From contig JAEEXI010000007.1 of NCBI GenBank assembly GCA_016291495.1, forward strand, positions 62,001 through 126,000: a DNA stretch of 64,000 bases. Direction: 5' to 3'. This document shows positions 1 through 64,000 of this stretch, piece after piece; the first letter of the stretch is position 1; every line of letters starts with the position of its first letter. Below the pieces are notes generated by a model. It made no database searches, was not told where the DNA came from, and worked only from the letters and a program-made list of their open reading frames with translations. Source of the DNA: Prevotella sp. (GTDB lineage Bacteria; Bacteroidota; Bacteroidia; Bacteroidales; Bacteroidaceae). The position numbers and the translations under genes are program-made.

Positions 1-3042
<3,042 letters not shown>

Positions 3043-3068
3043 AAGCGTGTATTTATAGTTTCTACTGA

Positions 3069-3144
3069 CAAAAGTACAAAAAATCCCCATTCGGTTGAAC
3101 CAAATGGGGAGAGTTTCTTTAGTTATGGAATGCAAACGTTTGCA
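3069..3144 (-). promoter_or_regulatory. malQ promoter: LacI-type palindrome TGCAAACGTTTGCA (3131-3144) and -7 element TACTTTTG (3069-3076, minus)
   Basis: Perfect 14-bp palindrome plus Bacteroidetes TAnnTTTG match upstream of malQ. Confidence 0.75.
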
Positions 3145-3145
3145 T

Positions 3146-4462
3146 CTACTTCTGCCTGATGATTGTGACGCAGGCAGCTCCGACGATTAGAAGCACACCC
3201 GACACCATCATCATGGTGGACTGGTGGCTACCAACCAGAGAGAGGACGATACCTCCGCAGAGAGCGGCGATAATCTGGGGAATACAGATGGTTCCGTTGA
3301 ACAAGCCCAGATAGGCACCCATGTGTCCGTAACCTTGCAGGGCATTGGTAACGAAGGTGAACGGCATGGCAAGCATGGCAGCCCAGGCACATCCGATTAA
3401 CAGGAAGGGGATGAACTGCAGATAGGCGTCATGTATAAACGGAACGAGGGCGAAACCGATACTTCCGATGATGAGGCTGACGGCATAGGCAGCCTTGGTA
3501 TTCTTGAACTGGGGTAGTACGGTAGCCCAGATGACAGAGCCGATAGCCTGTACAGCAAAGAGCACACCCACCCAGTTGCCTGCTGCCTGGAAATCGGCAC
3601 TGGCAGGATCGGTCGAATTCCATACGGTTTCAGCAATGGCGCCTGTCGAGTAGTTCCACATATAGAGGAAGGCCGCCCAGCAGAAGAACTGTACCAATCC
3701 TACCTTCCAGAAAGTAGAGGGTGCTTTTCGCAGCAAGGTGAACCAGTTGCCGGATGGCTCATCCTGCTCGTTCATCCCATCCTGCCCATTCACTCCATTA
3801 TACTCCGCATACTCCTGCGGATTCCACTCTTTCACCTTCGAGGTCGTATAGATGACACACAGAATCAGAATGGCGGCACCGATATAGAACGACCAGATGA
3901 CGCTGTCTGGTACTACACCCTTTTCAGCGACATTGCTGATGCCGATGAAGGTGAAGATAAATGGGAAGAGATAGCCTGCCACACTGCCTGCATTGCAGAG
4001 AAACGACTGGATACTGTATGCCTTAGCCTTCTGCTGCTCGTTGACCATGTCACCTACCAGCATCTTGAAAGGCTGCATCGCCATATTGATACTGGTGTCG
4101 AGGAACATCAGAGCGATGAGTCCGAACATCATCGCTGCACTGACTGCCAATCCCAGGGAACCGGCATTGGGTAACAGGCACATCACCAGGACGGCTACGG
4201 TGGCTCCTATAAACAAATAAGGTATACGTCGTCCGAAACGGGTCCATGTCTTGTCACTTAATGAACCTACAATCGGTTGCACCAGGATTCCCATCAATGG
4301 GGGCAGTATCCAGAAATAACTCAGGTTATGCGGATCGGCGCCTAAAGTGGCGAAGATGCGTGAGATATTGGCACTCTGGAGGGCATAGGCAATCTGTACT
4401 CCGAAGAATCCGAAACTTAGGTTCCATAAACTCCAAAACGATAAATTTGGTTTTTGTTTCAT
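3146..4462 (-). CDS. MFS / GPH-like sugar transporter (maltose/maltodextrin uptake)
   Basis: 438 aa, about 12 TM; MKQKPNLSFWSLWNLSFGFFGVQIAYALQSANISRIFATLGA typical of Bacteroidetes SUC/MalA-like transporters; starch locus. Confidence 0.88.
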   Translation of the reverse strand: MKQKPNLSFWSLWNLSFGFFGVQIAYALQSANISRIFATLGADPHNLSYFWILPPLMGILVQPIVGSLSDKTWTRFGRRIPYLFIGATVAVLVMCLLPNAGSLGLAVSAAMMFGLIALMFLDTSINMAMQPFKMLVGDMVNEQQKAKAYSIQSFLCNAGSVAGYLFPFIFTFIGISNVAEKGVVPDSVIWSFYIGAAILILCVIYTTSKVKEWNPQEYAEYNGVNGQDGMNEQDEPSGNWFTLLRKAPSTFWKVGLVQFFCWAAFLYMWNYSTGAIAETVWNSTDPASADFQAAGNWVGVLFAVQAIGSVIWATVLPQFKNTKAAYAVSLIIGSIGFALVPFIHDAYLQFIPFLLIGCAWAAMLAMPFTFVTNALQGYGHMGAYLGLFNGTICIPQIIAALCGGIVLSLVGSHQSTMMMVSGVLLIVGAACVTIIRQK

Positions 4463-4468
4463 AGCTTT

Positions 4469-5494
4469 TTATTTTGTTGTTCCTCTGATAATTAGGCGGG
4501 TACGCACGATGCGGCGCTCCATCTTGTCACGGGGGATGGTGCCTTCCACATGACCGATGAGGATGTCGGCAGCCTCTTCACCGACTTTCACACCCCGTTG
4601 CTCTACCGTAGTCAGCATGGGGTCACAGGCAACGGCACGCTGACCGTTGGTGAAACCGCAGATGGAGATGTCGTCCGGAACTTTGAAGCCCATGCGTTTG
4701 GCGGTATAGAGAATTCCTATTGCCGTATCGTCGTTGACGGCAAAGAATCCGTTGGGGGGGGCGGAACTTTGGAGAATCTCCGGGGTAATCGCTTCAGCAT
4801 CTGTCCGGTTGTCACAGAAACGCATTAGTTCCGGATCGGGCTGAATGCCGTGTTTCAACAAGGCATCCTTATAACCGTTGTAGCGGTTCTTGGAGATTTC
4901 CAATGTCATTGAAGAGCCATAGAACGCAATACGGTTACAGCCAGTCTCTATCAGGTGCGATACGGCATTATAGGCTCCCATATAGTCATCGACCACCACA
5001 CGGCTGGCGTTGACGCCTGTGCAGATACGGTCGTAAAAGACCAGTGGTACGCCAGCATCGATTAACCGTTGGAAATGGTCATACTTCTGAGTGTCCTTTG
5101 CTTGGGAGACAATGATACCGCACACCTTGTTCTCATAGAACCATTGGCAGATTCTGACCTCCTTTTCGTATTGCTCGTTACTTTGCGCTACTATGATACG
5201 GTAGCCGTGTGCGGAGGCCTCTTCTTCGATGCCGGAGAGGATGGACGAGAAGTAGAAGTGAGTGAACTCCGGGATGATGACCCCGATGACTTTGATGGGC
5301 TGTACTTTAGAATGGCGCAGTGACTCTGCAATTACGTTTGGGGTGAAATTATGTTCACGAGCATATTGCTGAATGGCGGCACGTCGCTCCGCAGAGATAC
5401 GGGGCGAGTCTTTCAAGGCTCGTGAGACGGTTGCCACGCTGATACCCAATTCGCGGGCAATGTCTTTCATCGTCAAGGGAGTATGCTCTTCCAT
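4469..5494 (-). CDS. LacI-family transcriptional regulator
   Basis: N-terminal HTH MKDIARELGISVATVSRALKDSPRISAERRAAI and periplasmic-binding-like domain; start set at MEEHTPLTMKDIA. Confidence 0.95.
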   Translation of the reverse strand: MEEHTPLTMKDIARELGISVATVSRALKDSPRISAERRAAIQQYAREHNFTPNVIAESLRHSKVQPIKVIGVIIPEFTHFYFSSILSGIEEEASAHGYRIIVAQSNEQYEKEVRICQWFYENKVCGIIVSQAKDTQKYDHFQRLIDAGVPLVFYDRICTGVNASRVVVDDYMGAYNAVSHLIETGCNRIAFYGSSMTLEISKNRYNGYKDALLKHGIQPDPELMRFCDNRTDAEAITPEILQSSAPPNGFFAVNDDTAIGILYTAKRMGFKVPDDISICGFTNGQRAVACDPMLTTVEQRGVKVGEEAADILIGHVEGTIPRDKMERRIVRTRLIIRGTTK

Positions 5495-5518
5495 TTCCTG
5501 GTTTTTAGTTTCACGATG

Positions 5519-5658
5519 CAAAGGTATAGAAAAGTTTCTTTCGGTGTTTTCTACCTTATTTATTTTATAGAGTGCCCAACGTGCAAACGTTTGCATTTCT
5601 TACATAACGAATTTAACTCAAAAAAAGTATGAACGAATGCAAACAAATTCTATCTTTG
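5519..5658. promoter_or_regulatory. Divergent lacI/susC promoter region with central operator TGCAAACGTTTGCA (5582-5595)
   Basis: -7 elements TACCTTTG (minus, 5519-5526) and TATCTTTG (plus, 5651-5658), each 56 nt from the palindrome edge. Confidence 0.8.
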
Positions 5659-5724
5659 CAACGAGATTCGAGAGAATTTTATTTTATAAAACTTAAAACA
5701 ACATATTAACTTAAAGAATTAAAA

Positions 5725-8700
5725 ATGAAGCAGGTAAACATTACAACTCCGTTAAGGATGCTGGTCCTGATGCTAGGACTCTTTCTTTCGGTGGGAGCCT
5801 TTGCACAGATTGATGTCAAAGGTCATGTTAAGGATGCTCAAGGCGAACCGATTATCGGTGCGACGGTACGTGTAGTAGGAACACAGACTGCTACGGTATC
5901 TGACTTCGACGGTAATTTCGCCTTGAAGGCTAACCAAGGTGCTGACATTAGCGTGTCGTACGTGGGCTATCAGACCCAGACCGTGAAGGCAGCTGCTAAT
6001 CTCGAGATTACTCTTCAGGAGGATGCCGCTGTCCTCGACAACGTGGTTGTCATCGGTTACGGTCGTGCCAAGAAGAATGACCTGACCGGTTCTGTAACGG
6101 CTCTGAAACCTGATGAGATGAACCACGGTCTTCAGACTTCTGCACAGGACATGTTGCAGGGTAAGGTTGCCGGTGTGAATATCACGAACAGTGGTGGTGC
6201 TCCTGGTGCAGGTGCTACCATCCGTATCCGTGGTGGCTCGTCGCTGAATGCCTCTAACGATCCTCTGATTGTGATTGACGGTCTTGCTATGGATAGCTAT
6301 GGAGCCTCCGGTTCTGACAATGCACTCTCCATGGTCAACCCGAATGATATCGAGAGTTTCACAGTCTTGAAAGATGCTTCCGCTACTGCCATCTATGGTA
6401 GTCGCGCTTCTAACGGCGTGATCATCATCACTACCAAGAAGGGACGTAAGGGTGCTCGTCCTCAGATTTCTTACAATGGTAATGTGTCAGTGAGTACGGT
6501 AAAGAATACCCTTGACGTCATGAATGCAGACCAGTTTATTGATTTTGCAAAAGGACTGTCACAGCGTTATAAGGGCTATACCACTGATGAGGAATGGCTT
6601 GCAAGTCCGGAGTATGCCAACTTAGGCTACTATGACGAAGCAGGTAACCATTTGTTTGCTAATACCGATTGGCAGGATCAGATTTACCGTACTGCTGTCA
6701 GCACCGATCACAATATTACGCTGACTGGCGGACTGAAGAACATGCCTTACCGCGTATCGCTGGGCTATACTTACCAGAACGGTATCCTGAAGACCAGCAA
6801 CTACCAGCGCTATACTGCCAGTGTGAATGTTTCTCCCTCGTTCCTGGACGACCATCTGAACTTCAACATCAATGCGAAGGGAATGTACTCCAAGACACGT
6901 TGGGCCGATCAGGGCGCCATCGGCAGTGCTATGGGCATGGATCCGACGAAGCCCATTAATGCAAGTACAGCTCAGCAGGCAAAGGATTATGCCGGCTATT
7001 GGCAGTGGAGCTATCCTACCGTTCGCCCTGATACAGAGTGGACCAATGGTGTCAACAATACGGCAGTGGGTAACCCCGTTGCCCAGTTAAACAATCTAGA
7101 CAGTCAGGGTAAGACCAAGACTTTCATCGGTAACATTGAGGCTGACTATAAGATTCACGGTTTCGAGGACTTGCATCTTCACATGAATATGGGTGCTGAT
7201 GTGAGCAGGGGTAATACCAACTTTACCAACAGCCCGTATTCTTATAGTACTGGAACTTACTATTATGGTAGAACAGGTTGGGGCAAGCGTGATACGTACA
7301 ACCTCTCGTTCAACCTCTATGCACAGTATATGAAAGACTTTGCCAAAGTCCATCACTTGGATGTCATGGCAGGTTATGAGTGGCAGCACTTCCACCAGAA
7401 GTATGATTCGTTCGATACCGGTTACTATCCTCTGACGAATACAGAGCACCCAGGCGAGCAATATCTGCCCTCCGAGACATTGCCTTATGAGAGCGAGAAC
7501 TACCTCGTATCCTTCTTCGGTCGTCTGAACTACACCCTGATGGACCGCTATATGCTCACCTTCACGTTGCGTGATGACGGTTCTTCCCGTTTCTCTAAGG
7601 ATCAGCGCTGGGGTGTGTTCCCCTCTCTCGCCCTTGCATGGAAAATCAACGAAGAGCCGTTCCTGAAGAAAGCCAACTGGCTGTCAGACCTGAAGCTCCG
7701 CTTAGGCTGGGGTAAGACCGGTCAGCAGGAGGGTATTGGTGACTATACTTATATTCCAACTTACCTGCCTAACACGCAGGGCGCCTATTATATGCTGTTT
7801 GGCGAAGGCATTACCTATCGCCCAGACGCTTATAACGCCAATCTGACTTGGGAGAAGACTACCACATGGAACGTTGGTATCGACTTTGGTATCCTGAACG
7901 ACCGCTTGACAGCTAACATCGACTGGTACTATCGTAAGACGACCGACCTGATCAACGACGTCGTCATTCCTGTAGGAACTAACTTCGCCAATAAGGTGGT
8001 CAGCAATATCGGAGCCTTGCATAATACCGGTATTGAGCTGTCACTGAACTGGCGTGCTATCCAAAGCAAAGACTGGCAGTGGACATTGGGCTATAACTTT
8101 ACTTGGAACAAGAGTAAGATTGACGAATTGACCAAAGCCAACAATCCTAATTATAAGATCCTGCATGGAGGCTACGCTGCCGGTGACGGTACCACCAATG
8201 GTATCAAGGCATGGATGGTGGGTCATCCTGTAGAGGCGTTTTATACCTATCAGCAGGTATATGATGTGAACGGACAGCCAATTAACGGTCAGTTTGTAGA
8301 CCGTAACGGTAATGGAATCATTGATGAGGATGACCGCTATTTCTACAAGAAGAGTACTCCCGATGTGACCATGGGCTTTACCTCTAAGCTCATTTACAAG
8401 AACTGGGACTTCAGCTTCTCTGCTCGTGCCAGCATCAACAACTATGTGTATAACGCCGTCCAGGCAGGAACAGGCTCCAACCTGAACATCACACAGGTTT
8501 ATAATGGCAGTACTTGGCACAACGTCCTGGTGGATGTCGTTCCCAAGCAGTGGTATTCTTTGGTCGCACGTGAGTCGTTGAGCGACTACTTTATCCAGAA
8601 TGCCTCTTTCATCAAATTGGATAACATTACTCTTGGCTATTCGTTCAAGAAGTTCTTCTCACTGCCACTCACTGGTCGTGTGTATGCAACAGCTCAGAAC

Positions 8701-8814
8701 GTTCTTACGATTACGAAATACAAGGGTATCGATCCCGAAATCGATGGTGGCTATGATGGCAACATCTATCCACGTCCATTCGTCGGAATCCTTGGTCTGA
8801 ACTTGAATTTCTAA
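5725..8814 (+). CDS. susC: SusC/RagA-family TonB-linked outer membrane transporter
   Basis: 1029 aa; carboxypeptidase-like N-domain (GHVKDAQGEPIIGATVRVVGT), plug motif (VVVIGYGRAKKNDLTGSV), C-terminal barrel ending LGLNLNF. Confidence 0.96.
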   Translation: MKQVNITTPLRMLVLMLGLFLSVGAFAQIDVKGHVKDAQGEPIIGATVRVVGTQTATVSDFDGNFALKANQGADISVSYVGYQTQTVKAAANLEITLQEDAAVLDNVVVIGYGRAKKNDLTGSVTALKPDEMNHGLQTSAQDMLQGKVAGVNITNSGGAPGAGATIRIRGGSSLNASNDPLIVIDGLAMDSYGASGSDNALSMVNPNDIESFTVLKDASATAIYGSRASNGVIIITTKKGRKGARPQISYNGNVSVSTVKNTLDVMNADQFIDFAKGLSQRYKGYTTDEEWLASPEYANLGYYDEAGNHLFANTDWQDQIYRTAVSTDHNITLTGGLKNMPYRVSLGYTYQNGILKTSNYQRYTASVNVSPSFLDDHLNFNINAKGMYSKTRWADQGAIGSAMGMDPTKPINASTAQQAKDYAGYWQWSYPTVRPDTEWTNGVNNTAVGNPVAQLNNLDSQGKTKTFIGNIEADYKIHGFEDLHLHMNMGADVSRGNTNFTNSPYSYSTGTYYYGRTGWGKRDTYNLSFNLYAQYMKDFAKVHHLDVMAGYEWQHFHQKYDSFDTGYYPLTNTEHPGEQYLPSETLPYESENYLVSFFGRLNYTLMDRYMLTFTLRDDGSSRFSKDQRWGVFPSLALAWKINEEPFLKKANWLSDLKLRLGWGKTGQQEGIGDYTYIPTYLPNTQGAYYMLFGEGITYRPDAYNANLTWEKTTTWNVGIDFGILNDRLTANIDWYYRKTTDLINDVVIPVGTNFANKVVSNIGALHNTGIELSLNWRAIQSKDWQWTLGYNFTWNKSKIDELTKANNPNYKILHGGYAAGDGTTNGIKAWMVGHPVEAFYTYQQVYDVNGQPINGQFVDRNGNGIIDEDDRYFYKKSTPDVTMGFTSKLIYKNWDFSFSARASINNYVYNAVQAGTGSNLNITQVYNGSTWHNVLVDVVPKQWYSLVARESLSDYFIQNASFIKLDNITLGYSFKKFFSLPLTGRVYATAQNVLTITKYKGIDPEIDGGYDGNIYPRPFVGILGLNLNF

Positions 8815-8829
8815 ACCTAAAACAAGGAA

Positions 8830-10458
8830 ATGATTATGAAATTAAATAGTATCAAAACATTGATCCCTGCCGTAGCTTTGGCATTGTCAATGGGATTCAC
8901 GTCGTGCACCAAGGACCTGGATGTGGAGAATATCAACCCACGACAGACCAGTGACTTGAATACGGATGCACTGCTGAATAAGATTTATTCCAGCTTTGTC
9001 CTGACAGGACAGAAAGGTCCTGGTAGTAATGATGAATGGAAGGATATTAAAGACCTGGACGAAGGTCGTTCTGAATTCTTCCGTATGAGTTGGGAGCTGA
9101 ATGAGTTCACCTCTGATGAGGCCAGCTGGGTATGGTGGTCTGACGGTGGTTTGCGTGACCTCGTGACCAATACTTACTCTGAGGGTAATGAGCGTTGCAC
9201 AGGTTTCTACTATCGTGCTTATTTCACCATTACACTTTGTAATTTCTATCTTGATCAGGTGGCCGATGACGGTACTACAGATGTGAAGCAGAAACGTGCA
9301 GAAGTTCGTTTTATCCGTGCTTTGGCCTACTGGTATGTCATGGACCTCTTCGGAAATGCAGCTTTCACAGAGCATGTCAGTGCTGAACCAGGTGTGCGTT
9401 ATACCCGTGCAGATTACTTTGCATATATTGAAAAGGAGCTGACAGAGATAGAAGAAGACATGGGTGCGCCGGGTTCACTTCCTTATGGCCGTGTAGATAA
9501 GGTCGCCAACTGGCTGTTGAAGGCTCGTCTTTATCTGAATGCTGAGGTTTATACAGGAACCGCACGTTGGGCAGATGCCAAGACTTATGCAGAAAAAGCG
9601 ATTAACAATGGCTACTATCACCTGAATACTACAGGAAAGGGCGGCTATTCTGCTTATCAGTTGCTGTTCCTTGCTGATAACGACACCAATGGTGCTCAAT
9701 ATGAGGCAGTGTTCCCCATCTTGCATGATGGTATTAACACAACCAGTCATGGTGCGATGAACATGCTCGTATTGTCCAGTTATTCTGGTTCGATGAGTAA
9801 TGACATTCCTTCTGGAACGGATAATGGCTGGGGTCGATGCAACCGTGTAAAAGGAACATTGACAGACCGTTTCTTCGGATCGACGACAGTTCCTGCTACT
9901 GGTAATTTGGCCGAGATTATTGCCTTGGCAGGTGACGACCGTGCGCTGATTTATCCGAATAAGCCTTACTCCCGTTATATCACAGACCTTGACGATCAGG
10001 AAGTAGGCTACGGTTGTGTGAAGTTCCGCAATGTCCGTTCTGATGGCCAGCCTGCCAGTGCTCAAGCCAAGGTTGACACAGACCTGCCGTTGATGCGTCT
10101 TGCAGAGGCTTATCTGACTTATGCAGAAGCAGAGACCCGTCTGAATGGTAGCACCTCTGCCGCAACGGGTATGATTGATGCTCTGCGTAATCGTGCTCAC
10201 GCTTCAACCAAGAGTGCTTATTCTTTGGATGACATTTTCAACGAATGGTCGAAGGAGTTCTGGTTTGAGGGTCGCCGTCGTGTCGATATGATTCGTTTCG
10301 GACGCTTTGGCGGTCAGTCAAGTTTCCGTTGGGAGTGGATGGGTAACTCATATGAGGGTTCTCAGTTCCCTGCCTATCGTAATATCTTCCCGATACCTGT
10401 CAATGATCTTGAGAATAACCCGAATCTGAGACAAAATGACGGTTATCGCGACCAATAA
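8830..10458 (+). CDS. susD: SusD/RagB-family nutrient-binding outer membrane lipoprotein
   Basis: Lipobox (SMGFTSCTKD); SusD C-terminal pattern (EFWFEGRRRVDMIRFGRF, FPIPVNDLENNPNLRQNDGY); follows susC. Confidence 0.95.
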   Translation: MIMKLNSIKTLIPAVALALSMGFTSCTKDLDVENINPRQTSDLNTDALLNKIYSSFVLTGQKGPGSNDEWKDIKDLDEGRSEFFRMSWELNEFTSDEASWVWWSDGGLRDLVTNTYSEGNERCTGFYYRAYFTITLCNFYLDQVADDGTTDVKQKRAEVRFIRALAYWYVMDLFGNAAFTEHVSAEPGVRYTRADYFAYIEKELTEIEEDMGAPGSLPYGRVDKVANWLLKARLYLNAEVYTGTARWADAKTYAEKAINNGYYHLNTTGKGGYSAYQLLFLADNDTNGAQYEAVFPILHDGINTTSHGAMNMLVLSSYSGSMSNDIPSGTDNGWGRCNRVKGTLTDRFFGSTTVPATGNLAEIIALAGDDRALIYPNKPYSRYITDLDDQEVGYGCVKFRNVRSDGQPASAQAKVDTDLPLMRLAEAYLTYAEAETRLNGSTSAATGMIDALRNRAHASTKSAYSLDDIFNEWSKEFWFEGRRRVDMIRFGRFGGQSSFRWEWMGNSYEGSQFPAYRNIFPIPVNDLENNPNLRQNDGYRDQ

Positions 10459-10492
10459 GAATTAGGAATATAACATGATAATCCGAAAAGAT

Positions 10493-11671
10493 ATGAAAAA
10501 GATATATAATAGTCTGCTTTTAGCCATGGTAGCTGTATTGCCGATGCTCACTTCCTGTAGTGATGACAATGGCAGCAATCCTACGCTGACTTTGCCCGAG
10601 ACTTTCGTGCTTAATACACCGGAGTTTGCAGCAAATAATGTCTATGACTTGCCTGCTTCAAAGTTTGTGAACCTGACGGTCAATACCCAGCCTAATTATG
10701 GTGGCTGGCCTGCAGCAGTGACCTATGCGGTACAGATTTCTCTGGACGACAAGAATGCGGATGGTTGGAAAGAGCTTTCCGCCACCTATACCTCTACAGT
10801 TATCAATATCAATGCATCCGCCCTGAATGTTGCAGTATTGGAAATGTACCGTGCTGCTCATGAAGATGCTACTCCTGAGGGTGTTATGCCTCTATATGTA
10901 CGTCTTCGCGCATACCTGGCTGATTCTGATTATGAAAACTTAGGTGAGGTATTCTCTAATACGATTAAATTGAATGTACTGACTTATGAGCCTGAAACTG
11001 ATATAACATTGCCAACTCAGGTCTTTGTCTGTGGTAATTCTATCGATGAAGCTTGGACAACATGGAAACCGTTGACTCCTGTCTTTGATAGTGGAAAAGG
11101 CAAGGACGGACGTTTCTACACCATGATCTACAACGGTGCCGACGGCTTCAAGTGGGGCTTTAAGGAGAAAGACTGGTTCGGCTATGATATGATTGACGAG
11201 TTTGACAATCAGGTAGAAGGAATGGAAATCACGGCAGACGGCGATGGAAACATCGTATTCAGCAAAGCTGGCTGGTATGTACTGGAATTCATCACGAAGA
11301 TTGTTGGTGATGAGATTAAGGTGAAGCTGGTGGTTGCTCCTGGTAAGGCTTGCGTTACTGGTAACTGCGTGGATAATGGTAGCTGGAGCGGTGTTGAGAT
11401 GACGGCTCCTGCAGGCAAGGGCGAATGGACCTTCAGCGACTGGACACCTGCAGCAGGCGATCCTGCAGAGCTCCGAGCCTTTATCGTTGTTCCTGGCGAG
11501 GACTGGTGGCGTACAGAGTTTACCGTTGTCGACGGCAAGATCGTTTGGCGTGACAAGGAGCACAACTGTGATGGTAACTGGAGAGATGATGTTGGTCCAG
11601 AATACTCTATTGAGGTTATCGGTAAGACCTTGAAGGTGAACTTCGATAACAATACGGGTACTGTAGAATAA
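10493..11671 (+). CDS. SusE-like outer membrane lipoprotein
   Basis: Lipobox (LTSCSDDNG), SusE N-terminal Ig-like domain and C-terminal starch-binding-like domain; start at MKKIYNSLLL. Confidence 0.85.
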   Translation: MKKIYNSLLLAMVAVLPMLTSCSDDNGSNPTLTLPETFVLNTPEFAANNVYDLPASKFVNLTVNTQPNYGGWPAAVTYAVQISLDDKNADGWKELSATYTSTVININASALNVAVLEMYRAAHEDATPEGVMPLYVRLRAYLADSDYENLGEVFSNTIKLNVLTYEPETDITLPTQVFVCGNSIDEAWTTWKPLTPVFDSGKGKDGRFYTMIYNGADGFKWGFKEKDWFGYDMIDEFDNQVEGMEITADGDGNIVFSKAGWYVLEFITKIVGDEIKVKLVVAPGKACVTGNCVDNGSWSGVEMTAPAGKGEWTFSDWTPAAGDPAELRAFIVVPGEDWWRTEFTVVDGKIVWRDKEHNCDGNWRDDVGPEYSIEVIGKTLKVNFDNNTGTVE

Positions 11672-11681
11672 TAAAAAAATA

Positions 11682-13166
11682 ATGAATCGTATGAAGAAAC
11701 ATATGTTATTAGGTGGAATGCTGCTCTGTGCAGCAGCATTCACCTCTTGTAACGAGGATTTTGACAACTGGGCAAGTCCACAGTCAAATGTGCCGGGTGC
11801 TGATGTTGCACCCTATGGTATCACGGTGGCTCCTGGCAGTCAGTCGAATATCGTGATGGATAATGCCACTGAAAACTCGCAGATTATTGCAGTATCTACC
11901 AAACAGAAGGAAGTGGCTTCCATCGAATTGAGGGGTATGACTATCAATGGAGTAAATCTTCCCTATACTTATGAAAAGGGTGCTGTCTCTGTGAATACCC
12001 AGAAGTTGGATTCTCTGGTAGAGATTTCTATGCTCGACCGTTCTGCCACTCCTCACGCTGTGACGGTAAAGACGCTGTGGTCGGCCGTTTTGGCAACGGG
12101 TGAGGCTGTTCCCTTTGAGTCAGAGACAGAGATTACGCTGACCCCGTATTCGAATACTCCAAAAATAGATGTGAATGGTTATGTCCTGTTGGGTGACTTC
12201 GCAAGCGGTATGTGGGACAAATCGAATCCTGTTAGAATGACACAGGTTGAGCCTGGCGTCTATCAGGCATTGGTGACGACTAAAAGTGAAGGAGACAACT
12301 GGTATAAATTCTATAGCGGAACACCATGGGCAGAGAGTGCAGATCCAGACTGGGGCGCAGTCGATGGTGCCGCTATGGGTTGTGAGATTAATGGTGATGG
12401 CACTTCTCCTAACTTGCTTGTTTGGAAGGATGACCCACGTTTTGGTAAGTTCGAGACTCCTGTTATCAAAGGAGCTGGTGACTGGCTGGTTACCATTGAT
12501 ATGAACAAGTTGTATTTCAAGTATGAGCCGAAGGAGACGAAGTATTATGTAGTTGGCGAACCTAATGGTTGGAGTACGGATAATAAGAATTGTCTGTTCT
12601 ATGCACAGGGCGGCAATGTTTATAACTATACCACCTATTGGCCTAACCAGTGGAGTCTGAAGATCTGGGATCAGGATCACTTTGGTGACTGGGCTGCTTG
12701 TTGGGGAGGCGTAAATGGCTCTACCGAAGCGAAGGGTACACTCGTGAATAGTGATGCTGGTGCTTTCGGACCGAGTGAGTCTGGTGCATGGGCTATTCTG
12801 ACCATCAATATGGGTACGAAGGAATATGAGTGGACCATCATAGAGGAGCCTACTACCTACCAGAGCATTTCACTCATTGGCGGTTTCAACGAATGGAGTG
12901 GTGATGTTGATCTTACACAGTTGGAGAAAGCTCCACATAACTGGTATGTCCGCTACACTCTCGAGAGCGATACCGAGTTGAAGTTCCGTGCTAACCATAA
13001 TTGGGATACCAAAGACTGGGGTAGCGACGGTAGTGGTGAAATTAACGAGGAGAAGTACTATGTAACACCTGGCGGTGGCAATATCAAAGTTCCTGCTGGT
13101 ACTTACGACTTCTATCTGAACGACATCACCGGCAACTGGAGTATTGCTTGGGTAGCAGCAGAATAA
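11682..13166 (+). CDS. SusF/SusE-like starch-binding outer membrane lipoprotein
   Basis: Lipobox (AFTSCNEDFD); repeated starch-binding modules (VVGEPNGWSTDNKN, LIGGFNEWSGDVDL). Confidence 0.85.
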   Translation: MNRMKKHMLLGGMLLCAAAFTSCNEDFDNWASPQSNVPGADVAPYGITVAPGSQSNIVMDNATENSQIIAVSTKQKEVASIELRGMTINGVNLPYTYEKGAVSVNTQKLDSLVEISMLDRSATPHAVTVKTLWSAVLATGEAVPFESETEITLTPYSNTPKIDVNGYVLLGDFASGMWDKSNPVRMTQVEPGVYQALVTTKSEGDNWYKFYSGTPWAESADPDWGAVDGAAMGCEINGDGTSPNLLVWKDDPRFGKFETPVIKGAGDWLVTIDMNKLYFKYEPKETKYYVVGEPNGWSTDNKNCLFYAQGGNVYNYTTYWPNQWSLKIWDQDHFGDWAACWGGVNGSTEAKGTLVNSDAGAFGPSESGAWAILTINMGTKEYEWTIIEEPTTYQSISLIGGFNEWSGDVDLTQLEKAPHNWYVRYTLESDTELKFRANHNWDTKDWGSDGSGEINEEKYYVTPGGGNIKVPAGTYDFYLNDITGNWSIAWVAAE

Positions 13167-13189
13167 TAATCTTATCTCGAATACGTTAG

Positions 13190-13225
13190 GGCGGGTCGTT
13201 TCTATACAACGACCCGCCTTTATTT
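13190..13225 (+). terminator. Intrinsic terminator after the susCDEF-like operon
   Basis: GGCGGGTCGTT (13190-13200), TCTATAC, AACGACCCGCC (13208-13218), then TTTATTTAT; 11-bp perfect stem. Confidence 0.85.
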
Positions 13226-13231
13226 ATGATT

Positions 13232-13284
13232 AACCCTGCCTTATCGTTCAATAAGGCAGGGTTATTTCCCAATAAGGCAGGGTT
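13232..13284. repeat. Three copies of ATAAGGCAGGGTT: one inverted pair plus a third direct copy
   Basis: AACCCTGCCTTAT 13232-13244; ATAAGGCAGGGTT 13251-13263 and 13272-13284, the direct copies offset by 21 bp. Confidence 0.85.
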
Positions 13285-13380
13285 ATTGATTTACTTGCAA
13301 ATGAAGAAATAGTTATAGGAATATTTGCGTGACAAAGGCATTTTTCGTATTTTTGCAATGTGAATAAAAGAATAAAATAA

Positions 13381-14472
13381 ATGATAAAAAGGAAGTGTCT
13401 GATGATGCTATTGATGGTCATGACTATGACTGTCAATGCACAACCGAAGAAGTATCTTGGCGGTGATATTTCTATGCTGCCATCGTATCAGGAAAAAGGG
13501 ACCGTCTATAGGGATGATGAAGGAAAGGCCGTCGAACTGCTGCCTTGGCTGAAACAGCAGGGATGGAATATGATCCGCGTGAGACTATTTGTAGAACCTG
13601 AGAATGCCCCACAAGCGAATAAGGATGAGGGGGTATGTCAGGATTTGAATTACGTTATCGGTCTTTGTCAGCAAATCAAGAAGGCGGGTATGCAGGTGAT
13701 GCTCGATTTCCACTATAGTGACACCTGGGCCGATCCTGCCAAGCAATTCACCCCGAAACGATGGAAAGAGTGTAGCCCTCAGGCGATGACAGACAGCGTC
13801 TATGCCTATACCCGTGCTTCGCTGATAGCTCTTAAAAAAGCGGGTGTTACACCAGAATTAATTCAAGTAGGTAATGAAATCACCAACGGCATGCTATGGC
13901 CTACAGGTAAGCTCGACCCCTCAAAGGCGGAGGGCTTTAATACACTCTGCCAATTCCTCAAAGCAGGTTGTAAGGCTTGTAGAGAGGTTTGTCCTCTGTC
14001 GCAGATTATCATCCATACGGAAAAAGCAGGAGATTGGGACATCACTCGGAACTATTATCAACAGCTGCGCAACCGTCAGGTAGATTACGATATTATCGGA
14101 CTCAGTTACTATCCCATGTGGCACAAGTCGATTCCAAATCTGGGACAGACAATCAAGAATCTGTCACGGCTCTTCCCGGAGAAACCCATCATGATTGTCG
14201 AGACCGCCGCCTACTATTCACATGAGAACGATCCGTGGGCGAAGGAAGACACCTATGCGGAGTTTTACCCCATCAGCGTAGAGGGACAGCGACAGTTTAC
14301 GGTAGAGCTGATGGAGGAATTGCGTAAGCATCAGAACGTGACGGGTGTTTTCTGGTGGTTCCCTGAGGAGAATGCCAGCGGCAGCGAGGTAACGAAGGGG
14401 TGGCTGAACCGTGGATTGTTCGATAATCATACAGGCAGGGCAATGCCTGCTTTCTATGAGTTCAGATGGTAA
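13381..14472 (+). CDS. GH53 arabinogalactan endo-beta-1,4-galactanase
   Basis: YLGGDISMLPSYQEKGTVYRDDEGKAVELLPWLKQQGWNMIRVRLFVEP; MLDFHYSDTWADPAKQFTPKRW; QVGNEITNGMLWP; signal peptide. Confidence 0.9.
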   Translation: MIKRKCLMMLLMVMTMTVNAQPKKYLGGDISMLPSYQEKGTVYRDDEGKAVELLPWLKQQGWNMIRVRLFVEPENAPQANKDEGVCQDLNYVIGLCQQIKKAGMQVMLDFHYSDTWADPAKQFTPKRWKECSPQAMTDSVYAYTRASLIALKKAGVTPELIQVGNEITNGMLWPTGKLDPSKAEGFNTLCQFLKAGCKACREVCPLSQIIIHTEKAGDWDITRNYYQQLRNRQVDYDIIGLSYYPMWHKSIPNLGQTIKNLSRLFPEKPIMIVETAAYYSHENDPWAKEDTYAEFYPISVEGQRQFTVELMEELRKHQNVTGVFWWFPEENASGSEVTKGWLNRGLFDNHTGRAMPAFYEFRW

Positions 14473-14474
14473 CG

Positions 14475-14551
14475 TGCAACCGTTTGCATTCGTGTGATAA
14501 TATTAATTGGAAATAGAATGAAAGCACGTTTTGGAAATAGTGTTATCTTTG
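14475..14551 (+). promoter_or_regulatory. Amylase promoter: LacI-type operator TGCAACCGTTTGCA (14475-14488) and -7 TATCTTTG (14544-14551)
   Basis: Operator differs by one base from the perfect palindromes; spacing to -7 is 56 nt. Confidence 0.75.
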
Positions 14552-14577
14552 CAGCAGAAACTAAAAATCAAAAGCAT

Positions 14578-16386
14578 ATGAGAAAGATTTACACAACCCT
14601 TTTATTGTTTGTCGCCTCTCTGACCATTTCGGCAGAGGACTCTAATGTAGGATGGCCTGCCAACTATGACGGTGTGATGCTTCAGGGCTTCTATTGGAAT
14701 TCTTATACGGATACTAATTGGGCAAACTTGCAGTCACAGGCAGATGAACTCTCTCAGTTCTTTAACCTGATATGGGTACCGCAGAGCGGTCGTTGTGAAA
14801 ACTTGACCAATCAGATGGGATATACCGACATCTGGTGGCTCGACCATAGGAGTGCTTTTGGTACGGAGGAGCAGTTGCGTTCCATGATAGAGAAGTTCAA
14901 TGAGAAGAACGTAGGCATCATCGAGGATGTGGTAATCAACCACAAAAATGGTAGCACGAGTTGGTGCGATTTCCCCAACGAATCGAAGAACGGTTATACA
15001 CTCACTTGGGATAACACCGACTTCTCCGGAATCTGTAAGACGGATGAGTGTAATACCGAAAAAAACTTGAAGGAATGGGCAACAGGTGCGTATAGCGGCA
15101 AGAAAGCTACAGGTGCCAATGATACAGGTGACGACTTCCCTGGCGCCCGCGACTTAGATCATACCAATGCCACCGTACAGCAGAATATCAAAACCTATCT
15201 TGACTTCCTATTGAAAGACCTTGGCTATACCGGTTTTCGTTATGACATGGTGAAGGGTTATGCACCACAATATACACAATTATATAATAACTCTGCTAAG
15301 CCAACTTATTCCGTAGGTGAGTATTGGGATGGTGACAAGGCGAAAGTAACAGCATGGATCGATGGTACGGGCAAGACTAGTGCTGCCTTTGACTTCCCAT
15401 TGAAATATCGCATCAACGATGCCTTCAGCAACAGTCACTGGGAGAAATTGAATGATGCAGTATTGGCAACGGACGCCAACTATGCCCGCTATGCAGTGAC
15501 CTTTGTGGATAATCATGACACCTATCGGGATGATAATGCTTTGAAGAATAATATCTGTGCCGCTAATGCCTTTATCCTGACCATGCCAGGCACTCCTTGC
15601 TTGTTCCTACCCCATTGGAAGGATTACAAGGGCACGTTGAAGAGGCTGATAGCAGCCCGTAAGGCTGTGGGCATCAATAACCAGAGCACCATTTTGGAAT
15701 CGACGGTCAAAGGAGCCGGCTATGTCTTGAAAGTGCAGGGGACGATGGGGGTTGCCATGCTGATGCTGGGTGGTTCAACGGGTGTGAGCACGTCAGGCTT
15801 CCAGTTGGTGGCAGAAGGCAGAAAGTATAAACTATATGTGAGCGATGGAGTTGATGTTTCTGCTGTCACCGCCATTACCGATACTGATGCGAAGTCGGAG
15901 GCAACCACAACCATCCCTTCTGACTGTACGGTGAGCGAAGGGGAAATCTGTGCCTTCTTCGAGGCCCCGGTGTCTTTCGGTTCTACTGTCTATTGCTATC
16001 GTTGGGATGAGAATTATCAATACACGGGCTCATGGCCAGGTGTTAAATGTACGAAGGTGTGTACCGTTGGTGGTGGAAAGAGTGTCTATAAATGGACCTT
16101 TAAAGAGTCAGAAAAGAAGTCTCACTCCGCTACTAATGAGGGAATCATCTTCAATAATAATAGCGGTAAGCAAACTGGTGATATGGTGTTTCTAAATGGC
16201 GGCTATTATCTGGAGGATGGCCTGTGGGATAGCGTTTCGTCAGCAACGGACATCCTTTCGGTGAAAGGAACTGCTACACAGACCCAGGATGATAATTGGT
16301 ACGACCTCAATGGTCGCAAGCTCAGTGGCGAGCCGTCGGCTAAGGGCGTCTATCTCAAAGGCGGAAAGAAATACCTATTTAAATAA
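14578..16386 (+). CDS. Secreted alpha-amylase (GH13) with C-terminal starch-binding-like and sorting-like domains
   Basis: VMLQGFYWNSYTDTNWANLQSQADEL, GFRYDMVKGYAP, FVDNHDTYRDDN; C-terminal VYCYRWDENYQYTGSWPGVK; tail YDLNGRKLSGEPSAKGVYLKGGKKYLFK; start at MRKIYTTLLLF. Confidence 0.92.
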   Translation: MRKIYTTLLLFVASLTISAEDSNVGWPANYDGVMLQGFYWNSYTDTNWANLQSQADELSQFFNLIWVPQSGRCENLTNQMGYTDIWWLDHRSAFGTEEQLRSMIEKFNEKNVGIIEDVVINHKNGSTSWCDFPNESKNGYTLTWDNTDFSGICKTDECNTEKNLKEWATGAYSGKKATGANDTGDDFPGARDLDHTNATVQQNIKTYLDFLLKDLGYTGFRYDMVKGYAPQYTQLYNNSAKPTYSVGEYWDGDKAKVTAWIDGTGKTSAAFDFPLKYRINDAFSNSHWEKLNDAVLATDANYARYAVTFVDNHDTYRDDNALKNNICAANAFILTMPGTPCLFLPHWKDYKGTLKRLIAARKAVGINNQSTILESTVKGAGYVLKVQGTMGVAMLMLGGSTGVSTSGFQLVAEGRKYKLYVSDGVDVSAVTAITDTDAKSEATTTIPSDCTVSEGEICAFFEAPVSFGSTVYCYRWDENYQYTGSWPGVKCTKVCTVGGGKSVYKWTFKESEKKSHSATNEGIIFNNNSGKQTGDMVFLNGGYYLEDGLWDSVSSATDILSVKGTATQTQDDNWYDLNGRKLSGEPSAKGVYLKGGKKYLFK

Positions 16387-17124
16387 GGTTCGCACGAGAA
16401 ACCAACCATGAAGGAAGAACGTCTGGACGCTGCCATAGTGATGACACATCACACGGTAGCGTTCTTTCAATGAGGCGCGATGGTTCTGGGTGGTGTTACC
16501 GCCTTCCATGAAGTCGGCAAGGATCTTATGGGTATTGACTAAGGGCAGTTGTAACTCAGCTGCCTTTTTCATGACCTTGATGCACCAGTCGACATCTGCC
16601 GAATGGCGGTATTGCAGGTCGTAGTCATATTGTTGGGCGATATCCCTGCGTACATAGAATGCCTGATGACAGACGAGCATGCCCTGTCGGAATGATTTCC
16701 ATGTGAGTTGCTTCGGAGGACGTAGGCGGCGTAGGTGCAGGAAGTTTCCATTCGTGTCCACGATGGCGGTATCACCGTAGATGACGGCGGGGCTTGATTG
16801 ATAACTGTTGGCAATGGTAGCAAGGGTGTCCTCGGCATGGAGGGTATCACCGGCGTTAAGGAAGACCAGATAGTCGCCTGTCGCCTTGTGGAGCCCCTTG
16901 TTCATCGCATCATAGATGCCTTTGTCTGGTTCGGACAGGATGACGACATGATAGGGCACTTCAGCCTGATAGGCTTCTGCCATCGCCACCGTCCTGTCTT
17001 TCGAGGCACCGTCGATGATTAGGTGCTCGATTTCTTGACAGGTCTGCCGGCGGACACTGTCAAGCGTCCGCTGCATCACTTTTTCGGCATTATAGGTTAT
17101 CGTTACTATGGTAAATCGTATCAT
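16375..17124 (-). CDS. Glycosyltransferase family 2
   Basis: FTIVTITYNAEKVMQRTLDSVRRQTCQEIEHLIIDGASKD...VFLNAGDTLH. Confidence 0.9.
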   Translation of the reverse strand: MIRFTIVTITYNAEKVMQRTLDSVRRQTCQEIEHLIIDGASKDRTVAMAEAYQAEVPYHVVILSEPDKGIYDAMNKGLHKATGDYLVFLNAGDTLHAEDTLATIANSYQSSPAVIYGDTAIVDTNGNFLHLRRLRPPKQLTWKSFRQGMLVCHQAFYVRRDIAQQYDYDLQYRHSADVDWCIKVMKKAAELQLPLVNTHKILADFMEGGNTTQNHRASLKERYRVMCHHYGSVQTFFLHGWFLVRTLFK

Positions 17125-17672
17125 ATACTCTTGACTATTGTTGCCGGGTTGCCTGCCACTATGCAGTTGTCCGGCACGTCGTGAAAGACCACCGAACCTG
17201 CCGCAATTTTGACGTTATTACCTATGCGGATGCCACCATAGACAATAGCTCCAGTATAGATGCTCACATTGTCGCCAATCGTAGGGCGACCGCCCTTGCC
17301 GTTACCCAGGGTAACCAGTTGCAGGCAATAGAAATTACAACCAATACGCTCTGCATTCAGGTAGGTAGCATAGTTGTGTTCGAAATGAGCACCAGAACCA
17401 ATCGACGGACACCAGATGGTTAATGTACGTTCCGGTGGCAGTAACCATTGTATAGGCGCAGCCAAATACTCCCCAATCCGATAATAGAACAGATTGCGGA
17501 AAGTACGTTCACGAGTACAGGCCTTGATGAAATTGAGTACAGTGGGTTTGCCGTCCTGTACCTTCATCAGGTCATCGGCAATCTTCTTCTTCTTTAAAAG
17601 AAAAATAGCGATATGCGGTAACATGCGCAGGGTAGACGCTGAGAGTAATATGGTTTGTGTCAATGGATTCAT
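17121..17672 (-). CDS. Hexapeptide-repeat acyltransferase (serine acetyltransferase-like)
   Basis: C-terminal hexapeptide repeats (GDNVSIYTGAIVYGGIRIGNNVKIAAGSVVFHDVPDNCIVAGNPATIVKSI); start at MNPLTQTILL. Confidence 0.85.
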   Translation of the reverse strand: MNPLTQTILLSASTLRMLPHIAIFLLKKKKIADDLMKVQDGKPTVLNFIKACTRERTFRNLFYYRIGEYLAAPIQWLLPPERTLTIWCPSIGSGAHFEHNYATYLNAERIGCNFYCLQLVTLGNGKGGRPTIGDNVSIYTGAIVYGGIRIGNNVKIAAGSVVFHDVPDNCIVAGNPATIVKSI

Positions 17673-18931
17673 CCGTTCTGACTTTTGGGTTTCATACGTA
17701 ACTGGTATTCCTCTATATAACGGCTGGCTACACTCTGCTGCGAATAGCTGTGGGCAACCTTTTTCAAACAATTCCGGCTCAGACCATCATAGTCGGCCTC
17801 AGCCAACACATAATGAATACCGTGGGCCAAATCGTCTGTATCACAGGGCTCTGCCACATAACCATTTGTCTGATGGTCAATCATCTCAGGAATGCCACCG
17901 ACACGGAAACTGACACAAGGAACACCACAGGCCATTGCTTCCATCAGCGTATTGGGAAGATTATCCTCTAGCGATGGTAGTACGAAGACATCGGCAGCAT
18001 TATACACACTGACAATACGTTGCTGGTCACTGACATAGCCCAGCGGATAAGAAGGAAGTGCCAGCTGTGATGCCACTTCTTCTGCATGTCCGCCAAGAAT
18101 AGCAATACCCGTATTATCACGCATTTCGGGATGTTGGCGGATTAACTGCTGGATAGACTCAACGAAATAGTTCATGCCCTTACGAGGGTCTGTCACACGT
18201 TGAGATACAAACAGAATGATGCGACGATCCGTAGGCAATCCTAATGACAGACGGGCCTGTTGTTTGTTTTGCGGACAGAATACACGAGAATCAATGGCAT
18301 TGGGGATGCTGATGATACGCTGTCCCTGTAGCAAAGCACTCTTCTTGGTCTCTCCTGCCAGCCATTCACTGCAACAAACAAACGTGATACGCTGTCCTTG
18401 GAGCATTCGCACTTTTCGATTCCATATACGCTTGGCCATATTGCCTCCCGGAAGGAGAGGACATTTAGTGCATTCGACCTGGTATTGTTCACAGCCTCGA
18501 CAATAATGGCAGATAGCTGTTGCAGGCCAGATGTCGTGCATGGTCCAGATCACAGGCTTGCCACTCTCCAGAATCTTGCGGATATTTTTCAACGACAGCA
18601 TCCCTTGATTGATCCAGTGCAGGTGGATGATATCTGCCTCCTGGAATTCCCTTAACTTAGTGATATCCGTTCCGCAGTTGGCTATATCAATATCGAAGAG
18701 ATGTTGTCGACGCAATCGTAATTGCAACCAGATGCAGAACCGTTCCCACAGGAAATGGCCTTGTAGCCTTAATGACTGAGGTAAAGAGGCTACCGTGATC
18801 TTGGTGGATTCCTTGTCACGTACCAACATCTTCGCCTTCACACCATTATTATTTAGTGCCTCCATCAGACGGCTTGCTGCTACGGCAGCGCCTCCCGTCC
18901 GCTCACTTGTATTGACAATCAGTACTTTCAT
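17669..18931 (-). CDS. Glycosyltransferase family 4 (group 1)
   Basis: MKVLIVNTSERTGGAAVAASRLMEALNN...LPSLEDNLPNTLMEAMACGVPCVSFRVGGIPEMI. Confidence 0.92.
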   Translation of the reverse strand: MKVLIVNTSERTGGAAVAASRLMEALNNNGVKAKMLVRDKESTKITVASLPQSLRLQGHFLWERFCIWLQLRLRRQHLFDIDIANCGTDITKLREFQEADIIHLHWINQGMLSLKNIRKILESGKPVIWTMHDIWPATAICHYCRGCEQYQVECTKCPLLPGGNMAKRIWNRKVRMLQGQRITFVCCSEWLAGETKKSALLQGQRIISIPNAIDSRVFCPQNKQQARLSLGLPTDRRIILFVSQRVTDPRKGMNYFVESIQQLIRQHPEMRDNTGIAILGGHAEEVASQLALPSYPLGYVSDQQRIVSVYNAADVFVLPSLEDNLPNTLMEAMACGVPCVSFRVGGIPEMIDHQTNGYVAEPCDTDDLAHGIHYVLAEADYDGLSRNCLKKVAHSYSQQSVASRYIEEYQLRMKPKSQNG

Positions 18932-19064
18932 AAGCCAAGTCAAAGGTACAAATAAATACTCATAATAAATATCTTTTTCTGTATATTTTTCATTGTTTGC
19001 GCACACAATTCGTTGATTTAGGTCAAGAATAAGTTGTTTTTTTGCATGAAAAGCAAAAAATGCA

Positions 19065-19094
19065 TTGCAGGATTCAAAAATCGTCGTACCTTTG
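19065..19094 (+). promoter_or_regulatory. Promoter for the intergenic ncRNA candidate
   Basis: TTG at 19065-19067, then TACCTTTG at 19087-19094, spaced as in the Bacteroidetes -33/-7 consensus; no ORF downstream on this strand. Confidence 0.75.
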
Positions 19095-19095
19095 C

Positions 19096-19401
19096 AATGT
19101 CAAAAGACAAGAGGTCTAAATTGACATTCGGTTAATAGATTGTTTTAGGTTAGTAGTAATATTTATAGTTTTAGGTTTTTAGTTATTGGTAATTAAGAAA
19201 GTTTTAAATGTGTTAGGATAACAGTGGTCGCCGTGAGGCGCTCATAACTTTCTTTTTAAAACGAAAGGTTAGTATTAGTTTAGATAACTTGCTGTAAAGC
19301 AAGTCCTCCAGCCCCAAAGGCTGGAATTATTTTGAAAAAGGATTTTTAGTTAAACATAGGCTTTGGATGTCGCTGCTCGTGGTGAGTAGCGGCATTTTTT
19401 A
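19096..19401 (+). ncRNA. Candidate structured small RNA, about 305 nt; family not assigned
   Basis: 5' hairpin AATGTCAA/TTGACATT with inner AGAC/GTCT; AAGAAAGTT/AACTTTCTT stem enclosing CGCC-GTGA-GGCG; ACTTGC/GCAAGT and CCAGCC/GGCTGG hairpins; intrinsic terminator. Confidence 0.7.
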
Positions 19402-19405
19402 TTTT
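19369..19405 (+). terminator. Intrinsic terminator of the ncRNA candidate
   Basis: GTCGCTGCTC - GTGGT - GAGTAGCGGC (10-bp stem with two wobbles) then ATTTTTTATTTTT. Confidence 0.85.
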
Positions 19406-19872
19406 TCTATCAAGGCAACAGCATAAGCGGAGATTCCTTCTTGTCGTCCGGTGAATCCCAATTTCTCGGTGGTTGTTGCTTTTATAGAGATGGCCTCTAT
19501 GTCACAGCCAATAACTTGTGCCATGCATTGTTGCATAGCGGGGATATGAGGATTCATCTTCGGACGTTCGGCACAGATGGTAGCGTCTATGTTAACAAGA
19601 TGATAACCTTTGGTCGCTATCAACTCGATGGTTTTCTTGAGGATGATTTTGCTGTCCATTCCTTCTGTATCGGCACTGGTATCGGGGAAATGATAGCCGA
19701 TGTCACGCATATTAGCAGCACCGAGGATGGCATCACAGATGGCATGGATTAACACGTCAGCATCGCTGTGACCCAATAGTCCTAATTCATGCTCCAGTTT
19801 AATACCGCCCATCCACAAATCCCGATTGGGAACCAACTGATGGACGTCATAGCCCATTCCTACTCTGATCAT
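19399..19872 (-). CDS. ispF: 2-C-methyl-D-erythritol 2,4-cyclodiphosphate synthase
   Basis: MIRVGMGYDVHQLVPNRDLWMGGIKLEHELGLLGHSDADVLIHAICDAILGA. Confidence 0.98.
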   Translation of the reverse strand: MIRVGMGYDVHQLVPNRDLWMGGIKLEHELGLLGHSDADVLIHAICDAILGAANMRDIGYHFPDTSADTEGMDSKIILKKTIELIATKGYHLVNIDATICAERPKMNPHIPAMQQCMAQVIGCDIEAISIKATTTEKLGFTGRQEGISAYAVALIEK

Positions 19873-21035
19873 TTTCTAAACAGGTCCTTGATGCCGTCCA
19901 TATCGAAGGCAAGGGTGAAACGGAGGGTTTGGTCAAGGGGATTACTCTTTGCAGTGGCAATCACATAACCGACATCCAAAGAGAAAACGCTCATGCGGAA
20001 GCCTCCACCGACGGTAAAGTATTTCAGATTACCCTTGTTCTCACTCTGGTGGTGATATCCTGCACGGAGGGTAAACTGGTCGTGGTAGGTGTATTCGGCA
20101 CCCACGCTCCACTGGATTTCCTGCAATTCTTCCTTAAAGCCGCCGGGAGCATCGCCGAAACTCTTGAAGATGCCTGCAATAGAGCCCACATCGAAGTATT
20201 CCTCTTTAACACGTTCTTCGTACTCTTTCTTCGACTCTCCCTCCTCTTGTTTGGGGACGGTAGGAACCAACAATTTATTGGCATCGGCGGCAATCGTGAT
20301 ACGGTTATACTCGTTAATGGGTACCATCAGTGAGGCTCCGATGCGCAGATTTGCTGGTAGGAAATTAGAACGGTCGTCACCAAAATATGTAATCTTACTA
20401 CCTACATTGGAGATATTCATTCCCAGTCCTAACTGGCATTCACGTTGTCCGATATTGATATAGTTGTTGTAATAGCAGGCGAGGTCGGCTGCAAAGGCGG
20501 ATGCTGGCGAGGCATCTTCCGAATAGTCATAGCGGAGGTCGCTTAATAGCCAGCGGATGGCAGCAGCAATGGAGAATTTCTCGCTGAGCATCAACGAATA
20601 AGCAACATCGATTGACATCTCGTAAGGTTTCACCGTCATGGCATTATCGTCCAATGAGGTCATCACCTCTCCTAATGAGAAGTATCGGAGAGAACCCGAG
20701 ATGGCGGAATAGTCACCGATACGGTAATAACCAGATACATAGGCAAGACTGATGTCGTTGACCAACTGACGCAACCAAGGGGTGTAATTCAAGGCAATGC
20801 CTGCACGGCTGATGCAGAACGGATATTTTGCTGGATTCCAGTATTGTGAATTGACATCCGGATCGGTAGCGGCACCCACGTCGCCCATACCTGCGGCACG
20901 GGCATCAGGGGCGATAGTCTGTGAGACAACAGCGTGTTCAATGGGATTGAACTGGCTCTTCGTGTCCTGTGCCTGTGTGGTGACAGCCAGCAACAGGAGT
21001 ACTACGGTTGTATGTATCTTATTTGCTTTCATCAT
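19869..21035 (-). CDS. porV: Type IX secretion outer membrane protein PorV (LptO family)
   Basis: PIEHAVVSQTIAPDARAAGMGDVGAATDPDVNSQYWNPAKYPF; next to porU. Confidence 0.93.
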   Translation of the reverse strand: MMKANKIHTTVVLLLLAVTTQAQDTKSQFNPIEHAVVSQTIAPDARAAGMGDVGAATDPDVNSQYWNPAKYPFCISRAGIALNYTPWLRQLVNDISLAYVSGYYRIGDYSAISGSLRYFSLGEVMTSLDDNAMTVKPYEMSIDVAYSLMLSEKFSIAAAIRWLLSDLRYDYSEDASPASAFAADLACYYNNYINIGQRECQLGLGMNISNVGSKITYFGDDRSNFLPANLRIGASLMVPINEYNRITIAADANKLLVPTVPKQEEGESKKEYEERVKEEYFDVGSIAGIFKSFGDAPGGFKEELQEIQWSVGAEYTYHDQFTLRAGYHHQSENKGNLKYFTVGGGFRMSVFSLDVGYVIATAKSNPLDQTLRFTLAFDMDGIKDLFRK

Positions 21036-21057
21036 CTTAGTAAACGCAGTAGTTGGC

Positions 21058-24000
21058 TTATTTATTGCTTATAATAATCAATTTCTTTGCCTTGGAGGTC
21101 TGACTGGAGCCGTTGCTACTGATGCGCACACGATAGAGATAGACACCCGTATTCAATCTTCGTCCACCATCTACACATAAATCCCAGTTGATGATATAAC
21201 TGTTGTTAAAGGGTGTTCCGTGCTCATGGTGTTGCCAGAGATGTTGGCCTGCCATATTGAAGATATCAAGGATGATGTCCATATTACTGCCAATGCGGTC
21301 GTGGATGATGCGGAAACCTGTGGTGGTCGTAGCTGGGTTATGGGTACATTCTACGTCGAAGAAGGTGGGAGCAGCATCCTTCGACACATTGAAATTCAGT
21401 TCACTGGTCGTCGAATTGTTCATGACATCCCATGCGCGGAACTGGAGATGATGGGGCCCTTCGTCAAGTTCTGGAATGCTGAATCCCACCGTTCCTGTGG
21501 TATAGCTTCCAAAATCATAGAGGAAATAGTCGTTGAGGTTGTAGGTACGTGACATCTCTCCGTCAATAATCAGTTGCAGGTCATGTCCGATACCATTACC
21601 AGTAGAGTTGATGCCATTGGGATCAGACAACTCCGCAATGAAATAGGGGGTGGGGTTCACTGTGCCACCATCGACAAAAGAACTGCTATTCAAGTAACAG
21701 AAAACGCTAGGCCCTTCATGGTCATCGCCTCCACTACCTGCACCAAATACAAGTTTGTCGGTATAGCCGTTAGCCTCCTTGTCTTTGTCGTTATTTACGG
21801 CATAGATTGTGATGAGACCCGTATTGTCCGAGTAACTGATGTCTTTGGGTACGGTGAAAGAGAATTTGAAACGCCCCTGACGGACACTGTCGTTACCATG
21901 GAAGAGGATCTTCGTACGATCGATATAGGTAAATGCCGTCTTTGCATCGGAAGCATCGTTTCTACGACAGATAACCTCTTCTGCAGCATCACGGACAATG
22001 GCAGTCATCTCACCATTGAAGGAGTCGTCTGTCTGTCCTGTGCCGTTTTCAATATGTCCTGCGACAGAAATCGTTGATCCTGCCCCAATTTGCAACGGCT
22101 CAGTCAAGTCAGTAACTGGTTTGTCATCGATGGACTCGATAACAACAGGGAGGGTCGGCAGGGCGAGGGATAATGCGGGGTCTCCTAATAGGGTGTATTG
22201 CAATTTATTGGCCGTCTGGTCAGAACCAGTCTGAATAAGTTCATTCTTCGCTAGTCTGACAGCTTCGCCAATAGGTAACGGTCGTTGGTCTTTTATGCTA
22301 AGTACATGACTGGTGAAGGCAAGGTTCATGAGGCGGTTATATGACTGATAGACCGTTCTGGTGGTACCAAAGAACGCAATGGCACCACCTTTGCCATTCA
22401 GGAGAGCTGCCTCACCAATATTATCCTCCTGTCCGTCAAATGGCATAATGTCACAAGAAGCTGTCACCCATAGGGGGAGGTGAGCGGAAATAGTATTCTC
22501 AAAGTCTTGGATAGTAAGGACATACTCATGGGAGAAAGCCGTTGGCCCTCCATGTCCAGAATAATTCATGATGAGGGCGCCACTGTTCATCTGTTGTAGA
22601 AGCAGACGGGTTACGTCTGGATATCTGTTTCCTGTTGCTGTAGTTATCCGTGGATAAGCATCCCACATTACCCGCTTGACTTGTAAGGATGGCTGTAGCT
22701 GTTCCGCGAGAGAGGCAACAGCATGGGCATCTTTCATGTGTTGGTTCTCGTTTCCGTCGTCACCTAAAACACAGACGATATTCTGCCAGGCACCAGCTTG
22801 GGTGTTATTGAGGTATTGTTCTACTTTGTCGACCATTATAGTAGCCTGCTCTGTTGTGCGGACAGGGAAGCGTCCTACGGCAACATCTGCTTTGTCGATA
22901 TGTAGGAGGTCTCCGCCTTCATTATCGTCAAGTATACAGAAATAGTCGTCACTGACGAAGCAGTCGGTTCGGCTGTAAGAGTTATCGCTCTCATAACACA
23001 ACAGAAAATCGTCTGGATTCTCATTTTGCCATGCTGTTGACAGCATACGGTTATCCCATGCGCCATCGCCCATCAGCAGAAGGTATTTGGGCATGTCTTC
23101 CTCTGTCTCAGCACGATCATAGAGCATCTTCAAGTAGCGGCGATAGGCATTTGCCTCAGTAGTTCCGCTACTGAACTCATTGTATAGTTCATCAGCAGGG
23201 ATGATGATGACGCGCAGTCCGTCTTTGGTCTCATGAAGTGTTTTGATGCGCTCTGCCTGCAGAGCGAGTTTCCCACTGGCGGGAATGATTATCACCATGT
23301 CGACAGCCTGATCGGCATGATGGTCTTGATTGGCTATCATCCCCACATACTCGGGAATAGGAAAACTGGCGGAGGTTAGGTCGGGGGCAGCAAATGGCGC
23401 CTCGCAATAGAGGGAGATGTAGTCAAGACGCACCACAGCACTGCTATTAGTCGGTTGTATCCTTATTTTATTACTAGCTAGAAGATTGTCGACGGAAAAA
23501 GTCTGTGTAGCAGTCCGCATGGCATCATAAGTGCCACGGGCAGAAACGGAGAGATTTCCCACCATATTGTCGTTGACACTCACAGAGACGGTAGTTGCCT
23601 GATCGGCAGAAACGACGACAGTGACTGTTCCTTTTGAAGAAAGTCCGGAGGCTTTGAGGGTGTAGTCGTGGTAGGAACCGCCTGTCAACTTTGTGGCATC
23701 ATAAAGATTGCGTCCTCCCTGAAACCAAGCAAAGTCATCGACTTCATAGAGGGTGTTATAATCGTTCTCTTTAGGATAATAGGCAGCAAGGAACTCCTCT
23801 TGACTCATCGTCAAAGGAGTATTGTCGTTTTCTGTCAAGAAATAGTAGCCATAGTCGGAGTAGGGATTGCGGACGCGTTGGTGTTTCTCGTTCCAAGTGA
23901 CAGGTCCTATGGCATAGAAAAGACGGCGCCCTCCTATTGTGCAAGTGGGAATCTCATGAAGGTCGTCAGTTTCCTGCAGATAATCACCAGTTAGTTTCTC

Positions 24001-24588
24001 TGGCTGTAATCCACCACCATATCCATAGATCTTCACACGACTACTGTTTGAGAATCCTGCATTCTGGAGCAGTTCGCTGCTTAGTTGATAGATACCAGTT
24101 TTGGGAACCCGTATCTTCACCCATGTTCCTTCTTGTAGCACGGAATGGTCAGCATATCGTGAGCCCTCTGGTGCTCTTTGGAGGATTCTTCTGTTGGAGA
24201 TGGGCTTCGACTTGACCTTCAGCATGAAACTGACCAATTTCTGGTATTTCTTGTTGCGGTAGACCAATGGAACTAAAGATATTTCCAAAGCTCCTTTCTT
24301 GCGGGATACGCTAATTTGTTGGGTAACCTTGGGCAGACGTGGCAGTGACTCCTTTGTGATAGCATGATAATGACGGATGTCTGCATCACTCATCGGAATG
24401 AATTCCGGATACTCGATGCTCACGCTGTAAGTGGAGTCTGCGTAATTGTCGTAAAGGGGGATGGAATAGGTGACAACGGGTAATACTGAGTCAACCTTGA
24501 CTTGCAATGCCGTCAAGTTGAAAAACCGTTGTGCTCCGATTGTCAGACAGGAGCAGAACAATAACAGACTCAGTATATATCTTCTCAT
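21058..24588 (-). CDS. porU: Type IX secretion sortase PorU (C25 peptidase-like)
   Basis: 1176 aa; C25-like segments (YLLLMGDGAWDNRM, MNYSGHGGPTAFSHE, LPLWVTASCDIMPFD); next to porV. Confidence 0.95.
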   Translation of the reverse strand: MRRYILSLLLFCSCLTIGAQRFFNLTALQVKVDSVLPVVTYSIPLYDNYADSTYSVSIEYPEFIPMSDADIRHYHAITKESLPRLPKVTQQISVSRKKGALEISLVPLVYRNKKYQKLVSFMLKVKSKPISNRRILQRAPEGSRYADHSVLQEGTWVKIRVPKTGIYQLSSELLQNAGFSNSSRVKIYGYGGGLQPEKLTGDYLQETDDLHEIPTCTIGGRRLFYAIGPVTWNEKHQRVRNPYSDYGYYFLTENDNTPLTMSQEEFLAAYYPKENDYNTLYEVDDFAWFQGGRNLYDATKLTGGSYHDYTLKASGLSSKGTVTVVVSADQATTVSVSVNDNMVGNLSVSARGTYDAMRTATQTFSVDNLLASNKIRIQPTNSSAVVRLDYISLYCEAPFAAPDLTSASFPIPEYVGMIANQDHHADQAVDMVIIIPASGKLALQAERIKTLHETKDGLRVIIIPADELYNEFSSGTTEANAYRRYLKMLYDRAETEEDMPKYLLLMGDGAWDNRMLSTAWQNENPDDFLLCYESDNSYSRTDCFVSDDYFCILDDNEGGDLLHIDKADVAVGRFPVRTTEQATIMVDKVEQYLNNTQAGAWQNIVCVLGDDGNENQHMKDAHAVASLAEQLQPSLQVKRVMWDAYPRITTATGNRYPDVTRLLLQQMNSGALIMNYSGHGGPTAFSHEYVLTIQDFENTISAHLPLWVTASCDIMPFDGQEDNIGEAALLNGKGGAIAFFGTTRTVYQSYNRLMNLAFTSHVLSIKDQRPLPIGEAVRLAKNELIQTGSDQTANKLQYTLLGDPALSLALPTLPVVIESIDDKPVTDLTEPLQIGAGSTISVAGHIENGTGQTDDSFNGEMTAIVRDAAEEVICRRNDASDAKTAFTYIDRTKILFHGNDSVRQGRFKFSFTVPKDISYSDNTGLITIYAVNNDKDKEANGYTDKLVFGAGSGGDDHEGPSVFCYLNSSSFVDGGTVNPTPYFIAELSDPNGINSTGNGIGHDLQLIIDGEMSRTYNLNDYFLYDFGSYTTGTVGFSIPELDEGPHHLQFRAWDVMNNSTTSELNFNVSKDAAPTFFDVECTHNPATTTTGFRIIHDRIGSNMDIILDIFNMAGQHLWQHHEHGTPFNNSYIINWDLCVDGGRRLNTGVYLYRVRISSNGSSQTSKAKKLIIISNK

Positions 24589-25206
24589 TTACTTACAATT
24601 GAATTCCAATACTTTACGCTCTTCCAACCAACCTTCCAGATGGTCGTCAATATGTACAGGACCTACACCTACAGGGGTTCCCGTATAGAGCAGGTCGCCC
24701 GTCTTGAGGGTGAAGAACTGCGAGATATAAGCAATCAGTTCGTCGACCTTATAGAGCATGTCACTTGAACAGCCTTCCTGTACGGTCTTTCCGTTAATGT
24801 CAAGGTGGAAATGAATTGCTTGGATATTACGGAATTTATCGATATCCACCCATTCTCCGATAACAGCAGAACCGTCGAATCCCTTGCAGATTTCCCAAGG
24901 AAGTCCTTGCTTGCGGGCCTCTCGCTGGAGGTCGCGTGCCGTGAAGTCTATACCGACAGTTACCGCATCGTAATAACGGTAGGCAAATCGCTCTGGGATA
25001 CTCTTTCCCAATCGACAGATACGTACTACCAACTCCGTCTCGTAGTCCACTTGTTCACTCCAATCAGGGATGAAGAAGGGCTTGTGATCCTTCAACAAGG
25101 CAGAGTCAGCTTTCGTGAATATCACGGGTTCCTCTGGTTTATATAACGTTCCATCCAGCTCTTTATTGTGCTGGATATAATTCATGCCAACAGCGAATAT
25201 CTTCAT
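24589..25206 (-). CDS. Fumarylacetoacetate hydrolase-family protein
   Basis: MKIFAVGMNYIQHNKEL...TVGIDFTARDLQREARKQGLPWEICKGFDGSAVIGEW...GDLLYTGTPVGVGPV. Confidence 0.93.
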   Translation of the reverse strand: MKIFAVGMNYIQHNKELDGTLYKPEEPVIFTKADSALLKDHKPFFIPDWSEQVDYETELVVRICRLGKSIPERFAYRYYDAVTVGIDFTARDLQREARKQGLPWEICKGFDGSAVIGEWVDIDKFRNIQAIHFHLDINGKTVQEGCSSDMLYKVDELIAYISQFFTLKTGDLLYTGTPVGVGPVHIDDHLEGWLEERKVLEFNCK

Positions 25207-25272
25207 GTCAGTAATTTTTATGTTGCAAAGATAGGGATTTTTTTTCTAAAATGATTATCTTTGTACCCAACT

Positions 25273-26262
25273 ATGGCAAAAAAGTTAATTGTCCTATTAT
25301 TGACACTCGTTTGTTTTACAAGTGTTCAGGCGCAGTCACAGGAGGATACCCGTTGTATGGATTTCATGGGAATTCCCTTGGAAGGTCCTGTGGACTCCTT
25401 TGTTGTCGCCCTGAAAGCAAAGGATTTTGCAGAGTGGGGTAGTTCATCGGATATGGAGGATTTGTATTTCCGAGGCAATTATTATGGGCTTCGTGCCAAG
25501 GTGATGGTGAACGTCCAGTTAACCACCCGTTTTGTACAATCGGTCTATGTGACAGTTGGACCATATCGCACTAAAGACATGTTAGAACGAAATCATACTT
25601 ATTTCTTGAATAAATTGGAGAAAGAGTATGGGGAATATGTCAGTAGAGGACAGTCTGAATATTTCTTTGGCAAATATGGTGACATCAAGGTGTCGCAGAC
25701 GAAGAATGACAACGGGACGACAGATCTGAACTTTTTCTACATGCCCTCTACACCTTTTTATAAGGATGCCATCATCTTTGGATTGAAAGGACATGTGCAG
25801 GAAGTGATTACAGAAAATGCTGTGGCAGAGAATCCGTTGGAACGGTTTGCTAAGAACGGTAAGATGGAGAATCCGGATATCACAGAACGGAAATATGATA
25901 GGTACGGTTATCTGATGCAAGGAAAGATGTTGGAACGACAAGGGATGAGTATCATCGACTATGAGTATGACAAGCAGAATCGTCTGGTAAAACGTACGCT
26001 AACTAATAAAGCGGCTAATATCACCTATATCCATGAGTATGTCTATAATGATAATGATGAAATATTGAACTTAAGCCAGAAGGTATTTGATGAGAAAAAC
26101 GAATGCGTGATGTCCGTCAATATGCGAAACAACTATGAGGACCATGATGATATGGGTAATTGGACCCGAAATGCCTTGAATATCGTTTATTGGGAAGAGG
26201 GCGCACAGAGTCAATCGACGAATGTGATACAGAAGCGGAAAATCAGATATTGGGACGAATAG
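25273..26262 (+). CDS. Secreted hypothetical protein
   Basis: MAKKLIVLLLTLVCFTSVQAQ signal peptide; YD/RHS-like C-terminal segments (YDYEYDKQNRL-type); no family recognised. ORF track start at 25261 is a TTG. Confidence 0.7.
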   Translation: MAKKLIVLLLTLVCFTSVQAQSQEDTRCMDFMGIPLEGPVDSFVVALKAKDFAEWGSSSDMEDLYFRGNYYGLRAKVMVNVQLTTRFVQSVYVTVGPYRTKDMLERNHTYFLNKLEKEYGEYVSRGQSEYFFGKYGDIKVSQTKNDNGTTDLNFFYMPSTPFYKDAIIFGLKGHVQEVITENAVAENPLERFAKNGKMENPDITERKYDRYGYLMQGKMLERQGMSIIDYEYDKQNRLVKRTLTNKAANITYIHEYVYNDNDEILNLSQKVFDEKNECVMSVNMRNNYEDHDDMGNWTRNALNIVYWEEGAQSQSTNVIQKRKIRYWDE

Positions 26263-26271
26263 AGAAAACAA

Positions 26272-26301
26272 AAAACGCTGACTCTTTTGAGCCAGCGTTT
26301 T
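26272..26301. terminator. Bidirectional terminator between convergent genes
   Basis: AAAACGCTGACTC-TTTT-GAGCCAGCGTTTT. Confidence 0.85.
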
Positions 26302-26317
26302 ATATACTATGTAAATA

Positions 26318-27313
26318 TTACTCTGCAACAAGTGTGAAACGCTTGAAGGCTACGATAGCCAGCTCCTTGTCCTGCTGAGCGAGCCACTGAGAAACAGTAG
26401 CCTTGTCACCGTCGCCGAACTGGAACTCTTGGTCTACCAAGCAGTTCTCCTTCAAGAACTTGTTAACACGGCCCTTAGCGATGTTCTCAATCATAGGCAT
26501 CTTCAACTGAGCCTCACCCTCTGCCTTGGCAGTCTCAATGAGCTTGCGAGCCTCGTCAGCCTGCTCCTTGGTGAGCCAGCCCTTGGCCATGTTAGACTCG
26601 ATGTGATCCTCTGAATCAACGAGGTTGGGGTTGATGCCAGCCTTCTTCAGCTTGTTCTCTACGAATTTCTCAACCTGCTCGAGCTTGGTCTTCTCAACAG
26701 CGGTCTTGTACTCCTCGTCGAGAATCTTCTGGTCAACGCTCTCTGCATTCAGTGCAACGGGCTTCATAGCAGCTACTTGCATAGCCAGCTTGTGACCTAC
26801 TTCAGCAGCATTCTTGTTGAGCTGAACCATGGTGCACAGAGTATTCTTGCCCATGTGGTTGTAAACCTCGATGTTCTCACCCTCAAGAGTCAGGTAACCG
26901 TCCAACTCCATCTTCTCGCCAGTGATACCAGAACGCTGTGTAACAGCTTCCTGGGCACTCTGACCGTTGATGTTGAGAGCCTTAACAGCCTCGATATCCT
27001 TGCACTTGTTGGCGATAGCAGCGTCGAGGATGCTCTGTGTAAGAGCGATGAAGTCAGCGCCGTTGGCAACGAAGTCGGTCTCACACTTCAAGGCAATCAT
27101 AGCGGCAAAGCCGTCTGCAGCCTTAACGAGTACACAACCATTAGATGTCTCACGGTCGCTACGCTTGGCAGCGATGGCAAGTCCACGCTCACGGAGCAAT
27201 TCCTTTGCCTTGTCGAAGTCGCCCTCTGCCTCAGTCAGAGCTTTCTTTACGTCAGCCAGACCAGCACCTGTCATAGCACGCAACTTCTTGATATCGTCTA
27301 TAGAAATAGCCAT
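26318..27313 (-). CDS. tsf: Elongation factor Ts
   Basis: MAISIDDIKKLRAMTGAGLADVKKALTEAEGDFDKAKELLRERGL. Confidence 0.98.
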   Translation of the reverse strand: MAISIDDIKKLRAMTGAGLADVKKALTEAEGDFDKAKELLRERGLAIAAKRSDRETSNGCVLVKAADGFAAMIALKCETDFVANGADFIALTQSILDAAIANKCKDIEAVKALNINGQSAQEAVTQRSGITGEKMELDGYLTLEGENIEVYNHMGKNTLCTMVQLNKNAAEVGHKLAMQVAAMKPVALNAESVDQKILDEEYKTAVEKTKLEQVEKFVENKLKKAGINPNLVDSEDHIESNMAKGWLTKEQADEARKLIETAKAEGEAQLKMPMIENIAKGRVNKFLKENCLVDQEFQFGDGDKATVSQWLAQQDKELAIVAFKRFTLVAE

Positions 27314-27353
27314 ATTAATGTATAATCTTTAATGTTTAACCTTAATTACTGTA

Positions 27354-28217
27354 TTATTCTGCGGCAGCCTCTTCAGCAGGAGCAGTCTCCTCAGCGGGAG
27401 CTTCCTCAACGGGAGTCTCAGCCTTCTCCTCAGCAGCCTTACGGGGCTTACGGGCAGCACGCTTTGGCTTTACTTCCTCAGCGTCAGCGTCAGCCTGAGC
27501 GTCAGCAGCTTTCTCGTCAGCCTTCTCAACCTTACGCTCCTCAAGACCTTCGTTGATGGCATTGCAGCATGCGGTGAGAATGGTCTCAACGCTATCCTTG
27601 GCGTCATCATTAGCAGGAATCACGAAGTCGATGTTGTTAGGATCAGAGTTGGTGTCTACGATACCGAATACGGGGATACCCAAGCGGTTAGCCTCACGAA
27701 CGGCAATCTGCTCCTTCAGTACGTCAACGACGAAGAGTGCAGAAGGCAGACGGGTCAGGTCTGCAATAGAACCGAGGTTCTTCTCCAGCTTAGCACGCTG
27801 ACGTGTAATCTGCAGCAACTCACGCTTAGATAGGTTAGCGAAAGTACCGTCCTGCATCAGTTTGTCGATGTTCGCCATTTTCTTAACGGCCTTGCGAATG
27901 GTTGGGAAGTTGGTCAACATACCACCTGGCCAACGTTCGATGACGTAAGGCATGTTCACGCTGGTAGCTTTCTCAGCGATGATTTCCTTCGTCTGTTTTT
28001 TAGTAGCGACGAACAGGATTTTCTTACCACTCTTGGCAATCTGCTTCAGGGCGTCTGCAGCCTCGTCAATCTTGACTACAGTCTTGTGGAGGTCAATAAT
28101 ATGGATGCCATTACGCTCGGTGTAGATATACTGGCTCATGGCAGGGTTCCACTTACGCTTCAGGTGACCGAAATGACAGCCAGCCTGCAGCAACATATCA
28201 AAATTAGTTCTTGACAT
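27354..28217 (-). CDS. rpsB: 30S ribosomal protein S2 with charged C-terminal extension
   Basis: MSRTNFDMLLQAGCHFGHLKRKWNPAMSQYIYTERNGIHIIDLHKT; A/E/K/P-rich tail. Confidence 0.98.
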   Translation of the reverse strand: MSRTNFDMLLQAGCHFGHLKRKWNPAMSQYIYTERNGIHIIDLHKTVVKIDEAADALKQIAKSGKKILFVATKKQTKEIIAEKATSVNMPYVIERWPGGMLTNFPTIRKAVKKMANIDKLMQDGTFANLSKRELLQITRQRAKLEKNLGSIADLTRLPSALFVVDVLKEQIAVREANRLGIPVFGIVDTNSDPNNIDFVIPANDDAKDSVETILTACCNAINEGLEERKVEKADEKAADAQADADAEEVKPKRAARKPRKAAEEKAETPVEEAPAEETAPAEEAAAE

Positions 28218-28331
28218 TGTCTTAATACTTTTAATTGTTGTTTACTTTCTTTTTTAATTCTGTTTGTTAGAATCAGCCAGTGAGTAATCAAAAAGAGTCT
28301 CACCAGTTTAGATACTAAACGTAGTCCAGTA

Positions 28332-28718
28332 TTAACGCTTACTGAACTGGAAGCGACGACGAGCCTTGGGCTGACCTGGCTTCTTACGCTCAACCTCACG
28401 AGAGTCGCGGGTCAGGAAACCCTGTACCTTCAAAGCTTTCTTGTCCTCGGCATTCACCTTGACCAGTGCACGGGCAATAGCGAGGCGAAGAGCCTGACTC
28501 TGACCAGTGAAACCGCCACCGTCGAGGTTTGCCTTTATGTCATATTTCTCAGCCACCTCGAGCAGGTTCAGCGGCTGCTTAACCACGTACTGCAGGATAG
28601 CTGAAGGGAAATACTCGGTTAAATCCTTCTTGTTGATCGTGATCTTGCCTGTGCCTTCGCTCAGGTAAACGCGAGCTACAGAGCTCTTACGACGACCGAT
28701 TGCATTAATTACTTCCAT
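28332..28718 (-). CDS. rpsI: 30S ribosomal protein S9
   Basis: GRRKSSVARVYLSEGTGKITINKKD...KARRRFQFSKR. Confidence 0.98.
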   Translation of the reverse strand: MEVINAIGRRKSSVARVYLSEGTGKITINKKDLTEYFPSAILQYVVKQPLNLLEVAEKYDIKANLDGGGFTGQSQALRLAIARALVKVNAEDKKALKVQGFLTRDSREVERKKPGQPKARRRFQFSKR

Positions 28719-28729
28719 CTTCTATCTTA

Positions 28730-29197
28730 TTATTTATACTGGTTAATATCAATTGCTTTGGGCTTCTGTGCCTCGTGCTTGTGCTCTGTTCCCTCATAAA
28801 TATAGAGGTTGTCCAACAGACTGCGTCCCAGAGGACCTTTGGGCAGCATACCTTTAACAGCGTGCTTCAGGAAACGCTCCACACCATAAGGAGTCTTACG
28901 CAGCTCGGCAGGAGTGCTGAAACGCTGACCACCAGGATAACCAGTGTAACGGGTGTATACCTTGTCAGTCTCTTTCTTGCCAGTGAACTTCACCTTGGCA
29001 GCATTGATGATAATCACATTGTCTCCACAATCCTGGTTAGGAGTGAAGTTGGGCTTGTACTTTCCGCGAATCAGTTTCGCAACCTTAGAAGCCAGACGGC
29101 CCACTACCTGATCGGTAGCGTCGATGACCACCCACTGCTTCTGCTCACGGGCAGCTTCCTTTGATACGGAAATGGTCTTGTAACTTAAAGTGTCCAT
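28730..29197 (-). CDS. rplM: 50S ribosomal protein L13
   Basis: WVVIDATDQVVGRLASKVAKLIRGKYKPNFTPNQDCGDNVIIINAAKVKFTGKK. Confidence 0.98.
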   Translation of the reverse strand: MDTLSYKTISVSKEAAREQKQWVVIDATDQVVGRLASKVAKLIRGKYKPNFTPNQDCGDNVIIINAAKVKFTGKKETDKVYTRYTGYPGGQRFSTPAELRKTPYGVERFLKHAVKGMLPKGPLGRSLLDNLYIYEGTEHKHEAQKPKAIDINQYK

Positions 29198-29409
29198 TTT
29201 TACTTTTAAATTTTACTACTAAAAAACAATTTCTTTCTTTTCTCTTATACACAAACAACACTACGGCAGAGAGTCTAACGCTCCGCAGTAGTCTAACGTC
29301 TGTGTTGAATCGTGATTCACAAACCGCCGTGCCCGGCCAAAGACACCGCTATTTACACACAATCCACGGGGATTCTAAGTCTCTCCCCAATAATCGGACT
29401 GCAAAGGTA
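29198..29409 (-). promoter_or_regulatory. rplM promoter and structured 5' leader (possible r-protein leader RNA)
   Basis: -7 TACCTTTG (minus, 29402-29409); ~195-nt leader with palindromic segments and repeated AGTCTAACG (29272-29280, 29290-29298). Confidence 0.5.
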
Positions 29410-29513
29410 CGGCTTTTCTCTTGAATGTAGAAAACAAAGAACCGGATAAGCTCAACTTTTAATATTATTTAACTTATCCGATCCTTCATATACCTTAATA
29501 TATAATATAAGAA

Positions 29514-30884
29514 CTATAGATACCCTAGCCAGCGGAGGATGTCATTAAGGTTAGCTACTACCATCAGAAGGATGAGGATACCGAAGCCGACGTACTCGGC
29601 ACGGATCATGAACGTCTCTGATGGCTTGCGACGGGTGATGATCTCATACAACAGGAATAGCACATGTCCGCCGTCCAAGGCAGGGATGGGCAGGATGTTC
29701 ATGAAGGCAAGGATGATACTCAGGAATGCCGTCATCTTCCAGAACATATACCAGTCCCACATGGGTGGGAAAAGGCTGCCAATGGCTCCAAAACCGCCAA
29801 GTGACTTGGCTCCGTCGGCTGTAAACACGTACTTCATGTCGCCCACATAGCCGCTGAGTACGTCACAGCCGTAACGGATGCCTGCTGGGATACTCTCTAA
29901 GAAACCATATTCCTTGGTGACGGGCTTATAGAGTCCTGCGATACTGCTTACTACAAAACCGAGTTTGAGGTCGGGTGTGAGTTGGGTGGTCACGGTATCG
30001 GTCTTACTCTCATTACCAAAGACAATCGTAACAGTACGCGCCTTCAGACTATCGGCAGGAGAGGTGGCTGTATCCAACAGGTCTTGACGACGACCTAGAA
30101 GGTCAATAAACTCGTTATAGGAATCAACTGGGGAACCGTTGAGCGCAAGGATATGGTCGCCGGCCTTGATGCCAATCTTCTCAGCAGGCGTTCCAGGGAC
30201 AATACTATCGACCTTAGCCGGTATCAGGGGACGTACAAACGCGGGATCAGCCTTCAGCATCCCCAACAGATTGAGGTCGCCGGGCAGGTTGATGCTCATC
30301 TTCTTACCGTCACGGAGGATATCCACGCGCTTCGCCTCGGAAATGTTACGATAGAGGTCGGCGCTGAAATCCTTGAAAGCCTCCTTTTCCGTACCTATCA
30401 GAATGTCACCGTCCTTAAAGCCGTAAGACTTCGCCTCTTGGTTGAACTTCATACCCAACGTCATGTCCTTCACGGGGATATAGGTGTCGCCCCAGTAGAA
30501 CAGAATCATCGAATAGATAAAGAGGGCAAGGAGAAAGTTGACGAGTACACCGCCAATCATGATCAGCAGTCGCTGCCATGCAGGCTTGGCACGGAACTCC
30601 CACGGCTGTTCTGGCTGTTTCATCTGTTCCGTATCAAAGCTCTCGTCTATCATTCCGGCAATCTTACAATAGCCGCCAAGCGGGAGCCAGCCGATACCGT
30701 ATTCCGTGTCACTGCCTTTAGGCTTGAACTTGAACAGGCTGAACTTCCAGTCGAAGAAAACATAGAATTTGTCTACGCGCACCCCGAAGAGCTTAGCGAA
30801 GAAGAAATGCCCTCCCTCGTGGAGCAATACCAGCAGGGAAATGGCAAGGATGAATTGTAATACTCTAATTAAAAATACTTCCAT
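29514..30884 (-). CDS. rseP: RIP metalloprotease RseP (site-2 protease, PDZ)
   Basis: LLHEGGHFFFAKLFGVRV; PDZ segment; NILPIPALDGGHVLFLL. Confidence 0.96.
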   Translation of the reverse strand: MEVFLIRVLQFILAISLLVLLHEGGHFFFAKLFGVRVDKFYVFFDWKFSLFKFKPKGSDTEYGIGWLPLGGYCKIAGMIDESFDTEQMKQPEQPWEFRAKPAWQRLLIMIGGVLVNFLLALFIYSMILFYWGDTYIPVKDMTLGMKFNQEAKSYGFKDGDILIGTEKEAFKDFSADLYRNISEAKRVDILRDGKKMSINLPGDLNLLGMLKADPAFVRPLIPAKVDSIVPGTPAEKIGIKAGDHILALNGSPVDSYNEFIDLLGRRQDLLDTATSPADSLKARTVTIVFGNESKTDTVTTQLTPDLKLGFVVSSIAGLYKPVTKEYGFLESIPAGIRYGCDVLSGYVGDMKYVFTADGAKSLGGFGAIGSLFPPMWDWYMFWKMTAFLSIILAFMNILPIPALDGGHVLFLLYEIITRRKPSETFMIRAEYVGFGILILLMVVANLNDILRWLGYL

Positions 30885-30908
30885 TATTAATATTTGCTTT
30901 TTACCTTA

Positions 30909-32066
30909 TTATCTCATTAATTCTGCAGCGATGCGTCTTGCTTCGGCATCCGTAGCGACATAAGTGTCGTAAGTAGGATTGGCATCGAAGGAGCAACGCT
31001 GCATAGTTGCAGCGATGATATCGCTCATCTGGAGGAACGTGCACTTGTCTTCCAGGAAGCCCCGATTGACAATCTCGTTGGCAGCATTGACGATACAGGG
31101 CATGTTGCCACCCTTTTGAATAGCCTCAAAAGCAAGGGCGAGACAACGAAACTTCTTGAGGTCGGGCTCAAAGAACTCCAGCTTCTGTGCTGCAAACAGG
31201 TCGAGACGCTCACTGGACAGTGTAAGACGCTTAGGATAGGAGAACGCATACTGGATGGGCAGTCGCATATCGGGCACGCCGAGTTGCGCCTTGACGGCAC
31301 CATCCTCAAACTGTACGGCACTATGTACGATGCTCTGTGGATGTACCAATACCTGTATTTGTGATGCTTTCACGCCAAAGAGCCATTTCGCCTCAATCAC
31401 CTCAAAGCCCTTGTTCATCATCGTAGCAGAGTCGATGGTAATCTTTGCCCCCATGTCCCAGGTTGGATGGCGCAGGGCATCGTCCTTTGTCACCTTGGCA
31501 ATCTGTTCCATGGTCATGTTACGGAAAGGACCGCCACTGGCCGTGAGCAGAATTTTCTCTATTGGATTATGGTCCTCGCCCACCAGACACTGGAAGATAG
31601 CAGAGTGCTCACTGTCCACAGGCAGGATGGGAGCGTGGTATTGCGTAGCAAGATCCTGAATCAATTCGCCAGCCACCACCAGCGTCTCCTTGTTGGCAAG
31701 GGCAATCGCCTTACGTGCCTTGATGGCGTGAATCGTAGGCGATAGTCCAGCGAAGCCCACCATTGCCGTCAGCACCATATCGATAGGACCAGCCTCTACA
31801 ATCTCGTCGAGGGCTTGTTTGCCTGCATATACCTTCACGTCGGGCAGGTCGTCCATCAACCGTTTCAACTCGTCGTAACGGGTCTCGTTGGCAATGGCGA
31901 TGGCGGCAGGCTTGAACTTATGTGCCTGTTCGGCCAGCAGTTCCACCTTGTTATTGGCAGTCAGACAATAGACTTCATAAAGGTCGCTATGTTCTTCGAT
32001 GACCTGTAGTGCCTGTGTGCCTATCGACCCTGTAGAGCCGAGAATGGCTATTTGTCTTTTCTTCAT
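30909..32066 (-). CDS. dxr: 1-deoxy-D-xylulose 5-phosphate reductoisomerase
   Basis: MKKRQIAILGSTGSIGTQALQVIEEHSDLYEV; LPVDSEHSAIFQCL. Confidence 0.98.
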   Translation of the reverse strand: MKKRQIAILGSTGSIGTQALQVIEEHSDLYEVYCLTANNKVELLAEQAHKFKPAAIAIANETRYDELKRLMDDLPDVKVYAGKQALDEIVEAGPIDMVLTAMVGFAGLSPTIHAIKARKAIALANKETLVVAGELIQDLATQYHAPILPVDSEHSAIFQCLVGEDHNPIEKILLTASGGPFRNMTMEQIAKVTKDDALRHPTWDMGAKITIDSATMMNKGFEVIEAKWLFGVKASQIQVLVHPQSIVHSAVQFEDGAVKAQLGVPDMRLPIQYAFSYPKRLTLSSERLDLFAAQKLEFFEPDLKKFRCLALAFEAIQKGGNMPCIVNAANEIVNRGFLEDKCTFLQMSDIIAATMQRCSFDANPTYDTYVATDAEARRIAAELMR

Positions 32067-32572
32067 AGTTCTAACAATCCCTCAGGGATTTCCATTTTTA
32101 TCGTTCTGTCCTTGGTGTTGATGTCGGTGATGAGGTCGTCCGTGGCAGGGATGAGTCGTCCGTCCTCCAATTCGAAAAGGATATTGGCGGTACTGTCGTC
32201 AATGTCGGCAATGGTACCGACCTTCTTGCCGCTGCCTGCTTCGAACAAGCCGAAGCCTATGAGGGAAGACAGCGAGAGTTGCTCGTCAGCCTCTTCTGCC
32301 AAGGCACGGGGGAAATACACGTCACAGCCAGTCAGTTCAGCAGCGCGATCCAGAGTGTCAATATCGCAGAACTTCACCAAGGCGAGGGAGTCGGAACGGA
32401 AACGGTACTCTTCCATGAAGAAGGGAACGAGGATACCGTCCACTTCCAATACAAGGTAGTCGGCATCTACACGGTCGAAGATGTCGTCATCGAACAGAAA
32501 CGACACTTCGCCTTTGACGCCGTGCGTCTTGCCCAGACGACCTATCTTGTAAACTTCTTCGTTTTTTATCAT
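32063..32572 (-). CDS. rimM: Ribosome maturation factor RimM
   Basis: IGRLGKTHGVKGEVSFLFDDD; ELTGCDVYFPR; start at MIKNEEVYKIG. Confidence 0.93.
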   Translation of the reverse strand: MIKNEEVYKIGRLGKTHGVKGEVSFLFDDDIFDRVDADYLVLEVDGILVPFFMEEYRFRSDSLALVKFCDIDTLDRAAELTGCDVYFPRALAEEADEQLSLSSLIGFGLFEAGSGKKVGTIADIDDSTANILFELEDGRLIPATDDLITDINTKDRTIKMEIPEGLLEL

Positions 32573-32597
32573 GGTTCTTCTGTTCTTTCCCCAAGTC

Positions 32598-33905
32598 CTA
32601 GGCAATTCTGGTTATCTTGGCCCCAAGTGCATTGAGGCGTCCTTCAATGTTCTCGTAGCCACGGTCTATCTGTTCGATATTGCTGATGGTACTGGTGCCG
32701 TTGGCACTCAAGGCAGCAATCAACAGGGCAATACCGGCACGGATGTCAGGGCTCGACATACGACTGGCTCTTAGTATAAGTTTACGGTCGTGCCCTACTA
32801 CTACTGCACGATGGGGGTCGCATAGAATAATCTGGGCCCCCATGTCTATCAGTCTGTCGACAAAGAACAGTCGGCTTTCGAACATCTTCTGGTGTACCAA
32901 GACAGAACCGCGTGCCTGTGTGGCAACGACGATGAGCACACTCAGCAAGTCTGGAGTCAGTCCCGGCCAGGGTGCATCGGCCAGTGTCATGATGGTACCG
33001 TCGATAAACGAGTCCACCACATAATGCTTCTGTCGTGGAATATACAGGTCGTCACCGTCTGTCTCCACCTTTATACCCAGACGACGGAAGGATTCAGGAA
33101 TGATGCCGAGGTCTTTCAGCGACACGTCCTTGATGCGGATGCCGTTGCCCACCATGGCAGCCAATCCGATGAAGGAACCGACCTCAATCATGTCAGGCAG
33201 CAATTTGTGCTCTGTACCATGCAGGCTCTCCACGCCTACGATGGTCAACAGATTAGAGCCGATACCGCTGATATTCGCTCCCATGCTGTTGAGCATGTGG
33301 CAGAGCTGCTGGATATAGGGCTCACAGGCAGCGTTATAGATAGTCGTCGTACCCTCTGCGAAGACGGCAGCCATGACGATATTTGCCGTACCGGTCACAG
33401 AAGCCTCGTCGAGCAGCATATAGGTGCCCTTTAGTTTCTTGGCACCTATCTCGTAGACGTTACGTTCTTCGATATGATGGAATTTGGCCCCTAAGTATTT
33501 AAAGCCCATGAAGTGGGTGTCCAGACGACGGCGCCCAATCTTGTCACCACCCGGTTTGGTGATGACAGCCTTGCCCATTCGGGAGAGCAGTGGCCCAATC
33601 ATCATCACGGAGCCACGCAAGGCCGCACACTTCTGTACGAACTCATCACTTTCCAGGTACTTCAGGTTCAGGTCGGAGGCTTGGAACGTAAAAGTTCCTC
33701 TATGGGGAGACTCCACCTTCACGCCTATATCCTTGAGCAGTTGGATGAGGTTGTTGACGTCACGGATGTCCGGGATATTATGAATCGTCACCTTCTCACT
33801 GGTGAGCAAAGTGGCACAGATTACTTGCAGTGCCTCGTTCTTGGCGCCTTGCGGGGTAATCGTACCGCTGAGCAGCTGTCCGCCTTCTATCTTGAATGAT
33901 GCCAT
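32598..33905 (-). CDS. murA: UDP-N-acetylglucosamine 1-carboxyvinyltransferase
   Basis: MASFKIEGGQLLSGTITPQGAKNEALQVICATLLT; PGGDKIGRRRLDTH (Asp at the usual catalytic Cys). Confidence 0.97.
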   Translation of the reverse strand: MASFKIEGGQLLSGTITPQGAKNEALQVICATLLTSEKVTIHNIPDIRDVNNLIQLLKDIGVKVESPHRGTFTFQASDLNLKYLESDEFVQKCAALRGSVMMIGPLLSRMGKAVITKPGGDKIGRRRLDTHFMGFKYLGAKFHHIEERNVYEIGAKKLKGTYMLLDEASVTGTANIVMAAVFAEGTTTIYNAACEPYIQQLCHMLNSMGANISGIGSNLLTIVGVESLHGTEHKLLPDMIEVGSFIGLAAMVGNGIRIKDVSLKDLGIIPESFRRLGIKVETDGDDLYIPRQKHYVVDSFIDGTIMTLADAPWPGLTPDLLSVLIVVATQARGSVLVHQKMFESRLFFVDRLIDMGAQIILCDPHRAVVVGHDRKLILRASRMSSPDIRAGIALLIAALSANGTSTISNIEQIDRGYENIEGRLNALGAKITRIA

Positions 33906-34514
33906 TTACTTCCTCTTTTTACCGTTACGCTTTCCGTTCTCATTATTTGGAGCTGCTGCGATAGGGTCGAAGCGGAAAGAACTGAGGTCAATCTGTATCT
34001 TCCCGTCCGTGAAGCGGGCAAGGTCGTCAGCCACCTTCTCATCGTCCATCGACCCGTGTCCCCACGTAGCGAGGTTACGCTTCATCTGATTCGCTGTCAG
34101 GCGTACTAGTTCGTCACGTTCCTCTCCCTCAGGCATGGTCTTCAGTTTCTCGAAGACCTCTTCCAAAAGCCTCCCATAATGACGCAAACGGACATTCCCA
34201 GTCGGATGTTCCATTGGAGCAGGTTTCGACAGGATCTTCTCTGCCTGGCTCACGTCAAAGGGCCAGTCGATGTCCAGTTGACGGTGACTCATCAGATAGA
34301 GATGGTCCCACAGGGCCTGCTCGTAGTTTTCACTGTCGTGCAGCATCGGATTCTTGCTTTCCATCAGTCGGATGATGGTCTTGGCACATCTCAGCCGTTC
34401 TGCCTTGTCGGGCAGGCTGATGGCATGGTCCACCATCTTCTGAATCTCGCGCCCGTATTCGGGCAACAGCAACTTCTCCCGTTGCGTGTTGTAGTCTAAT
34501 CCTTCTATATTCAT
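33906..34514 (-). CDS. DUF4290-like protein
   Basis: GLDYNTQREKLLLPEYGREIQKMVDHAISLPDKAERLRCAKTII; conserved Bacteroidetes protein upstream of murA. Confidence 0.75.
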   Translation of the reverse strand: MNIEGLDYNTQREKLLLPEYGREIQKMVDHAISLPDKAERLRCAKTIIRLMESKNPMLHDSENYEQALWDHLYLMSHRQLDIDWPFDVSQAEKILSKPAPMEHPTGNVRLRHYGRLLEEVFEKLKTMPEGEERDELVRLTANQMKRNLATWGHGSMDDEKVADDLARFTDGKIQIDLSSFRFDPIAAAPNNENGKRNGKKRK

Positions 34515-34517
34515 GAG

Positions 34518-35210
34518 TTATAGTAATTTCTTGGGTTTCAATGCCACAAAGTCTTTCAGATAGTACGGCACGAAGTAGGCGACATCCTCTGTCTGTCCGT
34601 TCAGCAGACGCTTCTCGGCAAGGGGCTGCATCCACTTGGCAATCGGTTCGATGCCGTCAATATAGTGGGCATTGGGATGGTTGATAACCTCCATGCACTT
34701 CTTCGCACCGTTGCCGAAGAAATACACGGGACGCTCGTCGAGCCACTGCTTGTAAGTCTCTGCGTCGACGACATCTGCCGCTACGGGACGAATCTCATGG
34801 AGGGCACGGTCATAAAGTGCCGCATACACCTCCATCCGTCTGGCGTCCAGCATCGGACAAAGAAGTGCATTCTCCTCTATCTCCTCGTTTCTAAGTAACA
34901 CGGGGACGCACAGCAGTTCAAGCGTAGGTACGCCAATCAGCTTCAGGTCACGCCCGTAACAGATTCCCTTTGCCATCGACACGCCGATGCGCAGACCTGT
35001 ATAGGAACCGGGACCGCAACTCACTGCGACAGCATCAAAGGGGATGGCATGATTGTCGGTAAACGACAGGGCCTCGTCAACCATCGAGCCCAACCGCTCT
35101 GCATGGTTCGGACCGCTATGGTCTTCCTCATGCCAGATGCAGTGACTGTCCTCGGAAACGGCCACAGAACATACCGACGTGCTAGTCTCTATATGTAAGA
35201 TACATGACAT
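34518..35210 (-). CDS. tsaB: tRNA t6A biosynthesis protein TsaB
   Basis: MSCILHIETSTSVCSVAVSEDSHCI...AVSCGPGSYTGLRIGVSMAKGICYG. Confidence 0.95.
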   Translation of the reverse strand: MSCILHIETSTSVCSVAVSEDSHCIWHEEDHSGPNHAERLGSMVDEALSFTDNHAIPFDAVAVSCGPGSYTGLRIGVSMAKGICYGRDLKLIGVPTLELLCVPVLLRNEEIEENALLCPMLDARRMEVYAALYDRALHEIRPVAADVVDAETYKQWLDERPVYFFGNGAKKCMEVINHPNAHYIDGIEPIAKWMQPLAEKRLLNGQTEDVAYFVPYYLKDFVALKPKKLL

Positions 35211-35263
35211 GTTTCTATAATTTAAGGTGCAAAGATAGTGCAAAATGAACGAAAAACCAAATT

Positions 35264-36196
35264 TTATACCCTTTTTTCTCCACATTGATAGAGTTTGGCT
35301 GCCAATGCCCCGCTGATGTTATGCCATACACTGAAAATGGCACCGGGGATGGCGGCAAGCGGATAGGCGGCGAAGTGAAGAACAGCCAGCGACGAAGCAA
35401 GACCAGAGTTCTGCATACCCACCTCGATACTAAGGGCGACACACTTCGGCTTCGGCAGGTGTAACAGCCTGCCTATCAGGAAACCTGTGGAGAGTCCTAA
35501 CAGGTTATGTAGCATGACGACGAGGATGACGATGAGTCCGCCCACCAGCAACCGGTCGGCATTATGCGACACGATGACACCCACCGCCAGCGCAATGACA
35601 ATTGACGAGAAGGCTGGCAGATAGGGCACAATGCGCTGGGTAGTCTGGGGAAGGAAACGCTGACACAACAAGCCGACGATGATGGGCGCGATGACTACAT
35701 AGACGATGCTCTGTAACATACCGAGGGTATTCACGTCAACCATCGTGCCTGCCAGCAGCCATATCAACAGCGGGGTCAATACAGGGGCCAGCAGCGTGGA
35801 GGTGGCTGTCATACCTACCGACAGCGCCAAGTCGCCCTTTGCTAGATAAGTGATGACATTCGAGGCTGTACCACCCGGGCAGCAGCCCACCAGCATGACG
35901 CCCAACGCCAATTCCTTCGGCAACGAGAACGTCCATGTCAGTCCCCATGCCAGCAACGGCATCACCGTAAACTGCGCCAGACAACCGATGAGAATGTCCT
36001 TCGGACGGCTTAGTACGACGTGGAAGTCGTGAGGCGAGAGCGTCAGACCCATACCAAACATGATGACGCCCAGCATTGGATTAATCGCCCACGTGTCTAT
36101 CCATAAGAAAGACGCTGGCACCAGTAGCGATACTGCTGCCACTATCAATACCATCAGTCCCATCCATCGGGCTATAAAGTCACATATCTTTTTCAT
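35264..36196 (-). CDS. Bile acid:sodium symporter (BASS) family transporter
   Basis: WAINPMLGVIMFGMGLTLSPHDF...GCCPGGTASNVITYLAKGDLALSVGMT; start at MKKICDFIARW. Confidence 0.92.
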   Translation of the reverse strand: MKKICDFIARWMGLMVLIVAAVSLLVPASFLWIDTWAINPMLGVIMFGMGLTLSPHDFHVVLSRPKDILIGCLAQFTVMPLLAWGLTWTFSLPKELALGVMLVGCCPGGTASNVITYLAKGDLALSVGMTATSTLLAPVLTPLLIWLLAGTMVDVNTLGMLQSIVYVVIAPIIVGLLCQRFLPQTTQRIVPYLPAFSSIVIALAVGVIVSHNADRLLVGGLIVILVVMLHNLLGLSTGFLIGRLLHLPKPKCVALSIEVGMQNSGLASSLAVLHFAAYPLAAIPGAIFSVWHNISGALAAKLYQCGEKRV

Positions 36197-36353
36197 TGCA
36201 ATACGCTTGTTGATGAATTCCGCTGCAAAGGTACAAAAGATTCGTGCAGCCACCAAATATCCCTCTCCAATTTTGCTCTTACTATACTCAGGAAATACTC
36301 AGGGAACTCGCATACAAAGCCAGTGCGAGTCGAAGGGTTTCCTCTATTTTGTG

Positions 36354-36562
36354 TCCTATAGATATCCGGTACATGTCCGGTATATGTCCGGTAGATGTCC
36401 GGTACTTGTTCGGTAAAACACCGAACATCTACTGAACATCTACTGGACAAGTACTGGACAAGTGCATGAGGATGATGGGAGGAATGATGGAGGGAAATCT
36501 GCGGATTACCTGAGCATTTCTTGACTAGGACATGAGTATCCTATGAGGATGATGGGAGGAGC
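36354..36562. repeat. 11-bp-period tandem repeat tract, part head-to-head inverted
   Basis: Units of exactly 11 nt from 36365 (TCCGGTACATG, TCCGGTATATG, TCCGGTAGATG...) then ACTGGACAAGT x2, continuing in phase to CTATGAGGATG at 36541. Confidence 0.85.
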
Positions 36563-36695
36563 GTGCGGGCAGGGCAGGCGTGGATTTTGGCATAAAACTC
36601 AAGATTTTCTTGCCTTTTTGCTCACTTAATCGAAATTTTACACTATCTTTGTCCTCGAAATGGATAAAAGGACCATTTTAAATCATTAAGAGCCA

Positions 36696-37814
36696 ATGAA
36701 ACTATCAACCAAAATCATGATGCTGGCGCTGGTGGCACTGTTTGCTGTCAGTACGCCCGCTGATGCGCAGTTCGGCAGCCTTATCAAGGGTGCCCGCAAG
36801 ACACTGGGTATTAAGACTAAGAAGGAGAAAGCGCAAGAGGCCGCCTTGAAGGATGCCCAGCGCAGGCAGGACTCTATTCAGACCGTGGTCAAGAGTATTA
36901 CGCCTACCATCCCGCAGCCCGCCCCCGAGGGTACGAGGCTGATCAACATCTTGTGGCAGGGTAAGACGAAGATTGCCACATGGGATCCGGTGAGACTGGA
37001 GATTACGTTCAACAAGAAGTATGACGATGGCGCACTGGCCGGACAGGACATCAAATACATTCTCGACCCCATAACGGGTGTTGTGAAGAGCAGTCTGGGC
37101 AACGAGGTGGGCCGTTTAAGCAATGACGGAACGGTTGTGACCTCGAAACTGGGTACGCTCAACTATGACGCGCAGACCAACAAAGTGTCGTTTAATGGTG
37201 AAGTGATAGGCGAGGCTACGATGCAGAAGGCCACCTGTTACCACATGACCGTTGGCACGTTCGATGGTCATGTGAGTCCGTTGCTTACGACATTCGCACT
37301 CATTGGCGCACTGCTCTCACCCGAGCAGGTGGCTGACATACATGCTGAAAAGGTGAAACTTGACCAGGAGAAAGCTGCCCGCGAGGAGAAGGCACGTCAG
37401 GAACGTGCTGCCCGTGAGGAGGCTCAACGGAAAGAGTGGGAGAACTTGAATTGTGAGATTATGGCAAGCAATGGTATCACACTGGGTTATGTAAGGTCGA
37501 ACGGTGTCGTCGAAAACCGCTCCCACCTGACCATCGGCTACATTAAGCCAAACGGTGTCATTGAGGGGTCAAACCACATCACCATCGGCTATGTGTCAGG
37601 CAACACGGTAGAGAAATCGAACCGTATTACACTCGGATATTTTGACGGTCGCACTTTCGAGAAGTCGAACCGCATTACCTGTGGCTATTACAACAGTGGT
37701 ACTTTCGAGGCAAGTAACCGCATTACCATTGGTAGGTTTAGCGGTAAATACAACCATACGGTCATAGCCGCCTGTTTCTTCTTTTTCTTCTTCCCAGACC
37801 AGGTGGAGCAATAA
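36696..37814 (+). CDS. Secreted hypothetical protein with C-terminal short beta-type repeats
   Basis: Signal peptide; repeats NGITLGYVRSNGVVENRSHLTIGYIKPNGVIEGSNHITIGYVSGNTVEKSNRITLGYFDGRTFEKSNRITCGYY; -7 TATCTTTG at 36644-36651. Confidence 0.7.
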   Translation: MKLSTKIMMLALVALFAVSTPADAQFGSLIKGARKTLGIKTKKEKAQEAALKDAQRRQDSIQTVVKSITPTIPQPAPEGTRLINILWQGKTKIATWDPVRLEITFNKKYDDGALAGQDIKYILDPITGVVKSSLGNEVGRLSNDGTVVTSKLGTLNYDAQTNKVSFNGEVIGEATMQKATCYHMTVGTFDGHVSPLLTTFALIGALLSPEQVADIHAEKVKLDQEKAAREEKARQERAAREEAQRKEWENLNCEIMASNGITLGYVRSNGVVENRSHLTIGYIKPNGVIEGSNHITIGYVSGNTVEKSNRITLGYFDGRTFEKSNRITCGYYNSGTFEASNRITIGRFSGKYNHTVIAACFFFFFFPDQVEQ

Positions 37815-37847
37815 GTAAAATAGTGAACTCAGTAAACAAAAGGAAAT

Positions 37848-38447
37848 ATGAGAAAGATATTTTTATTAGTGGCTTTCGCAGCCATGACCATCACAGCAAG
37901 TGCACAGAACGGTTTCCAATTGAGATTCCTGGGTACATACCCTGACATCATTGACTTTGCATGGAACTTCGTTACTGCTAACGACGATGATCCAGAGGGA
38001 GAAACCGACGAAGCGATGAATGCCGTTAAAGGAGCATTGGAAAAGTATCGTACGGGAGTGGAATTGGATGAGAATCAAACACTTACCGTTGACAAGAAAA
38101 ACGGTTTTCTGGTCTATGAGTTCAGATACGAGAATCACTTAAGCAGGACAGAGATGTGCTATTGGAACGAGGCTGACAAAAAGCATAAACTGTTTGCCTG
38201 TTCCACATGGTGCTATGAGAATGGCAAGCCCAGCCTGGGACAGTTTGACGGCATGTGTTTCCTTCGTTACAACAATGCCACGAAGAAGATGACTTACTGC
38301 GAAACCCCTGGCTTTGAGGTGAGTTATGACAACACCACCTATTCGCTGCCTCGTACTGGCAAGGACATCACAGTCACGAAGTGGAATAAAGATGGAACGA
38401 AGACGCAGACGACCCTGAAGTGGAACGGACGTGGTTTTAGCAAATAA
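37848..38447 (+). CDS. Secreted hypothetical protein
   Basis: MRKIFLLVAFAAMTITASAQ signal peptide; no family recognised. Confidence 0.7.
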   Translation: MRKIFLLVAFAAMTITASAQNGFQLRFLGTYPDIIDFAWNFVTANDDDPEGETDEAMNAVKGALEKYRTGVELDENQTLTVDKKNGFLVYEFRYENHLSRTEMCYWNEADKKHKLFACSTWCYENGKPSLGQFDGMCFLRYNNATKKMTYCETPGFEVSYDNTTYSLPRTGKDITVTKWNKDGTKTQTTLKWNGRGFSK

Positions 38448-38461
38448 ACATAACGTAAAAT

Positions 38462-39334
38462 ATGATACAATCAATGACGGGCTATGGCAAGGCTGTCGTA
38501 GTCTATAAGGGAAAGAAAATCAATGTAGAAATCAAGTCACTCAACTCGAAGCAGTTGGACTTGACAACGCGTATTGCTCCCCTTTACAGGGAGAAGGAAA
38601 TGGAAGTCCGCCAACTGGTGGCAGAGAAACTGCTCAGGGGCAAGGTGGAGATGAGTGTATGGATAGAAAAGGAGGCATCGGCAGAGGCTGCTCCTGTGAA
38701 TACAGCACTGATGGAGAGTTACTACCAGCAGTTGAAAGGTTTTGCTGATGGTCATGCCCTGACAGGTATGGACTGGATGCAGACGCTCACCCGTATGCCT
38801 GATGTGCTGACGAAGACAGAGGTTGAGGTGCTTGACGAGGAGGAATGGACAGCTGTCCGTGGCGGTGTCGAGGAGGCCGTGTCGCACTTGGTGGATTTCC
38901 GTACACAGGAGGGTGCCGCCTTGGAGAAGAAGTTTGCCGAGAAAATTGACAACATCGAGCGTCTGCTGGCGAGCATCGAGCCATATGAGAAGAGTCGTGT
39001 GGAGAAGATCCGTTCCCGTATCATGGATGGTTTGAAGCAGATTCCTGAGGTGGAGTATGACAAGAATCGTTTGGAACAGGAACTGATTTACTACATCGAG
39101 AAGCTGGATATCAGTGAAGAGAAGCAGCGTCTGACTAACCATTTGAAGTACTTCCGTGAGACGATGGCTGACCAGGCTGGTCAGGGTAAAAAACTTGGCT
39201 TCATCGCTCAGGAGATGGGCCGTGAGATCAACACGACGGGTTCGAAGTCGAATCAGGCTGAGATGCAGAACATTGTGGTGATGATGAAGGACGAGTTGGA
39301 GCAAATCAAGGAACAAGTGCTGAATGCGCTGTAG
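38462..39334 (+). CDS. yicC: YicC-family endoribonuclease-like protein
   Basis: MIQSMTGYGKAVVVYKGKKINVEIKSLNSKQLDLTTRIAP...QEMGREINTTGSKSNQAEMQNIVVMMKDELEQIKEQVLN. Confidence 0.96.
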   Translation: MIQSMTGYGKAVVVYKGKKINVEIKSLNSKQLDLTTRIAPLYREKEMEVRQLVAEKLLRGKVEMSVWIEKEASAEAAPVNTALMESYYQQLKGFADGHALTGMDWMQTLTRMPDVLTKTEVEVLDEEEWTAVRGGVEEAVSHLVDFRTQEGAALEKKFAEKIDNIERLLASIEPYEKSRVEKIRSRIMDGLKQIPEVEYDKNRLEQELIYYIEKLDISEEKQRLTNHLKYFRETMADQAGQGKKLGFIAQEMGREINTTGSKSNQAEMQNIVVMMKDELEQIKEQVLNAL

Positions 39335-39348
39335 TTTTATTCATAGTT

Positions 39349-39918
39349 ATGAAAGGGAAACTGATTATCGTAAGTGCACCGTCAGGGAGTGGTAAGTCGA
39401 CCATTGTGAACTGGTTGATGCAGGAACATCCGGAGTTGAATCTCTATTTCTCGATATCTTGTACATCACGGGCTCCTCGTGGAGAAGAGAGGGATGGCGT
39501 GGAGTATTTCTTCCTGACTCCAGAGGCATTCAAGGAGAAGATAGCTAACGATGAGTTCCTGGAGTATGAGGAAGTCTATGAGAACCGCTTCTATGGCACA
39601 TTGAAGGCACAGGTGGAACGGCAGCGTGAAGCCGGACAGAATGTGGTATTCGACGTGGATGTAAAGGGTGGCGTGAATATCAAGAAACATTATGGCGAGA
39701 AGGCATTGAGTCTTTTTATCCAGCCACCATCTATTGCAGAGTTGCGCCGTAGGCTGGAGGGTCGTGGTACAGATACGCAGGAGGCCATTGAACAGCGTCT
39801 TGCCAAGGCGGAATACGAGTTGACCTTTGCGCCTCAGTTCGACCGTGTCGTCGTCAATGATGACTTAGAGACGGCCAAGCAAGAGACCTTTCAAATCATC
39901 AGTGGCTTCCTGAAATGA
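39349..39918 (+). CDS. gmk: Guanylate kinase
   Basis: MKGKLIIVSAPSGSGKSTIVNWLM...SISCTSRAPRGEERDGVEYFFL. Confidence 0.97.
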   Translation: MKGKLIIVSAPSGSGKSTIVNWLMQEHPELNLYFSISCTSRAPRGEERDGVEYFFLTPEAFKEKIANDEFLEYEEVYENRFYGTLKAQVERQREAGQNVVFDVDVKGGVNIKKHYGEKALSLFIQPPSIAELRRRLEGRGTDTQEAIEQRLAKAEYELTFAPQFDRVVVNDDLETAKQETFQIISGFLK

Positions 39919-40457
39919 AGAAGACAGGCATCTTCGGCGGCTCGTTCAATCCGATTCATTGCGGACATATCGCATTGGCGAGGGAGATACTCCGACAGAC
40001 GGCGTTGGACGAGATATGGCTGATGGTGTCGCCACAGAATCCACTGAAACGAGAGGCAACTGATTTGTTGGATGACGACTTGCGCTTCCAATTGGCGAAG
40101 AAAGCATTGGAAAGGGTAGAGGGCGTTGAGGCTAGCGACTATGAGTTCCGTCTGCCCAAGCCGTCTTATACGTGGCATACGTTGCAGCATCTCCGTCAGG
40201 ACTATCCTGATAGGGAGTTTACGTTGGTGATAGGAGGTGACAACTGGGAGCATTTCACACGGTGGTACCACTGGAAGGATATCTTGCGTCAGTATGACGT
40301 GGTGGTATATCCCCGTGACGGACAGGCTGGTACGATAGAGGCAGAACTTCTGCCCGTGTCGAGTACGGAAATCAGGGAACGGGTCAAACGAGGGGAGTCT
40401 ATCGGAGGCATGGTACCTGATGTGATTGTCGAGGATGTCAAGCGACTGTATCGATGA
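39915..40457 (+). CDS. nadD: Nicotinate-nucleotide adenylyltransferase
   Basis: MKKTGIFGGSFNPIHCGHIALAREIL...VSSTEIRERVKRGESIGGMVPDVI. Confidence 0.96.
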   Translation: MKKTGIFGGSFNPIHCGHIALAREILRQTALDEIWLMVSPQNPLKREATDLLDDDLRFQLAKKALERVEGVEASDYEFRLPKPSYTWHTLQHLRQDYPDREFTLVIGGDNWEHFTRWYHWKDILRQYDVVVYPRDGQAGTIEAELLPVSSTEIRERVKRGESIGGMVPDVIVEDVKRLYR

Positions 40458-42262
40458 AGAAAGTCCTGCAGCTATTAGGATGGTTATGGAAGCCCATACG
40501 GGTGAATGCGGCATTCTTCATATTCATGTTCGCCTTGGGTTACCTTTGTACACAGACGGAGATACGTCTGCACCTGAAGGGAGCCAAGCCTTATGAGCTG
40601 TCTGCCACGGAATTGTTCTTCGACCTGTATGCCCTTTGTGTCTTATTAGCGCTGATACCCCGGAAGATACGTATCTGGATTCGTGGCATTACAGCTATCA
40701 TCCTTTATGCCATAGCCCTGATAGACATGTTCTGCTATGTGCATTTCGAGTCAACACTGACGCCGACGATGCTCATGCTCTTTTTCGAGACTACAGGACA
40801 GGAGACGAGTGAGTTTCTGGGCTCTTATTTGGGATGGGACCTCTTCACATCGAAGACGGGCTGGATACTGCTCATCGCCTTGTTGCATATCCTTTGGGCA
40901 ATCTTCAGTATCTGGTGGAAAAAGCGTCAGGAGGCGATGGGGTTTCGTCTGAATCCACAAGTGATGCTTGCTTCTCAGGCCGTCATGGGGGTTCTTGGTC
41001 TTGCCTTGTTTGTCTGGTGTGCTACGGAGTGTTGGTCGAACAAACAGGCGATGGTGCGCCTCATGACAAAGACAAATCTCGGAGAGGTGGAGCATGAGTT
41101 GACGACGAAGGGGTGTGCCAATCTCTATCTGCCAGTCCACCGCATGATATTCAGTCTGTATGCCAACCGTCTTGCCTTCCGTCAGCTTACCCATCTGCTG
41201 AAATCGACAGAAAAGGTGCAGGTGGACAGTTGTGATTTCCGTAGTCCGCAGATTGTACTGATTATCGGGGAGAGTTATAATAAACACCGTTCCCAGTTGT
41301 ATGGCTATGACAAAGCGACGACACCTCGTCAGTTGAAGCGTATGCAGGATAGTACGCTCATTGCCTTTACCGATGTGGTAGCTCCCTGGAACCTGACGAG
41401 TTATGTGTTCAAAGATGTGTTCTCACTATATGCTGTTGGAGAAGAAGGCGATTGGACTGATCGTCCGATGTTCCCGGAAATCTTCCGTAAGGCTGGCTAC
41501 CATGTGACTTTCCTTACCAACCAGTTCTTGCCCAAGGCCGGTGAGGCTGTCTATGACTTCAGCGGTGGCTTCTTCCTGAATAATCCGGAACTGAGCAAAC
41601 TGTTATTTGACGACCGTAATAAGAGACTCCATCGCTATGATGATGGTATGCTGAAGGAATTAGACGCACGGGAGATGAAAAGGCAATATGCCAACCAGTT
41701 GACGATCATTCATCTGATGGGACAACATGTGGACTATCGGGGGCGTTTCCCGAAGACGCGACGGATGTTCACGACAGCCGACTATCCCGACAAGAAACTA
41801 ACAGAGAAACGATTGCAGATTAATGCCGACTATGATAATGCGACGCTTTATAACGACTCTATCGTAGAAGAGATTATCCGTCGGTTCGAGCACCGGAACG
41901 CCGTTATTATCTATATGCCCGATCATGGGGAGGAGTGTTTCAATACCCTCGATTATTTCGGACGTAACCACTCGGCAATCATTGATTACCGTCTTGCCCG
42001 TGAGGAATTTGAGATACCCTTCTGGATATGGGCATCGGAGTTGTATCGTATGGCGCATCCCTATGGATGGGAGGCAATCAAGCGATACCGAAACCGTCCG
42101 TATATGACAGATTTGTTGCCGCATACCTTGCTATTCTTAGCTGGAATCCATACGAAAGACTATCGGAAGGAGTATGATGTGTTGAACAGCGAGTATAATG
42201 AGAAACGTCCGCGACTATTGAAAAACAGTGTAGATTATAATAAGCTTAAGCGTGAAAAATGA
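40454..42262 (+). CDS. Phosphoethanolamine transferase-like protein (EptA/CptA family, sulfatase fold)
   Basis: N-terminal TMs; QIVLIIGESYNKHRSQLYGYDKATTPRQLKRM; IYMPDHGEECFNTLDYFGRNH. Confidence 0.88.
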   Translation: MKKVLQLLGWLWKPIRVNAAFFIFMFALGYLCTQTEIRLHLKGAKPYELSATELFFDLYALCVLLALIPRKIRIWIRGITAIILYAIALIDMFCYVHFESTLTPTMLMLFFETTGQETSEFLGSYLGWDLFTSKTGWILLIALLHILWAIFSIWWKKRQEAMGFRLNPQVMLASQAVMGVLGLALFVWCATECWSNKQAMVRLMTKTNLGEVEHELTTKGCANLYLPVHRMIFSLYANRLAFRQLTHLLKSTEKVQVDSCDFRSPQIVLIIGESYNKHRSQLYGYDKATTPRQLKRMQDSTLIAFTDVVAPWNLTSYVFKDVFSLYAVGEEGDWTDRPMFPEIFRKAGYHVTFLTNQFLPKAGEAVYDFSGGFFLNNPELSKLLFDDRNKRLHRYDDGMLKELDAREMKRQYANQLTIIHLMGQHVDYRGRFPKTRRMFTTADYPDKKLTEKRLQINADYDNATLYNDSIVEEIIRRFEHRNAVIIYMPDHGEECFNTLDYFGRNHSAIIDYRLAREEFEIPFWIWASELYRMAHPYGWEAIKRYRNRPYMTDLLPHTLLFLAGIHTKDYRKEYDVLNSEYNEKRPRLLKNSVDYNKLKREK

Positions 42263-43307
42263 GTTTCTGACACGGGATGAGTGTACGGCGATGCGAGGAA
42301 TAGCCATTCTTGCCATCATGTTGCATAACTACTGCCATTTCATAGGGCAGATAGTCCAGGAGAACGAATATCAATTCTTCGCTTCCCATAACGAGGGATT
42401 GTGGCAGGTCATTACGAATCCAGATGCGCTCTTGCCCGTCCATCTCTTGTCTTACTTCGGACACTATGGTGTTCCCGTATTCCTTTTCCTGAGTGGTTTC
42501 GGACTGGTGATGAAGTATGAGCGGAAGGCACAGGAGCAGGTTGCCGTCGTACCTTTTGTGCGCTATAACTACCTGAAACTGTTGCGGATGCTCATCGTGG
42601 GCTTTACTCTATTTGTTGTGGTGGATATCGTGACACCGGGACGCTTCCAGTATCACTGGGACAACGTCATTGCCCAGTTGCTGATGTATATTAATGTATT
42701 GCCGCAACCCGATAAAATTATATGGCCGGGCATCTATTGGTTCTTCGGACTGATGATAGAACTATATATTGTCTACCGAATACTGTTGTATAGGCAGAAA
42801 AGCTGGGTAATTGTTGTCTTGGTTGCCGTCTGTTGGCTATTACAGGTGTTCTGCGACCCACAGGGAGAGACACTTAACCGCCTGCGCTATAATTTTATCG
42901 GAGGTATGTTGCCGTTCGGGGCTGGAATCCTTGTAGGACGTTCTGTTGAGAGATTCCGTTTTCAGTTGTCTCGTTGGCTGTGGGCAGTAGTGGCTGTAAT
43001 CGTGTCGGCCTTGGTGTTTGTTATGTGTTTCCATTTCCAGTCGTGGTTGTGGATTCCTATATTGATTATCGTGGGCACTATCGCTATTGTGAAGGCGCTG
43101 CCGCAGAAGGTAATGACTCTCTTTGTATGGTTTGGCAGCATCTCTGCCGCCATGTTTGTGGCACATCCAATTGCCCGTAAACTCTTCATCACCGTCGCTT
43201 GGCGACAGGACATCTATGACGGACTGATGCTTTATGTGGTAGTGACCATAGCCATTTCATGGGCTGTGAAAAGGATTATTGAACAAATTCCGAGTCCGAA
43301 ACTATGA
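42252..43307 (+). CDS. Acyltransferase 3 family membrane protein
   Basis: MRGIAILAIMLHNYCHFIG; GVPVFLFLSGFGLVMKY; multi-TM. Confidence 0.85.
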   Translation: MKNEFLTRDECTAMRGIAILAIMLHNYCHFIGQIVQENEYQFFASHNEGLWQVITNPDALLPVHLLSYFGHYGVPVFLFLSGFGLVMKYERKAQEQVAVVPFVRYNYLKLLRMLIVGFTLFVVVDIVTPGRFQYHWDNVIAQLLMYINVLPQPDKIIWPGIYWFFGLMIELYIVYRILLYRQKSWVIVVLVAVCWLLQVFCDPQGETLNRLRYNFIGGMLPFGAGILVGRSVERFRFQLSRWLWAVVAVIVSALVFVMCFHFQSWLWIPILIIVGTIAIVKALPQKVMTLFVWFGSISAAMFVAHPIARKLFITVAWRQDIYDGLMLYVVVTIAISWAVKRIIEQIPSPKL

Positions 43308-44284
43308 GTCTGAACGAGATTGCATGGAAAGACCTGAGTCGTTATCGGGGGGAGTTGATGGGTGCTGCCATCATCTTTATCGTACTCTTCCATGTGGGAC
43401 TTCCTCGTAGTGACGCATTCTTCGGCTTGCGCCGTTGTGGGAACATCGGTGTCGATATGTTCCTCTTCCTGAGTGGTATCGGACTCTGGTTCTCATGGGT
43501 GAAGAATCCGTGTGCTAAACAGTTCTATAAGCGTCGGCTGTTGCGTATCTTCCCTGCGTGGCTTATCATGTCGTCACTCTATTATATCCCCCGTTTCAAT
43601 TGGCAGACGGGGAGTATGATAGACCTGATAGGCGACATCACCATCAACTGGGACTTCTGGTTGCATGATGAAGGCACGTTTTGGTATATTCCTGCCATTA
43701 TGATGCTCTATCTGTGGGCACCGTTATATATGCGCCTGATACAACGAAGCCCTTCGTGGCGTTGGCTGCCTGTCCTGATGATGGTGTGGTGCATCTGCGT
43801 ACAGTGGGTCATCCCAATTCATAAAGCGGTGGGACATATCGAGATATTCTGGAGCCGTTTGCCCATCTTTTTCCTAGGTATCAATTGTGGTGAGTGGGTG
43901 AGGACGGAGAAGAAAATGGAAAAGGGTACATGGGGACTTGTGGTGTTGACCTTCCTGGCTACGGCAAGTGCATGTATCTATCTCGAACAAGTCAGACATG
44001 GTCGTTTCCCGTTGTTTGCGGAGAGGATGATTTATATTCCACTGACGGTATCCCTGTTGTTGCTGCTGGTGGAACTATTCCGTCATACGCCCTCCTGGCT
44101 GAATCGTGGGAGCGCTTTCCTCGGTACCATCAGTCTGGAACTCTATCTCATTCATCATCATTTCGTGATGGTGTATATCACGCCCTATCATCTGGGCTAT
44201 TGGCCAACGGTATTGCTGACGCTGTTGTTTGCCGTACCTTTGTCGTGGCTGTTACATTATCTGATTAAACGTGTGATGCCATGA
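43304..44284 (+). CDS. Acyltransferase 3 family membrane protein
   Basis: GELMGAAIIFIVLFHVGLP; GVDMFLFLSGIGLWFSW; LYLIHHHFVM. Confidence 0.88.
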   Translation: MSLNEIAWKDLSRYRGELMGAAIIFIVLFHVGLPRSDAFFGLRRCGNIGVDMFLFLSGIGLWFSWVKNPCAKQFYKRRLLRIFPAWLIMSSLYYIPRFNWQTGSMIDLIGDITINWDFWLHDEGTFWYIPAIMMLYLWAPLYMRLIQRSPSWRWLPVLMMVWCICVQWVIPIHKAVGHIEIFWSRLPIFFLGINCGEWVRTEKKMEKGTWGLVVLTFLATASACIYLEQVRHGRFPLFAERMIYIPLTVSLLLLLVELFRHTPSWLNRGSAFLGTISLELYLIHHHFVMVYITPYHLGYWPTVLLTLLFAVPLSWLLHYLIKRVMP

Positions 44285-44865
44285 AGAAGATAGTTGCTTT
44301 TGACTTTGACGGGACACTGACTACCCGTGATACCTTGCTCATGTTTATTCTTGATGCAAAAGGAGCTTTCGCTTTCATGACAGGATTCCTGTATCGCCTG
44401 CCCCTTATCGTGATGATGAAGTTGAGGCTCTATCCCAACTATCAGGCCAAGCAGAAGGTGTTCTCCTATTTCTTTAAGGGAATGCCGTTGGATACTTTTA
44501 ATAGGCTGTGTCAACGGTTTGCTGATACTCACCGTCATCTGTTACGTCCCGAGGGAATGAGGACCTTAAAGGAGGCACAGGCTGCTGGAGCGGAAGTACT
44601 GATAGTCAGTGCATCTATCGATAACTGGGTGCAGCCGTTCTTCCCTGATGTGAAAGTGTTGGGAACACAGATAGAGGTGGAGAATGGGCGACTGACGGGT
44701 CGTTTCCTGACGAAGAACTGTTACGGACAGGAGAAGGTAAACCGTATCCAAGAACTATATCCTCATCGTAGTGAGTATCATCTGACAGCCTATGGCGACA
44801 GCAATGGCGACCGTGAACTGCTTGCTTATGCTGATGAGGCGCATTATAAACCTTTCCGCCTATGA
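44281..44865 (+). CDS. HAD-IB family hydrolase (SerB-like)
   Basis: KKIVAFDFDGTLTTRDTLL; VLIVSASIDNWVQPF; YGDSNGDRELLAYADEAHYKPF. Confidence 0.92.
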   Translation: MKKIVAFDFDGTLTTRDTLLMFILDAKGAFAFMTGFLYRLPLIVMMKLRLYPNYQAKQKVFSYFFKGMPLDTFNRLCQRFADTHRHLLRPEGMRTLKEAQAAGAEVLIVSASIDNWVQPFFPDVKVLGTQIEVENGRLTGRFLTKNCYGQEKVNRIQELYPHRSEYHLTAYGDSNGDRELLAYADEAHYKPFRL

Positions 44866-46226
44866 GATTGTATCGTGAGGAATGGATATTAGGACTGGTC
44901 GTCCTGCTGCTGTTGGTGATTCTGAACGGATTACTGATAGCCAAATATGATGCCCTCTTCTCGGTAGTCTGTGACGATTATGGCAAACTGTTGTCTTACA
45001 ACTATCATGTCTCAGGCTTTGATGCTACCACTTATTCCGTATTGACGGAGTGGGGGATGAAATACGACGTACTGCGCCATCCCCTGTTGCCATATCTGAT
45101 GTACCTGCCTTATGGACTCAATCAGATACTGATATCGCTGACAGGTATCAATGGCGCACTCTATGTCGCTGCCGTTATCATTCTTTTCTTTGGCTTCTGT
45201 ACCACAATTATCCTTTACCGCATCTTACATGAATTGATAGGCATAGGACGATGGGATGCCACGTTATTGACGGTTTTCTTCTTCAGTCTTGCCTATGTCT
45301 TGGTGACCTATATCGCCACCGACCATTTTGGCATTTCCCTGTTTCTAATCCTATGGTCAGTCTATCTGATAGGCAAGGCATCGAAAGAAGGACGGGTATT
45401 GAGTACTTGGAAGTCTGTCTTACTGGTACTTCTTACTGCCGGCGTGACGCTGACGAACGGGGCCAAGGTGCTTGCTGCCGAACTGATAGCCCGCGGCAAG
45501 GGCTTCTTCCACTGGAGGTATTTCTTTATTGCTTGTGGCTGTTTGCTATTGACAGTCGGCTTAGGATTATGGGAGGAGCGTGTGTATGTATATCCTAAGG
45601 AACAGGCAGAGAAGAAGTATTTCCAAGAGCATAAGGCGGAGATGATACAGAAAGCGAGGGAGAATCATGAGCGCTACAAAAACGCTCCATGGGTCATCCA
45701 CAAAGGAAAACCCTTTGGAAAAGGCAGCATTCTTAAATGGACCGACAAGACGACTTCCCGTTGGGAAACCTTGAAAGAGAATGTCTTCGGTGAGTCGCTA
45801 CAGTTGCACGACGACTATGTATTGGATGATGTGCTGAACAGTGGACGCCCCGTCCTGTTGTCGTATCATTACCCATGGAACTATGCGGTGGAGGTCTTAT
45901 TGGTTCTCTTGCTGCTTGCTGGTATCTGTTGTGGCTTCCGCGAACGGCTGTTATGGATGTGTCTTCTGGGCATCGTGCCAGATGCCTTGATGCATATAGG
46001 CTTGGGCTTTGCCATCAACGAGATTTACATCATGTCGGCACATTGGATATATATCTTCCCCATCGCCATGGCCTACCTGCTAAAAGTTAATAGCCAACAG
46101 CTAATAGCTAATAGCGTAAGGTCTCTCATCGTCCTCCTGACGGTCTATTTGCTGATTCATAATGTCTGGCTCATCGTGGAATGGACCCAACAGCCTCCCG
46201 TATCCATTGCATTCTGGTTTGACTAA
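44862..46226 (+). CDS. Multi-pass membrane protein (DUF6080-like), possible GT-C fold
   Basis: 454 aa multi-TM; paralogue of the next gene (FHVSGxDxxTYxVxTxWGxxYxVxRHPLL). Confidence 0.65.
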   Translation: MRLYREEWILGLVVLLLLVILNGLLIAKYDALFSVVCDDYGKLLSYNYHVSGFDATTYSVLTEWGMKYDVLRHPLLPYLMYLPYGLNQILISLTGINGALYVAAVIILFFGFCTTIILYRILHELIGIGRWDATLLTVFFFSLAYVLVTYIATDHFGISLFLILWSVYLIGKASKEGRVLSTWKSVLLVLLTAGVTLTNGAKVLAAELIARGKGFFHWRYFFIACGCLLLTVGLGLWEERVYVYPKEQAEKKYFQEHKAEMIQKARENHERYKNAPWVIHKGKPFGKGSILKWTDKTTSRWETLKENVFGESLQLHDDYVLDDVLNSGRPVLLSYHYPWNYAVEVLLVLLLLAGICCGFRERLLWMCLLGIVPDALMHIGLGFAINEIYIMSAHWIYIFPIAMAYLLKVNSQQLIANSVRSLIVLLTVYLLIHNVWLIVEWTQQPPVSIAFWFD

Positions 46227-46237
46227 AGATAAAAAGT

Positions 46238-47671
46238 ATGAAGAAGATATTTGGTTTACTGCGCATCAGAAAGGAAGAACGGCTGCTGGTCCTTGCCTTC
46301 GTGGCTGTCAGTCTCATTCTCCATGCATGTTGTATCTGGTGCTTCTCCGACTCGTTCCTGAAGGAGTCGATAACAGATGGCAGTGTGTTCTACAGCCAAT
46401 TCCATGTGTCAGGCTACGATCCTATCACCTATGCCGTCGTCACCCATTGGGGCACCACCTATCAGGTGTTCCGTCATCCGTTACTGGCCTTCTTCGTCTA
46501 TCCTCTCTTCCTGTTGAACAACGGACTGATAGCCTTGACGGGCTATAACCTCGTGCAGTATCTCTTGGGACTCCTGATACTGGTATGCAATGTCTATTCC
46601 GTGGTGTTCCTCTATCGTATCTTCCATGAGATTATCGGACTGATACACAAGGACTCTGTTCTACTCACCTTCCTCTTCTATGGTTTTGCCCATATCATGG
46701 TGGCGAGCATCGTACCCGACCATTTCACAGTCTCGATGTGCCTGCTGCTGATGGCGCTCTACCTGTCGGGCTGTTATATGCAGCAGGGCAGGGAATGGAC
46801 CATCCTTCAGACGGCATTCATGTTTGTCATCACGGCAGGAGTCACCTTGAGCAATGGCGTGAAGATATACCTTGACGCATTGTTTACCAACGGCAAACGG
46901 TTCTTCCGTCTGAAATACCTGCTGTTGGCCGTCATCCTGCCTGCTGCGTTGCTATGGGGCTTTGCCAATTGGGAATATCGTACCTATGTGGAACCCAAGG
47001 AGAAGGAACAGCGAAAGGAAGTAATAAGACAGAAAAAGGAGGCGAGGCAGCGTGCCTATGAAACATTTATGGATACTACCTCGATTACCAATCCTGATGA
47101 GCGACAGACTGCATTTACGCGGATGTACCATATCCAGCAGAAAAAGGAGGCAGAGGAACGATGGAACAGTATGCACAAGGGCCTGCCCATCAAAGGCAAG
47201 AGCATCTTCCTGCGCTGGACGGACATTACTACGCCCCGTTGGGATTCCATGGTGGAGAATCTCTTCGGTGAGTCCATCATGCTGCATCAGGATGAACTGT
47301 TGGGCGACACCTTACGTAACCGTCCGTTGATTGTTGAGTACCGTTGGTGGATATGTTATGTAGTCGAAGCCGTCTTAGTCTTCCTCTCCCTTATCGGTAT
47401 ATGGCTGGGACGCAAGAGTCGTTTCCTGTGGATGATGATGGCAGGCTTCGCCTTCGATATGGTGATTCATCTGGGACTGGGCTTTGGCTTAAACGAGGTC
47501 TATATCATGGCATCCCATTGGGCATTTGCGATGCCGATATGTATGGCCTATCTGCTAAAAGCCAAAGGCCACTTGCCCATAGCCCGAATAATGCTTCTTG
47601 CCATCACAGCCTTCCTCTGGTTCTATAACGGTAGCCTGTTAATCAGTTACCTTTTAGGAGGCGCTTCCTAA
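46238..47671 (+). CDS. Multi-pass membrane protein (DUF6080-like), paralogue of preceding gene
   Basis: Shared motifs VSGYDPITYAVVTHWGTTYQVFRHPLL, WTDITTPRWDSMVENLFGESIMLHQDELL, NEVYIMASHW. Confidence 0.65.
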   Translation: MKKIFGLLRIRKEERLLVLAFVAVSLILHACCIWCFSDSFLKESITDGSVFYSQFHVSGYDPITYAVVTHWGTTYQVFRHPLLAFFVYPLFLLNNGLIALTGYNLVQYLLGLLILVCNVYSVVFLYRIFHEIIGLIHKDSVLLTFLFYGFAHIMVASIVPDHFTVSMCLLLMALYLSGCYMQQGREWTILQTAFMFVITAGVTLSNGVKIYLDALFTNGKRFFRLKYLLLAVILPAALLWGFANWEYRTYVEPKEKEQRKEVIRQKKEARQRAYETFMDTTSITNPDERQTAFTRMYHIQQKKEAEERWNSMHKGLPIKGKSIFLRWTDITTPRWDSMVENLFGESIMLHQDELLGDTLRNRPLIVEYRWWICYVVEAVLVFLSLIGIWLGRKSRFLWMMMAGFAFDMVIHLGLGFGLNEVYIMASHWAFAMPICMAYLLKAKGHLPIARIMLLAITAFLWFYNGSLLISYLLGGAS

Positions 47672-48563
47672 TCATCTTATAGTAATGTACCAGGAAGAAA
47701 CTGAGGCGTGGAGGCAACAGGATGGCCAGTCGGTCGGCCAAGGGAATCGACTTGTCTAACTGTTTCCGTAATGGACGGTAATACTCCTCAAAGACGTGGT
47801 ACTGCTGCTTGTCGATGAACTTCTCATATACTTTGATCTGATGCCCTACGAAGGCAGAGCGATAACGCTCCCATTGAAGCTCCAGCGTGCGTCGTAACTC
47901 CTTATCGTATATACGTATCATCTGTAAGTCCTCTATACGGTCGTTGGGCATATCCTCGTAATGCAGGTAGGCCGGCTCGTCAACGAAAAAGACTTTCGGC
48001 TGCTTCATCAGACATTTAATCTGCATGAGGGAGTCTTCCCGTTCTACAATCTCACGGGGAGCTCCCAGACAACCGTCCAGCAGTTCCTTCTTAAAGATGA
48101 CGCCCCAGAGCACACAGAAGGAGTTGCGGGTAGCCAGGAGATCACGCACCAGCGGGTCAGTATCTACAAAACCGCGTAAGCCGGAGTCATGACATTGTCC
48201 GTACTGGTCAATATAAGGACCAATCACCTCGTCGGCATCCGTCTCGTGAATGGTATCATACATCCGTTTCAAGGCTCCTTCCGTCAACTGGTCGTCAGCA
48301 TCGGCAAACATGATGTATCTGCCGTTGGCATGCTCAATGCCATAGCGTCGTGCTGCCGTCACACCGCCATTGGGGGTATGGTAAACCTGCAGGCGGGGCT
48401 CCTCTTCTGCCCATTGGTCACAAATCTTACCTGACGCATCCGTACTGCCGTCATCTACGGCAATGACCTCAAACGATGGGAAGTCTTGTGAGAAGATGCT
48501 CTTCAGGCATCTTCCGATATAAGCCGTCTTGTTGTAGACGGGTATGATGACGGATATTTCCAT
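47643..48563 (-). CDS. Glycosyltransferase family 2
   Basis: MEISVIIPVYNKTAYIGRCLKSIFSQDFPSFEVIAVDDGSTDASGKICDQW. Confidence 0.95.
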   Translation of the reverse strand: MEISVIIPVYNKTAYIGRCLKSIFSQDFPSFEVIAVDDGSTDASGKICDQWAEEEPRLQVYHTPNGGVTAARRYGIEHANGRYIMFADADDQLTEGALKRMYDTIHETDADEVIGPYIDQYGQCHDSGLRGFVDTDPLVRDLLATRNSFCVLWGVIFKKELLDGCLGAPREIVEREDSLMQIKCLMKQPKVFFVDEPAYLHYEDMPNDRIEDLQMIRIYDKELRRTLELQWERYRSAFVGHQIKVYEKFIDKQQYHVFEEYYRPLRKQLDKSIPLADRLAILLPPRLSFFLVHYYKMIRKRLLKGN

Positions 48564-48565
48564 AG

Positions 48566-49588
48566 CTACTGATAACTAATATGTCCTGTATTCTTTTTGA
48601 CCCTGAAGACAAGGGCGTTCCAAATGGCGTTGAAATTGCCGTACCTGAGGTTGCGCCACAGTTCTTCGAGGCTCCTGCCAATCTTAATCCAAGGATGTCC
48701 CCATGCCATGATGCGGTAGACCCGCGCTTTGTATTCCACGTTCTCGATGACGTACTGCGGATGCCTCAGCGGGAACTTCATTTCGTAGGTAGGCATCGTC
48801 AACAATTGCTGCATCCGCTTGGGCAGCGTTTTCATCGCACTCTGGAAGTGAGCCGACTCTTCAGACACGGCTGTATTCTGAATCATATTACGGGTAGGCA
48901 CAATGGCCAGTCCGGAGTGCAGCATGTTGTACGACCAGTAGACGGTCTCGTAGATAGGAACGCCAGCCTCCTTGTGCTTGCGGAGTTTCTTCACCATCTC
49001 CTCACGCTCCCCATGCGCCTTGACGCAGGCCTCCAGCTGGTGCATGTCAAACGCATTGTCGACCACCTTGTATTGGTCGTCCCATTGGTTGACGACCCTT
49101 CCCCACGAAGCCCATCCCCAGATGCTGAAGACGGACGTAAACAGATAGTCGTAGGGTGCCTCGGTCTTCTCCTCATGGTTAAAGCCGGCAATCATTGTGA
49201 TGCGCTCGTCGTGCTCATAACGGTCGAGCATCTCTTTGCAGAAGGGGATGAACGAGAGGGCAGGGGTGGAATCGTCCTCAATGACGATACACTTGTCATA
49301 CAGCGAGAAAGCCCATCGCTGTGCCTGGTAGTTGGACGCCCAGGCCCCTGAGTTCTCTGTATGGTAGTTGCGATGCACCTCACACTCCCAGTCTATGGCC
49401 TCATCAGCCACAATCCGTTTCGCAGCCTCAATCTTCTGGGCCTCCTCGGGGTTCCTTGGACCGTCCTGATAGAGCAGCAGGCGTGAGGGACGCGCCTTGC
49501 GGATAGCGTCGAAGGTACGTCTCAGCGTCTCTTGCCGTGTGAAGAAAATCAGCAATACGGCGACATCATTCTCTGCAGGATATTTCAT
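48566..49588 (-). CDS. Glycosyltransferase (GNT-I-like)
   Basis: AVLLIFFTRQETLRRTFDAIRKARPSRLLLYQDGPRN...KCIVIEDDSTPALSFIPFCKEMLDRYEHDERITMIAGFN. Confidence 0.8.
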   Translation of the reverse strand: MKYPAENDVAVLLIFFTRQETLRRTFDAIRKARPSRLLLYQDGPRNPEEAQKIEAAKRIVADEAIDWECEVHRNYHTENSGAWASNYQAQRWAFSLYDKCIVIEDDSTPALSFIPFCKEMLDRYEHDERITMIAGFNHEEKTEAPYDYLFTSVFSIWGWASWGRVVNQWDDQYKVVDNAFDMHQLEACVKAHGEREEMVKKLRKHKEAGVPIYETVYWSYNMLHSGLAIVPTRNMIQNTAVSEESAHFQSAMKTLPKRMQQLLTMPTYEMKFPLRHPQYVIENVEYKARVYRIMAWGHPWIKIGRSLEELWRNLRYGNFNAIWNALVFRVKKNTGHISYQ

Positions 49589-49607
49589 ACCTCTTAATGC
49601 TTAATTC

Positions 49608-51038
49608 TTACCTCTTACCTTTTATAAACTGTATACAGTCCTCCATCATCTTCACCTTCAACAGCCGCATGATGGCGACATAGAGGAAAAAGGCAATGAC
49701 GATGCGCAGGAACAACAACAGGTAACTGTTCGTGATATTGGCAGTAGCCAGCCAGACGACGACCATGACAGCAGCACTAATCAGGGCGAAGGGGACGACG
49801 TCCTTGCAGACATCCCGGAACCGTACGCCAATCAGCTGTTTTGCACCCGTCTGCCAAGCCGTGAGCCACACGATGTTCAATAGGGTATAGGCGCAGACCA
49901 CCGTGATGATGCCATACTGATAAGTGAGGAAAATCAACAGTAGCTGCAACACAATCTGCGAGACGTTCAGCCACATATTGATGTCGCTGCGCCCCTGACT
50001 GATAATCAGATTCTTGTAGAGTGAATAGAACGGCATGAAGGCACCGCCTACACAGAGGATGCGCAGGATGGGTACACACGCCTCCCATTTCGGTCCGATG
50101 GTCGAGAGGATAAACTCCTGAGCCACCAGCGCCAGTCCGAACATGGCAGGGAACGACAGAAAGGCCGTAAAGCGCAGCATCTTGCGGAAGACAGGTATCT
50201 CACCTCTCTCTACCAGCACGGGCTGTGCCACCTGTTCGATGCTTCCGCTCACCAGCTGGTAGGCCATCGTGTTCCATTTCGAAGCCTGGAAGAAGTTACC
50301 GACTACTTGTGGTGTCTTCGTAAACAACTTTCCGAAGATAAACGTCAGGACGTTGTTATTGACGGTATTGATGACCATCGTCACGAGGATGTTCAAGGCA
50401 AACTTCCACGTACGGCGGATGGGTGAGAAGTCGATTTTCAACGACGGGTGCCACTTGACGTAGTAGAGACGTCCGATGACCAGAATGGCAGCGTTCACCA
50501 CCTGTTGCCACGCCAGGCTCCAGTAGGAGAAACCGTTAAAGGCAAGTATGACGGCAACGATGCCCGAGCATATCAGTGCACAGCTGTTGACGACGGTAAT
50601 CTCCCTGTTCATCATGTTCTTGGTCATATAGGCATGCGTTGAGATGCCGAACGATGAGATGAAGAAAGCCAGGAAGATGAAGCGCGACAAGTCGGTCAGA
50701 CAAGGCTGTTCGAAGAACAAGGCTATCCACGGGGCAGCTATGAAGAGGATGACATAGATACAGGCACTTGCTAGGATGTTAAACCAGAACACGGCGTTAT
50801 AGTCGTTTGCCGTCGGTTCCTTCATGTTCACAATCGCTGTCGAGAAACCGCTCGACTGCAAATTGCCTGCGATGGCAGAGAAGATGGCAATCATACCGAT
50901 GGGAGCCCACTCCGCAGGGGCTATCATACGTCCCAGCAGAATGCCGATGACGACACTCAGCACCTGAGTGGCTCCACTGTTCAGTGTACCCCAGAAGAGC
51001 CCTCTTGCCGTCCGTTCCTTCAGGTTCTCTGTGCTCAT
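49608..51038 (-). CDS. Lipopolysaccharide/polysaccharide flippase (Wzx-like, MATE/MVF superfamily)
   Basis: MSTENLKERTARGLFWGTLNSGATQVLSVVIGILLGRMIAPAEWAPIGMIAIF; multi-TM; start moved from 51155. Confidence 0.9.
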   Translation of the reverse strand: MSTENLKERTARGLFWGTLNSGATQVLSVVIGILLGRMIAPAEWAPIGMIAIFSAIAGNLQSSGFSTAIVNMKEPTANDYNAVFWFNILASACIYVILFIAAPWIALFFEQPCLTDLSRFIFLAFFISSFGISTHAYMTKNMMNREITVVNSCALICSGIVAVILAFNGFSYWSLAWQQVVNAAILVIGRLYYVKWHPSLKIDFSPIRRTWKFALNILVTMVINTVNNNVLTFIFGKLFTKTPQVVGNFFQASKWNTMAYQLVSGSIEQVAQPVLVERGEIPVFRKMLRFTAFLSFPAMFGLALVAQEFILSTIGPKWEACVPILRILCVGGAFMPFYSLYKNLIISQGRSDINMWLNVSQIVLQLLLIFLTYQYGIITVVCAYTLLNIVWLTAWQTGAKQLIGVRFRDVCKDVVPFALISAAVMVVVWLATANITNSYLLLFLRIVIAFFLYVAIMRLLKVKMMEDCIQFIKGKR

Positions 51039-51181
51039 ATCGCAGGCAAAGGTACAAATAAGTGAGAAAAATGCCAAATATCTTTGCAAATTTCCCCAAA
51101 ACTTTGTATCTTTGCAAACGGAAGAACAGTGGCTTAAATACCCTTCCATTGTCAAGATGATTTAAGCCGAAACAGCCAAGT

Positions 51182-51324
51182 CAAGTCTATATCAACTCTA
51201 TACCAACTCTATACCAAGTCTATACCAACTCTATGGTTCCTCATAGAATCCTAAGGGAATCCTCAAGGGATTGTCATGGGATCCTCAGGGGATGGTCATA
51301 GGATGCTCTAAGGATAGTCTAAGA
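51182..51324. repeat. 11-bp-period tandem repeat tract, 13 units
   Basis: 13 consecutive 11-nt units with TC at positions 5-6 in every unit, e.g. CAACTCTATAC, ATCCTCAAGGG, ATCCTCAGGGG, ATGGTCATAGG. Confidence 0.9.
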
Positions 51325-51354
51325 AAGGTCATACTTCTGGGGTATGACCTTTCT
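51322..51354. terminator. 13-bp perfect hairpin, probable terminator of the upstream minus-strand gene
   Basis: AGAAAGGTCATAC (51322-51334) / GTATGACCTTTCT (51342-51354); weak T tract. Confidence 0.6.
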
Positions 51355-51405
51355 CTGACAATCCTATGAGCTTACACTTAGTATGAGGTGACAGGCCCTT
51401 CTTGA

Positions 51406-52257
51406 CTATTTGACAAGAACGACCAGATACTTGCTGGTAGACCAGAACAGCTGGGGGTTGGTGATGCGCAGCACGTACTGTTTGTTGGCATCACGCTCCA
51501 ACTGGTAGCTGGATGAGGGGTGGGCGGTCAGCAACTGGGCGGAGCGGGAGTAGAGCTTGATTTCCTTGTCGACGCGGATATCGATCTTCGTAAAGTACTC
51601 GCGGTTGAAGTTCGACTGCAGCACTTTGCCGTTCTCGATGATGTGCTGTTCCTTCAGTTCGCTCTTCGTGCCAAACACAAACCAGGCAGTGTTCAGTTGC
51701 TTGTCCTGTGCGGAGATGGTCTCAGCCTTCTGGGAAATCTCAGCCTTCTGCTGAGAGGTCTCTACGGTGAGGTCGGCCACTTCGTTACCCAGTTCTGCAA
51801 GACGGATGTCGCGTGACTTCAGGTCGAGGCGCAACTGGGCAATCTCCTTGTCTTTCTCCTCCATCTGCTTGGCGAGGTTCTCGATGGTCTTGCGCAGTTC
51901 GTCGCCCTTGACGGAGCTTTGGCGCAACTGGTTCTTCAACTTGTTGATGAGCTCACGGTTGTGCTGCATCGTCTCCTGGATCTGAGCGATGTTGTCGCGG
52001 ATGCGCTGCGTACGGTTAGCTCCCTCGCCGTCCTTGGCAAGTGTCACACGGTCTTGGGCGGCATTGATGGCGCGGAAACCTTCCTCAATCTCGTTGAAGG
52101 TGGCCATCATGTCGTTAATCTCATTGTCTTTCTGCTGGATGATGCGGTTCAGCGAGTCTGCCTGCTGTGCCATCATCAAATCCTCTGTCTTGGCACCCTG
52201 CTGCTTGCAGGCTACCACTGCTACGGCACCAAGTGCCAAAATCAATAACTTTTTCAT
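51406..52257 (-). CDS. Lipoprotein with long coiled-coil, hypothetical
   Basis: MKKLLILALGAVAVVACKQQGAKTED lipobox; heptad-rich middle. Confidence 0.75.
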   Translation of the reverse strand: MKKLLILALGAVAVVACKQQGAKTEDLMMAQQADSLNRIIQQKDNEINDMMATFNEIEEGFRAINAAQDRVTLAKDGEGANRTQRIRDNIAQIQETMQHNRELINKLKNQLRQSSVKGDELRKTIENLAKQMEEKDKEIAQLRLDLKSRDIRLAELGNEVADLTVETSQQKAEISQKAETISAQDKQLNTAWFVFGTKSELKEQHIIENGKVLQSNFNREYFTKIDIRVDKEIKLYSRSAQLLTAHPSSSYQLERDANKQYVLRITNPQLFWSTSKYLVVLVK

Positions 52258-52297
52258 ATCTTCAATGCTTAATTCTTCACGTTTTACTCTTCATTCT

Positions 52298-52975
52298 TCA
52301 CTTTTCACTCTTCCCTGCAAGGACGATGACGAACTCGCCCCGCGGCTCATGTTCCGTGAAATGGGCGATGACCTCTTCCAAGGTGCCACGGACGCTCTCC
52401 TCATGGACCTTGCTGATTTCACGGCATACGCTCACCTGACGGTCGGGACCCATTACCTCGGCAAACTGCTGCAGGGTCTTCAGCACCCGATAGGGCGACT
52501 CGTAGAACACCATCGTACGTTCCTCATCCGCCAGACTCTGTATCTTGGTCTGACGTCCTTTCTTCTGGGGCAGGAAGCCTTCGAAGCAGAAACGGTCGCA
52601 GGGCAGTCCGCTACTCACCAGTGCCGGTACGAAGGCAGTGGCACCTGGTAGTGTCTGCACCTCAATGCCTGCCCGGACGGCCTCACGTACCAGATAGAAA
52701 CCAGGGTCGGAGATTCCCGGTGTGCCGGCATCGCTGATGAGGGCAATGGTCTGTCCTGCCTGCAGGCGTTCCACGATGGCAGCACTTGTGCCGTGCTCAT
52801 TGAACTTATGGTGGGAAAGGAGGTGCTGCTGAATCTGGAAGTGTTTCAGCAGGATGCCTGACGTACGCGTATCTTCTGCCAATACAAGATCGGCTTCTTT
52901 CAGGATACGAATGGCACGGAGTGTCATATCCTCCATGTTGCCTACAGGCGTCGGAACAATATATAAAATGCCCAT
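52298..52975 (-). CDS. rsmI: 16S rRNA (cytidine 2'-O)-methyltransferase
   Basis: MGILYIVPTPVGNMEDMTLRAIRILKEADLVLAEDTRTSGILLKHF; LISDAGTPGISDPG; start moved from 53098. Confidence 0.96.
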   Translation of the reverse strand: MGILYIVPTPVGNMEDMTLRAIRILKEADLVLAEDTRTSGILLKHFQIQQHLLSHHKFNEHGTSAAIVERLQAGQTIALISDAGTPGISDPGFYLVREAVRAGIEVQTLPGATAFVPALVSSGLPCDRFCFEGFLPQKKGRQTKIQSLADEERTMVFYESPYRVLKTLQQFAEVMGPDRQVSVCREISKVHEESVRGTLEEVIAHFTEHEPRGEFVIVLAGKSEK

Positions 52976-53124
52976 GACGGGTGCAAAGATACTGCTTTTT
53001 GCATAAATCTTCCGTCCTTTAACTCCCTTTAACTCCTTTTCCTCGTCTATCTCCACTTTTTTTTCATATCTTTGTCGCAAAATTTGAAAATATATCAAGC
53101 TTTAACCCTAAAATGATGTGAATT

Positions 53125-54552
53125 ATGAAACAGAGAAAGTTTAATGTGATGTACCTGCTGCTGATTGCAGTATTCGTACTTTCATCGTGTGCAAAATCCT
53201 CTAAGAACTCCAAGTTCATCCCTGCCGATGCCGTGGTCGTCAGCCTTGACGTGAAGCAGATGGCAGAGAAGGGTAAGATCAGCGAGAATGCTGAGGCTAA
53301 GAAGAAACTCTTGGAGAATGTGGAGTCGGCTGCTCAGAATCAGGAGACAAAAGACCTGTTCAAGAAAATTGTGGACGATCCCGCTAAGGCTGGTGTTGAC
53401 CTGCGTGAGCCTATTTTCGTCTTTACCGTAAAGGGTGAGAAGAATGCCGTTGTCGGTACTATCCTCAACAAGGACGACTTTGCCGCATTGATTAGTGCTG
53501 CCGCCAAGGAGACCGGCAAGGAGGCTCTCAAGGAGAAGGACGGTATCCAGTATCTGCAGGACGGCAACAGTATCATTGCTTTCGATGATGCAACCTTCTT
53601 TGCTTCTGAGAGCTATAGCCTCGACGAGATTGTCGCTAAGTTCAAGAACGACGATACCAAGGACACCATGGCTGAGAACGATGACTTCGCCAAGCTGGCT
53701 GATGCCAAGGGCTTCATCAAGGCACTCATTCCTATGGCTATTTTGGAAGGCGAATTGGATGCCAATGCCAAGAAGATGTTGCCGGAGGGTGCAGAACTGA
53801 AGGACCTGAGCATCATCCTGAACCTCAATACCGACAAGGGTGAGGCAAGACTGGGCTTCGAGAGTATCGCCAAGTCGGACGCTTGGAAGAATTATATCAA
53901 GGAGTCTTGCGAGATGTGTGGCAAGATTGACGGTGGTTTCTTGAAGTATCTCCCGAAGGGTGCCTTCATGATGTATGCCAACTTCGACGGTAAGAAGCTG
54001 TTTGAGTTGCTGGACAAGAAGGGCGTCTTCGCACAGGCTGGCGTTGAGGAGCAGAAAGAGATGGCCAAGAAGATTCTGGAGGCTATCGACGGTGACTTCG
54101 CTCTCGGCGTTGGTGAAATCGATGTCAATACGTCTAAGGTAGATATTCCTCAGGTTGCCGCTTATCTGAAGACGAAGGACGGAAGCATTGCTGACTTTGC
54201 AAAGCAGAACGGTCTCAAGCCAGAGCAGGGAATGGACTTCGGTTTCAAGGATGGTGCTACTTATGTGGCTGTTGGTGAGATTTCTGCCTTCACAGAGGTA
54301 AAGAATGGCTATGATAAGAGTGCTGTCAGTGGACGCCGCGTCTATGCATTCTGCGACATTGCCATGATTTCTAACCTGATTGGTTTGGCAAACAATAACG
54401 CTGCAGATGCTGCCAAGATGGCCGGCGAGTATGTGAAGTCCGCTGAGTTCTATGATACCAGTGATACCGCAGGTGAGTTGGTTCTGAAGATGAAGGATGC
54501 CGACAAGGATCCTATTGAGTTCTTCGTAGAGATGGCTCTTCGTCAGTTTTAA
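53125..54552 (+). CDS. DUF4836-like lipoprotein
   Basis: Lipobox (LSSCAKS); FIPADAVVVSLDVKQMAEKGKI; -7 TATCTTTG at 53067-53074. Confidence 0.75.
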   Translation: MKQRKFNVMYLLLIAVFVLSSCAKSSKNSKFIPADAVVVSLDVKQMAEKGKISENAEAKKKLLENVESAAQNQETKDLFKKIVDDPAKAGVDLREPIFVFTVKGEKNAVVGTILNKDDFAALISAAAKETGKEALKEKDGIQYLQDGNSIIAFDDATFFASESYSLDEIVAKFKNDDTKDTMAENDDFAKLADAKGFIKALIPMAILEGELDANAKKMLPEGAELKDLSIILNLNTDKGEARLGFESIAKSDAWKNYIKESCEMCGKIDGGFLKYLPKGAFMMYANFDGKKLFELLDKKGVFAQAGVEEQKEMAKKILEAIDGDFALGVGEIDVNTSKVDIPQVAAYLKTKDGSIADFAKQNGLKPEQGMDFGFKDGATYVAVGEISAFTEVKNGYDKSAVSGRRVYAFCDIAMISNLIGLANNNAADAAKMAGEYVKSAEFYDTSDTAGELVLKMKDADKDPIEFFVEMALRQF

Positions 54553-54555
54553 TTC

Positions 54556-55764
54556 GTGCAGACATTGCTTTACAGGCTGTTAAGCCGACATTTAAACGCA
54601 GGACAGTTGGCGGGCTTCGTGCTCGCCAACCTCTGTGGTATGACCATCGTCCTTGCCGCCATCCAGTTTGCGACGGATGTCATTCCGATGTTCACGGGTA
54701 GCGACAGCTTCATGAAGCCGGGACAGATGGTGATGGCTAAGCATGTGAGTACAATGCGTACACTGACAGGCAAGGCGCCCACTTTCTCGGAGAAGGATAT
54801 TGCCGAGGTGGGGCAACAGCCTTTTGTAAGCAATGTGGGCTCTTTCACGCCATCGCTCTTCAGTGTCGTTGCCGTTCTTGGCAGCGAACGACTGGGCGTA
54901 CAGTTCTCTACGGAGATGTTCTTTGAGTCTGTTCCCGACGACTTCATGGACATTGACCTCTACAGATGGAAATGGGAATCAGGAGCCAATGATGTGCCTA
55001 TCGTCCTGCCCCGGAATTACCTCAACCTCTATAATTTCGGCTTTGCCAGTAGTCAGGGACTGCCTGCCCTCTCCGAAGACCTTGTGTCAATGGTGAAGAT
55101 ACGCTTCTATCTTCGTGGCACAGCAGGACAGAAGGAGTTGACAGGCCACGTGGTTGCCTTCTCCAAGAAGCTTAATACCATCCTTGTTCCTCAGAAGTTC
55201 ATGGATGAGATGAATGCGACACTCTCCCCGGACCGTCAGCCCAAACCCTCACGACTCATTGTCACTGTCAGTAATCCCACTGATGAGAAGATTGCAGAGT
55301 TCCTTGCATCAAAAGGCTATGAGACGGAGGCTAACGATACAGAGGCGGCACGCACGGCACACTTCCTGCGTATCATCATCAGCATCGTTCTCGCGATAGG
55401 ACTGATTATCAGCGTCCTTTCGTTCTATGTGTTGTTGCTGAGTATTTTCCTGCTACTGCAGAAGAATACGGAGAAGATTGATAATTTGCTGTTAATTGGC
55501 TATTCCCCACAGGCTGTGGCACGTCCCTATCATTTGCTGACTATCAGTCTCAATACGCTGGTTCTTGTATTGTCCGTCGTCATCGTACTGCTGTTACGAG
55601 GCTACTACCTTCCTTTGTTCGGGCAACTCTATCCCAGTTATAGTGCCGCCAGTCTTACGCCCATGCTCCTGACGGGGTTGGGGCTCTACCTGTTAGTGGC
55701 GTTACTCAACTATATCGCCATCCGTCGGAAGGTGCAGAATGTATGGCATCTTCATGAGCACTAA
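54556..55764 (+). CDS. FtsX-like / ABC transporter permease-like membrane protein (GTG start)
   Basis: N-terminal TM, periplasmic domain, three C-terminal TMs (LRIIISIVLAIGLIISVLSFYVLLLSIFLLLQKNTEKIDNLLLIGYSPQAV). Confidence 0.75.
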   Translation: MQTLLYRLLSRHLNAGQLAGFVLANLCGMTIVLAAIQFATDVIPMFTGSDSFMKPGQMVMAKHVSTMRTLTGKAPTFSEKDIAEVGQQPFVSNVGSFTPSLFSVVAVLGSERLGVQFSTEMFFESVPDDFMDIDLYRWKWESGANDVPIVLPRNYLNLYNFGFASSQGLPALSEDLVSMVKIRFYLRGTAGQKELTGHVVAFSKKLNTILVPQKFMDEMNATLSPDRQPKPSRLIVTVSNPTDEKIAEFLASKGYETEANDTEAARTAHFLRIIISIVLAIGLIISVLSFYVLLLSIFLLLQKNTEKIDNLLLIGYSPQAVARPYHLLTISLNTLVLVLSVVIVLLLRGYYLPLFGQLYPSYSAASLTPMLLTGLGLYLLVALLNYIAIRRKVQNVWHLHEH

Positions 55765-55835
55765 CTGAAAAATATGGCTAGAAATTTGGCAGATTCAAAA
55801 ATAATGCGTAATTTTGCACCCGCTTTCAAAGCGAT

Positions 55836-55908
55836 GATCCGCTAGCTCAGTTGGTAGAGCACAACACTTTTAATGTTGGGGTCTTGGGTTCGAGCCCCAA
55901 GCGGATCA
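55836..55908 (+). tRNA. tRNA-Lys (TTT)
   Basis: GATCCGC...GCGGATC acceptor stem, D-arm GCTCAGTTGGTAGAGC, anticodon loop CTTTTAA, TTCGAGC T-arm; TAATTTTG upstream. Confidence 0.97.
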
Positions 55909-55916
55909 CTTAGGAA

Positions 55917-55940
55917 AGGGGTCTCAGCAGACCTCTTTTG
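55917..55940 (+). terminator. Terminator after tRNA-Lys
   Basis: AGGGGTCT-CAGC-AGACCTCT followed by TTTG. Confidence 0.65.
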
Positions 55941-55980
55941 TTGTTAATATCAATTTCGAAATATCTTATACTGACCTAAT

Positions 55981-57645
55981 ATGAATAAATCAATGCTTTT
56001 CGTCGCTGCAATCTGTTGCATGCTGATGACGGTTTCCTATGCCCAGCAGGCGCAGCAGGCCGACAAACAGGAACTCACTACCGTTGGTAACCCTTATATG
56101 CCTTTGTGGGAGCATATTCCCGATGGCGAGCCGTACGTCTTTGAAGACCCTGACCAGCCTGGTAAATACCGTGTGTATGTCTATGGTTCGCACGACAATC
56201 TGATAGATGCCTACTGTGGACGTGACCAAGTGGTGTGGTCGGCATCGCTCGACAGTCTCAATAACTGGCGTTATGATGGTGTCATCCTCGTGGTGGATAA
56301 GAACCGCGATGGCGAGCCCTTCGACTCTGTAGGGACTGCCGATGTGCTGTATGCGCCTGACGTGACGATGACCACCGACGCTGCTGGCAAGAAGACCTAC
56401 TGGCTCTTCCCCAACGACCAGACGGGCTATCGCAACGGACTGATCGCCAAGAGTGACCGTCCTGACGGTCCTTTTGAGGTATGCAACTGGAGTAAGGAGA
56501 ATCCTGTTCAGGTAACTGGTGTTTATGGATTCGACCCTGCTGTGTTTGTGGATGACGACGGCAAGATATATGGCTATTGGGGTTTCGGACACTCGATGGC
56601 TGCAGAAATCGACCCTGCCACGATGTGTACCGTAAAGCCTGGGACGAAGGTCGTCGATGGTATGATAGGAGGTTTTAAGGAGCCCAATGGAGGCGACTTC
56701 CGCTTCTTCGAGGCTTCGAGCATTCGTAAGATCAAAGATAAGTATGTGTTTATCTACAGCCGCTTCACTAAAGATGGTGAATTTGGCCTGCCTACCTCGA
56801 ACTATACCCTGGCGTACTGCTATAGCGACAACCCCTTAGGTCCTTGGACATACGGCGGTACCATCATCGACGGACGTGCCCGTGAGAAAGACGAGCAGGG
56901 AAATGTCATCGCTTCGGCTACTCCTGACGGCAACACGCACGGCAGTATCTGTGAGATCAACGGACAGTGGTATGTGTTCTATCATCGTCAGACGGGTATC
57001 AACGAATATGCGCGTCAGGCAATGGTGGCTCCTATCGAAGTGAAAGTGGAAGAGGGTAAAGGTGGCAAGGTGGAAATCAGCGAGGGTGAGTACAACAGCA
57101 ACGGCTTTGCCCTGAACGGTCTCAATCCTTTCGAGTGTCATTCGGCAGGAATCTGCTGCTGGTACACGGGGCCGAAACCTGCTACTCATGAGTGGCCCAA
57201 CAATACATTCTATGGCTCCTATGTCGCCTCTGGCTATGGCACCGACGATAAGTTTGCCGCCCCTTATGACCTGCGCAATAATACCAATCTTGTTGTGAAC
57301 AATACAGATGGCTCTATCGTGGGCTATAAGTACTTCAACTTTGATGCCAAGCGTTTGGCTGACAAGGGAAACTTGATGCTCGTCCTGCGGCTGATACCAG
57401 AAGGCGTCAATGGCACTATCGATATCATGATGGATCGGCCCTGGATTTCTCAGGGAGGTAAGAAGATAGGCCAGATAGACCTGAAGGCAGATATGGAGAA
57501 TACTGTCTGGGATATGGCGGCTGGTATCTCCACCGAAGCTAAAGAGAAAGACCTTGCCGGCAAGCACGCCATCTATTTTGTGTTCAAGTCCGACATCAAG
57601 GGGAAATCCCTCTGTAAACTCGTTGATTTCGTATTTAAGTTATAA
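55981..57645 (+). CDS. GH43 family glycoside hydrolase
   Basis: Signal peptide; HIPDGEPYVFEDPDQPGKYRVYVYGSHDN; YAPDVTMTTDAAGKKTYWLFPND; GFDPAVFVDDDGKIYGYWG; FFEASSIRKIKDKYVFIYS. Confidence 0.92.
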   Translation: MNKSMLFVAAICCMLMTVSYAQQAQQADKQELTTVGNPYMPLWEHIPDGEPYVFEDPDQPGKYRVYVYGSHDNLIDAYCGRDQVVWSASLDSLNNWRYDGVILVVDKNRDGEPFDSVGTADVLYAPDVTMTTDAAGKKTYWLFPNDQTGYRNGLIAKSDRPDGPFEVCNWSKENPVQVTGVYGFDPAVFVDDDGKIYGYWGFGHSMAAEIDPATMCTVKPGTKVVDGMIGGFKEPNGGDFRFFEASSIRKIKDKYVFIYSRFTKDGEFGLPTSNYTLAYCYSDNPLGPWTYGGTIIDGRAREKDEQGNVIASATPDGNTHGSICEINGQWYVFYHRQTGINEYARQAMVAPIEVKVEEGKGGKVEISEGEYNSNGFALNGLNPFECHSAGICCWYTGPKPATHEWPNNTFYGSYVASGYGTDDKFAAPYDLRNNTNLVVNNTDGSIVGYKYFNFDAKRLADKGNLMLVLRLIPEGVNGTIDIMMDRPWISQGGKKIGQIDLKADMENTVWDMAAGISTEAKEKDLAGKHAIYFVFKSDIKGKSLCKLVDFVFKL

Positions 57646-57653
57646 TACGCTAA

Positions 57654-57962
57654 TCAACATTCGTCGATGGTTTCAATATAGAAACTGAATGGTCGGAATC
57701 CGTCGTTGCAGCTAATCATTGCACTCATCGGGTTCTTCATCCAGCCGTCGAAGAAGTTGCCCTCGCCTTTAGCCAGAGATTCCACAAACGGTCTCATGGA
57801 TTCCCATGCAGACGGACACATGCCTTTAGGGCATTGGCCGTCAATGGAAATCCATTGCTGACCTACGCTGATATCACAAGTATGTTCAATGGGATTCTCG
57901 TACTTCGCCATTAGGTCGGAGTAAACAGTCTGACGTATAGCTGTGATTCGTATTTTGTTCAT
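57654..57962 (-). CDS. TIGR04076-like protein
   Basis: MNKIRITAIRQTVYSDLMAKYENPIEHTCDISVGQQWISIDGQCPKGMCPSAWESMRPFVESLAKGEGNFFDGW. Confidence 0.8.
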   Translation of the reverse strand: MNKIRITAIRQTVYSDLMAKYENPIEHTCDISVGQQWISIDGQCPKGMCPSAWESMRPFVESLAKGEGNFFDGWMKNPMSAMISCNDGFRPFSFYIETIDEC

Positions 57963-58066
57963 ATTTGGTTTTTATATACCTGAATTGCAAAATTACGAAT
58001 AATTATAGATACTTCGTGTTTCTTGCCCAAAGAATTAAGAATAAATATGAAAACGCACCAATAAAA

Positions 58067-58098
58067 TTTGGAAGGTTACTCATTTATTTGTATCTTTG
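58067..58098 (+). promoter_or_regulatory. Promoter upstream of the cobalamin riboswitch
   Basis: TTTG (58067-58070), 20-nt gap, TATCTTTG (58091-58098). Confidence 0.8.
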
Positions 58099-58109
58099 TA
58101 GCGTGATTC

Positions 58110-58440
58110 TGAAAAGAGTCGCCCGTAAAGGTTCGCTTAGCCGCGATTAATTGGGAACGTTTTCGTAAGCCGAATGCAAAGGCAAGTTTACTTGCACTTT
58201 ACTGAGGCGAGAAAAGGTCCACGTAGTGAACCGGGTGTGAATCCCCGACTGTCCCGCAGCAGTGAACTCCATTATGGCTCCTAAGCATAAACGCCATTGA
58301 GCTTCGCTCGATAGCGTTTGCGCTCAACAAAGCTCGAATGTATTCGGCTTTGTTCTCGCTAAATCACGCCATTGCCCGTTTGGGTGAGAAGGCGCTTGGG
58401 AGTGGAGGAAAGTCTGAAGACCAGCCTTTTTCGGTAACAT
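58110..58440 (+). ncRNA. Cobalamin riboswitch with extended peripheral arm
   Basis: Core GAACCGGGTGTGAATCCCCGACTGTCCCGCAGCAGTGA (B12-box type), 5' AAAGGTTCG, 3' AAGTCTGAAGACCAGCC. Confidence 0.85.
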
Positions 58441-58495
58441 GCCAAACGACCCTCGATGTAAGGGCGTGAGGCGAAACAAACATTTTTGTGGGATT

Positions 58496-58645
58496 ATGAA
58501 ACATGAATCAATTGTCGTAGTTTACGACAGCTGTCAGGCTATTGCTGAAGAGATAGCCGACAAATTGGGTGCACATCGTTGGCGACTATCTCTATGCAGA
58601 TGCTCCAACGTGCAATCTCAATAACTGGATCTGCGCCATCTCGCC
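58496..58645 (+). pseudogene. Frameshifted small ORF downstream of riboswitch, flavodoxin-like N-terminus (tentative)
   Basis: Frame A MKHESIVVVYDSCQAIAEEIADKLGAH, then frame B ...VGDYLYADAPTCNLNNWICAISPNL*; the two frames abut. Confidence 0.4.
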
Positions 58646-58668
58646 TAACTTATAACCTCATTACGATT

Positions 58669-58758
58669 ATGCAGTATATCTTTATCGTAGCTCTCGAATT
58701 CGTCTTGGCTTTCACAGGCGTCGCCTTGCTCATCAGGTATTACAACCACAAGGCGTAG
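58669..58758 (+). CDS. 29-aa putative single-TM microprotein
   Basis: MQYIFIVALEFVLAFTGVALLIRYYNHKA*; last ORF on the riboswitch strand before convergent genes. Confidence 0.4.
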   Translation: MQYIFIVALEFVLAFTGVALLIRYYNHKA

Positions 58759-58767
58759 GTTTGAACT

Positions 58768-59997
58768 TCAAGCTTTTCCCTTGAACGTATATCCGATACC
58801 CTCGACCGCTACACGGATGGCCTCTTCGGTAGCGGGGCCTTTGATGGTGAGGGTATTGGCAGAGGCACTAGCCTTGGCTTTCTCTACGCCAGGCAGATCC
58901 TCGACGGCACGGACTACGGCTGCCTCGCAATGGCTGCAATGCATGTCCTCGACACGGTAAACGGTCACGTCTGGGTCTGACGGCTTTTGGGCGGTAAACT
59001 TGCTGAAAAACTTCATCATAAGAGCAAATATAATTAATAATGTTAATACTGTGGCACAAACAATCTTAAAGGGGCTAGGCAGAGCGGATGTGTCCATGCA
59101 GCAGGCATCCTGAGCAGCAATGGTAAAGTCGATTCCCGTAGCATTGAGCAGCAGTCCGAAGAGGACAGCAAAGCCCACGATGGTCATCAGATAGATAGAG
59201 GTGAAACGACGCCCCATTGACTTATGAACCACGAGGATAGAGGCGAGATTGACAGCAGGGCCAGCCATCAACATCACCAATGCCGCACCAGGAGACAGTC
59301 CCTTCATCATCAATGCCGCCGCCACCGGAATACTACCCGTCGAACAGATATACATCGGCACAGCGATGATGAGTATGATCAACATCTGCAGCAAAGGTTG
59401 ACTGCCAAAAGAAAGGAAGAACTCATCGGGCACTGCTACCTGAATCAATGCCGCAACAACAAGTCCAATAAGTAGTCGCAGGCCGATGTCGCGAAGCATA
59501 TCGTAATAGGCATACTTCAGCACACGCCAGATTCTGTTGCCGCTTTCCACCTGACATGAAGTAGTCGCATCGTCCTTTATATCATCCTCACGAACCAGTC
59601 GGTTCACCAGCAGTCCTCCACAAACGCCCGTAATGAGTGCTGCCGTCGGACGGATAATCGCAAAGCCGAGTCCCATCAGCGAGAACGTGGCCAGGATGGA
59701 ATCGATGCCAGTTTGCGGTGTGGCAATCAGAAACGAGGCGATGGCTCCCTTCGAAGCCTTTTCGTTCCTGAGTCCGATAGCCGTAGGGATGACTCCACAC
59801 GAACACAGCGGCAGCGGTACTCCCAACAGCGCCGCCCAAAGCACAGAAAACTTGTTGTTCCGCGAAAGATAGTTGGCATAAAACCTTTGCGGCACGAATA
59901 CGTGCAGCACCCCTGCGATGAAGAATCCCAGTAGCAGATAGGGAGCCATCTCGCAGACCACGTTCAGCAGTGAAGTGAAGAAACTCTGTATATCCAT
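58768..59997 (-). CDS. SO_0444-like Cu/Zn efflux permease with C-terminal heavy-metal-associated domain
   Basis: Multi-TM permease (GVPLPLCSCGVIPTAIGLRNEKASKGAIASFLIATPQTGIDS) plus HMA motif MHCSHCEAAVVRAVEDLPGVEKA. Confidence 0.9.
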   Translation of the reverse strand: MDIQSFFTSLLNVVCEMAPYLLLGFFIAGVLHVFVPQRFYANYLSRNNKFSVLWAALLGVPLPLCSCGVIPTAIGLRNEKASKGAIASFLIATPQTGIDSILATFSLMGLGFAIIRPTAALITGVCGGLLVNRLVREDDIKDDATTSCQVESGNRIWRVLKYAYYDMLRDIGLRLLIGLVVAALIQVAVPDEFFLSFGSQPLLQMLIILIIAVPMYICSTGSIPVAAALMMKGLSPGAALVMLMAGPAVNLASILVVHKSMGRRFTSIYLMTIVGFAVLFGLLLNATGIDFTIAAQDACCMDTSALPSPFKIVCATVLTLLIIFALMMKFFSKFTAQKPSDPDVTVYRVEDMHCSHCEAAVVRAVEDLPGVEKAKASASANTLTIKGPATEEAIRVAVEGIGYTFKGKA

Positions 59998-60008
59998 AAT
60001 TATCCTAT

Positions 60009-60791
60009 TTACCCCATCACCACATCGAGCACCATCATCAGGACGAAACCAATGGCGAAGCCGATGGTACTGAGATTAGAGTGTTGACCGCTGGAAGCTT
60101 CGGGGATGAGTTCCTCGACTACGACATAGAACATAGCCCCAGCGGCAAAGGCAAGCATGTAGGGTAGGGCGGGCATCAGCAGGGAGGCAAGCAGCAATAC
60201 AGCCACGGCTCCGATGGGTTCCACAGCTCCGCTCAATGAACCGATGATAAATGAACGCCAACGGCTGTTGCCTGCCGCCCGCATTGGCATTGAGATAATA
60301 GCTCCTTCTGGGACATTCTGAATGGCGATTCCCAATGATACAGCGACGGCACTGGCAAGGGATATGTTCGTTGCCTCGCTGTCGGCTCCTGCAAACACCA
60401 CACCGACAGCCATTCCTTCAGGCAGATTATGGATAGTGACAGCGAGGGCAAGCATCGCAGTCTTCGACAAATGCGAGCGCATACCTTCCGGTTTATCTGT
60501 GCCAATATGCAGGTGCGGCGTCAGTTCATCAATCAGTAACAGGAATCCCATACCCAACAGGAAACCAACAGCCGCAGGCATCACCGCCCATGCGCCTTTG
60601 TCCTCTTCCATTTCCATCGCTGGAATCAGCAATGACCATACAGAAGCCGCTAGCATCACACCCGAAGCAAAGCCCAGCAATGCTTTCTGCAAGCGTATAG
60701 GCATCTCATCCTTCATCAAAAAGACAAAGGAAGAACCGAGCATCGTGCCCAGCAGTGGAATCAGCAGTCCTATAAGCAATGTCGTTGTCAT
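60009..60791 (-). CDS. ZIP family metal transporter
   Basis: TIHNLPEGMAVGVVFAG; IQNVPEGAIISMPM; VVVEELIPEASSGQHSN. Confidence 0.93.
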   Translation of the reverse strand: MTTTLLIGLLIPLLGTMLGSSFVFLMKDEMPIRLQKALLGFASGVMLAASVWSLLIPAMEMEEDKGAWAVMPAAVGFLLGMGFLLLIDELTPHLHIGTDKPEGMRSHLSKTAMLALAVTIHNLPEGMAVGVVFAGADSEATNISLASAVAVSLGIAIQNVPEGAIISMPMRAAGNSRWRSFIIGSLSGAVEPIGAVAVLLLASLLMPALPYMLAFAAGAMFYVVVEELIPEASSGQHSNLSTIGFAIGFVLMMVLDVVMG

Positions 60792-60846
60792 CGGGTGCGA
60801 AGGTACGTTTTTTTCTTGAATTATGCAATACTCAAATCAGATGAAA

Positions 60847-60878
60847 ATTCAAAGGAGAGCCGCAGCCCTCCTTTGAAT
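60847..60878 (-). terminator. Terminator of the MBL-rubredoxin gene
   Basis: ATTCAAAGGAG / CTCCTTTGAAT, 11-bp stem, TTTTC on the minus strand. Confidence 0.75.
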
Positions 60879-60894
60879 GGTGTAATTACAATCT

Positions 60895-61836
60895 TTATGC
60901 TGGATTGAACTTCGACTTCGGCTGCTTGCAACGGGGACAACGCCAGTCGTCGGGCAAGTCTTCAAAGGCTACGCCGTCATGCTCTGCGGGATCATAGACA
61001 TAGCCGCAGATAGAACAGACATACTTGCCAGAAGCTTCCTGCTTGGAGAAATCCACTTCGGCCAGAACGGTCGGCACAGGATTATCCAGGTCCATCACGC
61101 GCTTGGCCTCCAGGTTCTCATAGCCCTGCGGGGTGTGAGTGCCGCAATAGACGGTGGGGTGGTTGCGGACGAACTCGCGCACGCGATTCAGCGTCTCGCG
61201 GGCAGCTGACTGGTCGTCAAAGACAACTGACAGTTTATCTTCGTAGAGCGCTTCGTCCACGTATGTGATGTCGCCGTGAATCATGTAGAACAGACCGTCC
61301 ATCTCTACCACGATGATGCTGTTGCCCTTGGTGTGTCCCTTAGCTTTGATGTAGTAGATGCCGTCGGCTATCTTCTGGCTTTCAGGGAAGTTGTAATAGG
61401 CTCCATCAGTATAGCTGACAGGCACGAGGTTCGTGAGTCCCTGCAACTCCGCAGCGTCCATCTCCTCTTCGTTCACATAGATCTTTGCATTGGGGAAGCT
61501 TTTCAGTTCGCCAGTGTGGTCAGCATGCTTGTGGGTAACCAGTATCTTTGTCACCTGCTCAGGCTTGTAGCCGAGGACCTTGAAAGCATCCATATAGCTG
61601 CTGATATCCTTGCCGGTGTAGATGAGTGAATCTTCATTGGGAACTTCTTCGGGAAAGCCTGCGGGCAGACCAGTATCCACCAGTATCACCTCGCTGCCTG
61701 TATCAATCAGATAGTTCTGAAGAGTGCCGCGATAGCGCACGTTCTTGTCAAATTTGTCCGGTCCTTCCTCGCCTCCGAACACGAAAGGCTGGGTATAGAA
61801 TCCGTCTTTGCGGAATTTTACTGCTTTGATTTCCAT
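60895..61836 (-). CDS. MBL-fold metallo-hydrolase with C-terminal rubredoxin domain
   Basis: [12 protein letters not shown] (HxHxDH), GHTKGNS; C-terminal [40 protein letters not shown]. Confidence 0.92.
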
Positions 61837-61930
61837 AATTGTATTTGTATGGGTTAGTAATTATTTTGCAAATATAAGCAAAAAATCTCAAAGCATGGTG
61901 ATTTTGCCTTGGGATTTTATGATTTATATT

Positions 61931-62101
61931 TTATGCGGGCTGCCACTTGCAACGGACGGGCGACACAATAGCGCCTTCCTTCTTCAACTCGGCGAATGCC
62001 TTGTCCACTTCCTTGCGGTCAATACCTGTGATCTCCGCAATCTTGCCAGCGTTCACGGGAGCACCGAACTCACGCATGGCCTGTAATACCTTCTCTTTCA
62101 T
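61931..62101 (-). CDS. 56-aa winged-helix-like HTH protein
   Basis: MKEKVLQAMREFGAPVNAGKIAEITGIDRKEVDKAFAELKKEGAIVSPVRCKWQPA*, read by hand; below the ORF track cutoff. Confidence 0.7.
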   Translation of the reverse strand: MKEKVLQAMREFGAPVNAGKIAEITGIDRKEVDKAFAELKKEGAIVSPVRCKWQPA

Positions 62102-62122
62102 AATTTTCAATTATCAATTAAT

Positions 62123-62380
62123 TTACATCTGCATGATCAGCCAATTCTGTGCACCAATCTTCTCAATCATCTCAACTGCGCCCTGACTCCAGTAGAGGTC
62201 TTCCTCCTCGTCAGCCAGATATGCCTTCAGAATGTCGAAAGTGAGATAGTCCTCGCATACCGAACCCATGCACTTGCGCAACAGCTCTACGCCTGGCTCC
62301 TGAATCTTCAGGTCTTCCTTGATGTACTCGATGGGGTCGTAGCATAGTGCGCGGGCCTCGTGCTTCTCCACCTTCACCAT
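62123..62380 (-). CDS. 85-aa conserved hypothetical protein
   Basis: MVKVEKHEARALCYDPIEYIKEDLKIQEPGVELLRKCMGSVCEDYLTFDILKAYLADEEEDLYW...; -7 TAACTTTG upstream. Confidence 0.65.
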   Translation of the reverse strand: MVKVEKHEARALCYDPIEYIKEDLKIQEPGVELLRKCMGSVCEDYLTFDILKAYLADEEEDLYWSQGAVEMIEKIGAQNWLIMQM

Positions 62381-62544
62381 AATCTGAATTGTTTTTAAGT
62401 GAATACTAATGTTATTTTGTTATCTGGGTGCAAAGTTACACATTATAATTCATACAATTGCAAGCCCAAACGAAACAAAAACCGACCAAAACGAAACAGG
62501 TTCAAATTATTATTCGTATCTTTGCACAGAAAATCTGTGCGATT

Positions 62545-63426
62545 ATGTATAGTTTGAAGGATTTTTGGCAAATAAGGAACCTGCCCGAACCTGAGGGTGA
62601 GTGGGATGGAAACGTTATCTGTCTGGAGACCAATGCTGAGTGGTCATTCGGCGCTAACCAGACGCACGGCTTCCTGTCGTGCTACACCTATACGATTGTC
62701 ACGTGCGGCTGGGTTACCGTATTATATAATAACCGCGAACTGACGCTGCACGAGGGCGACCTCTATACTTATTCGCCCGGCTTCGAGGTTACTGTCCTCT
62801 CGTCTTCCAGCGACTACAGCGGCATCTGCCTGCTGGCCGACGAACACTTCACGCTCAGTCTGCCCACGGTGCGCGATGCCATCCGCACGGCCTACTTCAC
62901 GGTGGTCGAACTCACCTCGCCCATACTCCCGCTGAAAACCGACGATTTTCGCCGCCTGCGCGAACTGATGCAGATGATGATTCATTACCAGCAGATGGGA
63001 CTCCCGCTGGCCAACGACAGCCTGCGTATGCTCTATAACCTCTTCCTCACCGACCTCTCCACCGTCCAGCAGCATAGCATCCGCGAACACCGCTTCCCCA
63101 AGCGCGTCGAAGAAATCTTTCTCGGTTTCCTTGGTCTGTTGCCCCAGCACTTCGCCGAGCACCATGACATCGGCTTCTACGCTTCCGAACTCTGCATCAC
63201 CACCACCTACCTCTCGCGCGTCGTCCGCCAAGTGTCAGGTGGCCGCACCGTCGTCGATTACATCAACCAGATGCTACTGATGGAAGCCACATTCCTCCTG
63301 CGCCAGACCTCGCTGAGCATCACCCAGATCTCCGACCAGCTCCATTTCGCTGAAGTCACCACCTTCGCCCGCTTCTTCAACAGAATGAAGGGCATGAACC
63401 CCAGGGAGTTCAGAAAGGGGAAATAA
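62545..63426 (+). CDS. AraC-family transcriptional regulator
   Basis: Cupin-like N-terminus; C-terminal AraC HTH (FYASELCITTTYLSRVVRQVSGGRTVVDYINQMLLMEATFLLRQTSLSITQISDQLHFAEVTTFARFFNRMKGMNPREFRK). Confidence 0.94.
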   Translation: MYSLKDFWQIRNLPEPEGEWDGNVICLETNAEWSFGANQTHGFLSCYTYTIVTCGWVTVLYNNRELTLHEGDLYTYSPGFEVTVLSSSSDYSGICLLADEHFTLSLPTVRDAIRTAYFTVVELTSPILPLKTDDFRRLRELMQMMIHYQQMGLPLANDSLRMLYNLFLTDLSTVQQHSIREHRFPKRVEEIFLGFLGLLPQHFAEHHDIGFYASELCITTTYLSRVVRQVSGGRTVVDYINQMLLMEATFLLRQTSLSITQISDQLHFAEVTTFARFFNRMKGMNPREFRKGK

Positions 63427-64000
63427 TTATGCTTTCACGCCAATGATAGTTGCATTCGATGGCTTCATACGATGAATCTCTGTTTGGATGAAGCCTGCAT
63501 CTTCAAGCATGGTCTTCAATTCCTCCGGCAAGTAGGCCGTCATGCCTTCTACGACATTTGTCCACATGGAATCACCATCAACGACCTCCACCATGATGGC
63601 GAACTTGCCACCCTGTTTCAGTACACGGCGCACTTCTTGCAGACAACCAGGCAAATTGGGCCAGAAATACACCGTCTCAACTGCCGTCACAAGATCAAAC
63701 TTCCCGTCCTCGTAGGGCAGACTCTCGGCAGAACCCTGAGTAACGAATACTTGTTTGTCAAGCACTTCGGCATTCACCTTCTTGGCTTTCGCCACACTCT
63801 CTTCAGAGATGTCGATGCCATAAACCATAGCATCCTTACTTCGTTTCAACAGTCGCTGCAAGGTAGCCCCGCCGCCACAGCCGATGTCAAGCATCGTCCA
63901 GCCGTCTTGAATATCGACGAGTTTCAGACCCCAATTCGTTAGCGGCGCATGACAGAGGTTCATAAACTTCAACATGGCGCGTCCCATCCGTCCTTGCGGA
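63427..64000 (-). CDS. Class I SAM-dependent methyltransferase; probably extends past window end
   Basis: MLDIGCGGGATLQRLLKRSKDAMVYGIDISEESVAKAKK; frame open to window edge upstream of the annotated Met. Confidence 0.88.
   Translation of the reverse strand, partial: PQGRMGRAMLKFMNLCHAPLTNWGLKLVDIQDGWTMLDIGCGGGATLQRLLKRSKDAMVYGIDISEESVAKAKKVNAEVLDKQVFVTQGSAESLPYEDGKFDLVTAVETVYFWPNLPGCLQEVRRVLKQGGKFAIMVEVVDGDSMWTNVVEGMTAYLPEELKTMLEDAGFIQTEIHRMKPSNATIIGVKA

Follow-up and report, generated by a model that had tools for sequence, protein, structure and literature searches.

The 64-kb stretch of Prevotella sp. DNA analyzed here, referred to as the window, contains the genes susCDEF, divergently oriented from a gene for a LacI-family regulator that is followed by genes for an MFS sugar transporter and malQ, as well as a gene for a susG-like amylase (Table 1). 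The deduced regulator scored above the cut-off for PF00356 and PF13377, corresponding to a LacI helix-turn-helix at the N-terminus and a periplasmic-binding-protein-like core. It aligns to LacI only as far as residue 329, ending before the position of the tetramerisation helix. A GH53 gene (the family is named for endo-β-galactanases) is located at 13381-14472, flanked by susF and susG. GH53 genes were also found in a second genus of the family, directly under this starch-type operator at 55 and 58 nt (L189 and L203); there are hints that such enzymes take part in starch use, or that they are of other specificity.

Table 1. Genes, operators and promoter elements of the alpha-glucan locus (positions refer to the window).
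Feature	Position	Strand	Remarks
malQ	616..3042	-	4-alpha-glucanotransferase (GH77, CBM20)
malQ -7 box TACTTTTG	3069..3076	-	55 nt from operator; predicted start site ~3064
Terminator-like hairpin with U run	3078..3110	-	In malQ operator-to-box spacer; -19 kcal/mol, z -4.7
malQ operator TGCAAACGTTTGCA	3131..3144	.	Upstream of malQ
MFS sugar transporter	3146..4462	-	Downstream of lacI
lacI	4469..5494	-	Regulator of the LacI family (341 aa) lacking the tetramerisation helix; start codon at 5494
lacI -7 box TACCTTTG	5519..5526	-	Predicted start site ~5514 (box-to-start offset per PMC9723704)
Operator TGCAAACGTTTGCA common to lacI and susC	5582..5595	.	Palindrome
susC -7 box TATCTTTG	5651..5658	+	Predicted start site ~5663 (box-to-start offset per PMC9723704)
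susC	5725..8814	+	TonB-dependent receptor
susD	8830..10458	+
susE and susF	10475..13166	+	10475-11671 and 11682-13166
susG operator TGCAACCGTTTGCA	14475..14488	.	Upstream of susG-like gene
susG -7 box TATCTTTG	14544..14551	+	56 nt from operator; predicted start site ~14556
susG-like gene	14578..16386	+	GH13 amylase with CBM26

A scan of the window allowing up to two mismatches yielded three operator matches versus 0.24 expected, all of them at alpha-glucan promoters and 55-56 nt from a TAnnTTTG box. The operator is an inverted repeat with a central CG, occurring as TGCAAACGTTTGCA or with changes at positions 6 and 9, as is typical of LacI/GalR operators; the co-occurrence of gene and operator suggests that the regulator is its binding partner. 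An earlier note on this DNA had placed the operator exactly midway between the divergent lacI and susC -7 boxes, which proved correct to the base: measured from the edge of the operator, the T of the -7 box is 56 nt away at susC (5651) and 56 nt away at lacI (5526). If the TAnnTTTG box is taken as covering positions -12 to -5 (PMC9723704), the operator is centered at -74.5 at susC, lacI and susG, and at -73.5 at malQ, in agreement with the value near -74 given before for the divergent pair. At all four promoters of the window the operator is a single site upstream of the core promoter and does not overlap with it. The operators of malQ and susG, absent from the earlier note, represent two further members of the same regulon, and their distances of 55 and 56 nt indicate that the geometry is general and not peculiar to the lacI/susC region. 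A half-site TGCAAAC noted near susC is indeed present at 5638-5644. Its identical occurrence in only 3 of 76 susC promoters led us to reject it as a second binding site, and it is probably incidental.

The spacing was further analyzed in 80 Prevotella-type loci gathered by a search with the regulator protein (orthologues with 76-95% identity), in which every TAnnTTTG up to 120 nt downstream of an operator with at most one mismatch was counted as a pair. In the window and the 80 loci together, the distance between operator and -7 box amounted to 55-57 nt in 172 of 178 pairs; many of the genomes are related, so that this count, like the others and the p-values given below, is not composed of independent cases. 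Mean spacings were 55.8 nt at susC (sd 0.41, n = 76), 56.0 nt at lacI (sd 0.63, n = 78), 55.3 nt at malQ (sd 0.56, n = 20) and 55.7 nt at susG (sd 0.45, n = 11). The distance from the -7 box to the start codon varied with an sd of 16 nt at susC, 31 nt at lacI and 41 nt at susG, whereas the sd of the spacer was only 0.4-0.6; at malQ, the box-to-start-codon distance was also tight (sd 1.4). Both arms of the divergent lacI/susC pairs measured 55-57 nt in 75 of 75 cases, with exactly 56 nt on either side in 41 of them. Several seeming exceptions carried a degenerate box (TAACTTCG, TATCTTCG, TAACTTTA or TAATTTTA) at 55-56 nt. Independent support for the spacing derives from the agreement of four non-homologous promoters per genome and of several families; palindromes scrambled as a control occurred too seldom in these loci for a test.

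In 14 relatives (L014, L016, L021, L025, L026, L029, L031-L035, L037, L046 and L079), an operator-like palindrome lies 22-43 nt before the malQ start codon without a -7 box at 55-57 nt. These palindromes are possibly left over from a promoter that was deleted, or have a different role, and they fall outside the activator model developed below. In 19 further loci, no operator was found within 400 nt upstream of malQ.

The core promoters were then compared with regard to the -33 element. Those promoters of the same loci that have no operator showed the expected TTTG at -24 to -21 relative to the T of the -7 box. A TTG starting at -23 to -20 from this T was present in 23 of 49 such promoters versus 8 of 107 operator-linked ones (p = 4e-8). 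Listed by target, a TTG near -33 was found in 2 of 49 susC, 4 of 67 lacI, 0 of 10 susG and 4 of 16 malQ promoters, and in 3 of 35 promoters of the second genus; the value for malQ counts against a contact activator. In the window, neither TTG nor TTTG occurs at the -33 position of susC, for which no good element had been recognized before, and the same applies to lacI.

The spacers between operator and -7 box contain no shared element, and their sequences are unrelated between promoters. The malQ spacer contains a terminator-like hairpin positioned to end the upstream lacI-transporter transcript, a purpose of its own for this sequence; together with the unrelated spacers elsewhere, this indicates that the length is kept rather than the sequence. 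Many Prevotella susC promoters (L011-L090), which have no TTG at -33, share a conserved AACG-rich stretch (AACGAA) approximately 19 nt before the T of the -7 box; the stretch is absent in the second genus.

In the second genus, TGCAANCGNTTGCA followed by TAnnTTTG within 37-67 nt showed a spacing of 54-57 nt in 116 of 123 cases; the sites inspected precede susC, lacI, GH13 and GH53 genes. Among 393 Bacteroidales genomes, with the own family excluded, 25 of 52 matches fell at 54-57 nt (p ~1e-9 versus a uniform spread); the two operator scans of Bacteroidales covered the same genomes and are not independent of each other. The spacing in these other families peaked at 55-56 nt, and the genes downstream were almost all related to alpha-glucans: the 54-57 nt sites precede susC-like receptors, a divergent LacI gene, 4-alpha-glucanotransferases, amylases, a cyclomaltodextrinase, DUF3417 glycan phosphorylases and a CBM26 protein. 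The main exception is purC/crcB. At L172 (1501-1577), which belongs to another Bacteroidales family, purC and crcB are divergent and have an operator of the same type 56 nt away from their -7 boxes, so the spacing rule may also apply to a different LacI-type protein.

Sites at other spacings in the other families mostly had unrelated genes downstream. This also holds for a cluster at 43-47 nt suggestive of helical-turn phasing (10 of 27, p = 0.02), in which one 46-nt case (L104) has an additional box at 55 nt. A Rayleigh test outside the main peak in these families was not significant, and no claim is built on the cluster. In L091 and L103, operators lie 45-46 nt from the -7 box before genes for phosphoglycerate kinase and a PEP carboxykinase-like protein (named by eye); their regulator is possibly Cra-like and placed one helical turn closer. 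Outside Bacteroidales, a class-wide search gave scattered matches that were partly in coding regions. A LacI paralogue of the own genome (L176, 1428-1467, contig C4) has an operator CGTAAACGTTTGCG and, only 19 nt away, the -7 box TATTTTTG of its own promoter, the place expected of a repressor site; a 55-57 nt rule for every LacI paralogue is therefore unsupported and was rejected.

By established promoter biology, a single common element kept at a constant distance, to within approximately 1 nt, from a core promoter without an upstream recognition element is the hallmark of direct-contact activation. Classical steric repression is ineffective from -74 and needs no constant distance there. Since the operator lies approximately 55 nt from the -7 box throughout, steric repression was rejected at these promoters, and the former objection that the site is too far upstream for it is upheld. 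The arrangement strongly suggests that starch use is switched on through contact with RNA polymerase. Most likely, the LacI-family protein acts as a dimer and activates susC, malQ, susG and its own gene through a class I-like contact. The spacing, its conservation, the missing -33 element and the content of the regulon are read from the sequence, and from these data we infer binding, the sign of regulation, the polymerase surface and the ligand. The dimer would bind TGCAAACGTTTGCA and activate from one fixed place centered around -74, i.e. 55-57 nt upstream of TAnnTTTG, and the polymerase probably needs this contact at the targets that have no TTG at -33. A class I-like contact is likely, perhaps with the alpha C-terminal domain of polymerase. 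Because the operator and the dimer are two-fold symmetric, the same face would be shown to polymerase on either side, so that one site could serve both susC and lacI, and the position exactly midway would be one spacing rule applied twice. The predicted regulon in this genome comprises lacI with the MFS transporter gene, susCDEF, malQ and susG; with lacI under the same operator geometry, positive autoregulation of lacI is expected. Intracellular maltose or a malto-oligosaccharide is probably the inducer of activation, the ligand and its sign being deduced from a regulon content of maltodextrin uptake and breakdown.

A protein acting with either sign from the same site would also fit a site placed equally for two promoters: the ligand-free form could repress and the ligand-bound form activate, or the sus genes could be activated and the own gene repressed. 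LacI-family proteins can be dual, as exemplified by GalR on P1 and P2 (PMC4693257) and by Cra (PMC4052901). Such a dual switch is unlikely, as the lacI promoters share both the spacing of the targets and the missing -33 element, contrary to opposite signs. A similarly small chance, if anything a lower one, is given to repression by contact inhibition, in which contact of polymerase with a dimer at approximately -74 keeps the open complex from forming until maltose releases the dimer. It would require the same fixed geometry and has a LacI-family precedent in GalR at OE of galP1 (PMC4693257), but promoters without a -33 element offer little basal activity to repress.

The earlier note had proposed that the LacI protein acts at both promoters either as an activator or by DNA looping. 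The former is strongly supported by the constancy of the spacing and by the lack of a -33 element. Looping, by which the protein would bridge two operators, could draw on the three operators of the window; these are, however, separated by 2.4 and 8.9 kb, and every one is located at a promoter of its own, at the same distance to within approximately 1 nt, and the protein, whose alignment with LacI stops short, has no C-terminal tetramerisation helix. With only three matches in 64 kb, no second operator was found near the lacI-susC intergenic region or within looping distance of the same promoter, and looping was rejected as very improbable. That the spacing merely reflects inheritance of whole promoters with few indels, leaving the operator free to act in any way (e.g. 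by blocking another activator), is hardly credible: many genomes are related, but four non-homologous promoters in one genome agree on the spacing, the 5' leaders of the same promoters vary widely in length, and other genera and families show the spacing with unrelated spacers and no other common spacer element.

The proposed contact activation resembles that at CRP class I promoters, where a dimer likewise binds a single upstream site whose distance from the core promoter is set, and at which further helical turns are permitted. CRP belongs to another protein family and acts on another core promoter, whereas here a -33/-7 core is combined with a center around -74, and other helical turns were not seen in the regulon. 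The class I site of CRP is at -61.5 (PMC4693257). Closer in protein family is GalR at E. coli galP2, likewise a LacI-family dimer upstream of the core promoter that activates by contact from OE on a defined face (PMC4693257). GalR, however, mainly represses and loops with a second operator, while in the present regulon every promoter has a single operator without a partner for looping, and the distance does not differ between targets. IdnR is another LacI-family activator, and to our knowledge neither Cra/FruR nor IdnR acts from a single fixed distance across its whole regulon. Cra, of the LacI family as well, activates some promoters, and a large comparative study of the family included Bacteroides LacI proteins for uronates, Prevotella being absent from its text (PMC4052901). 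LacI-family activators are already known; a description of a fixed, order-wide, symmetric geometry was not found in the literature.

The starch genes of Bacteroides thetaiotaomicron are activated by SusR, a membrane protein with a periplasmic sensor that recognizes direct repeats with a long spacer (PMC3878776). In their sus loci, both B. fragilis and B. uniformis have a LacI-type regulator and no SusR, and the B. fragilis locus also has an MFS transporter (PMC11633381). SusR is unrelated to LacI; the regulator studied here has LacI domains and an inverted-repeat operator, so it is not of the SusR type. OsuR of Bacteroides fragilis reportedly activates a starch operon and mediates its induction by maltose (Spence et al. 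2006). As a lead, OsuR may be the same regulator as the LacI-type protein described here. If so, the activator role would already have been shown genetically, and the geometry, its conservation, the missing -33 element and the use of one symmetric site in two directions would be new.

In a wider reading, to which we give somewhat less than an even chance, a LacI-family dimer would replace SusR as master activator across Bacteroidales. Standing at a single obligatory distance, its ligand-bound form would substitute for the missing -33 contact, and a single symmetric dimer would drive two divergent promoters as a self-amplifying maltose switch. The LacI family is best known for proteins that switch genes off, and its members are usually taken for repressors when annotation relies on sequence alone. 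A spacing rule that can be read from genomes would separate activators from repressors. Throughout this order of bacteria dominant in the gut and rumen, it would predict the members of the regulon and where transcription starts. It would also provide a clean system for studying activation of the Bacteroidota polymerase, and suggests maltose-responsive promoters of simple design.
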